A stretch of 64,000 bases of DNA from Phytoactinopolyspora halophila (GTDB lineage: Bacteria > Actinomycetota > Actinomycetes > Jiangellales > Jiangellaceae): contig NZ_QMIG01000002.1 in NCBI RefSeq assembly GCF_003287285.1, positions 1 through 64,000 of the forward strand, given 5' to 3'. A program made the translations under genes and the position numbers. The notes under the pieces were generated by a model, which had not been told where the DNA came from, searched no databases, and was given only the letters and a program-made list of their open reading frames with translations. Below are positions 1 through 64,000 of the stretch, piece by piece; positions within the stretch are counted from its first letter, which is position 1; each line of letters starts with the position of its first letter.

Positions 1-63
1 GCCAGGATCCGAAGACCCATCATCGTCCGATGAACCCAGCACCCCGCCAGGATCCGAAGACCC
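1..63. repeat. 18-nt direct repeat at window edge
   Basis: The sequence GCCAGGATCCGAAGACCC occurs at 1-18 and again at 46-63, a period of 45 nt. The window begins inside the repeat, so more copies could lie to the left. No coding frame is evident. It lies just downstream of the tRNA-Ser gene, which is on the minus strand. Confidence 0.6.
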
Positions 64-84
64 CATATTGCCTGGCAATAGGAG

Positions 85-169
85 CGGAGGATGCGGGATT
101 CGAACCCGCGAGGGGTCTCCCCCAACACGCTTTCCAAGCGTGCGCCCTAGGCCACTAGGCGAATCCTCC
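85..169 (-). tRNA. tRNA-Ser (anticodon GGA)
   Basis: Read on the minus strand, the acceptor arms GGAGGAT and ATCCTCC pair, the T arm contains GGTTCGAATCC, and the anticodon stem CACGC/GCGTG closes the loop TTGGAAA, giving anticodon GGA (serine, UCC/UCU codons). A long variable arm (GGGGGAGACCCC-like) fits a class II serine tRNA. No CCA is encoded; the 3' end is the discriminator G. Confidence 0.93.
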
Positions 170-294
170 GCAGGAGAGCGTAACTGACCTGAGGCCCGAG
201 TTCGAAATCGGCGTCGCACCGCGGCACGGAGCGATTCGCACGCGTCCCCCTCGACCCATGGACGCACGGCCATATGTGAGTACACTTGAAAGCC

Positions 295-383
295 GACCCC
301 TCGTGTGGCGGTATTCCTGCCGAACTCCCCCAGGGCCGGAAGGCAGCAAGGGTAAGTGGGCTCTGCCGGGTACGCGAGGGGTC
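295..383 (+). ncRNA. ffs: Signal recognition particle 4.5S-type RNA
   Basis: The hallmark SRP domain IV sequence GGCCGGAAGGCAGCAAGGGT occurs at 334-353, and the outer arms GACCCCTCG (295-303) and CGAGGGGTC (375-383) pair. This is the small bacterial SRP RNA that binds Ffh for co-translational targeting of membrane proteins. It sits between tRNA-Ser and dnaX, a common actinobacterial arrangement. The mature ends may extend a few bases further on each side. Confidence 0.92.
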
Positions 384-511
384 ACCATATTCTTCCCAAG
401 AGCAGTTGCAACCGCCCCTCGTGCCGGGCGCTTCGATGCGCCCAGCCCGTGCGAGAGCCAGCTCGCACCGGTGGATGCATGGTGTCGGTGGAGAGGACTA
501 AGGTTCTCAAA

Positions 512-2758
512 GTGTCGTCCCTTGCCTTGTACCGCACCTACCGGCCGAGCCGGTTCGCCGAGGTCGTCGGACAGGACCATGTCACGGTGCCGCTCATGCG
601 CGCGCTGGAGAACGACCGCATCCATCACGCGTATCTCTTCTCCGGCCCGCGCGGATGTGGCAAGACGTCGTCGGCGCGGATCCTCGCCCGCTCGCTCAAC
701 TGCGTGCAGGGGCCGACACCGGATCCCTGTGGCACCTGCCAGTCGTGCCTCGACCTGGCGCCCAACGGGTCGGGAAACATCGACGTTGTTGAGCTCGACG
801 CCGCCACACATGGCCTCGTCGACGACGCGCGGGAGTTGCGTGAGAAGGCTCATTTCGCGCCGGTGTCCTCCAGATTCAAGATCTACGTCATCGACGAGGC
901 ACACCAGCTCGGTCCGGGAGCAGCCAATGCGTTGCTCAAGCTCATCGAAGAGCCCCCGCCGCACCTGAAGTTCATCTTCGCCACCACCGCCCCAGACAAG
1001 ATCATCGGAACGATCCGGTCCCGGACGCACCACTACCCGTTCCGGCTCATTCCCAGCAAAGCGCTGCAGCAGAACCTCGCCTGGATCTGCGAGCAGGAGG
1101 GGGTGCGGATCGAACCCGGAGCACTCGCCCTGGTCGCCCGTGCGGGAGCCGGATCGGCCCGAGACTCCCAGTCGGTGCTCGGACAGCTGATCGCTGGAGC
1201 GGGGCCCGATGGCGTCACGTACGAACTCGCGGCCGAACTGCTCGGCTTCACCGACGCGGCATTGCTCGACGAGGTGATGGACGCCATCGCCGGAAACGAC
1301 GGCACCTCGCTGTTCGCCGCGGTCGATCGGGTCATGGACTCGGGACACGATCCACGCCGCTTCCTGACCGACCTGCTGGAGCGGCTTCGTGACCTCGTCG
1401 TCGTACGTTCCGCTCCCGAAGCGGCCGCCCGCGGGCTGATCGACACGGCCGAAGACCAGGGCGAGCGCATGACAGCGCAGGCCGGCCGCTTCGGCCCGGC
1501 CGATCTGATCCGGCTCGCCGACATCGTTGATGACGGCATCACCGCCATGAAGGGAACCACACCAACCCGGCTGCAGCTCGAGCTGGTCTGCGCCCGGCTG
1601 CTGCTTCCCGGCGCCGACGACTCCAGTGCCGGCGTCCAGGCTCGTCTCGATCGCCTCGAACGCCGCGTCGCGGGGTCCGCTCCCGCGCCGCAGCCGGCAG
1701 CGCAACAACAGCCTTCCACCGATCCGTCCAGCGATCCCCAGCCGCCGGCTCCCACCGATCCGCAACGCCCGCCCAGCCCGGTGCCACCCCCGGAGCCATC
1801 TCCGGAGCCATCTCCACCGAACGAACCCGTCCCTCCGGGCGAGCCCACGCCCCAGCCCGAGCCGGTCCCGCCGACGGAGCCGCCACCGCCGGACGAGCCA
1901 CATCCTCCCCGCGAGGCAGCCCCGGGCGGCGAGCGGGCGCCGGCTGCCGAACCGGGTGGTATGGGTGTCGCAGATGTGCGGCGGCTGTGGCCCGATGTCA
2001 TGACCAGACTTCGAGAGCTCAAGCGCACGCCCTGGAGCCTGCTCTCGCAGGAGTCGGCGGTGGCCGGTCTGGCCGATGGCGTGCTCACGCTCGCGTTCCG
2101 GCAGCCCACGTTGCGCGACACGTTCCTCAGGCGCGACGATTTCCAGACCTACCTGCGCCAGGCGATCAAAGAAGTCCTGTTTGTCGACCTGCGGATCGAG
2201 GCGATCGTCGATCCCTCGGCCGATCCGTCTACCAACACGGCGGGCTCGGCCGGCGATCCCGCCGCGGGACGCTCCCCGTCGTCACGCGCAAGCGGCACGG
2301 CTGCCTCACCGGGCGGCACGGGCGATGCGGCGGGCCCCACTGCCGCTGGCGATGAGACCACCCCAACACACGGGACCGTCCCGGCTGGCTCGGCCGCTCC
2401 CGAGGAGCCTGCCGCCGCCACACCGGCCGCCTCAGCCCAGGCCACTTCTGCACAGGCCACTTCTGCACCAGCCGCCTCCATGGCGCCAGACTCGGCTTCC
2501 CCGGCGTCTGAGGTGGGCGAGCCGCCTCCTGCCACCTCGGGCTCGGATGCCGCCGACGTCGCACCCGTACACCGGTCTCAGCCCGCATCGACATCGCCGG
2601 AGAGTCCGGCGACGTCGCCCGATCCCGGCACGCACCGGGTGAACGACGACGGCGCCACGCTCGACGATGCCGACCTCGATGCTTCCGGGGAATCCCAGCA
2701 AGAGCTGCTCGCCCGCACGCTCGGTGCCACCGTCATCTCCGAAACAGAGAACACGTGA
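512..2758 (+). CDS. dnaX: DNA polymerase III subunits gamma/tau
   Basis: Clamp-loader ATPase of the replicative polymerase. A start at GTG 512 gives 748 residues beginning SSLALYRTYRP, the usual DnaX N-terminus, with AAGG 8 nt upstream; the open frame extends back to 356 but that part overlaps the region just after the SRP RNA. Walker A GPRGCGKT is at residues 45-52, the zinc cysteines are C64, C73, C76 and C79, and Walker B DEAH is at 108-111. The usual SRC sensor box reads SRT here. After about residue 400 comes a long Pro/Glu/Ser linker, then a tau-like domain (MGVADVRRLWPDV to DLRIEAIV) and an Ala/Ser/Pro-rich tail. No programmed-frameshift A-run was seen, so a separate gamma product is not predicted. 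Confidence 0.93.
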   Translation: MSSLALYRTYRPSRFAEVVGQDHVTVPLMRALENDRIHHAYLFSGPRGCGKTSSARILARSLNCVQGPTPDPCGTCQSCLDLAPNGSGNIDVVELDAATHGLVDDARELREKAHFAPVSSRFKIYVIDEAHQLGPGAANALLKLIEEPPPHLKFIFATTAPDKIIGTIRSRTHHYPFRLIPSKALQQNLAWICEQEGVRIEPGALALVARAGAGSARDSQSVLGQLIAGAGPDGVTYELAAELLGFTDAALLDEVMDAIAGNDGTSLFAAVDRVMDSGHDPRRFLTDLLERLRDLVVVRSAPEAAARGLIDTAEDQGERMTAQAGRFGPADLIRLADIVDDGITAMKGTTPTRLQLELVCARLLLPGADDSSAGVQARLDRLERRVAGSAPAPQPAAQQQPSTDPSSDPQPPAPTDPQRPPSPVPPPEPSPEPSPPNEPVPPGEPTPQPEPVPPTEPPPPDEPHPPREAAPGGERAPAAEPGGMGVADVRRLWPDVMTRLRELKRTPWSLLSQESAVAGLADGVLTLAFRQPTLRDTFLRRDDFQTYLRQAIKEVLFVDLRIEAIVDPSADPSTNTAGSAGDPAAGRSPSSRASGTAASPGGTGDAAGPTAAGDETTPTHGTVPAGSAAPEEPAAATPAASAQATSAQATSAPAASMAPDSASPASEVGEPPPATSGSDAADVAPVHRSQPASTSPESPATSPDPGTHRVNDDGATLDDADLDASGESQQELLARTLGATVISETENT

Positions 2759-2848
2759 ACGCCTTCTGCCAGGACACGCTCCGGTTCCGGCGCTCGCGTG
2801 ACGTAGGCTCGTACCGTCGACATTGCCCGTCGTAAGGGAGTCCCATCC

Positions 2849-3292
2849 GTGTTTCCGTCCGGTGGTTCCGAAAACATTGACATGAGCCAGCTGCTGCAGC
2901 AGGCGCAACAGATGCAAGAACAGCTGATGGCTGCCCAGCAAGACCTCACCGAAAGCGAGGTCACCGGCACCTCCGGCGGGGGTCTCGTTCGCGCGACGAT
3001 GACCGGTGGGGGCGAGCTGACCGCGATGCAGATCGACCCGTCGGTGGTCGACCCGCAAGACGTGGAGACACTGTCCGACCTGGTGGTCGCCGCTGTCCGG
3101 GACGCGCAGGCGGAGGTGCAGCGGCTAGCCAGCGAACAACTCGGCTCGGTCGGTGGCGGCGTCGAGGGTCTGCTCGGCGGTGCGGGTGGCCTCCAAGATC
3201 TGTTCGGCGGTTCGCCCGAGGTCGTCGAGTCGTCGGCCGAACCGGACGACGAGTCCGGCGAACACGGCAGCTCCCCCGGGCAGCAGGGCTAG
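2849..3292 (+). CDS. YbaB/EbfC nucleoid-associated protein
   Basis: Small DNA-binding protein of 147 residues. The GTG start follows AAGGGAG and gives [20 protein letters not shown]; actinobacterial homologues often begin with this FPxGG lead, so I prefer it to the internal ATG at 2882. The alpha/beta core ([17 protein letters not shown] ... [20 protein letters not shown] ... [11 protein letters not shown]) is complete and is followed by a Gly-rich and acidic tail. It lies between dnaX and recR, the conserved order for this family, and is presumed to be co-transcribed with them for replication and recombination repair. Confidence 0.9.
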
Positions 3293-3322
3293 GCCCGCAC
3301 CGAGGGCGAGAAGGACACCGGC

Positions 3323-3922
3323 ATGTACGAAGGCGTGGTCCAAGGTCTGATCGACGAGCTCGGTCGGCTTCCTGGCGTGGGACCGAAGAGCGCTCAGCGG
3401 ATCGCCTTCCACATCCTTGCCGCAGACCCCGACGACGTGCACCGCCTCGCCACGGCCCTCACCGAGGTCAAGGAGAAGATCCGGTTCTGCACCGTGTGCG
3501 GGAACGTTGCCGAGGCCGAGCAGTGCCAGATCTGCCGCGATCCCCGGCGAGATCCCGCCATCGTCTGCGTCGTCGAGGAATCCAAGGACGTCGTCGCCAT
3601 CGAGCGCACCAGGGAATTTCGGGGTCGCTATCACGTTCTGGGCGGGGCGATCAGCCCCATCGAAGGCATCGGCCCGGACGAGCTACGGGTGAAAGAGCTG
3701 ATGACCAGGATCGCTGACGGCACGATCACCGAGCTGATCATCGCGACTGATCCAAACCTTGAGGGCGAAGCCACCGCGACCTATCTGGCCAGACTCGTCC
3801 AGCCGATGGGTTTACGTGTCACCCGATTGGCAAGTGGACTACCTGTAGGTGGCGACCTCGAGTACGCCGACGAAGTCACTCTGGGCCGAGCATTCGAGGG
3901 TAGGAGGCAGCTTGATGTCTGA
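3323..3922 (+). CDS. recR: Recombination mediator protein RecR
   Basis: RecFOR-pathway protein that helps load RecA on gapped DNA. The 199 residues match the usual length. The helix-hairpin-helix [14 protein letters not shown] is at 15-28, the four-cysteine zinc motif is C56, C59, C68 and C71, and the Toprim domain starts with VCVVEESKD near 81-89, with the conserved [16 protein letters not shown] segment following. The stop codon overlaps the next gene by 8 nt, implying translational coupling. Confidence 0.96.
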
Positions 3923-4514
3923 TGGCACGACGAAGGCACCGAACGAGAACGAAGACTACGGCGAGTTCGGCGCTGAGATCGCGGACCAGGTCGAGAGCTT
4001 CTTGCTCGCGCTTCGCGAGATAGCTCGCGGCGAGGACCCGTCGAGCACCCTCTCGCTGCTGCTGCTCGAAGTCAGCCAGCTCGCGCTCGCAGGTGGCCGG
4101 CTCGGTGCGATCGCCGACATCGTACCCAAGGAACGTTTCGAACCCGACACCGGCCCGGACGCCGACGTCGACGAGCTACGGGAGCGGCTTGCTAAGCTAC
4201 TCGACCCCGTCGACACCTATGTCGAAGTGCTCGATCCGGTTGATCCAGACAGCGGTTTGACGGGTTTCCGGTTGTCCGACGAGCTGGCAAGCATTGCCGC
4301 CGATCTCCTCCACGGACTGTCTCACTACCGGGACGGTCGTACCGTCGAGGCGCTGTGGTGGTGGCAGTTCTCGTACCTGTCCTCGTGGGGCTCCAGCTGC
4401 GGAGCGGCCATGCGCACGCTTCATTCGCTTATCGCTCACACGCGTCTGGACCACGTACCAGACGATGAGGCCGAAGCGGAGGAACGCACGCTGCTGACCG
4501 AGGTCGACAACTGA
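3915..4514 (+). CDS. DUF5063 domain protein
   Basis: Protein of 199 residues and unknown function. ATG 3915 is preceded by a perfect AGGAGG at 3902-3907 inside the recR end, so this start is well supported. The protein is acidic and soluble, with the helical segment [15 protein letters not shown] and the aromatic C-terminal block [32 protein letters not shown], which I associate with DUF5063. From memory this family recurs downstream of recR in actinobacteria, suggesting a conserved but undefined link to DNA repair. No catalytic motif was seen. Confidence 0.75.
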
Positions 4515-4622
4515 GCCTCACGTAGCCTCGGTCATGTTCCGCGATCCGGACATTCACCGATCAGCGCCCATGCTCGAATAGACTGCCAGGGCACGTATGA
4601 CGTTCAACCGAGGAGCTACGCC

Positions 4623-5900
4623 GTGGGCCTGGTCGTCCAGAAGTACGGCGGATCATCCGTCTCCGATGCTGCGGCTGTGAAGAGAGTCGCGCAGCGAATC
4701 GTCGACACGAAAAACGCAGGACACGAGGTCGTTGTGGTCGTATCGGCCATGGGCGACACGACCGACGAACTGATCGATCTCGCTCAGGAGGTCTCGCCGA
4801 CGCCCTCTGCCCGTGAGCTCGACATGCTCCTGACGGCGGGCGAGCGCATCTCCATGGCGGTGCTCGCGATGGCGATCAGTGACCTTGGTCACGAGGCGAG
4901 ATCGTTCACCGGCAGCCAGGCCGGAGTGATCACGGATTCCGCACATGGCAAGGCACGCATCATCGACGTCACGCCAGGGCGCATCAGAACCGCCCTCGAC
5001 GGCGACGCCATCGCGATCGTGGCCGGTTTCCAGGGAGTCAGCCAGGACAGCAAGGACGTCACCACCCTCGGCCGTGGTGGCTCGGACACGACAGCCGTCG
5101 CGCTGGCCGCCGCACTCGATGCCGACGTGTGCGAGATCTACACTGACGTCGACGGTATCTTCACTGCTGATCCCCGCATCGTGCCCGCGGCACGCCGGCT
5201 TCCCCGCATCAGCTACGAGGAAACACTCGAGATGGCCGCCTGCGGGGCGAAGATCCTCCATCTGCGTTGCGTCGAGTACGCCCGCCGCTACGGCATTCCC
5301 ATCCACGTGCGGTCCAGTTTCTCCACACTTGACGGCACCTGGGTGATCGACCAGAACAAAGGAAGTGACCAGACCGACATGGAGCAGCCCATCATCTCTG
5401 GGGTCGCGCACGATCGGAGTGAAGCGAAGATCACCGTCGTGGGCGTGCCGGACAAGGTCGGTGAGGCCGCGGCCATCTTCCGCGCCGTCGCCGAGGCCGG
5501 CGTCAACATCGACATGATCGTGCAGAACGTCTCCGCCGCCGACACCAACCGCACAGACATCTCGTTCACGCTGCCCGCCAAGGACGGCCGAGCCGCCATG
5601 GACGCGCTGACGGCGATGCAAGCCCAAGTCGGCTTCGAAACGCTGCGGTATGACGACGGGGTCGGCAAGGTGTCCCTCATTGGCGCCGGCATGCGAAGCC
5701 ATCCCGGGATCAGCGCCAAGTTCTTCAGCTCGCTGGCTGATGCCGGCGTCAACATCGAGATGATCTCCACATCGGAAATCCGTATCTCGGTGGTGGTGCG
5801 AGCCGACGATGTGGACACTGCTGTAGGAGCCGTCCATCGAGCCTTCGACCTGGACGTGACCGAGGTCGAGGCCGTCGTGTACGGAGGAACTGGCCGATGA
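4623..5900 (+). CDS. lysC: Aspartokinase
   Basis: Catalyses ATP-dependent phosphorylation of aspartate, the first step toward lysine, diaminopimelate, threonine, methionine and isoleucine. It has 425 residues from GTG 4623. The signature KYGGSSV is at residues 7-13, the kinase domain continues through [15 protein letters not shown] and [15 protein letters not shown], and the C-terminal half carries two ACT regulatory domains (from about residue 265 and from about 345, [15 protein letters not shown]). It overlaps asd by 4 nt (ATGA), so the two form an operon. Its length and layout are those of class II enzymes made as alpha plus an in-frame beta subunit. Confidence 0.95.
5358..5381 (+). promoter_or_regulatory. 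Possible internal start for aspartokinase beta subunit
   Basis: In frame with lysC, ATG 5379 (product [12 protein letters not shown]...) lies exactly at the kinase/ACT boundary and is preceded by AAAGGAAG at 5358-5365, about 13 nt away. In corynebacterial-type aspartokinases the regulatory beta subunit is translated from such an internal start. The spacing is long, so this is a suggestion only. Confidence 0.4.
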
Positions 5901-6964
5901 CCAACACAGATCTCCCTACTCTGGCGATCATCGGGGCCACTGGAGCGGTCGGCACGGTGATGCGTCAGATCCTCTCCACCCGCCAGGACGTGTGGGGCGA
6001 GATCCGGCTCGTCGCATCCCCTCGGTCGGCAGGACGCAAGCTCACTGTCCGCGGCGAAGAGGTCGAAGTCCAGGCGTTGGCGCCCGAAGTGTTCGACGAC
6101 GTCGATGTCGCCATGTTCGACGTTCCGGACGAGGTGTCTGCGGAGTGGGCGCCGATAGCCGCCGCACGCGGTGCGATCGCCGTCGACAACTCGGGGGCCT
6201 TCCGGATGGACCCGGATGTTCCCCTCGTCGTTCCCGAGGTCAACGCGCCCGCCGCCCGTAACCGGCCGAAGGGGATCATCGCGAATCCCAACTGCACCAC
6301 ACTGTCGATGATCGTCGTCCTCGGTGCGCTGCACGCCGAGCTGGAGCTCACGAGCCTGTTTGCGGCCTCGTACCAGGCGGCGTCCGGTTCCGGGCAAGGT
6401 GGCATCGATACGCTGCACGACCAGTTGAGCAAGGTTGCCGGTAACCGCGACGTCGGCTCCCAGCCCGGCGACGTCCGGCGGGTCGTGGGTGACGACCTCG
6501 GCCCCTTCCCGGCGCCGCTCGCGCTCAACGTTGTGCCCTGGGCGGGATCGGAGAAGGACGACGGCTGGAGTTCCGAAGAGCTCAAGATCCGTAACGAGTC
6601 CCGCAAGATCCTCGAACTGCCGAATCTGGCGGTGTCTGCCACGTGCGTCCGGGTCCCCGTGGTGACGACCCACTCGGTGGCTCTCCACGCCACCTTCCAG
6701 CGAGAGGTCACCACCGCGCAGGCATGGGAGATCCTCAGGGACGCGCCCGGGGTCGTCCTCTACGACGATCCCTCCCGAGCCGAGTTCCCCACTCCCGCCG
6801 ATGTCGTCGGCACCGATCCCACCTGGGTCGGCCGGATCAGGCGCTCGCTCGACGACCCGCATTCCCTGGACCTGTTCGTCTGTGGTGACAACCTCCGCAA
6901 GGGAGCGGCGCTGAACACGGCGCAGATCGCCGAGCTCGTCGCCGCGGAACTCACCACCCAGTGA
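5897..6964 (+). CDS. asd: Aspartate-semialdehyde dehydrogenase
   Basis: Reduces aspartyl phosphate to aspartate semialdehyde using NADPH, the second common step of the aspartate family pathway. It has 355 residues. The nucleotide-binding loop IGATGAVGT is at 12-20, the catalytic cysteine is C133 in the NPNCTT motif, and the substrate-binding [10 protein letters not shown] follows. The 4-nt overlap with lysC indicates coupled translation. It is followed by a palindromic element instead of another operon gene. Confidence 0.96.
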
Positions 6965-6985
6965 GCACCCGAACGTTGGTACGTT

Positions 6986-7029
6986 TTCTCGGACCGTGAC
7001 AAGGCTGTAAGCGTGTCACGGCCCGAGAA
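6986..7029. repeat. Family A dispersed palindrome, copy 1
   Basis: Arms TTCTCGGACCGTGACA (6986-7001) and TGTCACGGCCCGAGAA (7014-7029) pair with one mismatch around a 12-nt loop. The flank GGTACGTT (6978-6985) is shared with the copies at 45252-45299 and 57903-57948. It lies 21 nt past the asd stop. It may act as a terminator or mRNA stabiliser, but there is no T-run, and its recurrence argues for a mobile or REP-like element. Confidence 0.75.
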
Positions 7030-7096
7030 GTCGTAGTAGGGCTCAGCCGTCTCCGACGAAACTCGCCGATTCCCTGACCCGCCAGGTCTGCGTTGC

Positions 7097-7552
7097 CTAC
7101 GAGCCGAGCCGCGCCTTCACGGCATCGGCGACGATTCGGCCCTCCGCCCGGCCGGCCACCTTCGGCTGCAAGGTCTTCATCACCTTGCCCATGTCCCGCG
7201 GAGACTCCGCCCCGACCTCGGCAACAGCCTGCTCGACGAGTTCGGCCAGCTCCTCATCCGACAGCTGCGCAGGCAGGTACTCGGAGATGACGGCCGCCTC
7301 GGCATCCTCGCGGTCGGCATTCTCGGTGCGCCCACCGGAACGGAACGCCTCCGCTGCCTCACGCCGACGCTTGACCTCTCGGGTGAGTACCGTGACGATC
7401 TCGTCGTCGGTCAGCTCCCGGGCCGACTCTCCTGCCACCTCGGCGGTCCTGATCGCCGACAATGTCATCCGCAGCGCATCCTTGCGCAGCTGATCCCGCG
7501 CTCGCATCGCAGCGGAAAGGTCGTTCTTCACTCGTTCCTTGAGAGAGGTCAT
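7097..7552 (-). CDS. GatB/YqeY domain protein
   Basis: Protein of 151 residues of the YqeY family, related to the tRNA-binding C-terminal domain of GatB. I take the ATG at 7552 (MTSLKERVKNDLSAAMRARD) because this is the family N-terminus; the open frame extends further up to 8086 but that part is antisense to the next gene. Family features seen are TLSAIRTAEV, EVKRRREAAEAFRSGGR and the C-terminal DMGKVMKTLQPKVAGRAEGRIVADAVKARL, written here in parts of the same helix-rich tail. The exact function is unknown; a role in tRNA or protein quality control is inferred from the fold. It is convergent with asd and divergent from the phosphoesterase. Confidence 0.9.
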   Translation of the reverse strand: MTSLKERVKNDLSAAMRARDQLRKDALRMTLSAIRTAEVAGESARELTDDEIVTVLTREVKRRREAAEAFRSGGRTENADREDAEAAVISEYLPAQLSDEELAELVEQAVAEVGAESPRDMGKVMKTLQPKVAGRAEGRIVADAVKARLGS

Positions 7553-7630
7553 AGTGCCAAGTCTGCACCGATTTCGGGCCGTCGGGTAATGGTTTGCAGC
7601 GTCACGCGATCGGATTGACATACTGGGGCG

Positions 7631-8542
7631 GTGGCAGCCACCCGCACAACGCTCACTCTTGCCGGTCTTGCTGGTCTCGGGCTCGCCGGCTTCGCCTACG
7701 CGGCAGGTTACGAGGTCCGCTCCTACCGGCTTCGCCGGTTCGATGTTCCCGTCCTCGCCCCCGGAAGCCAGCCGCTTCGCGTCCTGCACATTTCGGACCT
7801 GCACCTCACACCCGGGCAGGAACGCAAGATCTCCTGGGTGCGCGGGCTCGCTGCCCTCGAACCCGATCTCGTCGTGACCACGGGCGACAACCTCGCGCAT
7901 CCCGACGCCGTGCCCGGCGTCCTGCAGGCCTACGAGCCCTTCCTCGACACACCAGGCGCATTCGTATTCGGCTCGAACGACTACTACAGCCCGCGACCCA
8001 AGAATCCCGCATCGTATCTCTTGCCAGTCGGTGGGCGAGCCGTCGCGGACAAGCCCGATCTTCCCTGGACGGAGTTGCGCGATCACCTTCGTGCCGCCGG
8101 ATGGCTGGATCTGACCAATTCGCGGGGCAGGCTCACCATCGACGGCCGCGACCTCCTGTTAGCCGGGGTCGACGATCCCCACCTCGGCCGGGACCGCTAT
8201 GGCCACGTCACCGCACCTGTCAGGGGTCATGCTGACCTCACGATCGGCGTCACGCACGCTCCGTACCTGCGCGTCCTCGACGCCATGGCCGCCGACGGCT
8301 ATCAGTTGCTGCTCGCCGGGCACACCCACGGAGGCCAGCTGTGTGTCCCCGGCTATGGTGCACTCGTGACCAACTGCGACCTGGAGCCCGCTCGGGTCAA
8401 GGGTGTCTCCCGCCACCCTGCTCACGGCGGCCCGGACGCGGCCTGGATGCACGTCTCCGCTGGACTCGGAACCTCACCGTATGCCCCGTTCCGGTTCGCC
8501 TGCCCTCCGGAGGCCACGCTCCTCACACTTGTCGCCCGCTAG
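7631..8542 (+). CDS. Membrane-anchored metallophosphoesterase
   Basis: Calcineurin-like phosphoesterase of 303 residues from GTG 7631. An N-terminal hydrophobic segment (TLAGLAGLGLAGFAYAAGY) is a likely membrane anchor. Metal-binding motifs are in the usual order: HISDLHL, GDNLAH, GSNDYYSPR, GVTHAPYL and GHTHGGQL. This is the YkuE-like class, whose members act on phosphoester substrates outside or at the membrane; the substrate here is unknown. It is followed by tRNA-Pro, and from memory a similar phosphoesterase lies near ponA2/whiB4 in mycobacteria. Confidence 0.88.
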   Translation: MAATRTTLTLAGLAGLGLAGFAYAAGYEVRSYRLRRFDVPVLAPGSQPLRVLHISDLHLTPGQERKISWVRGLAALEPDLVVTTGDNLAHPDAVPGVLQAYEPFLDTPGAFVFGSNDYYSPRPKNPASYLLPVGGRAVADKPDLPWTELRDHLRAAGWLDLTNSRGRLTIDGRDLLLAGVDDPHLGRDRYGHVTAPVRGHADLTIGVTHAPYLRVLDAMAADGYQLLLAGHTHGGQLCVPGYGALVTNCDLEPARVKGVSRHPAHGGPDAAWMHVSAGLGTSPYAPFRFACPPEATLLTLVAR

Positions 8543-8600
8543 GTCACCTCCCCGATTTCGAGAACGGGCCGGATCTCGGTTATGCTGGCTCGGCGAGCTT

Positions 8601-8677
<77 letters not shown>

Positions 8678-8721
8678 AGGTCAGGGCTTTGTTGATCATT
8701 TTCGGTATCGGTGACCCGGGC

Positions 8722-8747
8722 CGGTACAGCAGCAAAGTACAGCAACG
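8722..8747. repeat. Candidate left flank repeat of the tRNA-Pro accessory patch
   Basis: CGGTACAGCA followed by CAAAGTACAGCA resembles the sequence at 11846-11872 (CGGTACAGCACGAAAGCACAGCA) apart from one indel and a few mismatches. The pair brackets the relic-rich interval 8750-11845, as degenerate attachment or duplication sites would. The match is short and could be coincidence. Confidence 0.3.
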
Positions 8748-8756
8748 TCGTCACCT

Positions 8757-9058
8757 CTACAGGCTCTCGCCTAGGCGTTTCAGCCCGGCCCGGGTAGCTT
8801 CGGAGCAGATGTCTGTGTAGATCTCCATCGGACGGCGACTTGGGCGTGGCGCAGGGATACGCATTGCCACGCGTGGATGCACGTCGAGATCTGCAAGTAA
8901 CGAGCCGCAGGTGCGGCGGCCGTCGTGTACTGTGATCTTCAGTACTCTAGCTTTGTGACAGCGAGCGTCCCACGAGCGGTTGACGTTGCGCGGCTCGATG
9001 GACGTGCCCCGTAACGGGTGCAGAACACCAGGCCGAACAATGGCCACGTCGAGGGCAA
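8757..9058 (-). pseudogene. Tyrosine integrase C-terminus, frameshifted
   Basis: The minus strand encodes the C-terminal third of an actinophage/AICE-type tyrosine recombinase: TSIEPRNVNRSWDARC, ITVHDGRRTCGSLLADLDVHPRVAM (HxxR box HDGR), then MEIYTDICSEATRAGLKRLGESL, which contains the catalytic tyrosine. Between them the expected LRHAQVAV box is present but in another frame, implying one inserted and one lost base that compensate. The upstream part (WPLFGLVFCTRYG) is in a third frame. The N-terminal domains are absent. The gene points toward tRNA-Pro, as in pSAM2-like elements. It is a decayed integrase that cannot make an active enzyme. Confidence 0.85.
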
Positions 9059-9310
9059 CACCGCGCTGGCAGGGCGGGCAGACGCCGCAACCGGGGAGAC
9101 TGCCGACGACGAGCAGCCGATGACCACAAACTGAGCCAGCACCACGCCTCCCCAGTCGTAAACGATTCCTTGACGCCCTCAGGAAGTAAAGGGGAATTTA
9201 CACGTGGAGATCACCGACTCCGCACGCAAAACACGGAATCAACGATGACGACACCCTCCACGCCAAAGACATGACCTTCCGAGTCATCGAAACATAATAA
9301 GGTGATCAAT

Positions 9311-9574
9311 ATGGCCGACACACGATTGCGGCACGACAGCGACGTCGAACAGTGGCTCGACACCCTCGATCCCGCGACCACACCCGCGCGCGATGCCGCC
9401 CGCATGCGCCGCATCGCCACCGCCCGGCAAAACCTCACAGACGCCGAACAAGAACTACGCGACGCCGTAGCCGCAGCACGCGCCGCAGGCGACACCTGGT
9501 CAATGATCGGCATCGCCCTCGGCACCACCCGACAAGCAGCCTTCCAACGCTTCGGCAAACACGTCGGCGAATAA
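9311..9574 (+). CDS. Small helix-turn-helix protein, unknown function
   Basis: Protein of 87 residues. I chose ATG 9311 ([15 protein letters not shown]) because AAGGTGA lies 6 nt upstream; a GTG at 9302 is in frame. The sequence is helical and charged, and ends in a sigma-factor-like helix-turn-helix, [26 protein letters not shown], which resembles small putative DNA-binding proteins often found near mobile DNA in actinobacteria. It lies between the integrase relic and the inverted-repeat unit carrying the acetyltransferase. No partner gene can be assigned. Confidence 0.65.
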
Positions 9575-9612
9575 CAGCCACCACACCGGCCCACACCCGA
9601 CATGTCTTGAAG

Positions 9613-9652
9613 TGGTAGGTCCTTGACAGACCTGTGTCAGCACCTGCTTGAC
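9613..9652 (+). repeat. 40-bp inverted repeat, left copy
   Basis: The sequence starting TGGTAGGTCCTTGACAGACC is matched at 33 of 40 positions by the reverse complement of 10413-10452. The pair has the length and position of insertion-sequence ends, and together the two copies enclose an 840-bp unit holding the acetyltransferase gene. Confidence 0.75.
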
Positions 9653-9799
9653 GATCGCTGCGTTGGAACCTAGAGCGCTGGTGGAGCGAACATCCGAACA
9701 TGCCGAATATCGATGTCTCTCGCTTCGACTTGGCTCGTCGGATTACGCCTCACGTTTGCCGTCGCTGCTAGGAGCCGCCCTCAAGGCCAACATCGAGCG

Positions 9800-10336
9800 T
9801 CAGAGCTGTCTCGTGGCGAACAGAGTGGTCCCATAGACCGCGTCCACTTCCCTGCGCTCGGTCTCGGTGAACCCGACCTTGGCCAGCACCCGGCGCGAAG
9901 CGGTGTTCCACTCCCAGATCGTGGCCCACAGACGTTCGTACCCGGACGACCTCGCCCAGTCTAGGACCGCCAGCGAGGCCTCGGTCGCATAGCCCTGGCA
10001 CCAGACCCGGCGTAGCAGCTCGAACGCCAGTTCCGGCTCCCCTTTCGATCCTCGCCCGCTATCGATCAGCCCGCAATAGCCGATAACGTCACCAGCGACC
10101 TTCCGCTCGACCGCCAGCAACCCGAGCGACGATGGCTGGCTAGTGCGGATCGACTCCTCGATATCCGCGACCGTGGGGCGCCCATCCGCGTCGATCTGGC
10201 GGTGCGCCGGCACTCGTGGATCACGTTCAGTCCACAGCTCACGCTGGACGACAGCCTCGGCCACCCGCCACGGTCTGAGCAGCAGCCGACACGTCTCGAG
10301 GACAACCTCGCCGCCCGGAGCCGCTCCACCTGTCAT
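9800..10336 (-). CDS. GNAT family N-acetyltransferase
   Basis: Protein of 178 residues of the RimJ/RimL-type acetyltransferase group (ETCRLLLRPWRVAEA at the N-terminus). The acetyl-CoA binding region reads ELAFELLRRVWCQGYATEA, where the canonical RxxGxG/A loop appears as RRVWCQGYA, followed by LDWARSSGYERLWATIWEWNTASRRVLAKVGF, the usual N-x-x-S-x-x-V/L-x-x-K-x-G-F ending. The substrate is unknown; it could be a protein N-terminus or a small amine or antibiotic. It lies between the two 40-bp inverted repeats, so it may be cargo of a mobile unit. The frame is intact, unlike most of its neighbours. Confidence 0.82.
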   Translation of the reverse strand: MTGGAAPGGEVVLETCRLLLRPWRVAEAVVQRELWTERDPRVPAHRQIDADGRPTVADIEESIRTSQPSSLGLLAVERKVAGDVIGYCGLIDSGRGSKGEPELAFELLRRVWCQGYATEASLAVLDWARSSGYERLWATIWEWNTASRRVLAKVGFTETERREVDAVYGTTLFATRQL

Positions 10337-10412
10337 GGCAACAACCCTCTCACGGGCGAAACGCGCTCTCAGCCGCGTTCCGGGCTGTCACGCATCCCAG
10401 CGACCACGCAGT

Positions 10413-10452
10413 GTTAAGCAGGTACTGACACACGAGCGTCAAGCACCTACCA
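10413..10452 (-). repeat. 40-bp inverted repeat, right copy
   Basis: The reverse complement begins TGGTAGGTGCTTGACGCTCG and ends GTACCTGCTTAAC, matching the left copy at 9613-9652 in 33 of 40 positions. It abuts the broken transposase remnant on its right. Confidence 0.75.
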
Positions 10453-10519
10453 GGACAGGACACCTGCACACCCGACCTGTGATCGGACAGTTGATCCGCG
10501 ACACATCTCCACCACCTGA

Positions 10520-10801
10520 TGTGCAACAAACTCCAGCCGGATCCGCCGCGACCCCCACCGCGGATGTTCCCACCGCATCTCCGCCACCGCGCCCTCAACC
10601 GCCTCGACCACCTGATGCGGACACGAAGCCGGCCGATGCGATCGATCCACAAGACCCCAATCTGTCCACTCAGATAGCGCGCCCACCCAACCGATGCACC
10701 GTCGATCGATGCACCCCGACCGCAGCCGCGACCTCGGTGACCTCCACGCCCACCAACACCGCCCGGGCCGCGTCCAACCGCTGCTCCACAACCGACAACA
10801 C
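10520..10801 (-). pseudogene. IS481-type transposase N-terminal fragment, frameshifted
   Basis: From about 10801 the minus strand reads VLSVVEQRLDAARAVLVGVEVTEVAAAVGVHRSTVHR, a helix-turn-helix typical of IS481-family transposases. Then a frameshift near 10690 moves to a second frame reading LVDRSHRPASCPHQVVEAVE and AVAEMRWEHPRWGSRRIRLE. The catalytic DDE core is entirely missing. The fragment lies next to the right inverted repeat, so the rest of the element was probably deleted. It cannot encode a working transposase. Confidence 0.82.
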
Positions 10802-10904
10802 AACCAGTGCCAATCCCGGCCCCCCTGAGACAAGGACGCCCCACAAAGACGTCTCTCGACTCACAGTGCCGATCACGGCCGGTGTCGCACTCAGCCGACG
10901 GAGC

Positions 10905-11116
10905 ACAGTTCGAGACTGCCTGGTGACCGGCTACACCCCGCAGATTGAGGCTGTCGAGCTTCCCGATCCCGACGACCCCGACACGTCGTCGCCGCGGTGA
11001 TCCGTTCCGGTGCCCAGATGATCGTCACTTACAACACCAGTGACCTTCCCGCCGATAACCTCGCCCGATGGGATGTCGAAACTACCCCGCCAGAATCCGA
11101 AGACCCGGCAGATCTC
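10905..11116 (+). pseudogene. PIN-domain toxin remnant, frameshifted
   Basis: The plus strand carries DCLVTGYTPQIEAVELPDPDD in one frame (stop at 11000) and, after a shift at about 10980, HVVAAVIRSGAQMIVTYNTSDLPADNLARWDVE in another. Together these match the C-terminal half of PIN-domain ribonuclease toxins, including the conserved LPDPDDRHVLAAA...VIVTFN...DFP region. The N-terminal half is missing, apparently cut by the transposase relic. It is a dead toxin gene just upstream of an apparently intact MazEF-like pair. Confidence 0.78.
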
Positions 11117-11153
11117 AATCCCATGATGAATCCCGATCTGGTATCATTGGGAC

Positions 11154-11387
11154 ATGACTGTACAGATCGCCGTACGATTACCCGATGATCTTGTGGAATT
11201 CCTGGACCACGAGATCGAAACTGGCGCCGCGAGCAGCCGCGCCGCAATCGTGACACGAGCCCTGGCACGCGAACGCCGCCGCCGGGCAGCGGAACGTGAC
11301 GCCGCCATATATGCCGCACTCGGTGATGATGAGGACCTCGCCACATTCACCCGCCAGGCCGCTGCCCAGCCCATGGACGTCGACTGA
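11154..11387 (+). CDS. Ribbon-helix-helix antitoxin of a MazEF-like pair
   Basis: Protein of 77 residues with an N-terminal ribbon-helix-helix (QIAVRLPDDLVEFLDHEIETGAASSRAAIV in consecutive segments), followed by an Arg-rich helix and an acidic tail (DDEDLATFTRQAAAQ) likely to bind the toxin. Its stop overlaps the toxin start by one base (TGATG), giving the tight coupling typical of toxin-antitoxin operons. It is expected to repress its own promoter and neutralise the downstream endoribonuclease. It lies at the right end of the tRNA-Pro accessory patch. Confidence 0.85.
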   Translation: MTVQIAVRLPDDLVEFLDHEIETGAASSRAAIVTRALARERRRRAAERDAAIYAALGDDEDLATFTRQAAAQPMDVD

Positions 11388-11689
11388 TGCGACCGATTCA
11401 CATCGCCAAGGTGGACAAGAGCCGGCCAGTCGTCCTGCTCACGCGCGAAGCAGCTCGCCCATACATGACACGAATTACGGTAGCGCCGATAACCTCCACC
11501 GTTCGTGGACTGTCCACCGAGGTTCCAGTCGGAGCCGTGAACGGCCTCGACGATGAATCGGTTATCTCCCTCGACAACGTAGCAACGATCACCCAATCCG
11601 ACATCGGTCGTCTCGTCGGCTATCTCACTGCCGAACAAGAAATCACCCTCGCCCATGCGATCATCGCCGCCTACGATCTTGACGTATAA
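11387..11689 (+). CDS. MazF/PemK-type endoribonuclease toxin
   Basis: Protein of 100 residues, a normal MazF length. Family features: IHIAKVDKSRPVVLLTREAAR at the N-terminus (the usual G-(D/E)-hydrophobic start is altered to AKVDKSRP), TVAPITSTVRGLSTEVPVG, ESVISLDNVATI and a final LxxAxxxAyDL helix. The enzyme cleaves mRNA when not bound by its antitoxin. No frame damage was seen, although the neighbouring mobile genes are decayed. Confidence 0.87.
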   Translation: MRPIHIAKVDKSRPVVLLTREAARPYMTRITVAPITSTVRGLSTEVPVGAVNGLDDESVISLDNVATITQSDIGRLVGYLTAEQEITLAHAIIAAYDLDV

Positions 11690-11947
11690 CGGTCGAGAAC
11701 AACTCGCGCCGGGCCCGCGAACCCATCTAGAAGTGTGCACCATCATCGGAATCAAGGACCCTCTCACCGACAGCCCACTCGTCCCGGTCCGCGGCGGACA
11801 ACCTCTCGCTGACACATAACCGTCAAACCGGCCACAGCGGCGCTGCGGTACAGCACGAAAGCACAGCAGCCGCTGTTGCATACCGGTCATCGATCTCGGG
11901 GCGGCGCGGCGTATCGATCCACCGCACCGACCTCGTAGGGTCGACGT
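11690..11947. other. Intergenic right border of accessory patch
   Basis: There is no gene here. The stretch contains the candidate right flank repeat (11846-11872, CGGTACAGCACGAAAGCACAG) that resembles 8722-8747, followed by the aldo/keto reductase start. No promoter could be assigned with confidence. Confidence 0.4.
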
Positions 11948-12934
11948 GTGGAAACGCGAATCTTGGGGCGAACAGGGAAGGCAGTAGGCGTCGTCGGTTT
12001 CGGCGCCTGGCAGATCGGTGGAGCGTGGGGCGATGTCGACGAAGACACCGCCATGAGGACGCTCAATGCCGCGGTCGACGCGGGCGTGACCTTCATCGAC
12101 ACGGCTGACGTCTACGGGGACGGCCGGAGCGAACGGCTCATCGGGCAACTGCTGCAAGACCGCAGCGACGTGGAGCTGACGGTAGCAACCAAGATGGGCC
12201 GCCGGGCCGACCCGCATACGGTCGATGCCTATTCGCTGGACAACTTCCGCTCGTGGAACGACCGCAGCCGGGAGAACCTCGGCGTGGACACGATCGATCT
12301 TGTCCAGCTGCACTGCCCGCCAACCGAGGCGTACGAGCGCGAGGAGGTCTTCGATGCGCTCGACACCCTGGTGGACGAGAGACGGTTCCGCGCATATGGG
12401 GTCAGTGTCGAAACCTGCGACGAAGCTCTCGCGGCACTGCGGCGGCCAGGTGTCGCCACGATCCAGATCATCCTCAACTGTTTCCGCCAGAAGCCACTCG
12501 ACGCGGTGCTTCCTGCCGCCGCCGAGGCCGGCGTCGGGATCATCGCCCGCGTGCCGCTCGCGAGTGGGCTGCTCACTGGGAGGTACGACGAAGCGACGAC
12601 GTTCGCGGCAGATGATCACCGCACCTTCAACCGCTCTGGTGAGGTCTTCGACGTCGGCGAGACCTTCGCCGGGGTGCCGTTCGAGGACGGCGTGGCGGCG
12701 GCTCGCGATATCGCCGCGCTGGCGCCCGAGGGCGTCCCGACCGCACAACTGGCGTTGCGGTGGATCATCGACCAGCCGGGAGTAACTGTCGTCATCCCCG
12801 GCGCCCGCTCACCAGAGCAGGTTCAGGGTAACGCTGCTGCCGCACACCTCGAACCGCTAGACACGGGGACCGTCACCTCGATCCGTGACGTCTACGACGC
12901 GCGGATCCGGCCGCTCGTCCACGCCCGCTGGTAG
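11948..12934 (+). CDS. Aldo/keto reductase
   Basis: NAD(P)H-dependent oxidoreductase of 328 residues with a TIM-barrel fold, starting at GTG 11948 (ETRILGRTGKAVGVVGFGAWQIGG). The catalytic tetrad residues can be placed: D in TFIDTADVYGDG with the Tyr after it, K in VATKMGRR, and H in LVQLHCPP. The C-terminal cofactor region reads VIPGARSPEQVQGNAAAA. The substrate is unknown; this YajO/YhdN-like group reduces varied aldehydes and ketones. It stands alone, convergent with the S15 peptidase gene. Confidence 0.9.
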   Translation: METRILGRTGKAVGVVGFGAWQIGGAWGDVDEDTAMRTLNAAVDAGVTFIDTADVYGDGRSERLIGQLLQDRSDVELTVATKMGRRADPHTVDAYSLDNFRSWNDRSRENLGVDTIDLVQLHCPPTEAYEREEVFDALDTLVDERRFRAYGVSVETCDEALAALRRPGVATIQIILNCFRQKPLDAVLPAAAEAGVGIIARVPLASGLLTGRYDEATTFAADDHRTFNRSGEVFDVGETFAGVPFEDGVAAARDIAALAPEGVPTAQLALRWIIDQPGVTVVIPGARSPEQVQGNAAAAHLEPLDTGTVTSIRDVYDARIRPLVHARW

Positions 12935-12973
12935 CCGTCGACCGAACCGGCCGGCCATCGCGCGAGCCGGTGA

Positions 12974-15106
12974 TCATCGAGAAGGCGAGCTCGCGGCAGC
13001 ACGCATCAACGCCCCGCGCTCCCGGGGCTCGATGATCCCGGCGTCGCGCAGCTGCTCTGCGACCTCAGCCACATGCCGGACGAACTGGCCGTGGCTACGC
13101 CATTCCTCACCGTCGAGAATGTGATCGTTGATGGTACAGACACCCGCTAGGGTGTGGTTCGGCACTCCGCTGTCCACGCCGTTGATGACGACGGTATCCC
13201 GGGTGTCCTCGTCCTCGCAGATCGGCATCGCGAGCGGTCCGCCTACCACAGGAAGTTCCAACGACGAGGCGGCGAGGTCGACGGTGAGTTCCGTTCCGGG
13301 TTCGGGCCGCAACGTGTACTCGCGATCACTGGAGAAGATCATGAGCCCGAGTTGCTGTCCCTCACTCACGATCTTGTCCGTCGCCTGCAGGTCGAAGGTC
13401 ACCTCGTAGAACGTGCCAGGCTCGAGCTCCTCGCCGGCGGTCAGCGAACTGTGATTCTGCGGGTCGGCCCAGCCCCGAGTCACCACGCTGGCGGTGCTGA
13501 GCGGCGATCCCGTCCACGGCAGGCGTACCAGCATCGCCGAAAGATTGGCCGCCGGTGCGCTGGACGACACCCGCACTGTCAGGGTCGGCGATCCGGACAG
13601 GTGCAGGTCCTCGCCGAGTTCCGGGGTGGTGTAGAGCAGACGATGATCCGAGGAATCTTCCTGGGCGAGCTCGCCAGCCAGGTGAGACCAGTCGTCTTCC
13701 AGCGTCTCGCTGGTCTCATCCGGTAGCGCGAGGGACGTCAGGCCGCCCTCGGTCTCGCCGCCCCGCTGCACGTTGAGCGTGACCGGCGACGAGTCCGGGT
13801 TCGGGTAGTCGTCGTACGGGGTCGTGTCGAACCGGTCGGAACCGTGCGCGATCTGCACCCGCGGGTCGTTCTCGACGCCGTTCTCGTGTCCCCAGAGGTA
13901 TCGGGTGAACCAACGGTTCATCATCTCGTGCGGTGGTGGACCTCCATGACCTCCCTGATGAAAGTACGCCTGCACCGGCGTGCCCCGCTCGCGGAGCGCC
14001 TTGTAGAGCTGAGTCGCCTGCTCGGGCATGACGTTCCAGTCGTTGAAGCCGTGTGCGAACAGCGTCGCCGCTGTGATGTCCGCGGCGTTGCTCACGTAGC
14101 TTCGCTCACCCCAGAACTCGTTGTAGTCGCCAGTGGTGCGGTCCACGCCCGCCATCAGCTCGGCATCGCGCACGGTGTCGTTGCAGTAGTCACGACGTTC
14201 CGGAAAACCACTATTGATGAAGTCATAGAGAACATCGGCGTCCTCACCGCGCCATGTTCCTTCCGGGGAGATGCCACCGCCGGGGTGCCTGATCGCGCCG
14301 TTGGAGCGGTAATACTCATACCACTCCGAGATCGCGGCTACCGGAACGATCGCTTCGAGGCCCTCGACACCCGTCGCCGCCGCGGCGATCGGCAGGGTTC
14401 CGTTGTACGACGTCCCGGTCATTCCGACCTTGCCGGTGGTCCAGTCGGCGACGATCTCCTCGTCGCCGTCGACGCTGGTGTAGCCCTTGGCGCGGCCGTT
14501 TAACCAATCGACGACCGCCTTGGGAGCGAGCGATTCGTTAACACCACCGATCGTGGGGCATCCTTGCGACAAACCGGTACCGGGCGAATCGGAATGCACG
14601 ACGGCGAAGCCACGCGGAACCCATTCCTCGACATGGCTGTTGGAGACTGACGTGCGGTCGGGACGGTGCGGAATCTCCGGTGCCGCCTTCCTGGGTGGCG
14701 GTTCCGCCCCGATCTCGTGCTGAACGTCCCAGAACCAGGTCAGCTCCGAATCGACGGACGCCGTTCCCGCGTAGTAGGGGCTCGTCTCGTACACGACGGG
14801 AACGTCCAGATCTTCGGTGTCGGTCTGCAGTGGCCGGGTCACGTCAACGTGCACGCGATCCAGTTGGCCGTCACCGTCGCTGTCCGACTCGGTCTCGACC
14901 CAGAGCTGTTCCCGGATCCACAGGTCGGGGTCGGAGAACTCGGGAACCACCTGGGCCTGACCGTCCTCGAAGATCGGCCCGGCATCGGTCGACTCCGATG
15001 CGCTCGATGTCGCATGAGCCGTTGCGACGACGGTCACGGCGAGTACACCTGCCGCGGCTCTTGCCGTGATGCGACGAACCCTCTGACGTCGGCCGTCTTC
15101 CGCCAT
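12974..15106 (-). CDS. Secreted Xaa-Pro dipeptidyl-peptidase (S15/CocE family)
   Basis: Serine hydrolase of 710 residues. ATG 15106 is preceded by AAAGGGGAGG and gives a Sec-type signal peptide (basic MAEDGRRQRVRR, then AAAGVLAVTVVATAHA with a cleavage site after AHA), so it acts outside the cell. The nucleophile is S243 in GMTGTSYNGT, the acid is probably D366 in AHGFNDWN and the histidine H397 in HQGGHGGPP. A C-terminal beta-sandwich (LSGSPTLTVRVSS... onward) matches the PepX_C/CocE jelly-roll domain. It probably releases X-Pro dipeptides from extracellular peptides; an esterase activity of CocE type is the alternative. Confidence 0.88.
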   Translation of the reverse strand: MAEDGRRQRVRRITARAAAGVLAVTVVATAHATSSASESTDAGPIFEDGQAQVVPEFSDPDLWIREQLWVETESDSDGDGQLDRVHVDVTRPLQTDTEDLDVPVVYETSPYYAGTASVDSELTWFWDVQHEIGAEPPPRKAAPEIPHRPDRTSVSNSHVEEWVPRGFAVVHSDSPGTGLSQGCPTIGGVNESLAPKAVVDWLNGRAKGYTSVDGDEEIVADWTTGKVGMTGTSYNGTLPIAAAATGVEGLEAIVPVAAISEWYEYYRSNGAIRHPGGGISPEGTWRGEDADVLYDFINSGFPERRDYCNDTVRDAELMAGVDRTTGDYNEFWGERSYVSNAADITAATLFAHGFNDWNVMPEQATQLYKALRERGTPVQAYFHQGGHGGPPPHEMMNRWFTRYLWGHENGVENDPRVQIAHGSDRFDTTPYDDYPNPDSSPVTLNVQRGGETEGGLTSLALPDETSETLEDDWSHLAGELAQEDSSDHRLLYTTPELGEDLHLSGSPTLTVRVSSSAPAANLSAMLVRLPWTGSPLSTASVVTRGWADPQNHSSLTAGEELEPGTFYEVTFDLQATDKIVSEGQQLGLMIFSSDREYTLRPEPGTELTVDLAASSLELPVVGGPLAMPICEDEDTRDTVVINGVDSGVPNHTLAGVCTINDHILDGEEWRSHGQFVRHVAEVAEQLRDAGIIEPRERGALMRAAASSPSR

Positions 15107-15421
15107 GGCCTCCCCTTTGCTCGGTACGCGCATCCGCCCGCTAGGCACCTTTCGCTCTCGAGTCGTTGCGAGCAGCGACCCGGAGTTTGGCGAAACGTTA
15201 CCGATATCCGGTTTGCCTGTCATCAGACAGTCGTAGCGGATTCTCCGCTCTTGTCCCGACATCACGACGACGGATGACCCGATGATCCGTCAACGGTGGT
15301 GGGCACATGGCCGGCCACCGTTAGCGGGCGTTCCGAAGGGGGTAACGAACAGTGACGAGAGAAAGAGTCGATCGTCTCCACTACGGAGACTTCACCACGG
15401 AGACAGGGACAGTGATCTGGT
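15107..15421. promoter_or_regulatory. Divergent intergenic region with a hairpin
   Basis: This 315-nt gap separates the S15 peptidase (minus) from the membrane-protein gene (plus), so both promoters should lie here. An exact inverted repeat AACGGTGG (15292-15299) / CCACCGTT (15315-15322) with a 15-nt loop is the only clear structure; it could be an operator or transcript hairpin. No convincing -35/-10 pair was found. Confidence 0.4.
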
Positions 15422-15943
15422 ATGCCAGTGAGAGAGACCTACGTGGGACCCCCGCTGATTCGGTGGGGCGCCGTCATTGCTGGCACGGTTATCGGCCTGG
15501 CCGTCATGGTCTTGCTCTCCACACTGTGGGTGGCGTGGGGTGAAGGGGGCGACGTCAGTTCCATCGCGGACAACTTGCACTGGTACGCATTCGCGTCGGC
15601 GGTGGTCGCTCTCTTGATCGCCGGCATTCTGGCTGGAGGGCTCTCCGGCATTCCCGGGCCGGGGGCTGGCCTCCTCCATGGAATTACCGTCTGGGGGATC
15701 ACGCTCGTCGTGGCCGCCATCTTTCCGATTCCGCAGACCCTCAGGCTGTTCGACACCTTTACCACGCCGCTCCCGCAGATCGGCGACGAAGCCATGTGGG
15801 CGACGTTCTGGTCACTACTCATCGGCCTCGCCGCTGCTGGCGTGGGCGGAATCATCGGCGGCGCGCTGGCAGGCCCGGACGAGACCATGCACAGGGCCGA
15901 CGAGTCCCGGAGCTCGGAGACCACAAGCGCCGGTGAGTCGTGA
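15422..15943 (+). CDS. Four-helix membrane protein, unknown function
   Basis: Protein of 173 residues with four clear transmembrane segments: WGAVIAGTVIGLAVMVLLST, WYAFASAVVALLIAGILAGG, LLHGITVWGITLVVAAIF and WSLLIGLAAAGVGGIIGGAL. They are followed by a hydrophilic tail rich in Ser and Glu. The lead VGPPLIRWGAVIAG resembles small YrzE-like stress-associated membrane proteins, but I cannot name a function. No strong ribosome binding site precedes ATG 15422. It is convergent with whiB4 across a strong hairpin. Confidence 0.7.
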   Translation: MPVRETYVGPPLIRWGAVIAGTVIGLAVMVLLSTLWVAWGEGGDVSSIADNLHWYAFASAVVALLIAGILAGGLSGIPGPGAGLLHGITVWGITLVVAAIFPIPQTLRLFDTFTTPLPQIGDEAMWATFWSLLIGLAAAGVGGIIGGALAGPDETMHRADESRSSETTSAGES

Positions 15944-16006
15944 CTCGTCCGGGCCTCGCTGCGCGGACGCCAGAAGCGAAGACCGGACGAGTCACCACAG
16001 GGGAGG

Positions 16007-16054
16007 GGCTGGCGTACGCCGCGCTCGTCGCGGCGAGCGCGCTGTACGCCAGCC
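16007..16054. terminator. Bidirectional hairpin terminator
   Basis: The perfect 11-bp stem GGCTGGCGTAC (16007-16017) / GTACGCCAGCC (16044-16054) encloses a second stem GCGCTCG/CGAGCGC. It lies between the convergent membrane-protein gene and whiB4, ending 4 nt from the whiB4 stop. A GC-rich hairpin without a T-tract is common for actinobacterial terminators. Confidence 0.75.
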
Positions 16055-16057
16055 GTC

Positions 16058-16351
16058 CTAGCCGGCTTCGCGCATGTTCTCGTAATCGTCGCGTGCGGCT
16101 TCGAGCAGCGCATGCCACGACGTCACGTTGGGACGTCGACGCAGGAGCGCCCGGCGCTCACGCTCGGTCATGCCACCCCAAATACCGAACTCGGTCCGGT
16201 TGTCGAGTGCATCTGCAAGGCATTCAGTACGCACCGGGCAGCCGAAGCAAACGGCCTTCGCGCGATTCTGCGCGGCGCCCGGCACGAACAACTCGTCAGG
16301 CTCCGTGTCCCGGCAAGCGGCCTGAGTCAGCCAATCCTTGACCAGTGTCAT
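16058..16351 (-). CDS. whiB4: WhiB-family iron-sulfur regulator (WhiB4/WblA type)
   Basis: Protein of 97 residues from ATG 16351 (MTLVKDWLTQAACRD); the longer open frame upstream lacks family similarity. The 4Fe-4S ligands are C13, C35, C38 and C44 (C-x21-C-x2-C-x5-C), followed by the turn motif FGIWGGMTERERRALL and a basic C-terminus for DNA contact. The sequence DTEPDELFVPGAAQNRAK and the tail VTSWHALLEAARDDYENM match my memory of the WhiB4/WblA branch. Adjacency to ponA2 and two ArsA-like genes is the conserved setting of that branch, which controls oxidative-stress responses in mycobacteria and development and antibiotic production in Streptomyces. Confidence 0.9.
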   Translation of the reverse strand: MTLVKDWLTQAACRDTEPDELFVPGAAQNRAKAVCFGCPVRTECLADALDNRTEFGIWGGMTERERRALLRRRPNVTSWHALLEAARDDYENMREAG

Positions 16352-16566
16352 ACCGTAACCACCCCCGTGAACTGGGCAATGTCTGGAATCAATCGCCCGT
16401 TTACCCTCATGCGTTGACGCTATGCAAAGTTGATAGTCACAGACTAGACCTGATCGCACCGAATGGAATCATCCACATGGACCATTGCTTCCAAACGTAT
16501 ATATGTGATATCGCGCGAGCGTGCGAGCGTATTTGTCTTGTCGGCGACAGAGGTTAGGCTGCTCCT

Positions 16567-18984
16567 ATGTCGTTCGATCCCTCCGCCATCGCTGCGAACA
16601 TCCGTAGGCTCTTCCTCGTCATCGGCGTCAGCGCCCTGTGCGGCATTCTCATGGCCGGCCTGGCACTACCCGTCGTGGGCGCCCTCGGGCTCAGCGCCCG
16701 AGAAAGTGCCAACGCGTTTCGCAACATGGAGTTCGACTTCGAGCCGGGCCAACTGTCCGAGACATCCGAGGTCGTCGACGAATCGGGGCGGACGCTCGCG
16801 ACGTTCTTCGAGGAGAATCGTGAGTACGTGGAGCTGGACGACATCGCCGACGTCGTCGTCGACGCGACGCTAGCTGTCGAGGACGATCGATTCTTCGAGC
16901 GAGGCCCCATCGACTTCCAGGGAACGCTGCGGGCCCTGGTCAGAAATCTCCAGTCAGGCGAGACCGAAGAGGGCGGCTCGACCCTGACGCAGCAGTACGT
17001 CAAGCAGGTCCGCCTCTCCCAAGCCGAAACGGCCGAGGAACGAAATGAGGTGCTGGCCAGCACCGGTGTCGAGGGGTACCGGCGCAAGCTGGAAGAGCTG
17101 CGCATGGCGGTCAGCGTGGAGAAGGAGTACACCAAGGAGGAGATCCTCGAGCGCTACCTCAACATCGCCTACTTCGGCTCGCGCGCCTACGGGATCGAAG
17201 CGGCCGCGCAGACGTACTTCTCCACCAGTGCCTCGGATCTCACCCTCGAAGAGGCTGCCTTGCTGGCGGGAATCGTGCAGAGCCCGAACCGACACGACCC
17301 AAACCGCAACCCGGAGGCCGCGCTCGGCCGCCGGAACGTCGTGCTTACTCGCATGGCCGACACTGGGATGATTTCCGAGGAGGAGGCAGCCGAGGCGCGC
17401 CAGACCGAGATCGAACTCGATCCCACCGACGTCTCGAACGGCTGCGTCGACTCCTGGGCGGGCTTCTTCTGCGACTATGTGGTCAACGAGATCCGTACCA
17501 TGGAGGAACTCGGAGAGACACCGAAGGATCGTGAGTACGCACTCTACAACGGCGGCTTGACCGTGGAGACCACGATCGATCGCGACGCGCAAGAGGCTGC
17601 TGACGACGCCGTCTCCGACTACGTCGCCGCTACCGACGAGGCGGTCGGCTCGCTGGCATCGGTCGAACCCGGCACGGGATACGTGCGCGCCATCGCCAAC
17701 TCGCGCGAATACGGTCTCGAGGGTGAGGGAGTCAGCAACATCAACTACGCGGTCAACCGCGACATGGGCGGCGGCGCCGGAATGCAGCCGGGCTCGTCGT
17801 TCAAAGCCTGGGTGCTCGCGGCTGCCATCAATCAGGGCATCAGTCTCGACACGTCGATCGACTCGCCGGCCCAGATGAACATTCCGGAGGACAACTTCTC
17901 CACGTGCGAGGGCACCTACCGGAGCAACGGTTCCTGGAGCGTCGGCAACTACGACGACAGCGGCGGCAGCTTCAATCTCCGCTCGGGGACCGAACGTTCT
18001 GTGAACACCTTCTATGCCCAGCTCGCCGAGCGGACCGGGCTGTGTGAACCCGCCAGAATCGCGCAGGATGCGGGGGTTACCCGTGCCGACGACGGCGGCG
18101 ATCTGCAGCAAGTGCCATCATTCCCGCTCGGCGTCAACGAGGTCTCCCCCCTTGCCATGGCCGGCGGGTACGCCATGTTCGCCAACCGTGGAGTGTTCTG
18201 CGAGCCTTCTGCGGTCCTCACCGTCAAGGACCGCGACGGTGAGACGTTGGTCGACCATTCCGACCCGGATTGCGAGCGTGTCCTCGAAGAGCCCGTCGCC
18301 GATGCCGTCACCTCGGTTCTCGAGGGCGTCGTGCACAACCCCGGTGCCACGGGAAATCGCATGCAGCTCGAGGGTGGGCGCCGCGCCGCTGGAAAGACCG
18401 GAACCACGAACGATTCCGTTTCCGTCTGGTGGGTGGGGTTCGTGCCGCAGCTGTCCACTGCCGTCGCGGTCGCCGACGTCGAAGCCCCACAAGAGTCCCT
18501 GAGCGGGAACACGTTCAACGGCCAGAGCATCGATCCTTGCGGTGGCTGCATCCCGGGCCCCATCTGGAAGCAGATGATGGATGAGACGCTCGAGGGTGAA
18601 TCGAATGAAGACTTCAACGAGCCCGACAGCAGCGTCATCGAAGGTGTCAGCACCAGCGTTCCGGACGTTCGTGGCATGGATGCCGACGACGCGATGGACG
18701 CATTGGGCGACGCGGGTTTTTCCGCGTCCGTAACGGAGCGGATCAATTCTGACTTACCCGAGGGCCAGGTGGTCCGAACCGATCCAGGTGCAGGCTCCGA
18801 TGCCCCGTCAGGAACTGACGTTCGATTATATGTGAGCAACGGCGTGCCACCTGGCGGCGACGATGACGACGACGATGATGACGATGATGACGACGACATT
18901 CCGGGCGAACGGCCGACGTTACCACCGGATCCGCCCGGCAATGACGATGACGACGATGATGATGACGACGACGGCTGGAGCTGA
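16567..18984 (+). CDS. ponA2: Bifunctional penicillin-binding protein with PASTA domain
   Basis: Class A PBP of 805 residues that polymerises and cross-links peptidoglycan. After an N-terminal membrane helix (LFLVIGVSALCGILMAGLALPVV) comes the GT51 transglycosylase domain, with catalytic E105 in AVEDDRFFERG and the EGGSTLTQQYVKQ motif at 135-147. The transpeptidase motifs are SSFK (S410, K413), SVN (478-480) and KTGT (610-613). One PASTA domain spans about 655-760 (SVPDVRGMDADDAMDALGDAGF). The C-terminus is two poly-aspartate runs split by a Pro-rich linker. It is divergent from whiB4, as in mycobacteria. Confidence 0.94.
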   Translation: MSFDPSAIAANIRRLFLVIGVSALCGILMAGLALPVVGALGLSARESANAFRNMEFDFEPGQLSETSEVVDESGRTLATFFEENREYVELDDIADVVVDATLAVEDDRFFERGPIDFQGTLRALVRNLQSGETEEGGSTLTQQYVKQVRLSQAETAEERNEVLASTGVEGYRRKLEELRMAVSVEKEYTKEEILERYLNIAYFGSRAYGIEAAAQTYFSTSASDLTLEEAALLAGIVQSPNRHDPNRNPEAALGRRNVVLTRMADTGMISEEEAAEARQTEIELDPTDVSNGCVDSWAGFFCDYVVNEIRTMEELGETPKDREYALYNGGLTVETTIDRDAQEAADDAVSDYVAATDEAVGSLASVEPGTGYVRAIANSREYGLEGEGVSNINYAVNRDMGGGAGMQPGSSFKAWVLAAAINQGISLDTSIDSPAQMNIPEDNFSTCEGTYRSNGSWSVGNYDDSGGSFNLRSGTERSVNTFYAQLAERTGLCEPARIAQDAGVTRADDGGDLQQVPSFPLGVNEVSPLAMAGGYAMFANRGVFCEPSAVLTVKDRDGETLVDHSDPDCERVLEEPVADAVTSVLEGVVHNPGATGNRMQLEGGRRAAGKTGTTNDSVSVWWVGFVPQLSTAVAVADVEAPQESLSGNTFNGQSIDPCGGCIPGPIWKQMMDETLEGESNEDFNEPDSSVIEGVSTSVPDVRGMDADDAMDALGDAGFSASVTERINSDLPEGQVVRTDPGAGSDAPSGTDVRLYVSNGVPPGGDDDDDDDDDDDDDIPGERPTLPPDPPGNDDDDDDDDDDGWS

Positions 18985-19000
18985 TCCGGCCGCCGTCAAC

Positions 19001-19020
19001 ACGCCAGAACGTTCCGGCGT
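19001..19020. terminator. Bidirectional hairpin between ponA2 and arsA
   Basis: ACGCCAGAACGTTCCGGCGT is a palindrome with a single central mismatch pair (arms ACGCC/GGCGT around GAACGTTC). It lies between the convergent stops of ponA2 (18984) and the ArsA-like gene (19059). Terminator use is inferred from position. Confidence 0.55.
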
Positions 19021-19058
19021 ATGAGGTTCAGGGAGACACATCTGCTCACCGACGCGGG

Positions 19059-20201
19059 TTACGCACCGGTGAGGAGATGCCCCACGTGCCGGACGTCGTC
19101 GAGATCATGCACGTCACTGGCAAGCGCGCGCACCCGGGCTACCGGAACGTCGGGATGAGCGGCGAAGAAGCGTTCGCCCAGCCAGCGGTCACGTGCGGCA
19201 GCGGCCACGTTGTCGGCATGGAGCCGTAGCAGCGCAGCGGCGAGATCGTGCCCGCCTGCCGTTTCCAGACGTTCGGCACCGGCGATCGCCTGCTCCTCGC
19301 TGATCCCGCTTCCATCACTCACGTGGAGCCGGTTCAGCACGAGTCCGGCCAGCGGCATGCCGTCATCGGAGAGGCGATCGACGAAATACGACGCCTCTCG
19401 CAGCGCGTCCGGCTCTGGTGCAGCTACGACGAAAAACGCGGTCTCTGGGCGTTTGAGCAGGGCGTACGTTTTCTCAGCTCGTTCTCGAAAGCCGCCAAAC
19501 ATCGTGTCGAGCGCGTTGACGAACGTCTGTACGTCACGCAGGAGCTCGCCGCCGAGCACCTTCGTCAATGCTCCGGTCACCACGTTGAATCCGGCCTGGA
19601 AAAACTTTCGGTACGCCTTGCCTCCGGCACGGGCCGGTCCCCCCAGTAGCCGGATCAACCGGCCATCAAGAAACGATCCCAACCGTTCCGGCGCGTCGAG
19701 GAAGTCGAGTGCGGAGCGGGAGGGTGGCGTGTCGACCACGATGAGGTCCCACTGGTCGCGCCGGCGCAACTGGCCGAGTTTTTCCATGGCCATGTACTCC
19801 TGCGTACCGGCGAAGGACGACGAGAGCGTCTGGTAGAAGGGGTTCGCGAAGATTTGTCGGGCACGATCCGGAGTGGTGTGAGCTTCGACGACCTCGTCGA
19901 ACGTCCGCTTCATGTCCAGCATCATCGCGTCGAGCTGGCCGCCAGCGGTCGTGTCGATGTCCGGCACCTGCCGGGGGGTGTTGTCGAGCTCCGCCAGTCC
20001 GAGCGACTGCGCGAGCCGGCGCGCGGGGTCGATGGTCAGCACGACGGTCCGCCGGCCGCGTTCGGCCGCACGTAGCCCCAGAGCGGCTGCCGTCGTGGTC
20101 TTGCCAACGCCGCCGGACCCGCAGCACACGATGATGTGGGTGCGGCGGTCGTCGAGGATGTGGTCCACGTCCAGGCGTGGGCTCCGCCGGCGCGCTGTCA
20201 C
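19059..20201 (-). CDS. ArsA/Get3-like ATPase, second of pair
   Basis: ATPase of 380 residues of the SIMIBI class. The P-loop reads CCGSGGVGKTTTAAALGLRA: the GKT is intact but the signature lysine of the KGGxGKT deviant Walker A is a serine here. DMKRTFDEVVEAHTT and WDLIVVDTPPSRSALDFLDAP (switch II with DTPPS) are present. Its start overlaps the upstream ATPase by 4 nt, so the two subunits are made together and presumably pair. The mycobacterial equivalents, Rv3679-Rv3680 by memory, form an ATPase complex; whether they move anions, insert tail-anchored proteins or do something else is unsettled. Confidence 0.85.
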   Translation of the reverse strand: MTARRRSPRLDVDHILDDRRTHIIVCCGSGGVGKTTTAAALGLRAAERGRRTVVLTIDPARRLAQSLGLAELDNTPRQVPDIDTTAGGQLDAMMLDMKRTFDEVVEAHTTPDRARQIFANPFYQTLSSSFAGTQEYMAMEKLGQLRRRDQWDLIVVDTPPSRSALDFLDAPERLGSFLDGRLIRLLGGPARAGGKAYRKFFQAGFNVVTGALTKVLGGELLRDVQTFVNALDTMFGGFRERAEKTYALLKRPETAFFVVAAPEPDALREASYFVDRLSDDGMPLAGLVLNRLHVSDGSGISEEQAIAGAERLETAGGHDLAAALLRLHADNVAAAARDRWLGERFFAAHPDVPVARVRALASDVHDLDDVRHVGHLLTGA

Positions 20202-21178
20202 GCGGCCCCCTGCTCGCTCAGCGTCTCCGCGAACTCGTACAACGCCGTCGGGTCTATACCAGCAGGCAGGTGGGGCAGGTCATACATGGGCCGGTCGAGT
20301 CTCATGAGATCCTTGCGGGCGTCCTGTTCCAGGTCCAGCCGGTCCGCATGTTCGGCTGCCTCCGTACAAAGCTGATCAACGAGCGCGGCATCGTCCGGCA
20401 GCGCCGCGGCTCGCAGGCCCGCCGCCACATCGTCGCGGTCGAGTTCGCCGCGCTGTGCCGCGACACGGTGTTGCCCGGCAAGATGAGGGCGGCGCACCTG
20501 GTTCACGATCACGGCTCCGACCGGAATCTTGACTCGCTCCAACTCGCCTATCGCGTCGATGGTTTCCTGCACGGGCATCTCTTCGAGCAACGTGACCACG
20601 TGCACCGCGGTGCGCGGGCTGTGCAGCCACGCCGTGATCGAGCTAGCCTGCCGGTGGACCGGGCCGACCCGGGCAAGGGACGACACCGAGGTCGTCACGT
20701 CCAAGAACCGGGTGATTCGGCCCGTCGGGGGAGCGTCAAGAACCACCGCATCGTAGACGTACTCGCCATTCTCCCTCGTGCGCTTCACCGCCTCATAGGT
20801 CTTTCCGGTCAGCAGGACATCTCGCAATCCGGGGGCGATCGTCGTGGCGAACTCGACGAAACCGACCCGGTCGAGGGCACGGCCAGCCCGTCCGAGCCGG
20901 TAAAACATGTCGAGATATTCGTGCATCGCTTCGCGCACGTCGATCGCCAGACCGTGGACCTCGCCGCCACCGGGAGCCGTCGCAATCCGGTGCTCGGCGT
21001 AGGTCAGCGGGGCGACGTCGAAGAGCTGAGCGAGACCTTGCCGTTCCTCGACCTCCACCAGAAGAACGCGGCGCCGGTTGCTGGCCAGGGCAATGGCCAG
21101 TGACGAGGCCACCGTCGTCTTGCCAGTTCCGCCCTTGCCGGTCACCACGTGCAGCCGGACGCCTTCCCAGTCACCCAT
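20198..21178 (-). CDS. ArsA/Get3-like ATPase, first of pair
   Basis: ATPase of 326 residues starting MGDWEGVRLHVVTGKGGTGKTTVASSLAIALAS, with the complete deviant Walker A KGGTGKTT including the signature lysine. Switch II is VYDAVVLDAPPTGRITRFLDV. It overlaps the second ATPase by 4 nt (ATGA). The pair is expected to form a heterodimer in which nucleotide is sandwiched between subunits, as in ArsA halves. It lies next to the family B palindrome at 21226. Confidence 0.86.
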   Translation of the reverse strand: MGDWEGVRLHVVTGKGGTGKTTVASSLAIALASNRRRVLLVEVEERQGLAQLFDVAPLTYAEHRIATAPGGGEVHGLAIDVREAMHEYLDMFYRLGRAGRALDRVGFVEFATTIAPGLRDVLLTGKTYEAVKRTRENGEYVYDAVVLDAPPTGRITRFLDVTTSVSSLARVGPVHRQASSITAWLHSPRTAVHVVTLLEEMPVQETIDAIGELERVKIPVGAVIVNQVRRPHLAGQHRVAAQRGELDRDDVAAGLRAAALPDDAALVDQLCTEAAEHADRLDLEQDARKDLMRLDRPMYDLPHLPAGIDPTALYEFAETLSEQGAA

Positions 21179-21225
21179 AGATGCACAAGCGTACGAAGCG
21201 ATGGCGTCACGAGCGACCCACCCCT

Positions 21226-21282
21226 CCCATGATCATGAACACCTATCGGCCTATGTGGCCGATTTGTGTTCATGATCATGGG
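21226..21282. repeat. Family B dispersed palindrome, copy 1
   Basis: Exact 17-nt arms CCCATGATCATGAACAC (21226-21242) and GTGTTCATGATCATGGG (21266-21282) enclose a second stem ATCGGCC/GGCCGAT with a 5-nt loop. The outer arms share CCCATGATCATGAAC with the copy at 30574-30631, whereas the loop sequences differ completely. It sits between the arsA pair and the ABC permease, exactly where the conserved gene order is interrupted. Confidence 0.85.
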
Positions 21283-21294
21283 TAGTGGGTGGTG

Positions 21295-22947
21295 TTATTT
21301 GACGTCCAGGTCTCGCTGCCGGAATCCGTACAGACCCAGCGCGATCAAGACGGCGGCCACCGCCGTCAGGATCAGCAACGGCGTCAGCCTGAAGTCATCC
21401 GACGGCATCTGCGGGACGTGACCAAACGGCGACAGGTTGTTCAACCAGTCCGGGAACTGGAACAGCCCGCCCAGGTAGATCACGATGATGCCGTAGACGG
21501 GAATGACCCATGTCAATACCACCGCGCGAGGCAGCCAGCCCAGCAATGCGACGGCGACTCCGATCGTCAGCCAGAGTGCGGGCACGTAGGCGAGCGCACC
21601 TGTGGCGAGGCGACCGAACAGCTCGCCTTCACCGACCGATGCCGCACCCGCGGCACCGAAGGCCACGGCGATCGCCAGGAGCATGACGACGCTGCCGCCG
21701 ATGGCCACCGCAACGTGACTGCCGAGCCAGCGGGTCCGGGACGCCGCCGTGGACAGGACCGGCTCGGCACGTCCACTCGTTTCTTCACCACGTGGACGTT
21801 GCATGGCGAGCACCACGTAGATCGACGCGATCAGCGCCATGATGGTCAGTATCGTGGCGCCGAATGCCTCGATGGCCGAGCCGGCCATGCCCTCCAGCAT
21901 GTCCTGATACGCGTCGAGGTCCTCCACGAGCTGTTCCGCACTACCCAGGACCGAACCGTACGCGAGCCCCAGCAATGCGACGGCCACACCGAATCCGATC
22001 ATGAGTCCCCGGTGCAAGCGCATGGCAAAGCCGATCGGGGTGACCAGGGCACGCGAGGCCACCGGCGTACCCGCGCGGCTCGCCCGCAGCCCTGAACCGA
22101 CATCACGCCGGGTGGACAGGTGGTAGGCGACACCGGCGAGCACCACAGCCACGACGACGAACAATAGCGGCCACCAGCGATCCTCGACGTAGACCCGGGT
22201 CTCCTGTGCCCAGCCGAGCGGCGAGAACCAGTTCAGCACGTTCTCGCCCACGTCGCCCATGGCACGCAGGGCATACGCGGCACCGAGGACGCCGAACGCC
22301 ATTCCCGCGGCCCCGCGCGAATACTCCGTGATCTGGACCGTAACGGCCGCGACAGCCGCGAACGCCATGCCGACGACGACGTGCCCCGCGCCGTACAGCC
22401 ACGAGCCCGGCCAGTCGATCGTGGGAACGCCCATGGCCCCGAGCCCGACAGCCATGAGCAGGCCGATCCCGAGGTTGGCAATGCCGACGACGGTGAGCGC
22501 CGCGGTCAGATAGGCGTGCCGGCCGACAACGTTCGCCCGCACGAGCTCGGCCCGGTTGGCTTCCTCTTCGGCGCGCGTGTGCCGGACCAGCAGCAGGATA
22601 CTCATGATCCCTACGGCGATAAGCGTGGACCAGAACATCTGCTGGCCCATCAACGCGCCGTACGTCGTGGCTTCGACGCCCGCGTAGTTGACCCCCGCCA
22701 TGGCGATCATCGCGGGGCTGTCCAGAGTCTGGGCGATCTCCCGAAGCTCGCCGGCAGTGCCGTACGTCTCTTCCCAGCTGCCGTTGACCGAGAGGGTCAG
22801 CAGGACGATCACGGCCATCCACACCGGGATCCGGATCCGGTCCCTGCGCAGCATGAACCGGACGAGCATCCCGGTTCCGGCCAGCGTGTTCTGCCGGTCC
22901 GGCGTCCCTTGCTCCGCACCACGAGATACTGCCGTGCTCGTCGTCAT
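21295..22947 (-). CDS. ABC-2 type exporter permease
   Basis: Integral membrane protein of 550 residues with about twelve hydrophobic segments in two similar halves (for example WMAVIVLLTLSVNG, FWSTLIAVGIMSILLLV, GFGVAVALLGLAYGS, TILTIMALIASIYVVLAMQR), the layout of large polyketide or antibiotic exporter permeases such as the tetronasin-type transporters. Each half has the cytoplasmic ARAEEEANRAELVRA / RGEETSGRAEPVLS motif typical of this family. Its start overlaps the ATPase gene by 4 nt. The substrate is unknown; drug or secondary-metabolite export is inferred from the family. Confidence 0.85.
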   Translation of the reverse strand: MTTSTAVSRGAEQGTPDRQNTLAGTGMLVRFMLRRDRIRIPVWMAVIVLLTLSVNGSWEETYGTAGELREIAQTLDSPAMIAMAGVNYAGVEATTYGALMGQQMFWSTLIAVGIMSILLLVRHTRAEEEANRAELVRANVVGRHAYLTAALTVVGIANLGIGLLMAVGLGAMGVPTIDWPGSWLYGAGHVVVGMAFAAVAAVTVQITEYSRGAAGMAFGVLGAAYALRAMGDVGENVLNWFSPLGWAQETRVYVEDRWWPLLFVVVAVVLAGVAYHLSTRRDVGSGLRASRAGTPVASRALVTPIGFAMRLHRGLMIGFGVAVALLGLAYGSVLGSAEQLVEDLDAYQDMLEGMAGSAIEAFGATILTIMALIASIYVVLAMQRPRGEETSGRAEPVLSTAASRTRWLGSHVAVAIGGSVVMLLAIAVAFGAAGAASVGEGELFGRLATGALAYVPALWLTIGVAVALLGWLPRAVVLTWVIPVYGIIVIYLGGLFQFPDWLNNLSPFGHVPQMPSDDFRLTPLLILTAVAAVLIALGLYGFRQRDLDVK

Positions 22948-23897
22948 GTCGTCTCTCCCGCTTTCCCACGAGATGCGGCATGCCGGCCACTGCCGTTGCT
23001 CTGGAGTTCGTCTCCGTAGTGCCGCAGCATGAGTTCCTCCAGCGTCGGCGGGTGACTGGTGAGTGCCCGGATGCCGAACCGGGTGAGCTGGCGCACGACA
23101 CCGTCGAGGTGCTCGCCGTCGACGGCGAACCGCAGCCGGCCGTTCTGCGCCTCCAGGTCGTGAATGCCGGGCAGCTCCTCTAGCCCCGACGCAGGCTCGG
23201 CGGTCTCGACCTCGACCGTCGTCCGGGTGAGGTGACGCATTTCGGTGAGCGTGCCGGACTGCACGACCTCGCCCTGGCGGATGATGCTGATCTTGTCACA
23301 CAGTTTCTCGACCTGGGCCAGGATGTGGCTGGACAGCAGCACGGTCCGGCCCTCGGCTTTCGCCTGCCGGATGAAGTCCTGAAAGACGGTCTCCATGAGG
23401 GGGTCGAGGCCGGCGGTGGGCTCGTCCAGGATCAGCAGCTCGACATCGGAGGCGAGCGCGGAGATGATTGCGACCTTCTGGCGGTTGCCCTTCGAGTAGG
23501 TACGCCCCTTCTTGGATGGGTCCAGCGCGAACCGCTCGATGAGTTCTTCGCGGCGAGCCTCGTTGAGCCCACCCCGAAGCCTGCCTAACAGGTCGATGGC
23601 TTCGCCACCGGTGAGGTTCGGCCACAGCTCGACATCCCCTGGCACGTACGCCAGCCGCTTGTGCAGCGCCACGGCGTCGGTCCAGGGATCGCCATCGAGC
23701 ACGACGGCCCGGCCGGAGTCTGATCGGAGCAAGCCCAGCAGCACCCGGATAGTGGTCGACTTGCCAGCGCCGTTGGGTCCGAGGAAACCGTGTACTTCAC
23801 CGGTCTCCACGTGCAGGTTCAACCCGTTGAGAGCGCGCGTCTGGCCGAAGGTCTTGACCAGGCCAGTCACATCGATCGCTGTAGTCATGCCGATCAA
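22944..23897 (-). CDS. ABC exporter ATP-binding protein (DrrA-like)
   Basis: ATPase of 317 residues. Walker A GPNGAGKSTT, Q-loop region, signature SKGNRQKV (a variant of LSGGQ common in this exporter group), Walker B LLILDEPTAGLDP and the H-loop SSHIL are all present. The C-terminal 80 residues are the regulatory extension seen in daunorubicin-resistance-type ATPases. It forms a two-gene unit with the overlapping permease and is divergent from a GbsR/MarR-type regulator, which probably controls it. Confidence 0.92.
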   Translation of the reverse strand: MIGMTTAIDVTGLVKTFGQTRALNGLNLHVETGEVHGFLGPNGAGKSTTIRVLLGLLRSDSGRAVVLDGDPWTDAVALHKRLAYVPGDVELWPNLTGGEAIDLLGRLRGGLNEARREELIERFALDPSKKGRTYSKGNRQKVAIISALASDVELLILDEPTAGLDPLMETVFQDFIRQAKAEGRTVLLSSHILAQVEKLCDKISIIRQGEVVQSGTLTEMRHLTRTTVEVETAEPASGLEELPGIHDLEAQNGRLRFAVDGEHLDGVVRQLTRFGIRALTSHPPTLEELMLRHYGDELQSNGSGRHAASRGKAGETT

Positions 23898-23916
23898 TGT
23901 ACACTCTATTCACAAT

Positions 23917-23933
23917 TTCATGAAAGATATGAA
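23917..23933. promoter_or_regulatory. Possible operator between exporter and regulator
   Basis: The inverted repeat TTCAT-N7-ATGAA lies 20 nt upstream of the ATPase start in the 125-nt, locally AT-rich gap before the divergent winged-helix regulator. Size and position suit a MarR-type operator, but short AT-rich inverted repeats arise easily by chance. Confidence 0.35.
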
Positions 23934-24022
23934 CCATGTTATTCTCGCTTCCTGAGACAATGGCGAAAACGGTCGTCGCCGTACGAATGTGATGAGATCG
24001 CTTCAGCATTGGGGGTTCGGGG

Positions 24023-24580
24023 TTGTCGTCGTCGCCAGATGACCAGCGAGCCGACACCGCGCTAGAGAACGCATCGGATGGCGCCGACAGCGATGCCGTC
24101 CTGAGGTTCGTGGAACGTTTCGCCCTCGTTCTCACCGAGGTAGGGCTGAACCGCATGGCAGCGCGCGTCTTCGCCTACGTCCTGGCCGACGACTCCGAGA
24201 GCTACACGGCGCGCGATCTGGCCGAGGGCCTTCGAGTCAGTCCAGCGGCCATCTCCGGGGCCGTACGCCCGCTCGTCCAATCCGGCCTCCTCGCCAGGGA
24301 GCGTGCCCCCGGAGCCAGAGTCGATCACTACCGCGTCTACGACGACGACATCTGGGCAGCGATCATGATGCAACGGCAGCCCGTATTCGATCGATACGAG
24401 GAAGTCCTGGTCGACGGCGTCGAGAATCTCGGCCGCGACACCCCGGGGGGTCGGCGGCTGGAGGAGACCCTGGAGTTCTTCCGGTTCGTCAAGCAGGATC
24501 AGGCCCAGTTCCTGGACCGATGGAAGGAACATCGGAGCAGGTGGCTGATGGAGAAGCGGGGCGAGGCCGGCGGACTGTGA
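24023..24580 (+). CDS. GbsR/MarR-type transcriptional regulator
   Basis: Winged-helix protein of about 185 residues. The DNA-binding part reads NRMAARVFAYVLADDSESYTARDLAEGLRVSPAAISGAVRPLVQSGLLARERAPG, written across consecutive motifs, followed by a basic wing and a C-terminal helical dimer domain (LEETLEFFRFVKQDQAQFLDRW). The open frame begins at TTG 24023 after GGGG; the first 25 residues are acidic and the true start is uncertain. The divergent layout with the ABC exporter suggests it represses that operon and responds to a transported compound. Confidence 0.8.
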   Translation: MSSSPDDQRADTALENASDGADSDAVLRFVERFALVLTEVGLNRMAARVFAYVLADDSESYTARDLAEGLRVSPAAISGAVRPLVQSGLLARERAPGARVDHYRVYDDDIWAAIMMQRQPVFDRYEEVLVDGVENLGRDTPGGRRLEETLEFFRFVKQDQAQFLDRWKEHRSRWLMEKRGEAGGL

Positions 24581-24693
24581 GCGTACCGGTTCGGACCACG
24601 TCACCATCCAGCGCCAGCCACGTGCACCACCAGGAGCACCGGTTCGATCGATAGGATGACGCGGCAGACAACGCCACAGGGAGTTGCTATCTC

Positions 24694-26283
24694 GTGGAAC
24701 CCGCCTACATCCTGATGCCGTTCCTCGGCGGTCTCCTCGCCATGGCAGTACGGTTACCCCCGCTGGTCGGGTTCCTCGCCGCCGGGTTCGCGCTCAACGT
24801 GATGGGCTACGACGCTATCCCGGCGCTGGACACCATTGCCGATCTCGGCGTCACCCTGCTGCTGTTCACCATCGGCCTCAAACTCAACGTCCGGACGCTG
24901 ATCCGTGGTGAGGTGTGGGGAACCGCATCGCTGCACATGGTCACGTCCACAGCGCTGTTCGTCGGCATACTCACCGCGCTCAAGCTCGCCGGGTTCTCCG
25001 TGCTGCACGGCGCCGGCTGGCATAACCTCACCGTTCTCGCGTTCGCACTGTCGTTCTCCAGCACCGTCTTCGCCGTGAAGGTCCTCGAAGAACGCAGTGA
25101 GAGCCGCTCCCTCTACGGCCGGACAGCCATCGGCGTCCTCATCATGCAAGACATCTTCGCCGTGGTCTTCCTCACCACCTCCACCGGCGAACTTCCCAGC
25201 CCGTGGGCACTCGCGCTCCTCCTGCTGATCCCCGCCGCCCCCTTCCTGCGTGCCTTGCTGCCTCGCGTGGGCTATGGCGAGATGCAGATCCTCTACGGTG
25301 CCGTGCTGGCCCTTGTCCTCGGCTATGCCCTGTTCGAGCAAGTCGGGATCAAAGGCGACCTGGGCGCCCTGATCGTCGGGATGCTCCTTGCGCCTCATCC
25401 GGCAGCGAACGGCCTGTCCAAGGCGATGTTCAACATGAAGGAGCTCTTCCTCGTCGGCTTCTTCGTCTCGGTCGGCCTCACCGCGCTCCCCACGTGGGAA
25501 ATCGCTGCCCTCGCGGTCATCCTGGTCGTCCTCGTTCCACTCAAGGGCCTCCTCTTCCTGCTGCTCTTCTCCGGCTTCCGGCTCCGCCATCGGACATCGA
25601 CCCTGGCCGCACTCAGCCTGAGCAACTATTCCGAGTTCGGTCTGATCGTCGCGGTGATCGCCGCCAGCAACGGCTGGCTCGACGACGAATGGCTCATCGT
25701 GCTGTCGCTGACCGTGGCCCTCAGCTTCGTCGCGGCAGCGGTGTTGAACACGACGAGCGGCAGCATCTACGAACGTGTCCGCAAGCGGCTTCCCCAGCGG
25801 AGTGCCGATCAGCTACATCCGGACGATCGGCCCATCGAGCTCGGCGACGCGCGGGCCATCGTGCTCGGCATGGGCCGGGTCGGCCGCGGCGCCTACGACC
25901 GCCTGTCGACGCACTATGGCCTGCCGGTTCTGGGGATCGACACCGATCCGGACAAGGTTGCCGAGCTCAGGTCCCTCGGGTACACCGTGGTGGAAGGTGA
26001 CGCCGTCGACACCGACTTCTGGGACAAGGTCCTGCTCTCGGACACGATCGACCTCGTGCTCCTGGCGATGCCGCATCACTCGGGCAACGTCTTCGCGCTG
26101 GAGCAGCTCCACGATCGGGCGTTCACCGGGCACATCGCGGCGGTGGTCAAGCACATGGAGGAGATGGATCTACTCACCCGCCGTGGCGCCGACGCGGTGT
26201 TTCACCTCTACGACGAAGCGGGTCTCGCCCTCGCCGACAGCGCCGCGGACGTCGCCGGCCTGCCGCCGAACGAACCGGCATAG
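24694..26283 (+). CDS. KefB-like cation/proton antiporter with RCK domain
   Basis: CPA2-family transporter of 529 residues from GTG 24694. About twelve membrane segments carry the family landmarks TLLLFTIGLKLNVRTL, ALSFSSTVFAVKVLEER, GVLIMQDIFAVVFL and GALIVGMLLAPHP. A cytoplasmic Rossmann/TrkA-N domain starts near residue 385 (ARAIVLGMGRVGRGAYDRL, followed by GIDTDPDK). This domain usually senses NAD(H) or other ligands and gates potassium efflux. It may contribute to potassium, pH or osmotic balance together with the Mrp system at 35-41 kb. It is convergent with the E1 beta gene. Confidence 0.88.
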   Translation: MEPAYILMPFLGGLLAMAVRLPPLVGFLAAGFALNVMGYDAIPALDTIADLGVTLLLFTIGLKLNVRTLIRGEVWGTASLHMVTSTALFVGILTALKLAGFSVLHGAGWHNLTVLAFALSFSSTVFAVKVLEERSESRSLYGRTAIGVLIMQDIFAVVFLTTSTGELPSPWALALLLLIPAAPFLRALLPRVGYGEMQILYGAVLALVLGYALFEQVGIKGDLGALIVGMLLAPHPAANGLSKAMFNMKELFLVGFFVSVGLTALPTWEIAALAVILVVLVPLKGLLFLLLFSGFRLRHRTSTLAALSLSNYSEFGLIVAVIAASNGWLDDEWLIVLSLTVALSFVAAAVLNTTSGSIYERVRKRLPQRSADQLHPDDRPIELGDARAIVLGMGRVGRGAYDRLSTHYGLPVLGIDTDPDKVAELRSLGYTVVEGDAVDTDFWDKVLLSDTIDLVLLAMPHHSGNVFALEQLHDRAFTGHIAAVVKHMEEMDLLTRRGADAVFHLYDEAGLALADSAADVAGLPPNEPA

Positions 26284-26297
26284 GTGCGCCACCGGTT
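26273..26297. terminator. Hairpin at a convergent junction
   Basis: AACCGG (26273-26278) and CCGGTT (26292-26297) can pair across a 13-nt loop, spanning the antiporter stop codon and ending just before the E1 beta stop. It may terminate both transcripts; the stem is short. Confidence 0.35.
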
Positions 26298-26302
26298 GAC
26301 GA

Positions 26303-27304
26303 TCACGCGGCCCGGGTGAATGGCTCCTCCCACTCGAGGTCCAGGAGCGTATCGAGGATTCGCTCCACGCTCGGGAGATAGTGATGTTCGTATGCCGGAG
26401 GGGGATATGGAATGTCGAGCCCGGTGACCCTGCGAATCGGCGCGGCCAGGGAGTAGAAACAGTGCTCGTGCGCCAGCGCGGCGATCTCGGCCGCCGGTCC
26501 GGCGAAGCTGGGAGCTTCGGTGACCACGACGCCACGACCCGTCCGGCTGATCGAGTCGATGATGCTCGCCTCGTCCAGGGGAACGAGCGTGCGAAGGTCG
26601 AGAACTTCCACGTCGAGGCCGAGTTCCGCCGTCGCGGCGTCGGCGGCTTCGAGCGCCAGCGGCACGCTCGGCCCGTAGGTCATCAGCGTGACGTCGGATC
26701 CGGGCCGCCGGATCTCTGCCCGGCCCGAACCTGGCGCACTGGCTGGAAGGTCGATCTCGGCGGTACTCCAGTACAACCGTTTCGGCTCGAAGAAGACCAC
26801 GGGATCGGGATCGGCGATCGCCTCACGCAGCAACACGTAGGCGTCGGACACGGTTGCCGGCGTGCTGACTTTCAACCCCGGCACCTGGGCGTACAACCCT
26901 TCCGAGGAATCGCTGTGGTGTTCCACACCGCCGATACCGCCCCCGTAGGGGACGCGGATCACGATCGGTGTTTGCACCGCACCTCGCGTGCGGTTACGCA
27001 ATTTCGCGACGTGTGACGCGACCTGCTCGAAAGCGGGGTAGGCGAAGGCGTCGAATTGCATCTCCACCACCGGCCGCAACCCCTGCATCGCCATGCCCAC
27101 GGCCACGCCGACGATGCCGCTTTCGGCAAGCGGGGTGTCGAAGCATCGATCCGGACCGAATTCCTTCGTCAGCCCGTCTGTGACGCGGAAGACGCCACCC
27201 AGCGTTCCCACGTCCTCGCCGAACACCACCACGGAGGGATCCGCACGCATCGCGTCACCCAGCGCCCGATTCAGCGCCTGCACCATCGTCACCATGCGAC
27301 TCAC
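26303..27304 (-). CDS. 2-oxoacid dehydrogenase E1 component, beta subunit
   Basis: Transketolase-like protein of 333 residues forming the E1 heterotetramer with the alpha subunit. Landmarks are GEDVGTLGGVFRVTDGL, FDTPLAESGIVGVAVGMAMQGLRPV, the metal/interface segment PVVFFEPKRLYW, and the C-terminal domain LDLRTLVPLDEASIIDSI. It is probably a branched-chain 2-oxoacid (BCKDH) E1, based on overall sequence flavour and the adjacent Lrp regulator; pyruvate as substrate is not excluded. It starts 3 nt after the alpha subunit stop. No E2 acyltransferase gene follows, which is unusual. Confidence 0.92.
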   Translation of the reverse strand: MSRMVTMVQALNRALGDAMRADPSVVVFGEDVGTLGGVFRVTDGLTKEFGPDRCFDTPLAESGIVGVAVGMAMQGLRPVVEMQFDAFAYPAFEQVASHVAKLRNRTRGAVQTPIVIRVPYGGGIGGVEHHSDSSEGLYAQVPGLKVSTPATVSDAYVLLREAIADPDPVVFFEPKRLYWSTAEIDLPASAPGSGRAEIRRPGSDVTLMTYGPSVPLALEAADAATAELGLDVEVLDLRTLVPLDEASIIDSISRTGRGVVVTEAPSFAGPAAEIAALAHEHCFYSLAAPIRRVTGLDIPYPPPAYEHHYLPSVERILDTLLDLEWEEPFTRAA

Positions 27305-27307
27305 CCC

Positions 27308-28411
27308 TTATTCGGCCGCCAGCACGTCGGCACGCTGACGCATCAACCGCTCGGGTGGGTGGGCGTACACGTGCGCAAACACGTCGTCGGCCCCTTCACG
27401 CACATCGCCCGCGAGCCCGTCACGGATCCGCTCGGCCAGGGACTCGCTTTCTTTGGCCACCGCGTCAATGTCGTCTTGCACCAATGCACCGGTGTTCACC
27501 AGATACGACTCCAGCCGCGACACCGGATCGCGCCGCTGCCACACGTCGACCTCACTCGCCTCCCGGTATCGCCGGTCGTCGTCGGCGTTCGTGTGCGCGG
27601 CCATCCGATATGTCAACGCCTCCACCAGCACCGGAGCTCGCTCGGCCCGCGCATACCGGACGGCGTCCGCAAGCATTGCCGTGACCGCTACTGCGTCGTT
27701 GCCGTCGACCCATTCACCGCGCACGCCGTAACCGACGCCCTTCGACGCCAGCGACGGCGCATGCGTCTGGATCTCCAGGGGTACCGAGATAGCCCACCGG
27801 TTGTTCTGCACGAGGAACACCACGGGAACCCCGAACACCGCCGCGAAGTTCAAGGCTTCGTGAAAGTCACCTTCGCTCGTTCCACCGTCACCGACGAATG
27901 CCATGGCCACCACGTCCTCGCCGCGCCGTCGGGCAGCCCACGCGACGCCCACGGCGTGGGGCAGATGTGTGGCCAGTGGCGTGCACTGGGGCGCCACACG
28001 TGATGCCACGGGGTCGTATCCGCAGTGCCACTCGCCCCGCAGGAGCGACAGCGACTCGACCGGATCGATCCCGCGCACGACGAGCGAGACGGTGTCCCGG
28101 TAGGTGGGGAACAACCAGTCCTCGCTGCCGAGGGCCAAAACACCACCAACCTGACAGGCTTCCTGCCCGCGCGACGACGGATACACGGCCAGCCGGCCTT
28201 GTCGTGCGAGGGCCGACGCTTCGGTGTCGAACCTGCGCCCGATGGCCATCCAGCGATAGGTCTCCAGCAGGGCCTCATCGGTCGGTATCGCGAAGCCACC
28301 CCGCTCGTCCTCCGGCCCGAGACGCCCGTCCTCGTCGAGGAACCGCACCGGTACCGGTGACGGCAGCAGACGTGTCGTCGACGTCTCATGATGATCGGCC
28401 GACGTGCGCAT
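27308..28411 (-). CDS. 2-oxoacid dehydrogenase E1 component, alpha subunit
   Basis: Thiamine-diphosphate-binding subunit of 367 residues from ATG 28411, which is preceded by GGTGGTGAG; a GTG at 28423 is the alternative. The ThDP motif is GDGGTSEGDFHEALNFAAVF ending in NNRWAIS. Phosphate and substrate region: SRGQEACQVGGVLAL and YRDTVSLVVRG. Conserved C-terminal YRMAAHTNADDDRRYR is present. It catalyses oxidative decarboxylation of the 2-oxoacid and passes the acyl group to E2 lipoate. It is divergent from an Lrp/AsnC gene, the usual partner of bkd operons, so branched-chain amino acid catabolism is the best guess. Confidence 0.92.
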   Translation of the reverse strand: MRTSADHHETSTTRLLPSPVPVRFLDEDGRLGPEDERGGFAIPTDEALLETYRWMAIGRRFDTEASALARQGRLAVYPSSRGQEACQVGGVLALGSEDWLFPTYRDTVSLVVRGIDPVESLSLLRGEWHCGYDPVASRVAPQCTPLATHLPHAVGVAWAARRRGEDVVAMAFVGDGGTSEGDFHEALNFAAVFGVPVVFLVQNNRWAISVPLEIQTHAPSLASKGVGYGVRGEWVDGNDAVAVTAMLADAVRYARAERAPVLVEALTYRMAAHTNADDDRRYREASEVDVWQRRDPVSRLESYLVNTGALVQDDIDAVAKESESLAERIRDGLAGDVREGADDVFAHVYAHPPERLMRQRADVLAAE

Positions 28412-28460
28412 GACGCTCACCACCCTCGAAATGCATCGACGGATGAGCCGATCGACGAAT

Positions 28461-28557
28461 GATCTCGTGATTCCGGATTTCCCGTGGAGAATCCCCGAGA
28501 GATCACGAAAGATCCTCGATCTCCGCTCTTGACTTCAAATCGTGCGCTCGATGGGAT
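28461..28557. promoter_or_regulatory. Lrp/E1 divergent control region
   Basis: The gap holds an imperfect inverted repeat GATCTCGTGAT (28461-28471) / ATCACGAAAGATC (28502-28514), a plausible Lrp-type operator. For the plus strand there is a TTGACT (28529-28534), 17-nt spacer and TGGGAT (28552-28557) that could drive the regulator. Both are inferred from sequence only. Confidence 0.45.
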
Positions 28558-28610
28558 GGACTTCTCTACATTCGCGGCAAATCGCTGACAAACGGCCGAG
28601 GAGATTGGTC

Positions 28611-29135
28611 ATGGCTGACCGAAAATCTCGTGGTGAGGCACGTCACACGTGGCGAACGGGCCAAATGTCTCCGAGCAAACTCGACGACATCGACCACTCG
28701 ATACTGGCCGAACTGCAGCGTGACGGGCGGATGTCCATCCGGACGCTTGCCGAACGCGTCCACGTGTCTCGCGCGAACGCTTATGCACGGGTCAACCGGC
28801 TGCTGTCCGATGGAGTGATTACCGGATTCGCCGCGATGATCGATGCCGAGCGTGCCGGCCTGGGCACCAGCGCCTACGTCTTGCTGTCCATCCAGCAGAA
28901 CACGTGGCGGGAGGTGGCCGCGGCACTGAGTACGGTCCCGTACATCGAGCACTACGCATTGGTCGGGGGTGATTTCGACGTCCTCACCCTGGTGCGAGCG
29001 CCGAACAATGCCGAGTTGCGCCACGTCGTCCTCGAAAGGCTCCACGAGGTTCCCGGAGTGCGCAGTACACGCACCTGGTTGATCTTCGACGAACACGACG
29101 GCGCGGGCGCTATGTGGGACGACGAATCTCGCTGA
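28611..29135 (+). CDS. Lrp/AsnC family regulator (BkdR-like)
   Basis: Protein of 174 residues; ATG 28611 follows GAGGAG at the right spacing, so it is preferred over in-frame starts upstream. The N-terminal helix-turn-helix reads LDDIDHSILAELQRDGRMSIRTLAERVHVSRANAYARV, shown across consecutive segments, and the C-terminal RAM domain covers SAYVLLSIQQNTWREV to STRTWLIFDE. It is divergent from the E1 alpha/beta genes and probably controls them in response to branched-chain amino or keto acids. Confidence 0.9.
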   Translation: MADRKSRGEARHTWRTGQMSPSKLDDIDHSILAELQRDGRMSIRTLAERVHVSRANAYARVNRLLSDGVITGFAAMIDAERAGLGTSAYVLLSIQQNTWREVAAALSTVPYIEHYALVGGDFDVLTLVRAPNNAELRHVVLERLHEVPGVRSTRTWLIFDEHDGAGAMWDDESR

Positions 29136-29191
29136 CCCCGAGTGCGCCGGGCGGCGAGACGATCCGTAGGGCGCGCCAGTAGGCTCGCGCT

Positions 29192-29350
29192 ATGACGAAG
29201 TGGGAATACGCAACCGCACCGATTCTGATCCATGCGACCAAGCAGATCCTCGACACGTGGGGCGAAGACGGATGGGAGCTCGTCCAGGTCGTGCCGGGCG
29301 ACAATCCCGAGAATCTCGTCGCGTACTTCAAGCGAGAAAAGACCGAGTGA
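29192..29350 (+). CDS. Small DUF4177-like protein
   Basis: A 52-residue protein, MTKWEYATAPILIHATKQIL then DTWGEDGWELVQVVPGDNPENLVAYFKREKTE. The WEY...GWELV...YFKR pattern is that of small DUF4177-type proteins. From memory, an equivalent tiny gene sits directly before the RidA gene in mycobacteria (Rv3678A), supporting that it is real. The function is unknown. The stop lies 15 nt before the RidA start. Confidence 0.8.
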   Translation: MTKWEYATAPILIHATKQILDTWGEDGWELVQVVPGDNPENLVAYFKREKTE

Positions 29351-29365
29351 CCCCGGGAGTAGCAC

Positions 29366-29851
29366 GTGAACGGTGAGACGACCAGTTCGGCAGCGAGTCC
29401 GGAACAGCGGCTGGAGGAGCTCGGTCTCACGCTCCCTTCGGTGGCGGCGCCGGTCGCCGCCTACGTGCCGGCTGTCCGTACCGGTCCGTATGTCTACACC
29501 GCGGGCCAGCTTCCCCTCCGAGACGGGGAGCTGGTCCGCACGGGAAAGGTGGGCGCCGAGGTCAGTCCCGAAGAGGCGTACGAATGCGCCCAGCAGTGCC
29601 TGCTCAACGCACTCGCTGCGGTGCACGCCCAGGTAGGTGACCTGTCCGCGGTGGCGCGCGTGGTGAAGATCGTCGGCTTCGTCGCCTCGGCGCCAGGGTT
29701 CACGGCGCAACCGCAGGTGATCAACGGAGCCAGTGAACTGGTCGGCCAGGTCTTCGGAGCGGCCGGCCAACATGCCCGCAGCGCGGTGGGTGTCGCAGTG
29801 TTACCCCTCGACGCTCCCGTGGAAATCGAGTTGATCGCCGAGGTCCGGTGA
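29366..29851 (+). CDS. RidA family enamine/imine deaminase
   Basis: Protein of 161 residues from GTG 29366. RidA proteins hydrolyse reactive 2-aminoacrylate and related enamines. Family segments: PSVAAPVAAYVPAVRTGPYVYTAGQLPLRDG, YECAQQCLLNALAAV, VARVVKIVGFVASAPGF, ARSAVGVAVLPLDAPVEIEL. The catalytic arginine of RidA (normally in the RxxxxV segment) corresponds to the R in HARSAVGVA. It overlaps the Nudix gene by 4 nt and is part of the conserved ridA-nudix-MBL-crp run. Confidence 0.9.
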   Translation: MNGETTSSAASPEQRLEELGLTLPSVAAPVAAYVPAVRTGPYVYTAGQLPLRDGELVRTGKVGAEVSPEEAYECAQQCLLNALAAVHAQVGDLSAVARVVKIVGFVASAPGFTAQPQVINGASELVGQVFGAAGQHARSAVGVAVLPLDAPVEIELIAEVR

Positions 29852-30624
29852 CGTCCGCCAGGAAGCTGCCTCCCTCCTCCGCGGAGCGGGCACGGGCGTT
29901 CGTCGCCGGCCGGCTCCCACCCGTGGAGCCGCGGCCGGCGTCGACGGTCGTGCTCGTGCGCGATGCGCATGCCGGACTCGAGGTCTACGTCCAGCAGCGG
30001 GTGCACGGCATGGCGTTCGCCGGTGGCATGGTCGCGTTCCCCGGCGGCAGTGTCGATGCCGCTGACACGGCCGGACACCGGGACATCGACGCGGCCACCT
30101 GGGCACGCCGGCTGGGGACGGGCGAGGATGCCGCCCGCGGATTCGTGGGTGCCGCGCTGCGCGAGACCCGGGAGGAGACCGGCGTCGCGTTACAGCCGGA
30201 CGATCTGGTGCCCTGGGCACACTGGATCACCCCGCGATTCGAACGCCGGCGTTTCGACACCTGGTTCTTCGCGGCCGAGCTTCCACGCGGGCAGGAGCCT
30301 CAAGACGTCTCCGGGGAGGCGGAAGCGGCGATGTGGGTGACGGCCCACGAGGCATTGCGGCGTGCTGACGCGGGTGAGTGGGACATGCTTCCGCCCACCC
30401 GGGTGGTTCTCGAAGAGCTCGCGGGGTTGTCCAGCGCCACGGACATCCACGCGACGCAGCGGGAGATCGCGGCAGTCATGCCGGGATGGCTCGACGACGG
30501 CGACGCCGTCATCGCCCTGCTCCCCGACGACCCCCGCTACCCGGGCGACGACCACGCCGCCACGACCCATCACCCCATGATCATGAACGATCCTCGTCCT
30601 GAGAGCGGGGGTAATCGTTCATGA
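29848..30624 (+). CDS. Nudix hydrolase (NUDT7/19-like)
   Basis: Protein of 258 residues. The Nudix box is split in the manner of the NUDT19 group: AFPGGSVDAADTAG, then an insertion of about 25 residues, then GAALRETREETGVAL (RExxEExGU). Likely a nucleoside-diphosphate or CoA-ester hydrolase; the substrate is unknown. Its final 19 codons are encoded by and next to the family B palindrome, whose second arm supplies the TGA stop (30622-30624). That stop overlaps the start of the next gene by 4 nt (ATGA). Confidence 0.85.
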   Translation: MTSARKLPPSSAERARAFVAGRLPPVEPRPASTVVLVRDAHAGLEVYVQQRVHGMAFAGGMVAFPGGSVDAADTAGHRDIDAATWARRLGTGEDAARGFVGAALRETREETGVALQPDDLVPWAHWITPRFERRRFDTWFFAAELPRGQEPQDVSGEAEAAMWVTAHEALRRADAGEWDMLPPTRVVLEELAGLSSATDIHATQREIAAVMPGWLDDGDAVIALLPDDPRYPGDDHAATTHHPMIMNDPRPESGGNRS

Positions 30625-30631
30625 TCATGGG
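30574..30631. repeat. Family B dispersed palindrome, copy 2
   Basis: Exact 18-nt arms CCCATGATCATGAACGAT (30574-30591) and ATCGTTCATGATCATGGG (30614-30631) flank a 22-nt loop. The arms share 15 nt with copy 1 at 21226-21282. Here the element overlaps coding sequence: it encodes the end of the Nudix protein, the TGA stop, and the first ATG of the following gene. Confidence 0.88.
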
Positions 30632-31430
30632 ACAGGGGGCGAGTGGGGGTGCCGAGGGCCTGCCGGGCTGGTGCCATCTGATCCGGGCCGACAATCCGAG
30701 CCCGATGACGCTCGAAGGCACCAACACGTACGTCCTGTCCACCAGCGCGGGCAACGTCGTCATCGATCCTGGCCCGCTGATCGAGGATCACCTGCGGGCC
30801 GTCGCGTCGCTGGGTGCGGTGGCACTGACGGTTCTCACCCACCATCACCCCGATCACACCGAGAGTGCGCAACGCTTTCACCAGCACACCGGTGCGCCGG
30901 TCACCGCCCTGGACCCGGACCTGTGCATCGACACCGAGCCCGTGAGCGACGACGAGCAGATCGCGATACCCGACCTCGACCTACGCGTCCTCCACACCCC
31001 CGGGCACACGGCAGATTCCATCTGCCTGGAGGTCCGCCGTGGTTCCTGGCGCGGGTTGCTCTGCGGCGACACCATCCTCGGGCGTGGCACGAGCGTCGTC
31101 GCACACCCCGACGGCCAGCTCGGTGCCTACCTCGACTCGCTGGCCAGGCTTCGCGACCGGCTCAGCGGTGACTGGATGCTGCTGCCCGCCCACGGACCGG
31201 TCCGGGCCGACGCCGTCGGCGTGATCGAGCAGTACATCGCCCACCGGCACGCACGGCTCGACGAGGTACGCGCGGCACTCGCTAGCGGCGCAACGTCTGC
31301 TCGCGAGGTGGTGGAGATCGTCTACTCCGATGTGGATCGTTCCGTGTGGCCAGCAGCGGAGCGCACGGTCGCCGCCGCCCTCGATTACCTCACTGGGGCG
31401 GAGAAGCCCACGAATGCGGCGGGGGAATGA
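30621..31430 (+). CDS. Metallo-beta-lactamase fold hydrolase
   Basis: Protein of 269 residues from ATG 30621 (or ATG 30627). Zinc ligands: THHHPDH (HxHxDH), then H in TPGHTADS, D in LLCGDTILG and H in LPAHGP. The family N-terminus is usually near HLIRADNPSPMTLEGTNTYV, so the first 20 residues (MIMGQGASGGAEGLPG) appear to be an addition made by the family B palindrome. Activity of the glyoxalase II/LACTB2 type is likely, substrate unknown. It is convergent with crp. Confidence 0.88.
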   Translation: MIMGQGASGGAEGLPGWCHLIRADNPSPMTLEGTNTYVLSTSAGNVVIDPGPLIEDHLRAVASLGAVALTVLTHHHPDHTESAQRFHQHTGAPVTALDPDLCIDTEPVSDDEQIAIPDLDLRVLHTPGHTADSICLEVRRGSWRGLLCGDTILGRGTSVVAHPDGQLGAYLDSLARLRDRLSGDWMLLPAHGPVRADAVGVIEQYIAHRHARLDEVRAALASGATSAREVVEIVYSDVDRSVWPAAERTVAAALDYLTGAEKPTNAAGE

Positions 31431-31455
31431 AGCCCACTGGCGCCGAGACTGCTGC

Positions 31456-32133
31456 TCAGCGAGCCCGGCGGCGCATCCGCTCGACATCGAGCAGGACCAC
31501 CGAACGCTGTTCGAGACGCAGCCAGCCGCGCGCCACGAAGTCGGCGAGTGCCTTGTTGACCGTCTCTCGGGACGCGCCGACCAACTGGGCCAGCTCCTCC
31601 TGAGTGAGATCGTGCACCACTCGCACGCCCTCCTCGGAAGGGACGCCGAAACGCGTGGACAGATCGAGGAGCTGCTTGGCGACGCGTCCCGGAACATCGG
31701 AGAAGACCAGATCCGCGAGGGTGTCATTGGACCGGCGCAGCCGGGAGGCAAGCTGCAACAACAAGCCGCGCGCCACCTCTGGACGTCCGGTGAGCAAGGG
31801 GACAAGGTCGGAGTGTCCCAGGCCGAGCAGGCTCGTTTCCGTCACTGCCGTGGCCGTCGCCGATCGGGGTCCCGGATCGAACAGGGACAGTTCCCCGAAC
31901 ATCTGACCCGGTCCCAGCAGCGCGAGGAGATTCTCCCGCCCGTCTTGCGCAGTACGACCAAGCTTGATCTTGCCAGCGGTCACGACGTACACGCGGTCGC
32001 CGTCGTCGCCTTCGCGGAACACCACCTCGCCACGGTCGAGATGCACCTCGACCATCGAGGCCCGCAATGCGGCGGCCGCCTCATCGTTCAGTTCACGGAA
32101 CAGCGGTGCGCTGCGTAGCGCATCATCAACCAC
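31456..32133 (-). CDS. crp: cAMP receptor protein family regulator
   Basis: Protein of 225 residues from GTG 32133, chosen because AAGGAG lies 7 nt upstream and the product VVDDALRSAPLFRELND has the family N-terminus. The cyclic-nucleotide domain contains EGDDGDRVYVVTAGKIKLGR and the phosphate-binding cassette FGELSLFDPGPRSATATA. The helix-turn-helix is HDLTQEELAQLVGASRETVNKALADF. It closely resembles mycobacterial Crp (Rv3676) in memory and context (beside nth). It probably binds TGTGA-N6-TCACA sites; one candidate is in the cstA promoter at 49478. Confidence 0.93.
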   Translation of the reverse strand: MVDDALRSAPLFRELNDEAAAALRASMVEVHLDRGEVVFREGDDGDRVYVVTAGKIKLGRTAQDGRENLLALLGPGQMFGELSLFDPGPRSATATAVTETSLLGLGHSDLVPLLTGRPEVARGLLLQLASRLRRSNDTLADLVFSDVPGRVAKQLLDLSTRFGVPSEEGVRVVHDLTQEELAQLVGASRETVNKALADFVARGWLRLEQRSVVLLDVERMRRRAR

Positions 32134-32386
32134 TACCTGGCTCCTTCTCGTCAACTTGGTCGTGTTCGTCCACCCGTACCGAACTACTCGATCACGCGCC
32201 GCCGAGTGTTCCGTCTCACGTTCTACCGACAACTATTGTGCCCGGACACCATGATGGCGCATTATTCGGTCTCGCGCTTCCCAACCCGTGCTCGCCGTTG
32301 ACGTCGCAACCGTCACTGCGTGCCAGCCACCAGGACGGCGACCTCTCGGCTTTCGACCTGTCGGCCGCAGAACATAAGGTAAGCGT

Positions 32387-33097
32387 GTGTCCTCCGCCAA
32401 TACTGAGTCGCACCGGGCGCTCGTGCGCCGGGCCCGCAAGATCAACCGGGAACTCGCCACGCTCTATCCGGACGCACACTGCGAGCTGGACTTCAGCACA
32501 CCGTTTCAGCTGCTCGTCGCCACCGTTCTGTCGGCACAGACCACCGATACCCGGGTGAACTCCGTAACTCCGACACTGTTCTCAGCCTATCCGGACGCTC
32601 CGGCGCTGGCCGCGGCGGACCCCGTACGGGTCGAGGACATCATCCAGCCGACCGGGTTCTTCCGGGCCAAAACCAAGTCGATCATCAACATGGCAGAAGC
32701 ACTCACGGAGCGCTTCGACGGCGAGGTGCCCCGCACCATGGAGGAGCTCGTCACCCTGCCGGGCGTGGGCCGCAAGACCGCCAATGTCATCCTCGGCAAT
32801 GCCTTCGACGTTCCCGGGCTCACCGTCGACACCCATTTCAGCCGGCTCGTTCGCCGCTGGCAGTGGACGCAGAGCACCGACGCGAACCAGATCGAAGCCG
32901 ATGTCGCCGCCCTGTTCCCCAAACAGGAATGGACGATGCTGTCGCATCGGATCATCTGGCACGGCCGGCGGCGCTGCCACGCCCGCCGCCCCGCCTGTGG
33001 CGCCTGTCCCCTGGAGAGGCTATGTCCCGCCTATGGTGAGGGGCCGACCGATCCGACGGCGGCAGCCAAACTCGTGCGTGATGGGCCACGCCGATGA
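32387..33097 (+). CDS. nth: Endonuclease III
   Basis: Base-excision repair DNA glycosylase/AP lyase for oxidised pyrimidines, 236 residues from GTG 32387 with AAGG upstream. The helix-hairpin-helix [13 protein letters not shown] carries the catalytic lysine K130, the catalytic aspartate is D148 in VDTHFSRL, and the 4Fe-4S ligands are C207, C214, C217 and C223 (C-x6-C-x2-C-x5-C). It is divergent from crp across a 253-nt gap in which I see no clear operator, and overlaps the next gene by 4 nt. Confidence 0.96.
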
Positions 33098-33711
33098 CTC
33101 TCCCGGCGTGGATGAGTCACATGGTCGATGCCGTCTCGAACACCTCTGCGGCGACATTCTCCGGATTCCTGCCGCCCGCCGACGGCTCGGCCCGGCCGTC
33201 GGCCGTCTTGCTCCTCTTCGGCGAGCGGGATGGCCGGCCGGACGTGCTCTTGACCGAACGCGCACACCACCTCCGCCGGCACGCCGGCCAGGTCTCGTTT
33301 CCCGGTGGCGTGATCGACCCGGACGACGACGGCCCGGTCGCCGCGGCACTACGCGAGGGCGCCGAGGAGACCGGCCTGGACATCCACGGGGTAGACGTCG
33401 TGACCACATTACCGACACTCTGGATCCCCGTGACGAACTATGCGGTAACGCCCGTTCTTGCGTGGTGGCGCGAACCGTCCCCCGTAAGCGTCGCCGATCC
33501 CCAGGAGGTAGCGTCCGTACACCGTGTCCCGCTCGACGATCTCCTCGATCCGGTCAACCGGCTGCAATTCCGGCATCCCAGCGGCACGGTCGGCCCCGCC
33601 TTCCGGATCGGTGACCTGTGGATATGGGGTTTCACCGCGGGCGTTCTGGCGCGCCTGTTCCAGGTCGCCGGGATGGAACGACCATGGGACCGTACACGTA
33701 TCCGAACATGA
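33094..33711 (+). CDS. Nudix hydrolase, CoA pyrophosphatase-like
   Basis: Protein of 205 residues. The Nudix box [27 protein letters not shown] matches the pattern, and the upstream [21 protein letters not shown] resembles the NuCoA signature LLTxRxxxxRxxxGxVxFPGG found in CoA pyrophosphatases (YeaB/NUDT8 group). It probably cleaves CoA or a related dinucleotide. It lies between nth and marP, as in mycobacteria, coupled to nth by overlap. Confidence 0.88.
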
Positions 33712-33757
33712 ATAGCGGGTGTCTCGGCTGGGCCCGGTGGGAAGGGAGCGCTGACCT

Positions 33758-34951
33758 GTGATCTTCGGGTTGAACGCGGTGGACTTCATCATCATCGCGC
33801 TGGCCATCGTGGTGGGCTACACCGGCTGGGTGCACGGCTTCGTCGTCGGGCTGCTGTCGTTCGCCGGTTTCGTCGGCGGAGCGGTCGCGGGCCTGCTGCT
33901 CGTACCGGTTCTGCTGGGAAGTCTGGAACCCGGGCTCGGCGTGTCCATACTCGCGGCCCTGCTGGTCCTCGCCGTCGCATCGATCGGGCAAGGCGTGCTC
34001 GCGTGGACCGGCGGGTGGGTCCGATCGAAGGTTTCCTCCCAACCGGCACGGCACGTCGACGCTGCCGGGGGTGCCGCGCTCGGCATCATCGGCCTGCTGC
34101 TGGCGGCCTGGGCACTCGGACTGGCGCTCTCCACTGCTGCCATTCCGTATGCCTCCCAGGGCATCCGGGAATCCGCCATCCTGCGCACCGTCGACGACGC
34201 GGTACCCGTCTCACCGGACAATTTGCGTGATGCCTTCCAGGACGTCGTGATCGCGGAAGGGTTTCCCGAGGTCGTCGCGCCATGGGTACCCGAGCCAATC
34301 GGTGAGGTGGAGGCTCCGGACGGCAACCTGCACCGCGATCCAGATATCCAGAAAGCGGCGGAGAGCGTGGTGCACATCACCGGCCGGGCGCCCGAATGTT
34401 CCCGCGTGCTCAGCGGCAGCGGCTTCGTCGTGGCGCCGGAACGGGTCATGACCAACGCCCACGTCGTCGCCGGTGTCAACGAACCGGTCGTGACATTCGC
34501 CGATGGCGATCCCCTGGCGGCGCGCGTCGTCGACTTCGATTCCGACATCGATCTCGCTGTCCTGGCCGTACCGGATCTTCCCCACGAGCCGTTGGATCTT
34601 GCCGACGGCGCGCCGGGAACGGGCGTGGACGCAGTCGTCGTCGGGTATCCAGGCAGCGGGCCGCTCACCGCCACACCGGTTCGGGTCCGGGGCCAGCACG
34701 AGCTCGTCGGCCGGGACATCTACGGCGACGGTTCGGTCACCCGCGACGTCCTCGGATTGCGGGGCGAGGTCCGTCCCGGCAATTCCGGGGGTCCGCTCGT
34801 CTCCACCGACGGAACGGTTTACGGGACGATCTTCGCGGCGTCGCTGACCGACCCGAGCACCGGTTATGCCCTGTCCGATACCGAAGTGCGGCCGATGGCC
34901 GAGTCCGCCGCCGATGCCACCGATCCCGTGCCCACCGGCAGTTGCACCTGA
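33758..34951 (+). CDS. marP: MarP-type membrane serine protease (CvpA-trypsin)
   Basis: Membrane protein of 397 residues from GTG 33758, preceded by GAAGGGAG. Four N-terminal transmembrane helices form a CvpA-like domain (to about residue 135), followed by a periplasmic trypsin-like domain. The triad is H235 (TNAHVV), an aspartate in DSDIDLAVL (D263 or D265) and S343 (RPGNSGGPL). C214 and C396 match the disulfide known in mycobacterial MarP. In mycobacteria the protease supports acid and oxidative-stress survival through cell-wall hydrolase processing. The conserved length and residue positions make the assignment strong. Confidence 0.93.
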   Translation: MIFGLNAVDFIIIALAIVVGYTGWVHGFVVGLLSFAGFVGGAVAGLLLVPVLLGSLEPGLGVSILAALLVLAVASIGQGVLAWTGGWVRSKVSSQPARHVDAAGGAALGIIGLLLAAWALGLALSTAAIPYASQGIRESAILRTVDDAVPVSPDNLRDAFQDVVIAEGFPEVVAPWVPEPIGEVEAPDGNLHRDPDIQKAAESVVHITGRAPECSRVLSGSGFVVAPERVMTNAHVVAGVNEPVVTFADGDPLAARVVDFDSDIDLAVLAVPDLPHEPLDLADGAPGTGVDAVVVGYPGSGPLTATPVRVRGQHELVGRDIYGDGSVTRDVLGLRGEVRPGNSGGPLVSTDGTVYGTIFAASLTDPSTGYALSDTEVRPMAESAADATDPVPTGSCT

Positions 34952-35191
34952 CGCGAATCGTCGGCGCCACTCCGTACCGGGCACCCAAGGCAGGCATCAG
35001 ACAGGCATCTCCGCACGAAAACGACCCATGTAGAATCACACTCACAATTACGCGACACGCGGGCGTCAGGCCAACTGGCGCCCGTTGTCATTCTGTACTG
35101 CGATAGCGTGACGAACGACCGCAGTAGCGGGGACACATCGACCATGGAGGTACGGCCTGGTGGCCGAGGTGACGATAGCTGAGCGTAGTCC
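34952..35191. promoter_or_regulatory. marP-mrp intergenic region
   Basis: This 240-nt gap holds a hairpin GGGCGTCAG (35061-35069) / CTGGCGCCC (35075-35083) with one wobble pair, which may terminate marP or form part of the mrp leader. A TAGAAT at 35031-35036 could be a -10 box, but I see no good -35. No known riboswitch fold was recognised. Confidence 0.35.
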
Positions 35192-37975
35192 ATGATCCTG
35201 GCCGTAGTACTCCTGGCCCTCGTCGTGACGGCGGTTGCCGCTCCGGCAATCGCCTCCCGTTTGGGTCGCAACGCCGGTTACCCGCTTGCTGTGGCCTTCC
35301 TTCTCATCGGCGCATTGCTGGCTACCCGCGCTCCGGACGTGCTCGACGGCGGCACGGTGTCCCTGAACTGGGAGTGGATGCCCAGCATCGGGGTGAGCTT
35401 CCACCTTCATCTCGACGGTCTCTCGCTGCTGTTCGCCTCCCTGGTACTGGGTGTCGGCGCTCTGATCTTGGCATATTGCCCTCGCTATCTGGGCACCAGT
35501 GAGCAGCACCAGCGTCTCTACATGCTCCTCACGCTGTTCGCGATGTCGATGCTCGGCCTCGTGCTGGCCCGCGATCTCGTGCTGCTCTTCGTCTTCTGGG
35601 AGCTCACGACACTGGCGTCGTTCCTGCTGATCGGAGGGGCCGGACGCACCGCCGTGCAGCCTGCTGCACGGGCCCTCGTCGTGACCGCGGGCGGCGGATT
35701 GGCGCTGCTAGCCGCTGCGGTCCTGCTGAGCATCTCCGCGGGCACCACCAACATGTCGGTCATCATGGCCGATCCGTCCGTCGTCATCGAATCGCCGCTC
35801 GCGCCTGCGATCGCCGTGCTGTTGATCATCGCCGCGATCACCAAATCGGCCCAGCTACCGTTTCACTTCTGGTTGCCCGACGCGATGGTGGCCATCACAC
35901 CGGTCAGCGCCTACCTGCACGCCGCGACCCTGGTCAAGGGCGGAATCTACCTGTTGATGAGGTTCTCGCCCACGTTCGCTCACATGACCATGTGGACCGT
36001 CGTCCTCATGGTCATCGGGCTGACCACGATGATCGTGGGCGCGGCGTTCGCCCTGAAGCAGCACGATCTGAAATCGCTGCTGGCCTACTCCACCGTCAGC
36101 CAGCTCGGCTTCATCATCGCGTTGATCGGTGTGGGAACCCCCGGCGCGCTCGCCGCGGCGGCGCTACACACCTTCGCACACGCGATGTTCAAGGCGACCT
36201 TGTTCATGCTCGCCGGCATCATCGACCGCGAGGCCGGCAGCCGCGACATCCGCGAGCTCGGCGGGCTGCGCCGGGTGATGCCGGTGACTGCCACGCTCAC
36301 CGGCCTGGCCGCGACGTCCATGGCCGGCATCCCGCCGTTCATCGGGTTCATCAGCAAGGAGGAGGCCTACTCCGCGCTCCTGGAGACACCGGGACCCGCG
36401 TGGACCGGATGGCTCGCGGCCCTGGCCACCGTGGCCGGCGCGGGGCTCACGTTCGCCTACGGATTCCGCATCTTCTACGGGGCGTTCGCCGGGCCCACGA
36501 CGCAGCGCAAACTGTACGAGCCCAGCATGACGTTCCTGCTCCCGGCGGCGATACCGGCAGCTCTCGGGCTCGTGCTGGGACTCACGGTGGGTGTCCTCGA
36601 TCCGTTGATCAGCCGGACGGTCGAGGACACGATGTTGACCGAGTCGCACGCGAAACTCAGCCTCTGGCACGGTTTCGGTTCGCCGCTGGTGCTGTCCGCC
36701 CTGACGATCATCACCGGCATGGCCCTGTTCTTCGGCCGCTACCCGGTCGATCGAGCATTGCATCGGCACCGAGTTCCGCTCACCGGGGCCGACGCCTTCA
36801 ACCACACCGTCTCAGGCAGTATCCAGCTCGGCAGCTGGATCGGGCTTCCGGCGCGCTCGCACGCGATCGGGGCCCATATCGCCTGGCCGCTGGCGGCCCT
36901 TCTGGTCCTCGGTGCCACCGGAATCGCGATGCGCCCGGACGTCGCCGAACCGCCGCTCTCCACAACGCGCCCGCACGACTGGGCCGTCGTGGCCTTGCTG
37001 GCGATCGCCATCCTCGCGCTGTGCCTCACCACCACGCGTATCACCGCCATCGTGCTGCTCGGCGCCGTCGGATTCCTGGTCGGCTTCTGGTTCCTCCTGG
37101 CAGGAGCCCCCGACCTGGCACTGACCCAGCTGCTCGTCGAGATCCTCACGGTGGTCGTGGCGGTGCTCGTGCTCCGGCGCCTGCCACCAACCTTCCGGCG
37201 GATACGCCGGCCCCGGGCTATTCTCACGGCGGCCATCGCCGTGGCCGCCGGAACCGTGGCCGCGGCCGCCACCTTCCTCCTCGCCGGGCGGCGGGATCGC
37301 TCGGCCGCCGCCGACTACCTGATACACAACGCCAAGAAGGACAGCGGCGGCAGCAACGTGGTCAACACGGTCCTGGTTGACTTCCGTGGCCTGGACACGC
37401 TCGGCGAGGTAACCGTGCTCGCCATCGCCGGCATCGGGCTCATGGCCTTGTTGCGCGGCACGGCAGAGCCGAACATCCTTCCCGCCGATTCCGCCACGGC
37501 GCCACCCGACCGGCTGGGCAACATGGTCATCCCCCGGTTCGCAGCCCGCGTCCTCGTCCCGATGACCGTGGCGATCTCGGCCTACCTGTTGTTCCGGGGA
37601 CACTACGAGCCAGGCGGCGGGTTCATCGCCGCGCTCGTCGCCGGCGTGGCGGTGGCCGTGCTCCAGCTTCCGCATGGCCTGGATCATCCACCCCGGCTGC
37701 GCGCGCCGTACCTCATCTACGGGGGTCTCGCACTGGCTGTCCTCACCGGCATAGGAGGACTCGCCGACGGCTCGTTCCTCCGCCCGCTCCACGGCCACCT
37801 CGGCATTGGCGGGGCCGAGATATCGATGACGTCGTCGCTCTCCTTCGATCTCGGCGTCTTCCTCATCGTGCTCGGCATGGCCGTGTCGGCCTTCGACCGG
37901 CTCGGCCGGGGCACCACCGGGGAACTCCCCGCCAGGGAGCCAGAACTCGCACGGAACGGACAGGGGGGAAGCTGA
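35192..37975 (+). CDS. mrpA: Na+/H+ antiporter subunit A fused to subunit B
   Basis: Large subunit of the Mrp antiporter, 927 residues. The first about 480 residues are NuoL-like proton-channel helices (LARDLVLLFVFWELTTLASFLL, KSAQLPFHFWLPDAMVAITPVSAYLHAATLVKGG in consecutive parts, SLLAYSTVSQLGFI). A middle section resembles the MrpA C-terminal/MbhD-E region (LLVEILTVVVAVLVLRRLPP). The last about 150 residues are the MrpB (MnhB) domain: RVLVPMTVAISAYLLFRGHYEPGGGF. The operon order A/B-C-D-E-F-G is complete. It exchanges sodium for protons for pH and salt tolerance. Confidence 0.93.
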   Translation: MILAVVLLALVVTAVAAPAIASRLGRNAGYPLAVAFLLIGALLATRAPDVLDGGTVSLNWEWMPSIGVSFHLHLDGLSLLFASLVLGVGALILAYCPRYLGTSEQHQRLYMLLTLFAMSMLGLVLARDLVLLFVFWELTTLASFLLIGGAGRTAVQPAARALVVTAGGGLALLAAAVLLSISAGTTNMSVIMADPSVVIESPLAPAIAVLLIIAAITKSAQLPFHFWLPDAMVAITPVSAYLHAATLVKGGIYLLMRFSPTFAHMTMWTVVLMVIGLTTMIVGAAFALKQHDLKSLLAYSTVSQLGFIIALIGVGTPGALAAAALHTFAHAMFKATLFMLAGIIDREAGSRDIRELGGLRRVMPVTATLTGLAATSMAGIPPFIGFISKEEAYSALLETPGPAWTGWLAALATVAGAGLTFAYGFRIFYGAFAGPTTQRKLYEPSMTFLLPAAIPAALGLVLGLTVGVLDPLISRTVEDTMLTESHAKLSLWHGFGSPLVLSALTIITGMALFFGRYPVDRALHRHRVPLTGADAFNHTVSGSIQLGSWIGLPARSHAIGAHIAWPLAALLVLGATGIAMRPDVAEPPLSTTRPHDWAVVALLAIAILALCLTTTRITAIVLLGAVGFLVGFWFLLAGAPDLALTQLLVEILTVVVAVLVLRRLPPTFRRIRRPRAILTAAIAVAAGTVAAAATFLLAGRRDRSAAADYLIHNAKKDSGGSNVVNTVLVDFRGLDTLGEVTVLAIAGIGLMALLRGTAEPNILPADSATAPPDRLGNMVIPRFAARVLVPMTVAISAYLLFRGHYEPGGGFIAALVAGVAVAVLQLPHGLDHPPRLRAPYLIYGGLALAVLTGIGGLADGSFLRPLHGHLGIGGAEISMTSSLSFDLGVFLIVLGMAVSAFDRLGRGTTGELPAREPELARNGQGGS

Positions 37976-37976
37976 G

Positions 37977-38291
37977 ATGACGGCAGCCCTCGTCGTCGGA
38001 CTCCTCGTGGCCGGAGGCGTGTACCTCGTCCTCCAGCCGGGCCTGATCCGGGTTACGCTCGGTTTCGTCCTGATCGGCCATGCATTGAACAGCCTGCTCG
38101 TCGCCGCGGGCGGCATGGGTTTTCGGGCCGTATCGTTCATCGGCACGTCACATCCCGACGACGCCGCGGACCCGCTACCGCAGGCATTCGCGCTCACCGC
38201 CATCGTCATCACCTTTGGCGTCACGGTCTACTTGTTCGGGCTGGCCCGGGCCGGCGCGGACGACGCCCCGGACGAGGAGTCGGAATCGTGA
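37977..38291 (+). CDS. mrpC: Na+/H+ antiporter subunit C
   Basis: NuoK-like membrane subunit of 104 residues with three helices (AALVVGLLVAGGVYLVLQ, VTLGFVLIGHALNSLLVAAG, FALTAIVITFGVTVYLFGLA). The conserved segment HALNSLLVAAGG and DPLPQAFALTAIVI are typical. It begins 1 nt after mrpA and overlaps mrpD by 4 nt. Confidence 0.93.
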   Translation: MTAALVVGLLVAGGVYLVLQPGLIRVTLGFVLIGHALNSLLVAAGGMGFRAVSFIGTSHPDDAADPLPQAFALTAIVITFGVTVYLFGLARAGADDAPDEESES

Positions 38292-39799
38292 ACAACCTCC
38301 TGCCCTTCGTCTTCGCCCTGCCGCTGCTCGGTGCGGGAGTGGCGCCGTTGACTCGTCGTTCGGCATGGTTGCAGCGAGCCCTGCTCCTAGCCGTGCCGGC
38401 CGCGGTGCTGGTCTTCGCGATATCGCTGGTCGCCGAGACCCGGGACGGCGACGTCGTCACCGAGCAGGTCGCGGGCTGGGTTCCGGGTATCGCTATCCCG
38501 TTCGCTGCCGACACCTTCAGCGCCCTCGTGCTCCTGGTGATGGCGATGCTGATCCTCCTGTGTTCGGCCTTTCTCATCGCCACCGGCGACGAGCGCGATC
38601 CGTCCGTGATTCCGCTAGTTCTCGTCATGTCTGGCGGCGTCTTCGGCGCGGTGGTGACGGCGGACCTGTTCAACTTCTTCGTGATGATCGAAGTCGCGCT
38701 GATCCCCAGCTACGTGCTGATCACGAAGTCGGCGCAGAAAGCCCAGCTGGCCGCCGGCCGGATCTATCTGATGGTGAACCTGTTCGGTTCCTCGATCCTG
38801 CTCGGCGGTGTCGCACTCGTATACGCGGTCAACGGCAGTGTTCAGCTCGGTGAACTGGCCGGCGCCGGGAGCGCGAGCGGTATCGCGGCTTTCGCCGGCA
38901 GCGTCGTACTCATCGCGCTCGCGCTCAAGGGAGCGCTGGTGCCGCTGCACGGCTGGCTGCCGCGGACCTACCCCTACACCTCTCCCGCGATCACCGCGCT
39001 GTTCTCCGGACTACTCACCAAGATCGGCATCTACGGTCTGTTCCGGATCGTCAGCGTCTACTTCGACGGAGCGGAGTCGGTCCAAACGGTCGTTCTCGTG
39101 GTGTGCATCGCCACGATGGTCATCGGCGCGTTCGGCGCGCTCGGGCAGACGACGATGCGTTCCATCCTCGTCTACTCGACGGTCAGCCAGGCGGGATACA
39201 TCGCCGTCGGGCTCGGCTTCTTCGGGGTGACTGGCCTGGCAGCCGCCATCTTCTACCTCCTGCACGAAATGATCGTCAAGGCGAGCCTGTTCCTGAGCGC
39301 CGGAGCCGTCGAAACCCACCATGGAACGGGCCAGATCAACCGCCTCGGGGGCATCGCCCGGCGAGAACCCTTGCTCGGAGCCGCCTTCCTGATCGCCGCC
39401 CTGTCACTCGCGGGCATACCGCCGTTCTCCGGCTTCGTCGCCAAATTCACCGTGGTCCGCGCGGCCATGGACGAGCAGCAATACATCGCGGCCGGTGTCG
39501 CCGTGGCGGTCAGCCTCATCACGCTCCTGTACATGCTCAAGATCTGGAATGCTGCCTTCTGGGGCCACGAATCCAGCGACCGTTCCGAACGGGTGGTCAG
39601 CAGCGGAGGCGGAACCGTCGCGGTCACCACGGCCAGCCAGGTCCGGATTGCCACACCATTGATCGTTCCAGGGATCGTCCTCGCCCTCGTCACGACCTCT
39701 CTGGGACTGGGCGGGGAGTTCTTGCTGTCGCTCGCGGAGACGGCCGCGCACGGTCTGGTCGATTCGAGCACCTACGTCGAGGCGTTGACGGGACGGTGA
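38288..39799 (+). CDS. mrpD: Na+/H+ antiporter subunit D
   Basis: NuoM/NuoN-like proton-translocating subunit of 503 residues with about fourteen membrane helices. Conserved pieces are DLFNFFVMIEVALIPSYVL (with the essential glutamate), LKGALVPLHGWLPRTYPYTSPAITALFSG shown in adjacent parts, SILVYSTVSQAGYIAVGL and HEMIVKASLFLSAGAV. It starts at GTG 38288 and overlaps both neighbours by 4 nt. Confidence 0.94.
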   Translation: MNNLLPFVFALPLLGAGVAPLTRRSAWLQRALLLAVPAAVLVFAISLVAETRDGDVVTEQVAGWVPGIAIPFAADTFSALVLLVMAMLILLCSAFLIATGDERDPSVIPLVLVMSGGVFGAVVTADLFNFFVMIEVALIPSYVLITKSAQKAQLAAGRIYLMVNLFGSSILLGGVALVYAVNGSVQLGELAGAGSASGIAAFAGSVVLIALALKGALVPLHGWLPRTYPYTSPAITALFSGLLTKIGIYGLFRIVSVYFDGAESVQTVVLVVCIATMVIGAFGALGQTTMRSILVYSTVSQAGYIAVGLGFFGVTGLAAAIFYLLHEMIVKASLFLSAGAVETHHGTGQINRLGGIARREPLLGAAFLIAALSLAGIPPFSGFVAKFTVVRAAMDEQQYIAAGVAVAVSLITLLYMLKIWNAAFWGHESSDRSERVVSSGGGTVAVTTASQVRIATPLIVPGIVLALVTTSLGLGGEFLLSLAETAAHGLVDSSTYVEALTGR

Positions 39800-40179
39800 T
39801 ACGCATGCTGAGCCGGATCGGAGCCGAGCTCCTCAGGGTGGTGCGCCTCGTCGGCTTCGGCGCCTTCTTCGCCTACGAGCTCCTGGTGGCAAGCCTCCAA
39901 GTGGCCTGGGACGTCATCACGCCCCGGAGCCGGCTGAGCCCCGGAATCGTCGCCATTTCCATGCAGAGCACGACCCCGGCCGAGATGACCCTCATGGCCA
40001 ACCTGATCTCCTTGACGCCCGGCACGCTCTCGCTCACGATCAACGAGGACCAATCCATGCTCTACGTGCACGGGATGTACGTCGGCAGCGCCGATGAGTT
40101 CCGGCACACGCTCCACGTGTTCGAGCGCCGCATGCTCTCCGCGGTACGAACGCACAACCGGCCGGGAGGTGCGTCGTGA
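39796..40179 (+). CDS. mrpE: Na+/H+ antiporter subunit E
   Basis: Subunit of 127 residues (IRMLSRIGAELLRVVRLVGF...). GTG 39796 overlaps the mrpD stop by 4 nt, as at every other junction of the operon; ATG 39805 is the alternative. The MNHE signature is SPGIVAISMQSTTPAEMTLMANLISLTPGTLS in consecutive parts, with the following TINEDQSMLYVHGMYV. Only one or two membrane helices are present, as is normal for this subunit. Confidence 0.92.
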   Translation: MIRMLSRIGAELLRVVRLVGFGAFFAYELLVASLQVAWDVITPRSRLSPGIVAISMQSTTPAEMTLMANLISLTPGTLSLTINEDQSMLYVHGMYVGSADEFRHTLHVFERRMLSAVRTHNRPGGAS

Positions 40180-40433
40180 ACCCCGTCGATCTCGCCCTGG
40201 TCGTCATCGCCGTGACATACCTGCCGGTCATCTGGCGGATCTTCGTGGGACCGACCGACGCCGATCGCGCCACCGCGGGTGATTTCGCGTTCTACCTGTT
40301 CGTGGCCGCCACCGCTCTCCTGGCCGTGCGGAACGACCAGCCGATGTTCTTCGACATCGTGCTGATCGCCACGCTGATCGGATTCCTCGGCACCGTGGTA
40401 CTGGCTCGACTCGTCGATCGGAGGGACCGGTGA
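40176..40433 (+). CDS. mrpF: Na+/H+ antiporter subunit F
   Basis: Three-helix subunit of 85 residues. The conserved RIFVGPTDADRATAGD loop after the first helix and the two following helices (FYLFVAATALLAVRN, FFDIVLIATLIGFLGTVVLA) match MrpF. It starts at GTG 40176 and overlaps its neighbours by 4 nt on each side. Confidence 0.93.
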   Translation: MNPVDLALVVIAVTYLPVIWRIFVGPTDADRATAGDFAFYLFVAATALLAVRNDQPMFFDIVLIATLIGFLGTVVLARLVDRRDR

Positions 40434-40780
40434 ACGTGCTGGACATCCTCGGCGGGACGCTGATCACCGTCGGCGTCTTCTTCATCGTCATGGCAGCCAT
40501 CGGCCTGGTCCGGTTGGCCGACGTCTATTCCCGGCTCAGCGCCGTGACCAAAGCGGCCACACTCGGCGTCGTCCTCGTGCTCGGTGGCGCCTTCTGCCTC
40601 GAACCGTCCTGGAAATCGTTCTTCGTCGTCGGTCTTGCAGCGTTCCTGCAGTTCTTCACCGCACCCGTCGGCGGATTCGCTCTGGGGCGTGCCGCGTACC
40701 GCGCGGGGAGCCCGCTCGCGCCTCAGACGCAATACGACGAGCTCGACGATGCCATCCGGGCCACCAGCCGCGAGCCCTAG
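40430..40780 (+). CDS. mrpG: Na+/H+ antiporter subunit G
   Basis: Three-helix subunit of 116 residues closing the Mrp operon. The signature LVRLADVYSRLSAVTKAATLGVVLVLGG is present in full. It starts at GTG 40430. Its stop codon overlaps the convergent hydrolase stop by 3 to 4 nt, so there is no room for a separate terminator between them. Confidence 0.93.
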   Translation: MNVLDILGGTLITVGVFFIVMAAIGLVRLADVYSRLSAVTKAATLGVVLVLGGAFCLEPSWKSFFVVGLAAFLQFFTAPVGGFALGRAAYRAGSPLAPQTQYDELDDAIRATSREP

Positions 40781-41691
40781 TGCTGTCCGAGCCACTCCAC
40801 CAGAGCATCGTTGACGAGCTCCGGCGTTTCCTCATGCGGGAAGTGCCCGGCATCTTCGAGCTGGACCCATGTATGGCTATCGGCCACCTGCGAGCGTGAC
40901 GCCGCCGCGAGCCGTGGCTCCATGTTTCGATCCTGAGCGCCGTGGACCTGCAACACCGGCATCGCGATGGGCTCCTCCAGGCGCTTGGCGAACCGCCGGC
41001 CGTCCGCGCGAAACAGGGACCGTACCGCCCATCGTTGATATTCGAGGGCGCAATGCGGCGCGGGCCAGATCCGCATGGCAGCGCGATACCGGGCACAGGC
41101 GTCCTCGTCCGGAAAGTCACTCTGCGGCGCCGCCCAACGCCGCAGGAACTGCTCGACGAAGGCGCCGTCGTCGGACACCAGTCGTCGCTCCGGAACCACG
41201 GGAATCTGCGCGCCGAGCAGGGTGCCGGATCGAAACACTCCTCCTCGTAGGAAATGGCGCCGGAGGACGAGCGGGTGTGGCATCGACAACGTCACCAGCG
41301 CACGCACGTGTGCCGGTCGAAACGCAGCAGCCATCCATGCGCCGTACGCACCCCATCCGTGTCCGACCAAGATGGCCTGGCGCTCGCCGATCGAGCGAAT
41401 CACACCCGTGACGTCGGCGGCGAACGTTGCCGGGTCATATCCCCGTGGCGGTTTGTCGCTTCCACCGAATCCACGCAGGTCCATCGCGACGGCTCGCCAT
41501 CCCGCCTCGGCGAGTCGGGGCAGCTGGTGCCGCCATGCCCACCAGAACTCCGGGAACCCGTGCAGCAGGAGAATCAGCGGACCGTCACCGAGCTCGGCGA
41601 CATGGAACTGCGCCCCGTTCGCCGCGATTCGCCGATGGCTCCACGGGCCCGGGACCTCCACCTGATCGTGGAGCATTTCCACCCGGTTCAC
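40777..41691 (-). CDS. Alpha/beta hydrolase (EphE-like) lacking the nucleophile
   Basis: Alpha/beta-hydrolase fold protein of 304 residues with an epoxide-hydrolase look: LLLHGFPEFWWAWRHQLP oxyanion region, RGFGGSDKPPRGYDPATFA, acid in QVHGAQDRNMEP and histidine in DAGHFPHEETPE. The nucleophile elbow reads LVGHGWGAYG, so the expected Asp (GHDWG) or Ser is glycine. The protein may be catalytically silent or use another residue. It overlaps the holin-family gene by 4 nt. Mycobacteria have an EphE-type gene beside marP by memory; here the mrp operon lies between. Confidence 0.82.
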   Translation of the reverse strand: MNRVEMLHDQVEVPGPWSHRRIAANGAQFHVAELGDGPLILLLHGFPEFWWAWRHQLPRLAEAGWRAVAMDLRGFGGSDKPPRGYDPATFAADVTGVIRSIGERQAILVGHGWGAYGAWMAAAFRPAHVRALVTLSMPHPLVLRRHFLRGGVFRSGTLLGAQIPVVPERRLVSDDGAFVEQFLRRWAAPQSDFPDEDACARYRAAMRIWPAPHCALEYQRWAVRSLFRADGRRFAKRLEEPIAMPVLQVHGAQDRNMEPRLAAASRSQVADSHTWVQLEDAGHFPHEETPELVNDALVEWLGQH

Positions 41692-42095
41692 GTCTGTGAC
41701 GTCGCACGCAACGCCTGGACGGCCTGCTGCGCCGCCTTCTTGGAACGCTTAGACCCGGATATGGCTCCGAACCTGCTCCTCGCCACCAGCACCGCGATGA
41801 GCGCCACGAGCAGGTACAAGCCCGCGACGATGAGAAACGCCCATCCGGGTGCCAGACCCAAACCGGTCAGACCATAGGCCACGGCGATGGACAGCAGGAT
41901 CAATGCGAATACCGAAAGCACTCCCGCCACCGCGATGAGAGCCGCACCGAGTCCCGCCGCCCGGACATCCGCACGAAGCTCTGCCTTGGCGAGATCGATC
42001 TCGTCCCGGATCAGCCCGGACAGATCCTCTTTGATCGCAACGACGAGCCGTCCGGTGGACGGCTCGGTATCGTCGGGGGTCGACCTCGTGGTCAT
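41688..42095 (-). CDS. Phage holin superfamily membrane protein (PF07332-like)
   Basis: Protein of 135 residues with an N-terminal amphipathic helix LVVAIKEDLSGLIRDEIDLAKAELR and two membrane helices (AALIAVAGVLSVFALILLSIAVAYG and WAFLIVAGLYLLVALIAVLV), then a basic tail. This is the actinobacterial Phage_holin_3_6/DUF1469 pattern; despite the name these are housekeeping membrane proteins of unknown role. Overlap with the downstream hydrolase gene suggests a shared function. Confidence 0.85.
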   Translation of the reverse strand: MTTRSTPDDTEPSTGRLVVAIKEDLSGLIRDEIDLAKAELRADVRAAGLGAALIAVAGVLSVFALILLSIAVAYGLTGLGLAPGWAFLIVAGLYLLVALIAVLVARSRFGAISGSKRSKKAAQQAVQALRATSQT

Positions 42096-42198
42096 CCGAG
42101 TCTCCTGTCCTGCTTCTACGTCGACATCTCTAGATCCCTAAGCGACTCTAGAGCACGTGCGACCATAACGAATGCAACTCGCCCGACGAGGCGGTCAC

Positions 42199-43236
42199 TC
42201 AACCCATGAACGGCGCGACGTGCTCCCACCGGGGATCGTAGGACCGTGCTATCGACGTCTTACCCCGACTCCATTTCTCCAATACCGGTTTGGCGACGTC
42301 GGGATCGATCTCGAGCCCGTCCACATAGAAGTGGGCGACCACCTGGCTCCCACCCGTGATGTGTCCGACGTGCACCACCTGCGGCCCTTCGCCACCGAAC
42401 GCATCCACGATATGACCTTCCAGCTCTTCGATCTCGTGGGTGATCGACGGGTCCGCGGGCATGCCGTTGCCAGAGTCCTCGTATCCGAGCACCACCGCGA
42501 CGTGCGTGTCCGCGAGCGGATGCGTATATCGGCTCACAGCGCGGCGCACGATCGCGAACACCGGGCCCTTCGGGCTGCGCCCTTCCATCGCCGCCCATTC
42601 GCCGCCGGAGCCTCCGAGCTGGTCGACAACACTCCCCAACGACGCGAGCGGCATCGCGTCGACTGGCGAATCGACCGTGACCTCCACCGAGCCGATCCAC
42701 CGCTCGACGTCGATCTCGCCGACCGCCGCGTCAAGCCCCAGGAACGCCACGCGCAGCCGGTGGTCGTGATCGACCAGCGTGAACAAGGGATGGTGCACGG
42801 CAACGTGCACCTTTCCCGAATTGGTGTCCACCCGCGCGGCAGCAACGAGCTCGTTCAGGGCGAAGTCGAAGTCATCGACCTTCACCACGCTCGACTCCAG
42901 GGTTTCGGGATGACGCCAGCGCGTGGAGATGAACTCGACGTCGGCGTCATCCGGAGCTGCCAGGCACCAGCGCGCCGCTGTCGCCCGCAGCTCGGGCACA
43001 CCGGCGCTGGTCACGAGCAAACCGAATTTCTTGTCCCGGCTGGCCGTGAATTCACAGCTCAACCGGGAGTCGATAGCCGCGATCGCCGGTTCGACCAGGC
43101 GCAGGGCAGCCTCCGTACGGTTCTCTTCGAGTGCTTCGACGATCTCCTGGCGATGAGCTCCCCACCATGACCAGAAGGCCGCGATAGCGGGACGGGGGTC
43201 AGTGGCGCGGCTCATCCTTCGTCGAAACAAACCCAT
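42199..43236 (-). CDS. DUF695-like cytosolic protein
   Basis: Protein of 345 residues with no membrane segment or signal peptide. The C-terminal part (HVGHITGGSQVVAHFYVDG to ARSYDPRWEHVAPF) resembles DUF695 proteins. The N-terminal half (FWSWWGAHRQEIVEALEENRTE, LLVTSAGVPELRATAARWCLAAP) is a separate domain found with it. The function is unknown. The gene is single, on the same strand as the holin and hydrolase genes but 103 nt upstream of them. Confidence 0.6.
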   Translation of the reverse strand: MGLFRRRMSRATDPRPAIAAFWSWWGAHRQEIVEALEENRTEAALRLVEPAIAAIDSRLSCEFTASRDKKFGLLVTSAGVPELRATAARWCLAAPDDADVEFISTRWRHPETLESSVVKVDDFDFALNELVAAARVDTNSGKVHVAVHHPLFTLVDHDHRLRVAFLGLDAAVGEIDVERWIGSVEVTVDSPVDAMPLASLGSVVDQLGGSGGEWAAMEGRSPKGPVFAIVRRAVSRYTHPLADTHVAVVLGYEDSGNGMPADPSITHEIEELEGHIVDAFGGEGPQVVHVGHITGGSQVVAHFYVDGLEIDPDVAKPVLEKWSRGKTSIARSYDPRWEHVAPFMG

Positions 43237-43324
43237 GACGCCAGCTTAGATGCCGTACCCACCGTTCCCCACGCCCCGCACACTTCCGGTAAATGCGGGA
43301 ACTGCCGCCCGACGACGCGCCTTC

Positions 43325-44062
43325 TCATCCCCCACGATGGCCCTGCAAGGTACTGTCCAGCGTCATGTGCACCTGGTAGCGATCCGCGCGATACCACGAG
43401 GTGACGTGCTCCAGTGGTCGCCCGGACGCGTATGAGGTCTTGCGGAACACCAGCAACGGCGCTGCCGCCGGGACGCGCAGCAGCCGCGCGCGCAGCGGAT
43501 CGGCGCCCTCGGCCCATACCGTCTGCGCGGCGGAGTCGAGCACTCGCCCGTAATCGTGGGCGAGGATCGAGTAGACCGAGCTGGTCAGGTCCCGTTCCAG
43601 CAAGCCAGGTAGCGGAGACGCCGGCAACCACGACACTTCGTGCGCCATCGGCGCGCCGTCCGCCGAGCGCAACCGCTCGATCCGAAACGCGCGATCGGTC
43701 ACATCCAGCCCCAGCGCGGCACGGGCAGGCGGCGGCGCCACCGTCTCATCCGCACCGAGAACGACGGTCGACGGCTTGTGCCCCCGGCGGCGCATGTCCT
43801 CGGTGAACGAGGACAGGTGCATCTGCGATTCGACCTTGGGAGCGGAAACGAACGTTCCCTTGCCCCGTACCCGGTAGAGCCGCCCTTCTGCGACCAGCCG
43901 ACCGACAGCCTCCCGCACCGTGGCCCGGCTGACACCGAAGCGCTGGACGATCTCGCGTTCCGAGGGGATGGGTGCGTCCGGTACCAGCTCACCCTCGACC
44001 ATTGCGAGGAGGATCTCTCGCAATTGGCGGTGTTTGGGCACCGGGCCGTTGACGACGTTCAC
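43325..44062 (-). CDS. GntR family regulator, HutC/UTRA type
   Basis: Regulator of 245 residues if GTG 44062 is used (VNVVNGPVPKHRQLREIL). The N-terminal winged helix reads PIPSEREIVQRFGVSRATVREAVGRLVAEG followed by RVRGKGTFVSAPK; the C-terminal UTRA ligand domain runs from MHLSSFTEDMRRRGHKPST to QVHMTLDSTL. Such DasR-like proteins bind amino-sugar phosphates. It is divergent from a SIS-domain aminosugar isomerase gene and likely regulates it. The start is uncertain because no strong ribosome binding site precedes it. Confidence 0.87.
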   Translation of the reverse strand: MNVVNGPVPKHRQLREILLAMVEGELVPDAPIPSEREIVQRFGVSRATVREAVGRLVAEGRLYRVRGKGTFVSAPKVESQMHLSSFTEDMRRRGHKPSTVVLGADETVAPPPARAALGLDVTDRAFRIERLRSADGAPMAHEVSWLPASPLPGLLERDLTSSVYSILAHDYGRVLDSAAQTVWAEGADPLRARLLRVPAAAPLLVFRKTSYASGRPLEHVTSWYRADRYQVHMTLDSTLQGHRGG

Positions 44063-44101
44063 TGACGAAAGGGTAATTCCAACCGGGGAATATCGTGCCC
44101 C

Positions 44102-44132
44102 ACACGATGGTGTCGCACCCAACTGATGTCAA
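44102..44132 (-). promoter_or_regulatory. Promoter/operator of the GntR-SIS divergent pair
   Basis: On the minus strand TTGACA (complement of 44127-44132) is a consensus -35 box, and about 17 nt downstream lies ACACCATCGTGT (44102-44113), an ACAC-N4-GTGT inverted repeat overlapping the expected -10. The position suits autoregulation by the GntR protein. Confidence 0.45.
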
Positions 44133-44184
44133 GATGTGATTCGGGTTCAGCACCGTACTCAGGATCATTCGTGAGGAGAGCTGC

Positions 44185-45237
44185 GTGACCGACACCACGA
44201 TGGCCCGCGAGATCGCCGAACAGCCGGCGGCGCTCGCGCGCACCCTGCAATCACTCCGGCCGCAGCGCGCAGCCCTGAACAGGCTGGCAGGCGACACCCG
44301 TGCCGTCCTGTTCGTCGCTCGTGGCTCATCGGACAACGCCGCCGTGTACGGTCGCTACCTGCTGGAGGTGCACGCGGGCCGGCCCAGTGGCCTGGCCGCA
44401 CCGAGCGTCGCCACCCACTACGCCGCCGAGCTCGATCTCTCCGGTGTGCTCGTCGTGTCGGTCTCGCAGTCAGGTGAGACGCAAGAGATCGTCGAGACGC
44501 AAGCCTGGGCCGCCACACGAGGCGCGCGCACCGTCGCGGTGACGAACGACGGCTCCAGTTCGCTGGCCAACGCTGCCGACCTCGCGCTCGTGACGGAGGC
44601 GGGTACCGAGGTCGCGGTGCCTGCCACGAAGTCCTACACCGCCCAGCTCGCCGCCATGGCCATCCTGGCGGGAGGGCTCTCGGCACGTACCGACGCTCTC
44701 GACGCGGACCTCGACCGGGTGCCTGATGAGGTCGAGCGCCTCATCACGGCCCGCGCGGGCGTCGACGCCGCCGCCACGCAGCTCGCCGCCACGAACGAGG
44801 CACTCGTCAGTGGCCGCGGGCTGACGTTCGGCACCGCGCTGGAAGCGGCCCTGAAGCTGGAGGAGACCTGCCTGCGACCGGTCCGCGGGCTCTCCTACGC
44901 CGATCTGCGGCACGGACCGATCGCCGTGGTCGACGCGGATCACGTCGCCCTCCTCGTCACTGCGGCAGACGGGCCGATGGTCCCCGGAATGACCGAACTG
45001 GCGCACGACCTTCGTCGTCGCGGCGCCGCCGGTGTGGTCGGCATTGGCGGCGATGCCGGCTTCGGGTCGGCCGTCGACGTAGCCGTCCCCGGCCCCGAAC
45101 TTTCCGAACCGATCGCGCCGCTGGCTCTCATCGTGCCCGCACAGCTTATGGTCGAGACGCTCGCCCGCAAGCTCGGGCTGGATCCAGACGAGCCCCGCGG
45201 GCTGTCCAAAGTCACCCAAACCGACCCGTCAGAATGA
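44185..45237 (+). CDS. SIS-domain aminosugar isomerase/deaminase
   Basis: Protein of 350 residues from GTG 44185, preceded by GAGGAG. It consists of two SIS domains like the isomerase half of GlmS, without the glutaminase domain. Motifs: RAVLFVARGSSDNAAVYGRYLLE, VVSVSQSGETQEIVE (phosphosugar loop SQSGET), VPATKSYTAQLAAMAIL and the C-terminal GLSKVTQT with catalytic-type lysine. It is probably a glucosamine-6-phosphate deaminase of the NagB-II type or related. The divergent GntR regulator supports amino-sugar metabolism. The stop codon lies at the edge of a family A palindrome. Confidence 0.86.
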   Translation: MTDTTMAREIAEQPAALARTLQSLRPQRAALNRLAGDTRAVLFVARGSSDNAAVYGRYLLEVHAGRPSGLAAPSVATHYAAELDLSGVLVVSVSQSGETQEIVETQAWAATRGARTVAVTNDGSSSLANAADLALVTEAGTEVAVPATKSYTAQLAAMAILAGGLSARTDALDADLDRVPDEVERLITARAGVDAAATQLAATNEALVSGRGLTFGTALEAALKLEETCLRPVRGLSYADLRHGPIAVVDADHVALLVTAADGPMVPGMTELAHDLRRRGAAGVVGIGGDAGFGSAVDVAVPGPELSEPIAPLALIVPAQLMVETLARKLGLDPDEPRGLSKVTQTDPSE

Positions 45238-45251
45238 TCATGTTTGGTACG

Positions 45252-45299
45252 TTTTCTCGGGCGATAACACGGCTGCAGACGTGTTACGGCCCGGGAAAA
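45252..45299. repeat. Family A dispersed palindrome, copy 2
   Basis: TTTTCTCGGGCGATAACACG (45252-45271) and CGTGTTACGGCCCGGGAAAA (45280-45299) pair with a few mismatches. The flank GAATGATCATGTTTGGTACG (45232-45251) is nearly the reverse complement of the flank of copy 3 at 57949-57968. The SIS gene stop codon falls inside this flank. Confidence 0.8.
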
Positions 45300-45447
45300 C
45301 CACCTGACGCTCTGACCCATGGGGCTCGCCGTCGTGCCATGCCTTGCACGCTGAGTCCACGTAAGCAAGCGCTTTCCACCGCCAATCGACGGGTAACGGG
45401 CGTGCACGGCACGGGGCTCCCGCGGGTACCGCACGGGGCTCCAGCGC

Positions 45448-46206
45448 GCACCGCACGGGGCTCCAGCGCGCACGGGCACGGGCACGGGGCTCCAGCGGGC
45501 ACCGCACGGGGCTCCAGCGCGCACGGGCACGGGCACGGGGCTCCAGCGGGCACCGCACGGGGCTCCAGCGCGCACGGGCACGGGCACGGGGCTCCAGCGG
45601 GCACCGCACGGGGCTCCAGCGCGCACGGGCACGGGCACGGGGCTCCAGCGGGCACCGCACGGGGCTCCAGCGCGCACGGGCACGGGCACGGGGCTCCAGC
45701 GGGCACCGCACGGGGCTCCAGCGCGCACGGGCACGGGCACGGGGCTCCAGCGGGCACCGCACGGGGCTCCAGCGCGCACGGGCACGGGCACGGGGCTCCA
45801 GCGGGCACCGCACGGGGCTCCAGCGCGCACGGGCACGGGCACGGGGCTCCAGCGGGCACCGCACGGGGCTCCAGCGCGCACGGGCACGGGCACGGGGCTC
45901 CAGCGGGCACCGCACGGGGCTCCAGCGCGCACGGGCACGGGCACGGGGCTCCAGCGGGCACCGCACGGGGCTCCAGCGCGCACGGGCACGGGCACGGGGC
46001 TCCAGCGGGCACCGCACGGGGCTCCAGCGCGCACGGGCACGGGCACGGGGCTCCAGCGGGCACCGCACGGGGCTCCAGCGCGCACGGGCACGGGCACGGG
46101 GCTCCAGCGGGCACCGCACGGGGCTCCAGCGCGCACGGGCACGGGCACGGGGCTCCAGCGGGCACCGCACGGGGCTCCAGCGCGCACGGGCACGGGCACG
46201 GGGCTC
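45448..46206. repeat. 51-bp minisatellite, about 15 identical copies
   Basis: The unit consists of GCACCGCACGGGGCTCCAGC, GCGCACGGGCACGGGCACGG and GGCTCCAGCGG in tandem. It repeats with an exact 51-nt period from 45448; the CACGGGCACGGG core recurs 15 times between 45471 and 46185. Because 51 is a multiple of 3 and the unit has no stop in most frames, long frames stay open on both strands (for example a 17-residue HGHGHGAPAGTARGSSA repeat on the plus strand), but I do not regard these as genes. A degenerate half-unit precedes the array at about 45409-45447. Recent expansion is implied by identity of the copies. Confidence 0.93.
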
Positions 46207-46318
46207 GGGCGTGCACGACGCGAGGACCGGTGTGCAGGGAACGACCCCGGCAGCGGCGCGGAGCGTGAACCGGGGAACCGAGGCTTCGCGGGGGCTGCGA
46301 CGGGTGGGAGGCGAACCG

Positions 46319-47071
46319 TCACGCCTGCGGTGGCGGAAGGGGCGCGTGCTGGCGGATCCACGTATGCATCGCGATGGCCGCGGCCGCCCCCGCATTGATC
46401 GAACGTGTCGAGCCGAACTGCGCGATCGACACGCAGCGGTCCACGTATTCCCGCGCGGAGTCCGAGAGACCCGGGCCTTCCTGCCCGAACAGCAGAACGC
46501 ATCGCCGCGGAAGGTCGACGGTTTCGAGTGGAACGGCCCCGGGGAGGTTGTCGATGCCGATCACCTGGAGCTCCTGGTCATGCGCCCACGCGGTCAGCGC
46601 GGCGAGGTTCGGATGGTGCCGAATGTGCTGGTAGCGATCGGTCACCATCGCACCGCGCCGATTCCAGCGCCGCCGGCCCACGATGTGCACCTCCGCCGCC
46701 AGGAACGCATTTGCCGTGCGCACCACGGAGCCGATGTTGAAGTCGTGCTGCCAGTTCTCGATCGCGACGTGAAACGAGTGCCGCCGCCGATCCAGGTCCT
46801 CGACGATCGCCTCCCGTCGCCAGTAGCGGTAACGGTCGACGACGTTGCGCCGGTCTCCGAGAGCGAGCAACTCCGGATCATAGCGCGCGTCGTCCGGCCA
46901 CGGTCCGTCCCACGGACCGACTCCCGGAAGCGGTGTACCGTCCGGTGTACCCGGCACATCTTCAGGGTCCTCTGGAACGTCCGAGTCCGCGGGCGTATCC
47001 GGTTCGCCACTCCCGCCTGGCTCGCCGCCCGTGGCCGACTGGATGCGATCGTCGTCGTTCACGTCAAACAC
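46319..47071 (-). CDS. SpoU/TrmH family RNA 2'-O-methyltransferase
   Basis: SPOUT-fold methyltransferase of 250 residues. An acidic, Pro-rich N-terminal 60 residues precedes the catalytic domain. Motif 1 is ENWQHDFNIGSVVRTANAF, with the asparagine and arginine typical of TrmH; motif 2 is LLFGQEGPGLSD; motif 3 is IAQFGSTRSINAGAAAAIAMHTW. The target is tRNA or rRNA. By memory an equivalent lies near pyrE and clpB in mycobacteria (Rv0380c), matching this neighbourhood. Confidence 0.9.
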   Translation of the reverse strand: MFDVNDDDRIQSATGGEPGGSGEPDTPADSDVPEDPEDVPGTPDGTPLPGVGPWDGPWPDDARYDPELLALGDRRNVVDRYRYWRREAIVEDLDRRRHSFHVAIENWQHDFNIGSVVRTANAFLAAEVHIVGRRRWNRRGAMVTDRYQHIRHHPNLAALTAWAHDQELQVIGIDNLPGAVPLETVDLPRRCVLLFGQEGPGLSDSAREYVDRCVSIAQFGSTRSINAGAAAAIAMHTWIRQHAPLPPPQA

Positions 47072-47148
47072 CGTAGCGCCCTCGCACGTCGCCGGATGAG
47101 CTCGCGGCTCGACGACGCAGGCGCTACGGTCACGGATCGTTCACGATC

Positions 47149-47622
47149 TCAACGTCTCTGATGTTGCAATGCCTCCCGCACCGTACGCACCGCCTCGTCG
47201 GGTTCGAGCAGCTCTCCCGAGCTGATGGTGACGCCGTCGACGATGATCGCCGCGTATGCGGGTGCTCGCAACGCGGTGCGCAGCGCCGCTAGCCATCCGG
47301 CACCCCTCCGGCGAGCATCCCGGACGAGGGTGGGCACCAGATACCAGTGGTTGCGTGGATCGACGATCTCCAGGTCGGCTTCGTCGGGCAATGCCTCTCG
47401 GAGAGCGACGTAGGCTCGCGCGAAGGGTTGCCATCCCGCCCGCTCGTCGAAGCGCGTGCCGCCACGCACGGGATGGTGCTCGGGCTCGACGCACAGACCT
47501 TTCGACGATCCGCCACTGCAGCATCCGGCGCCGACGCCGTCGGACATGTCCCATGGCCGGATCATCAGGATGCGATGCCGTGCGGAACGCGCCTCGTGGG
47601 TCGGAATCTCGTCCACGTTCAT
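47149..47622 (-). CDS. CstA-linked protein with a Cys-Cys motif, unknown
   Basis: Soluble protein of 157 residues that overlaps the cstA stop by 4 nt, so it is co-translated with the peptide transporter. An early strand HRILMIRPWDMSD is followed by GVGAGCCSGGSSKGLCVEPEHH with a vicinal cysteine pair and a third cysteine, then LEIVDPRNHWYLVPTLVRDARRRG and YAAIIVDGVTISSGEL. The beta-alpha-beta pattern with early cysteines suggests a thioredoxin-like or metal-binding fold, but I do not recognise a named family. The usual small CstA partner YbdD is not present. Confidence 0.65.
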   Translation of the reverse strand: MNVDEIPTHEARSARHRILMIRPWDMSDGVGAGCCSGGSSKGLCVEPEHHPVRGGTRFDERAGWQPFARAYVALREALPDEADLEIVDPRNHWYLVPTLVRDARRRGAGWLAALRTALRAPAYAAIIVDGVTISSGELLEPDEAVRTVREALQHQRR

Positions 47623-49415
47623 GCCGTGCCATCCCCGCTTGTTTCCGAGCCCGATACCTCTCCGCTAGCCCCGGACCCCGTGTCCACGCCGGCCGACCCG
47701 CTGTCACCGGAACCACCGATCGTCGCTCCACGGCGCTCGGCCACCGTGCGGCGCAGCGCGATCGCGGCCTCGACGATGAGCCACAGCGCCAAGAACAGGA
47801 TGATCACGTCGAGGGGAACCAGGACCCAGCGTTCCGGCGATTCCCAGAATTCGCCGAGCTGGACGAACAACGCCCAGGTGGTCATCACCAGCAGGAAGAC
47901 CATCGGGATCAGGATCGCGATCGGGTTGCGCATTCGCTTGGTCACCCACACCGCCACAACGGCCATGGCCAGGCCGGCCGTGAGCTGGTTCGTGGTACCG
48001 AACAGCCGCCACAGGGTGCCGAAGGCGAAGCCCGCGTCGCTTCGTCCTGGCATCAACGCGAGGAACACCGGAAGTGCGATGGCAGCCAGCCCGGCCAGGG
48101 TGAGGCTCCGCGAGAGCCGCCGCCAGCCGAGGATCGTCGCGATCTCCTGCACGATGTATCGCTGCAGCCGCACGCCGGTGTCCATCGTGGTCGCGGCGAA
48201 CGACACGACGACGACGGCGGCGAACACGGTCCCGAGCGTGAATTCGATGCCGAGGTTGCTGGCGAACTGCGCGATCCCGTTGACGAAGTTGCCCGTGGCA
48301 CCGTCGGAGGCGTCGGCGTAGGTCGCGTAGGTCTCCTCCCACTCGACCTGGGTGGCGGCAACACCAGCGCTTACCGCCAGCACGGATGCGAGTGCCAGGC
48401 TGCCTTCTCCGAGCGCGCCCATGTACCCGACGTGTCGGGCGTCGGTCTCCTTGTCCAGCTGTTTCGACGTCGTTCCCGACGAGACCAGCGAGTGGAACCC
48501 GGAGATCGCACCACAGGCGATGGTGATGAACAAGAACGGGAAGATGTTCGGCGAATCGTCCGGCACGTCGCCCCGCACCGCCGGCGCGACGAGCTTGTCC
48601 CACCCGACGAGGACGCCGGCGAAGGTCACCGCCAGCGCGATGAACAGCTGGTGAGAGTTGATGTAGTCCCGCGGCTGGAGCAGCAGCCACACCGGAAGGC
48701 GCGAGGCGATGAACGTGTAGGCGAACATGATCACCACCCACACGTCACGCGGCTCCATGCCGAGCCAGTCCGCGAAGCCCGTGATCTCGATCGGGTAGTG
48801 GTGTCCCACCCAGATCAGGAAGTACAGCCCGATGACACCGATGAGCGACGGCACCAGCGCGGGGGTGCGCGTCCGGTAGATGTACTGGCCGATGGCGATC
48901 GCGAGCGGGATCTCGACGAAGACCGGGATCACCGCGCCCGGAAAGAGCACGAAGAGGTTGCCGATGACCACCGCGAAGACCGCGTTCACCAGCGTCAGCA
49001 GGAAGAAGATGATGCACAGGAAGAGCACCCGAGATCGGGCGCTGATGACCTCGGCGGTCAGGGTTCCGATGTTCTTCGCCTTGTGCCGCACGGACACGGC
49101 CAAGGCACCGAAGTCGTGGACGCCGGCGGCGAAGAGGGTGCCGATGGTGATCCACAAGAGTGCCGGCAGCCACCCCCAGAACACCGCGATGGCCGGGCCG
49201 ACGATCGGCGCGGCACCTGCGATCGACGTGAAATGGTGCCCGAAGAGTACATGCTTGTTGGTGGGGACGAAGTCCACTCCGTCTGCCAGCTCGTGCGCTG
49301 GCGTGACGAAGGCGGGATCGAGCGCGTAGACCTTGGTGGCAAGGTAGCGCGAATAGTAGACGTAACCGAACGCGAAGAGTGCAAGGACGGCAGCTGCGAC
49401 AGCGACGGCGGGCAT
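47619..49415 (-). CDS. cstA: Carbon starvation protein CstA, peptide transporter
   Basis: Membrane protein of 598 residues from ATG 49415, which has GGGAGG at the right spacing; the open frame extends upstream but would place the start above the promoter. About sixteen membrane helices are seen. CstA landmarks: RYLATKVYALDPAFVTPAHELADGVDFVPTNKHVLFGHHFTSIAGAAPIVGPAIA in consecutive segments, and later CGAISGFHSLVSSGTTSKQL. The family imports peptides or pyruvate during carbon limitation. The hydrophilic tail is Gly/Ser/Asp-rich. A CRP-like site overlaps its promoter. Confidence 0.94.
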   Translation of the reverse strand: MPAVAVAAAVLALFAFGYVYYSRYLATKVYALDPAFVTPAHELADGVDFVPTNKHVLFGHHFTSIAGAAPIVGPAIAVFWGWLPALLWITIGTLFAAGVHDFGALAVSVRHKAKNIGTLTAEVISARSRVLFLCIIFFLLTLVNAVFAVVIGNLFVLFPGAVIPVFVEIPLAIAIGQYIYRTRTPALVPSLIGVIGLYFLIWVGHHYPIEITGFADWLGMEPRDVWVVIMFAYTFIASRLPVWLLLQPRDYINSHQLFIALAVTFAGVLVGWDKLVAPAVRGDVPDDSPNIFPFLFITIACGAISGFHSLVSSGTTSKQLDKETDARHVGYMGALGEGSLALASVLAVSAGVAATQVEWEETYATYADASDGATGNFVNGIAQFASNLGIEFTLGTVFAAVVVVSFAATTMDTGVRLQRYIVQEIATILGWRRLSRSLTLAGLAAIALPVFLALMPGRSDAGFAFGTLWRLFGTTNQLTAGLAMAVVAVWVTKRMRNPIAILIPMVFLLVMTTWALFVQLGEFWESPERWVLVPLDVIILFLALWLIVEAAIALRRTVAERRGATIGGSGDSGSAGVDTGSGASGEVSGSETSGDGTA

Positions 49416-49475
49416 CTGGCCTCCCGGAGCTCGGCCGGTCTCCCCCAGGACACGGGACGACAGATCTTGCGCCAG

Positions 49476-49504
49476 CATATGAGATCTGTCACATTTCAAG
49501 TCAA
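49476..49504 (-). promoter_or_regulatory. cstA promoter with an embedded CRP-like site
   Basis: On the minus strand TTGACT (49499-49504), a 17-nt spacer and CATATG (49476-49481) form a promoter. Overlapping its spacer and -10 box is TGTGA-CAGATC-TCATA (49478-49493), one mismatch from the CRP consensus TGTGA-N6-TCACA. The site ends 62 nt upstream of the cstA start codon. Its position between -35 and -10 would predict repression by Crp, not activation. Confidence 0.6.
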
Positions 49505-49578
49505 TAGTTGATCGCATCGATACCGAAAGGCGTCGTCCGGGGAGGTCCACGCTGAATCTGGCTGCCGATATCCAACGC

Positions 49579-50331
49579 GTGATCGAGGCCGCAACCGTCA
49601 GCGAGCTCACCTGGCTTGATGCGGCCGGCCGCCCCGACGCCTGGCCCGTCACACCCCTGTGGCTTGCCGAACAGCCCGTCGTCGCATGCCCCTACGCCTC
49701 CGACGACTTCGCGCGCGGCGTCGCGGGCTCACCGACCGCCGCATTGGTGCTGTCCGACCAGCGTATGAGCGGTTCCCGGTGGAGCCCGCTGGCCATCACG
49801 GTCCGGCCTCGCCTGATCGAGGACCGGGATGGGAGCATCTTCACCGACCAGTTGCTCGTTCAAGAGCTGCGCAAGTACCCGCCTGCCCGCGCGCTCCTCG
49901 ACTCCGTCATCCTCCGCCGGGAGCACTGGTGGTACGTGCCCCGGCTGCTCATCGTGCTCGAGATGGTCTCGGTGACGGCTGTCGGTCCCCGCGTTCACCC
50001 CGGCGAGCAGGTGCTGTCGGTAGCCACGGATCGCGGTCTCGTCGTCGATACCGCCAGCACCGCCGCCCTCGACGAGGATCGTCTCCAGATCACCAGCCTG
50101 CTCGGCCACCCCCTGCCGGAAGGCGATGCCGCACTGCTCGGGCACGACTTCTCGATTCCCGATCTCGAACGCTGGACGCCGTGGATCACGCGTGGCCGGC
50201 TGACGGGCGACGTGATGGACGTCGACGAGTACCCGACGCGGACCGCACTGGAACCCACCCTGGGGCTTCGGCAACGGTTACGACGCCACCGGGACCTCGA
50301 GAAGGGGTGCCGCCGCGCCCTCGAACGCTGA
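49579..50331 (+). CDS. Uncharacterised protein, possibly flavin-reductase-like split barrel
   Basis: Protein of 250 residues from GTG 49579. TWLDAAGRPDAWPVTPLWL and ALVLSDQRMSGSRWSPLAITVRPRLIED resemble the first strands of pyridoxamine-phosphate-oxidase-like FMN-binding barrels, and LRKYPPARALLDSVILRREHWWYVPRLLIVLE a dimer helix plus strand. The C-terminal 100 residues are unmatched. No operon partner: it is divergent from cstA and convergent with pyrE. The function is not known and the fold call is tentative. Confidence 0.6.
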   Translation: MIEAATVSELTWLDAAGRPDAWPVTPLWLAEQPVVACPYASDDFARGVAGSPTAALVLSDQRMSGSRWSPLAITVRPRLIEDRDGSIFTDQLLVQELRKYPPARALLDSVILRREHWWYVPRLLIVLEMVSVTAVGPRVHPGEQVLSVATDRGLVVDTASTAALDEDRLQITSLLGHPLPEGDAALLGHDFSIPDLERWTPWITRGRLTGDVMDVDEYPTRTALEPTLGLRQRLRRHRDLEKGCRRALER

Positions 50332-50345
50332 CTCGCGAAGCTGGC

Positions 50346-50885
50346 TCACAGACCCAGATCCGTCCGGTGATAGGCAGCGCGGTATTCCAGCCCGGCCGCA
50401 TCGATGTGCTCCCGGGCACCGGTATCCCGGTCGACGATCACGGCAACGGCGACGATCTCCGCACCGGCTCGCCGGAGTGCATCGACCGCCGTCAAGACAC
50501 TCCCACCCGTGGTCGATGTGTCCTCGACAGCAAGCACGCGCCGCCCGGCGACGTCGGGCCCTTCCACTTCACGCCGCAGGCCATGTTGCTTCTCGCCCTT
50601 GCGGACCACGAACGCGTCGAGGAGCTGTCCCCGCCGGTGCGCGGCATGCAGCATCGCCGTGGCCACGGGATCCGCGCCGAGCGTTAGCCCGCCCACGGCG
50701 TCGAACTCCAGGCCGGCTGCGAGGTCGAGCATCACCTCGCCGACCAACGGCGCTGCAGCACCGTCGAGGGTCACTCGCCGCAGGTCGACGTAGTAGTCGG
50801 CCTCGGCTCCTGACGAGAGCACGACCTTGCCATGCACCACGGCCTTGTCGATGATCTGTTTCCGGAGTTCTTCGCGCACGTCCAC
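50346..50885 (-). CDS. pyrE: Orotate phosphoribosyltransferase
   Basis: Fifth enzyme of de novo pyrimidine synthesis, joining orotate and PRPP. GTG 50885 gives 179 residues starting VDVREELRKQIIDKAVVHG, the family N-terminus; an ATG at 50918 would add 11 residues. Motifs: VLSSGAEADYYVDLRRVTL, FVVRKGEKQHGL and the PRPP loop VLAVEDTSTTGGSVLTAVDAL. The inverted repeat ATGCC-N5-GGCAT lies just before the start, possibly regulatory. Genome position near a SpoU methylase and clpB matches the mycobacterial order by memory. Confidence 0.94.
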   Translation of the reverse strand: MDVREELRKQIIDKAVVHGKVVLSSGAEADYYVDLRRVTLDGAAAPLVGEVMLDLAAGLEFDAVGGLTLGADPVATAMLHAAHRRGQLLDAFVVRKGEKQHGLRREVEGPDVAGRRVLAVEDTSTTGGSVLTAVDALRRAGAEIVAVAVIVDRDTGAREHIDAAGLEYRAAYHRTDLGL

Positions 50886-50927
50886 GGTGCCCGAGCCTAA
50901 GGCATGCCCGTCAGGCATGGTGGTGGC

Positions 50928-51635
50928 ATGAAGCCCGAAACTCTGGTCGTCGTCAGCGGGCCGGTCGATCCCCGCGACTGGTGGGAACCGCTCACTGCCG
51001 ACCTGCTCGCCGCCGACCTGCCGATCACCGCGCCACGCGACGCCTGCGAGCAGGCTCCGTACGGGATCGCGTGGATCGCCTCGATCGCCCGCGTCCTGCA
51101 TTCGTCGTCGCTGGACAGCCCGCTCGTCATCGCCGGCCACGGGACGGCCGGGCCACTCCTGCCGGCACTCGCAGGGACCCAACAGGTCGCGGGCCGGCAC
51201 GTCGGCGGGTACGTCTTCGTCGACGCCACCCTCCCTCGCCCCGGGCCCACGAGCCACCTCGATCTCCTCCAGGCGGCGGCACCCGACGAGGGCGAGGCCG
51301 CGCACGAACACCTGCACCAGCCCGGCGCCACCTGGCCGCTCCCACCGGCGTTGCCAGACACCCCAGGTAACACACCAGGTGCTGATGGCCAGCACGGCGA
51401 GATGCACGCGCGCCCCCGCGACCACGACTTCTGGACCGAGACGCTGCCGCCTGCCACCGATTGGCCCGACGCGCCGTGCGCCTACGTCCAGACCGGCCAG
51501 GCCGCTCCCGGGTGCGGTGACATCGCGTTCTGGGCTCGCTCGGCCCAAGCCCGTGGCTGGACCGTGATCGATGACACCCACAACGCCGATCTGGGCCGGG
51601 CCATCCGCGCCGCAGTCGAGGCGCTGCCGGGTTGA
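50928..51635 (+). CDS. Degenerate alpha/beta-hydrolase-like protein
   Basis: Protein of 235 residues from ATG 50928, with GGTGGTGG upstream. The layout (LVVVSGPVDPRDWWEPLTADL, then SPLVIAGHGTAGPLLPALAG, YVFVDATLPRPGP, a cap-like insertion, and TVIDDTHNADLGRAIRAAVEAL) follows small alpha/beta hydrolases of the PGAP1/RBBP9 sort. The elbow that should be GxSxG reads GHGTAG, lacking the serine. It may be a binding protein or inactive enzyme. Its stop overlaps the upstream end of the siderophore-protein frame. Confidence 0.6.
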   Translation: MKPETLVVVSGPVDPRDWWEPLTADLLAADLPITAPRDACEQAPYGIAWIASIARVLHSSSLDSPLVIAGHGTAGPLLPALAGTQQVAGRHVGGYVFVDATLPRPGPTSHLDLLQAAAPDEGEAAHEHLHQPGATWPLPPALPDTPGNTPGADGQHGEMHARPRDHDFWTETLPPATDWPDAPCAYVQTGQAAPGCGDIAFWARSAQARGWTVIDDTHNADLGRAIRAAVEALPG

Positions 51636-51649
51636 GCGGGCATCTCGGT

Positions 51650-52426
51650 ATGCTCCATGGCATGGTGGAGACGCGACGTGCCGCCAAGGCAGAGACGCGC
51701 CAGTCGAGTGGGTTGCTACGCGTCGTGGCCTCGGAGCAGGTGACTCCCAAAATGCTGCGGCTGACCGCTGCCGTCGACGTCCCCCATCTGCCCTTCGACC
51801 CGTCGTGCCCCAACCAGATCCTTCGCCTCGTGCTACCTGTGGACGTCGCGACCGGCGGCACCAGCGGCGCCCGGCCGCCCAGCCGCACGTACACGGTGCG
51901 CCGCTACCACGAGGCGTCGGGACAGGTGGAGCTCGACGTCGTGCTGCATGGCGACGGCCCGTTCGTGCGGTGGGCGCACGAAGCCGCCCCGGGAGAGACG
52001 ATCGCGTTCACCGGTCCCCGCCCGCACGCGGTGCCGTCGTTCGAGGGAGACGCCCTGATCATGGTGAGCGACGAAACCGGTTTGCCCGCGGTGGCAGCAC
52101 TACTCGAATCCGCTCCGGAGGGCTTCCCCATCCACGCGCGCATCGAGGTCGCCGACGCCGCCGAGGAGCAGCTCCTGTCGACGCGCGCCGCGCTCGATCT
52201 CGGCTGGCACCATCGCGACGGCGCCGCCGCAGGCACGACCGGCGCCCTGGAACGCGCGGTGAGATCGCTCCACTGGCCCGCCGGCCGCGTGGAGGTCTGG
52301 GTAGCCGGGGAGACATCCGAGGTGCGCGCCGTACGCAGGTTCGCCACCGCCGAGAAGAAGGCCGCCCGGGACGACGTCCAGGCGTACGGCTACTGGCGAC
52401 GCGGCCGCGCCGGCTCGCCGAGTTGA
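51650..52426 (+). CDS. Siderophore-interacting protein, NAD(P)H-flavin type
   Basis: Protein of about 258 residues in the ViuB/YqjH family, which reduces ferric siderophores with FAD. FAD-binding segment SRTYTVRRYHEASGQVELDVVLHGDGPFVRWAHEAAPGE (shown in adjacent parts) contains the RxYT(V/P)R motif; NAD-binding region LIMVSDETGLPAVAALLE; C-terminal VWVAGETSEVRAVRRF and YGYWRRGRAG are family hallmarks. The frame opens at TTG 51632 overlapping the upstream stop, but ATG 51650 or 51662 are more likely starts; no clear ribosome binding site decides. Confidence 0.87.
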   Translation: MLHGMVETRRAAKAETRQSSGLLRVVASEQVTPKMLRLTAAVDVPHLPFDPSCPNQILRLVLPVDVATGGTSGARPPSRTYTVRRYHEASGQVELDVVLHGDGPFVRWAHEAAPGETIAFTGPRPHAVPSFEGDALIMVSDETGLPAVAALLESAPEGFPIHARIEVADAAEEQLLSTRAALDLGWHHRDGAAAGTTGALERAVRSLHWPAGRVEVWVAGETSEVRAVRRFATAEKKAARDDVQAYGYWRRGRAGSPS

Positions 52427-52469
52427 CCTGCCCGTTGTCGCCGATTGCCCGGTCACGTGCTCCCGGGGT

Positions 52470-53228
52470 TCACCGGCGACGTTTGCCCAGCTGGCGGTGC
52501 CCCAGTGCCGTGACCAGACGCCGCGGCAATCGCGGAATGGTCGCCGCAGCGACTTTGTAAACGGGTCCGGGCACCGACACCGCCCTCCCGCGCCGCAGAT
52601 CCCGCAGCGCAGAGTCCACCAGCGAGTCGGCGTCCAACCACAGCCAGGACGGAAGGCTCGTCATGTTCATCCGGGCGCGCTCGTGGAACTCGGTGCGGGT
52701 GTAGCCCGGCGCCAGCGCCATCACCTGCACCCCCGTCCCGGCCAGCTGCGGCGCCAGACCCTCGGTGAACGCCGTCACCCACGCCTTGGCCGCGCTGTAC
52801 GTGCCTCGCGGCACCCATGCGGCAACCGAACTCACGTTGATCACCGCGCCGCGACCACGCTCGATCATTCCCGGCAGCGCCGCGTGGGTCAGCCGCAACA
52901 CGGCCCGGACGAGGACGTTGAGCATCCGTTCCTCGTCGTCGATGTCGTTGGCCAGGAACGGCTTGCGCAGCGTGTAGCCGGCGTTGTTGACGAGCAGGTC
53001 AACCGCGCTCCCACGTAACCGCTCCTCCACCCGGGCCGTATCCGTCGCCAGATCCGCGGGGATGACCTCCACTCCCACGCCGTGGGTGCTTCTCACCTCC
53101 GCGGCCACCGCGTCGAGCCGTGTCTCGTCGCGTGCGACCACGACGAGATCGAATCCCCGTGCTGCGAGCTTGTGCGCGAACGACAGCCCGATTCCGGCTG
53201 TCGCTCCGGTCACCATTGCCGTTGGCAT
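52470..53228 (-). CDS. Short-chain dehydrogenase/reductase
   Basis: NAD(P)-dependent oxidoreductase of 252 residues. Cofactor loop TGATAGIGLSFA, the LLVNNAGYT motif, and the catalytic Ser-Tyr-Lys in VINVSSVAAWVPRGTYSAAKAWV are present. The C-terminus is basic (HRQLGKRRR). The classic SDR family acts on alcohols or ketones; the substrate is unknown. Single gene, convergent with the siderophore-protein gene and upstream-adjacent to clpB. Confidence 0.9.
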   Translation of the reverse strand: MPTAMVTGATAGIGLSFAHKLAARGFDLVVVARDETRLDAVAAEVRSTHGVGVEVIPADLATDTARVEERLRGSAVDLLVNNAGYTLRKPFLANDIDDEERMLNVLVRAVLRLTHAALPGMIERGRGAVINVSSVAAWVPRGTYSAAKAWVTAFTEGLAPQLAGTGVQVMALAPGYTRTEFHERARMNMTSLPSWLWLDADSLVDSALRDLRRGRAVSVPGPVYKVAAATIPRLPRRLVTALGHRQLGKRRR

Positions 53229-53322
53229 ACCCGGCAGCCTACCTAGCTGCGGCTACCGGCAGGTAGGGCACACCCTGCACGGACGAACTCGCCACTCGAT
53301 CTCGCCGGCTCCGACGGCACGG

Positions 53323-55905
<2,583 letters not shown>

Positions 55906-55965
55906 CGGTTGTCCCGTTCTCCCTCGATCGTCGATGGTGCTGCCAGTCAGAGCAACGCCTCGAAA

Positions 55966-55986
55966 CTTGAGTCTATTCCACTCAAG
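55966..55986. promoter_or_regulatory. HAIR operator upstream of clpB
   Basis: CTTGAGT (55966-55972), 7 nt, ACTCAAG (55980-55986) is an exact match to the HspR-associated inverted repeat consensus. It lies 61 nt upstream of the clpB start codon. HspR bound here would repress clpB until heat stress. Confidence 0.9.
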
Positions 55987-56171
55987 TATACGACGACACG
56001 ACGCTGCCCCGGATGCATCTGCCCGCGCGCGCACTCACGACGCACGGGCAGGCGTCGTCGTTTGTGAGCCTTGTCACCGGGTAACCGGGCACCTGAACCC
56101 GGAACCGCCCATCTCCAGGACTCGCGCCGAGCACCGCAGCGATCCTCCAGATCACGAAGGGACGAACGGCC

Positions 56172-56633
56172 ATGGCAGCACGAGGGTCACAACGATCCGG
56201 GCAATCCGGGTTGTTCATGAGTGAGCTTCGGCTCTCACTCCGGATCAACGCAGGTGCCTACGGGTACTCGGTCATGATCACCTGCACCCTGGCAATCCTG
56301 GCGGCGATCCACGTTCCGCCGGCACCCGGACAGATCTTCCTGTTCCTCCTGGGCGCCGCCGCGAGCTTCGCGACCGTCGAGACGATCGCCACCCGTGGCT
56401 TCAGCCGGCCACCGAGCGACCAGGAGAGAAGCGACGTCGTCGCGCTGGGAAGCTCGCTGAGCCTCGTCTCGATCGCTCTCGGCGTAGCAGCTGCTGGCTT
56501 GCTGGGCACGATCCTGCCCGAGACCGCGAGCTGGATCGTCGGACCGTTCACCGCCTCGATCACGTACTTGCTGACACTGAGCGTTGAAATGAGCGTGGCC
56601 CGGCGAATCGAGGAGTCACGCGAGGTCGAGTGA
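56172..56633 (+). CDS. Four-helix membrane protein, unknown function
   Basis: Protein of 153 residues. ATG 56172 has AAGGGA upstream; ATG 56217 (MSELRLSLRINAGAYGYS) is an alternative that skips a hydrophilic lead. Membrane segments: YGYSVMITCTLAILAAIHV, IFLFLLGAAASFATVETIA, LGSSLSLVSIALGVAAAGLLG and FTASITYLLTLSVEMSVA. No known family was recognised. Convergent with the TetR gene. Confidence 0.65.
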   Translation: MAARGSQRSGQSGLFMSELRLSLRINAGAYGYSVMITCTLAILAAIHVPPAPGQIFLFLLGAAASFATVETIATRGFSRPPSDQERSDVVALGSSLSLVSIALGVAAAGLLGTILPETASWIVGPFTASITYLLTLSVEMSVARRIEESREVE

Positions 56634-56665
56634 GCGCACCGGCTCCGTCGTCATCGGATGCGATA

Positions 56666-57304
56666 TCACGCGGCGCCCGGTGAGCCGGCTACATCGCTCC
56701 CCCCTCCCCGAGCAGCCCAGCCAGCGATCGTCGCCCGCACCGCCGACTCGAACACCGCTGCCGGATCTCCGGCCTGCGGAGGAAGGAACTGGCCCAGCTC
56801 CAGCGACACCAGGCCATGCACGTTGCCCCACAGAGCGGTCGCTATCGATGCAGGCGGCGGCGAGTCGGGGAACCGGCCGGCCGCAACCGCGCGGTGCACG
56901 GCATCCAGCAACGGGTCGAACGTGCGGGCCCCCATGTCGGCCGCGTCGGAGTCGAGGTCGGCGGGTCGTACCTCGTCGCCGAACATGATCCGGTATCCGT
57001 TCGGATCCGAGATGGCCACCTGCCGGTAGGCGAGTCCGAGCTGCACGAGGTCTTCCAGCGGATCATCGCTGACGCCGACACCTGCCTGGGCCTCACCGAG
57101 ACGGGTGAAGACTTTCTCGTACAGGGCGGCGAGAAGTCCTGGCTTGCCGCCGAAGAGCGAATACACCGCCGCCGTCGACGTGCGCGCTTCCTTGGCCAGT
57201 GTTCGCAGGCTCAGTGCCCGGACGCCGCCAGAGGAGACGGTGTGCGCCGCCCGATCGAGAAGCCGGGTTGCCAGTGCGTCGTCGTGAACGCGTGGCCTGC
57301 CCAT
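56666..57304 (-). CDS. TetR family transcriptional regulator
   Basis: Regulator of 212 residues. The helix-turn-helix is LSLRTLAKEARTSTAAVYSLFGGKPGLLAALYEKVF in adjacent parts. The ligand domain (SDDPLEDLVQLGLAYRQVAISDPNGYRIMFG, ... IATALWGNVHGLVSLELGQF) has the WHG-type (TetR_C_33) look, with WGNVHG. It is divergent from a small membrane protein gene across a 136-nt gap holding a near-perfect 26-bp palindrome, its likely operator. Confidence 0.9.
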   Translation of the reverse strand: MGRPRVHDDALATRLLDRAAHTVSSGGVRALSLRTLAKEARTSTAAVYSLFGGKPGLLAALYEKVFTRLGEAQAGVGVSDDPLEDLVQLGLAYRQVAISDPNGYRIMFGDEVRPADLDSDAADMGARTFDPLLDAVHRAVAAGRFPDSPPPASIATALWGNVHGLVSLELGQFLPPQAGDPAAVFESAVRATIAGWAARGGGSDVAGSPGAA

Positions 57305-57374
57305 CCGATCACTCCTCGGGCTGTTCTGGCCGTCCCAACCGTTCCGGCCAGCAGCCTACGTTGCTCCTGGTCAC

Positions 57375-57414
57375 TTGACGGTAGTATTCTAACAGTGTTT
57401 CATAACACCGTTAG
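57375..57414 (+). promoter_or_regulatory. Palindromic TetR operator and promoter
   Basis: CTAACAGTGTT (57389-57399) TCAT AACACCGTTAG (57404-57414) is a 26-bp palindrome with one mismatch. On the plus strand TTGACG (57375-57380) is a -35 candidate whose -10 would fall inside the palindrome. The bound regulator would block transcription of the membrane-protein gene starting at 57441. Confidence 0.7.
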
Positions 57415-57440
57415 GCAACCATCTCGACCTGGGAGTCGAC

Positions 57441-57851
57441 ATGCTAGAACTCAGCTCGGAAGCCAGCCGACTGATCGGAATCCTGCTATTGGCCCTCGTC
57501 ACAGTCGAATCCGGCGGTTGGTACCTGACTCGCCTGATCCGGGGCATGAAACCCGCAACGGACTTTCAACGAGCCTTCGCGCGAGCCGGTCACGGGCATG
57601 CCGCGGTACTCCTGACACTCGGAATCGTCACCGCGGTGCTGACCGACGCGACCGACCTCGACGGGTTCCTCGCCTGGCTGGCACGCAGTGGTGTCGCCAT
57701 CGCCGCGATACTCATGCCAGCCGGCTTCTTCTTCTCGTCGATGGGCTCCGAACGCACCAGCGCGAACCGCCTGATCGCCCTCGTCTGGCTGGGTGCGCTG
57801 GTACTCGCCGCCAGCCTGATCACACTCGGTGTCGGCCTGCTCGCGACATGA
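57441..57851 (+). CDS. Small membrane protein under TetR control
   Basis: Protein of 136 residues with four helices (LIGILLLALVTVESGGWYLTRL, GHAAVLLTLGIVTAVL, SGVAIAAILMPAGFFFSSMG, LIALVWLGALVLAASLITLGVG). FQRAFARAGHGHAAVLL with two histidines and GFFFSSMG are conserved-looking pieces but no named family comes to mind. It is divergent from the TetR gene and follows its operator, so the regulator probably controls it. Induction by a hydrophobic compound is a guess. Confidence 0.7.
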   Translation: MLELSSEASRLIGILLLALVTVESGGWYLTRLIRGMKPATDFQRAFARAGHGHAAVLLTLGIVTAVLTDATDLDGFLAWLARSGVAIAAILMPAGFFFSSMGSERTSANRLIALVWLGALVLAASLITLGVGLLAT

Positions 57852-57902
57852 GCACGCTTGCCGCGCCAGGTGCGCCGCACCACGTGCGCCGCACCACCAG
57901 GA

Positions 57903-57948
57903 TTTCTCGGGCCGTGACACGTCTGCAGGCGTGGTACGGCCCGAGAAA
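57903..57948. repeat. Family A dispersed palindrome, copy 3
   Basis: Arms TTTCTCGGGCCGTGACACG (57903-57921) and CGTGGTACGGCCCGAGAAA (57930-57948) pair with two mismatches. The right flank ACGTACCATACATGATCATT is the reverse complement of the left flank of copy 2 with one change, so the two copies are inserted in opposite orientations. It lies at the convergent end of the membrane-protein and hspR genes. Confidence 0.82.
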
Positions 57949-57984
57949 ACGTACCATACATGATCATTCAGAGGCGGCGGTGAG

Positions 57985-58383
57985 TTACGGGCGGTATACG
58001 GCGAGCGCGCTGCCCTGCGGCGCCGGCACCGGCAGGTACCTGCGCTGCTCCCGTGCCTCGGCCAGCAACTCCAGCTGGTCCCGGAGCGCTTCCACCTGGG
58101 ATTCGAGTTCGAGGATGCGCTTGATACCGACGAGGTTGACGCCTTCCTCCTGGGACAGCCGCTGCACCTCGCGGAGCATCTCGACATCGCGCAAGGAATA
58201 ACGCCGGCCGCCGCCTCCGGTGCGGCGTGGCGAGACCAAGCCGAGACGGTCGTACTGGCGAAGGGTCTGCGGATGCATACCTGCCATCTCGGCCGCGACC
58301 GAGATGACATACAACGGCTCGTCGTCCCGCACCCGCCTGGCCGCGCCCGACATCGCTACCACGAATCTCGTACGCTCATCCAT
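57985..58383 (-). CDS. hspR: MerR-family heat shock repressor HspR
   Basis: Repressor of 132 residues. GAAGGGAGG precedes ATG 58383 and lies within the dnaJ end, so the start is firm. MerR helix-turn-helix: LYVISVAAEMAGMHPQTLRQYDRLGLVSPRRTGGGGRRYSLRDVE in consecutive parts, then a coiled coil GIKRILELESQVEALRDQLELL. HspR with DnaK as co-repressor binds HAIR sites; matching sites occur upstream of clpB and dnaK. It is last in the dnaK-grpE-dnaJ-hspR operon, closing a feedback loop. Confidence 0.95.
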   Translation of the reverse strand: MDERTRFVVAMSGAARRVRDDEPLYVISVAAEMAGMHPQTLRQYDRLGLVSPRRTGGGGRRYSLRDVEMLREVQRLSQEEGVNLVGIKRILELESQVEALRDQLELLAEAREQRRYLPVPAPQGSALAVYRP

Positions 58384-58384
58384 G

Positions 58385-59554
58385 TCAGCCTCCCTTCGCC
58401 GCCTGCCTCATCAGGTCGGCGCGGACGTCTTCCCCCGACGTCGCGGACTGGAACTCCTCCAATGCCTTCTTCGCCGACGAACTGACATTCTCCGGTACCG
58501 CGACTTCGACGGTCACCAGGAGATCGCCATGCGTGCCGTCCCGGCGCCTGGCTCCGCGTCCACGCACCCGGAAGGTGCGCCCGTTCGGGGTGCCCGGCGG
58601 TATCTTCAACGTCACCGGCGTGCCGTCGAGCGTGGGCACCTTGATCTCCGCTCCGAGAGTGACCTCGGGGAACGTGACGGGAACCGTCACCGTCAGGTGC
58701 TCGCCCCTGCGGCCGAACACCGGATGCTTGCCGACATGTACGGTCACGTACAGATCACCGCCTCGACCACCGCGTTCACCCGGCGCACCCTTGCCACGCA
58801 GCCGGATGCGCTGGCCGTCCACGACACCGGCTGGAATTCGTACCTGCATCACGGTGCTGGTGGTGCCGCGACCAGAACCATGGCACTCGGGACACGGATC
58901 GTCCACCACGAGCCCGCGGCCCTTGCAGTCACGGCACGGCTCGGCCATACCGAACCCGCCGGAATCGGTACTCGTGTATCCGGTGCCCGTACATGTGGCG
59001 CACACCCTCGGCACGGTGCCCGCCCGGGCGCCCGTTCCCGCGCACGACGTACACGCCGCCGCGCTGGTCATCCGCAGCGGCACCGTCTTGCCCTCGACGG
59101 CCTCGGAGAACGAGATGGATACCTCTGTCTCGACGTCGGCACCACGCCGCGCTCCCGCTCCCCGGGTACGCTGGCGCTGGCCGAAGAGCCCACCGAAGAC
59201 GTCGCCCAGACCGCCCCCGGTGCTCGTGCCCCCCGTGCCGGAGAACAGATCTCCGAGATCGAACGTGAACGTCTCGCTACGCCCGGTGCTGCCGCCGCCG
59301 GGCACGCGCATGCCACTTCCGAACAGCGAGCGAGCTTCGTCGTACTCCTTGCGCTTCTCCGGGTCGGAAAGCACCGAGTACGCCTCCGACACCTCCTTGA
59401 ACCGCTGTTCGGCGGAGGCGTCGTCCTTGTTGCGGTCAGGATGCAGCTCGCGAGCCAAGGTCCGGTAGGCCTTTTTCACCTGAGCCGTGTCGGCGTCCTT
59501 CGGCACACCGAGGATCTTGTAGTAGTCCTTCTCGATCCAGTCCTTGGTACTCAC
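58385..59554 (-). CDS. dnaJ: Chaperone protein DnaJ
   Basis: Hsp40 co-chaperone of 389 residues from GTG 59554, preceded by AAGGGAGGGG. J-domain DYYKILGVPKDADTAQVKKAYR with HPD in ELHPDRNKDD; Gly/Phe-rich linker to about residue 130; four zinc repeats CTSCAGTG, CATCTGTG, CRDCKGRG and CPECHGSG; then the C-terminal substrate-binding domains. It stimulates DnaK ATPase. It is one nucleotide upstream of hspR and 25 nt downstream of grpE. Confidence 0.96.
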   Translation of the reverse strand: MSTKDWIEKDYYKILGVPKDADTAQVKKAYRTLARELHPDRNKDDASAEQRFKEVSEAYSVLSDPEKRKEYDEARSLFGSGMRVPGGGSTGRSETFTFDLGDLFSGTGGTSTGGGLGDVFGGLFGQRQRTRGAGARRGADVETEVSISFSEAVEGKTVPLRMTSAAACTSCAGTGARAGTVPRVCATCTGTGYTSTDSGGFGMAEPCRDCKGRGLVVDDPCPECHGSGRGTTSTVMQVRIPAGVVDGQRIRLRGKGAPGERGGRGGDLYVTVHVGKHPVFGRRGEHLTVTVPVTFPEVTLGAEIKVPTLDGTPVTLKIPPGTPNGRTFRVRGRGARRRDGTHGDLLVTVEVAVPENVSSSAKKALEEFQSATSGEDVRADLMRQAAKGG

Positions 59555-59579
59555 GCGCCGCACCCCTCCCTTCTCGGCA

Positions 59580-60343
59580 TCAATTCTGCTCTTCGCTGTC
59601 CCGTTCGTCACCGCCAGCGGCGGTCTGATCATCTGCTGGCTGTTCGGCTCCCAGCGCCGAGACCGTCTCCGCGCCCTCGCCCTCGGTTTCAGGCAAAGCC
59701 GCGGTGGGTTCGGCGACGGCTACCCGGGCGGGCCGGACGATGCGCTCGCCGACCCGGTATCCCGGCTGCAGGATCTGCGTGCACATGGCCACCTGGACCT
59801 CGTCGGAGTAGCCGTGCATGAACGCCTCGTGGACGTTCGGGTCGAACTCCTCGCCGACCTCGCCGAACTGCTCCAGGCCGGCCTTGGCCACCGCAGCTTC
59901 GAGCGCCTCGCCGACGGCGCGGAACGCGCCGGTGAGGTCACCGTGTTCCCGTGCTCGCCCGATGTCATCGAGCACGGGAAGCAGCCCGGAGAAGACCTCG
60001 ACCTTGGCGTTCTCGCGGACGGCTTCCCGGTCGCGTTCCACCCGCCGGCGGTAGTTGACGTATTCGGCCTGCAATCGCTTGAGGTCGTCGAGACGTTCCG
60101 TAGCCTCGGCGCGCGCCTGCGCTAGCGCCGCCTCGACATCGTCCTCGGGCGCTGCGGTGTCCGCCCCGGAGTTCACGGGATCCGGCACCTCCGCGTTCTC
60201 TTCCATGCTCGGTACCGCTTCTGGTTCTCTCACCTGCCCCGTCTCCGGATCGACCCGTCGACGATCACGGACGACTGGGGCCTCGGCATCGTCCTCCGGG
60301 ACGATGCCATCCAAGATGCCCTCGTGATCGTGCCGTTCATCGG

Positions 60344-60347
<4 letters not shown>
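59580..60347 (-). CDS. grpE: Nucleotide exchange factor GrpE
   Basis: Exchange factor of 255 residues that releases ADP from DnaK. The first 75 residues are acidic and disordered-looking, then comes the long helix [33 protein letters not shown] and the beta domain with [17 protein letters not shown] and [23 protein letters not shown] further acidic C-terminal tail makes it longer than the E. coli protein. It overlaps dnaK by 4 nt. Confidence 0.95.
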
Positions 60348-62221
<1,874 letters not shown>

Positions 62222-62249
62222 GGTGTGTTCCTCCAGATGTCTCGCGTTG

Positions 62250-62357
62250 AGTATACGAAGCCTACTGAGGCCTATTCGAGTCCTGTTGAGCTACCCAGGC
62301 TCAAGTATGCTCACTACCAGTGCGCCATGCAAGCTGTGTTGAGCCCGGTTCACTCAA
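62250..62357 (-). promoter_or_regulatory. dnaK promoter region with two HAIR-like operators
   Basis: Two inverted repeats match the HAIR core TTGAG-N9-CTCAA: 62286-62304 and 62339-62357 (the second extended to GTTGAG/CTCAAC). A candidate -10 box TATACT lies on the minus strand at 62250-62255, 29 nt upstream of the dnaK start. A further TTGAG half-site occurs at 62247-62251. Repression by the HspR encoded in the same operon is expected. Confidence 0.8.
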
Positions 62358-62423
62358 CTTTCTCGTGGCGTGCAACACGCATCGTGCCGCGGTTGTTCCC
62401 CGAAACCTTCCCCACCGCGTCCG

Positions 62424-63626
62424 TTACTGCAGCGAGCGCCGGCCAGCAGAGCTCGGCTCCCGGACGGTGCGAGCCAGCGAGGCGGTGAGTGCTTCCAGCG
62501 GCCCGCGCCCGATATGTCGCCGCCAAGGAACCGCGACGGCCAGGGCGACCAGGATGTGAAACAGCCAGGAGTAGTCGAGTTCGCCGGGAATTGCCGTCGC
62601 CAGAAGCACGACATGCAGGGTGTACAAGGTGAACGTCATGCTCCCCATCGCCGCGAGCGGCGCCAGCGCGCCGCGCCACCACCGCTCCACGAGCAAGGCG
62701 AGACCGAGAACCGCCGCCGACGTACCGATCGTGTGCAACAGATCGAACGGCGTCGACGTGTGTGGTGATACGACGGTCAGCCACCACCAGCTCGTCGTCG
62801 GACTCGTGCCATAGAACGACGTGTCCAGGACCGCGTCGGTGAACGGCCGGCTCGTCGGGTGAGCTCCGACACCGGCCTCGACGAGCCGCTCCATGACACC
62901 CATATGCAGCAGCGACCACGACAGGAGATAGGTGAGTGCTGCGAGGCCAGCACCTCCGGCGAACAGCCACCCGGCCACCCGCCGCGTACGCAGGGCCAAT
63001 CTGCCCACGCCGAGACCTGCGAGCATGTAGGCCATCCACGGAATGACCGGGTAGTACCCGGTCACGAAGAGCTCACTGAGCAGGGCCAGCGGGTCGGCCA
63101 GCGACGCGAACGTCGGGCTACTTCCAGGACCGGGCGGCACGTCGAGCCTGAGTAGATGGGTGACGACGGGTGCCACCAGCGCCCACACGGCCGCCAGCGG
63201 AAACAGGGTTCTGGCCCGCAGCCCGAGAAACGGCAACGCCACGATGAACAGCGCGCCATAGTACACCAGGATGACGGCCACACCGGAGTCGAGCAGGCCG
63301 ACCCCGAAACCGACGCACATCAGCACCACGGCGCGGATGGCCGTCGCCCGCCACATGCGACGCAGGGACACGCCACGCGGCGGGCTCGTACCACCGCTGG
63401 CGAGCGCGAGACCCACGCCGGCCAGGAGCGCGAAGAGTGCCGCAGCTCGTCCACTGGCCAGCAGGTGCACAGCCGCGGTACCGCCATCGGGTTCCACGGA
63501 CGGCGTCACGTGCACCGCGATCATGCCGACGAGCGCGAGGCCGCGCGCGGCATCGACGCCGACCAGACGGGTGGCTACCCGTGCACGCCCGTTCACCACG
63601 TCTCCGCCCTCGCCCGTGAACGTCAC
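62424..63626 (-). CDS. HGSNAT/DUF1624-like multipass membrane protein
   Basis: Membrane protein of 400 residues with about ten helices. The start RLVGVDAARGLALVGMIAVHVTPS is the catalytic-domain lead of heparan-alpha-glucosaminide N-acetyltransferase/DUF1624 proteins (DxxRG...M...H). Later GSMTFTLYTLHVVLLATAI matches the DUF418-type end. It may transfer acyl groups across the membrane to sugars or envelope material, but the substrate is unknown. It lies upstream of dnaK on the same strand; HAIR sites separate the two. Confidence 0.75.
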   Translation of the reverse strand: MTFTGEGGDVVNGRARVATRLVGVDAARGLALVGMIAVHVTPSVEPDGGTAAVHLLASGRAAALFALLAGVGLALASGGTSPPRGVSLRRMWRATAIRAVVLMCVGFGVGLLDSGVAVILVYYGALFIVALPFLGLRARTLFPLAAVWALVAPVVTHLLRLDVPPGPGSSPTFASLADPLALLSELFVTGYYPVIPWMAYMLAGLGVGRLALRTRRVAGWLFAGGAGLAALTYLLSWSLLHMGVMERLVEAGVGAHPTSRPFTDAVLDTSFYGTSPTTSWWWLTVVSPHTSTPFDLLHTIGTSAAVLGLALLVERWWRGALAPLAAMGSMTFTLYTLHVVLLATAIPGELDYSWLFHILVALAVAVPWRRHIGRGPLEALTASLARTVREPSSAGRRSLQ

Positions 63627-63642
63627 CGGCAGCCGCGCACCA

Positions 63643-63762
63643 CTAGAAGATCACCGAGGCGAGGAAAGGCGCCATCGTCAGCACGAGCGCCGCCACCAAG
63701 ACAATCGCAACCATACGCTTGCGCAGGTCTGGCCGGCGCGGAGTCTCGTCGATCTCAGACAT
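63643..63762 (-). CDS. Short single-helix membrane protein
   Basis: A 39-residue open frame reading MSEIDETPRRPDLRKRMVAI then VLVAALVLTMAPFLASVIF. It has a charged N-terminus, basic RKR stop-transfer cluster and a single hydrophobic helix running to the C-terminus, the layout of small actinobacterial membrane proteins. It lies 16 nt upstream of the multipass protein gene on the same strand, possibly in the same operon. No strong ribosome binding site was seen, so it is moderately supported. Confidence 0.5.
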   Translation of the reverse strand: MSEIDETPRRPDLRKRMVAIVLVAALVLTMAPFLASVIF

Positions 63763-63819
63763 ACCGCCAACATTACGCGCCATGCCGACGGCGGCTCTAG
63801 ACGCGCAAAGCGTGTGGTC

Positions 63820-64000
63820 TTACTCGGCCGACGTGCGCGCGCCGAGCTCGCTGTCGAGGCGCAGCAGGCCCGGCCCGTCGTTGCTGATCATACGCAGCCG
63901 GCCGAGGATCTCGGAGAGCGTCGCCTCCTCCTCGATCTGCTCTTCGACGAACCAGCTCAGCAGCGGCAAGCTGTCGATATCGCCTTCAGCCTGCGCCAGC
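63820..64000 (-). CDS. Ferritin, C-terminal part (cut by window edge)
   Basis: The last 60 codons read LAQAEGDIDSLPLLSWFVEE then QIEEEATLSEILGRLRMISN and DGPGLLRLDSELGARTSAE. WFVEEQIEEEA and the LLRLDSELG ending are typical of bacterial non-haem ferritins (BfrB/FtnA type), including the iron-site glutamates. The N-terminal part with the ferroxidase ligands lies beyond the window. Confidence 0.85.
   Translation of the reverse strand, partial: LAQAEGDIDSLPLLSWFVEEQIEEEATLSEILGRLRMISNDGPGLLRLDSELGARTSAE

Follow-up and report, generated by a model that had tools for sequence, protein, structure and literature searches.

The 64,000-nt stretch of the Phytoactinopolyspora halophila genome analysed here (the window) carries a Nudix hydrolase gene followed on the same strand by a gene for a metallo-beta-lactamase-fold (MBL) hydrolase, and the junction between the two is occupied by a palindrome of a dispersed family, referred to below as family B (Table 1). 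The Nudix frame enters the left arm of the palindrome, crosses the loop and stops at a TGA in the right arm, where it overlaps the MBL start codon. The first-pass annotation had placed a dispersed palindrome at this junction and had its right arm supply both the Nudix stop and the MBL start; both statements are borne out by the open reading frames, and the palindrome is missing from most relatives.

Table 1. Features of the Nudix-MBL junction, with the second family B copy in the window.
Feature	Position	Strand	Remarks
Nudix hydrolase gene	29848..30624	+	NUDIX PF00293 (Pfam); last 16 residues from palindrome
58-nt dispersed palindrome (family B copy 2)	30574..30631		ends CCCATGATCATGAACGATC...GGTAATCGTTCATGATCATGGG
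Left arm CCCATGATCATGAAC	30574..30588		Nudix frame P M I M N, open
GGGGG in palindrome, upstream of MBL start	30607..30611	+	putative weak ribosome-binding-like stretch
In-frame TAA in palindrome, just 5' of MBL start	30612..30614	+	closes MBL frame upstream
Right arm GTTCATGATCATGGG	30617..30631		holds Nudix TGA and MBL ATG
ATGA	30621..30624	+	MBL start overlapping Nudix stop
MBL-fold hydrolase gene	30621..31430	+	Lactamase_B PF00753 and C-terminal BLACT_WH (Pfam)
Second in-frame ATG, right arm	30627..30629	+	sole other ATG/GTG/TTG before MBL core
Family B copy 1	21226..21282		second copy in window

Residues 243-258 of the Nudix protein are encoded by the palindrome. The tail past the conserved PGDD is 23 residues long; most Jiangellaceae relatives have 5-9 there and L023 has 12, so that the gain is about +14 to +18 residues. 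The tail is thus longer, as the first-pass annotation had it, although the palindrome itself encodes 16 residues, the proposed figure of about 19 having included its neighbouring bases. The accompanying expectation that element-free orthologues have shorter ends agrees with most Jiangellaceae tails, but not with L022, an element-free relative with a tail of 19 residues, which argues that the length of the Nudix tail is not tightly constrained. Of the MBL gene the palindrome itself encodes only MIM, plus two bases of the codon that follows. A conserved tryptophan lies at residue 17 here, at 12 in L013, at 14 in L014 and at 9-10 in several Jiangella, from which we estimate a gain of about 3-8 residues and not the 16-20 suggested earlier. 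Between the upstream TAA and the conserved core, the two ATGs of the right arm are the only canonical starts in the MBL frame, and the palindrome therefore provides the MBL start, barring use of a non-canonical one.

The palindrome is predicted to form a hairpin of -37 kcal/mol. Folding of its 91-nt surroundings gave -49.1 kcal/mol, against -32.7 +/- 3.6 kcal/mol for shuffles (z -4.5). In predictions that leave co-transcriptional folding and proteins aside, the MBL start codon has an unpaired probability of 0.00 in the folded leader and of 0.60 without the left arm; across seven orthologues the predicted values range from 0.17 to 0.97. No Rfam family reached its gathering score for the palindrome, the sub-threshold matches being four to microRNA families and one to MAT2A_A, and a known RNA family was discarded as its identity.

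Family B is present in about 160 copies in this genome, where the arms, allowing up to two mismatches, are matched 165 + 162 times in 5.04 Mb compared with 0 + 4 times for a reversed control pattern. Matches occur in 22/22 Jiangellaceae genomes, in some of them near the control level; the family is abundant in Phytoactinopolyspora-like and several Jiangella genomes and sporadic elsewhere in the class, with mostly 0-2 matches in other actinomycetes. We surveyed the 69 copies with the best-preserved arms, calling the genes around them with a simple gene finder that relies on codon scores. These copies show almost no variation in the end arms TGATCATGAAC; the inner stem is variable, with a complementarity, out of 12 pairs, of 7.4 within a copy against 6.1 between copies. 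Co-directional genes flank 42 copies, convergent genes 15 and divergent genes seven, and four copies lie inside called genes. Of the 42 co-directional copies, 36 are closer to the upstream stop than to the downstream start (p = 1.4e-6), and the upstream stop falls at a median of 7 nt inside the element. Of 38 stops inside copies, 20 are a TGA at arm positions 5-7, six are a TAG or TAA at positions 18-20 and the far arm holds two, including the stop of the window's Nudix gene; the stop most frequently supplied is the TGA of CCCA-TGA-TCATG. Called starts fall inside only three or four of the 69 copies, and some may be miscalled. As a rule, family B copies occupy gene 3' ends, and the stop often comes from them; a start in addition is rare. 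Supply of a start is possible because ATGATCATG is present in each arm, and the frame CCC ATG ATC ATG AAC is often open right through the copies. A search largely confined to the open-access literature returned no description of the family, which is apparently an undescribed REP-like family. We also noted palindrome copies near contig ends in the window's genome (G000), within the first 90 bases of contigs C14, C30 and C48 and the last 90 bases of C17; several contig ends lie about 70-90 nt from a copy, so the repeat may cause breaks in the assembly.

A second dispersed palindrome family, family A, reaches about 88 nt (TGATCATGTTTGGTACG...CGTACCAAACATGATCA) and occurs in the window at 6976-7029, 45234-45299 and 57900-57969, its copies being mostly 86-96% identical to the copy at 45232. 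Family A and the junction palindrome have TGATCATG ends in common, which the copy at 6976 lacks. We read about 30 copies, from 30 entries that include one chance match (a second arm in L270). In them 11/11 gene stops within the ends are the TGA of TGATCATG, among them that of a SIS-type sugar isomerase-like gene of the window (44185-45237). The arms in L270 are 1.2 kb apart, and we considered whether family A ends bound an autonomous IS there; this was rejected, the second arm being the chance match, in a transporter-like gene. Just 3' of a family A palindrome lies a tandem array of about 15 copies of a 51-nt unit (45431-46206, 99% identical), open in several frames on both strands, and elsewhere in the window GACGAC/GATGAC repeats (18847-18971) would encode Asp-rich tracts.

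MBL orthologues were collected from 21/22 Jiangellaceae genomes (among them that of the window) and from 80 loci of a public genome collection, nearly all of other actinomycetes. A -4 overlap is usable at 72 of the 85 loci where a Nudix gene was detected upstream (38 GTGA, 33 ATGA and 1 TTGA). Among distinct element-free loci with an upstream Nudix gene the count is 68/80, mostly GTGA or ATGA, where the denominator is what is left, by subtraction, once the window, the palindrome-bearing loci and one duplicate record are set aside. The overlap is available in the Jiangella genomes and in the close relatives L013 and L014, which are without the palindrome. Its prevalence in element-free relatives argues that the coupling architecture is ancestral.

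The first-pass annotation had proposed that the insertion coupled two genes that were not coupled before, and the position of both stop and start codon within the palindrome is what would be expected in that case. The element-free junctions, those of the closest relatives included, offer the overlap nonetheless; on this evidence we rejected the proposal, which now seems very improbable. The comparison of junctions indicates that the ancestral RTGA overlap was replaced by the palindrome's own ATGA, and that the two genes do not owe their link to the palindrome. We think it likely that a REP-like palindrome came to lie across an ancestrally coupled Nudix-MBL junction, where the -4 overlap persists in new letters and MBL translation would depend on that of Nudix. 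In untranslated RNA the MBL start codon would be buried in the stem. Ribosomes on Nudix would unwind the hairpin, removing the left-arm pairing, and finish at the ATGA, where they may re-initiate for MBL, whose translation would then require ribosomes on Nudix to get as far as the right arm, a dependence no weaker than the earlier one. As the start lies inside a very stable predicted hairpin, MBL translation probably needs ribosomes coming from Nudix. One study describes ATGA overlaps as a way in which translation of adjacent genes is coupled in other prokaryotes (PMC6728339). Selection may have acted to keep the coupling, but is not proven, since a random meeting of the Nudix and MBL frames with those of the right arm would give a -4 overlap in about 1/9 of cases. 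The -37 kcal/mol hairpin might instead lower MBL expression or terminate the transcript. A role as terminator or attenuator of transcription, separating the two genes, would suit the very stable stem, the location at gene 3' ends and the 15/69 copies between convergent genes, but no U-run follows the stem, on which ground we discarded an intrinsic terminator, and 0 terminator-like sites were found at 29700-31600. The palindrome also sits inside a translated frame, where translating ribosomes are expected to disrupt the hairpin, at a junction that overlaps in most relatives, and we regard this role as distinctly improbable.

How the palindrome reached the junction can be considered across six related genomes, four of which (G000, G017, G018 and G019) bear one of 57-58 nt there, that of G018 and G019 being of the same kind; G020 and G021 have a plain GTGA overlap and no palindrome. 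The G017 palindrome (58 nt) forms 22/28 possible pairs, a value reached by 0/2000 junction shuffles, and is matched by a second G017 locus at 83% over 59 nt; this genome has its own subfamily, with arms CATCGAC/CATTGAC. The ATGA lies in the right arm in G000 and in the loop in G017. In G019 the left half holds the stop, and the start stands apart from it, 3' of the palindrome beside GGAGG, with 48 nt from TAA to GTG. The arrangement in G018 resembles that of G019 if its N run is read by homology, which puts the Nudix stop in the left arm; the literal length of the run would permit a downstream TTGA overlap. At this junction (L015) 29 N adjoin the palindrome, and the Nudix end there is uncertain.

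One history, compatible with the explanation given above, is a single old insertion in an ancestor of the G000 genome and Phytoactinopolyspora, inherited by the four bearers, lost in G020 and G021, and with stop and start codons rewired in each line. It is plausible, at a little under an even chance. Palindromes of like size at one junction in 4/6 genomes speak for it, as does the finding that sharing is unusual, no examined relative sharing the insertions at the DAHP synthase and AroB sites. The G017 arm type resembles that genome's own subfamily, however, as an independent insertion would give, and in a four-gene tree the order of lines has support of 24-49, which does not separate single from repeated insertion. 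Repeated independent insertion by an element preferring stop or RTGA sites is possible, if somewhat doubtful, and would account for arm types that vary among the lineages, for the 20/38 in-element stops at arm positions 5-7 and for the uniform TGA stops of family A. Against it, the AroB frame of most relatives closes about five codons earlier, at a TAG, and a TGA stop was therefore probably not the site of that insertion; no empty-site pair defining a target was recovered. The relatives' junctions are too diverged to yield a clean empty site in which a target-site duplication could be read. A broader idea, that families A and B with their shared TGATCATG ends are mobile elements that target stop codons (TGA or RTGA), restore TGA and ATG, and spread through coupled operons without breaking them by means of an enzyme other than RAYT, we consider unlikely.

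If, as we favour, the palindrome entered a junction that was already coupled, the case illustrates that even tight coupling at a junction leaves room for a dispersed repeat, with the reading arrangement unbroken. The several stop/start arrangements of this one junction in six related genomes form a natural series bearing on the tolerance of coupling to insertions. Should the shared ends mean stop-codon targeting, this would be a sign that actinomycetes harbour a mobile element system so far unrecognised.

Among known systems, GTAG/CGTC REPs are short, high-copy palindromes near gene 3' ends, mostly between co-directional or convergent genes, and supply of stop codons is already known for GTAG REPs (PMC3733652). 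Family B is likewise short and high in copy number, lies near 3' ends, mostly between co-directional or convergent genes, and supplies stops, but its arms (CCCATGATCATGAAC) end without a GTAG or CGTC tag, and it is 57/58 nt long with long conserved arms and a stop that is mostly TGA. The REP-type tyrosine transposase (RAYT, PF01797) gave 0 matches in the genome, with the control positive in 5/14, and a RAYT-driven REP was rejected as this Y1 transposase is absent. With MITEs family B shares terminal inverted repeats and dispersed copies; among the loci read, no transposase flanked by family B arms was noticed. Mycobacterial interspersed repetitive units (MIRUs) are not known to be palindromes, are often in tandem and bring a small ORF of their own; the description of their -4 coupling reportedly stems from Supply et al. 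1997. Family B copy 2 resembles them in its place at a start codon and its -4 coupling, which is rare among family B copies. Unlike in MIRUs, the upstream Nudix gene itself reads through the palindrome, in place of a small ORF belonging to the repeat, and the start lies in the stem. One source presents MIRUs as seemingly mobile repeats at start codons, whose -4 nt stop/start keeps the downstream gene coupled (PMC12548453). Rickettsia palindromic elements measure about 150 bp and in many cases form in-frame fusions with ORFs; a gene that receives one encodes a protein with additional residues (PMC10969869). The junction palindrome is likewise a palindromic repeat that adds residues, but it does so at the end of a gene and gives a stop and a start. 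Finally, the junction has the same -4 architecture as the ATGA overlapping pairs that are described as coupled by termination-reinitiation (PMC6728339); unlike in those pairs, the ATGA here belongs to a dispersed repeat and sits in a hairpin stem.
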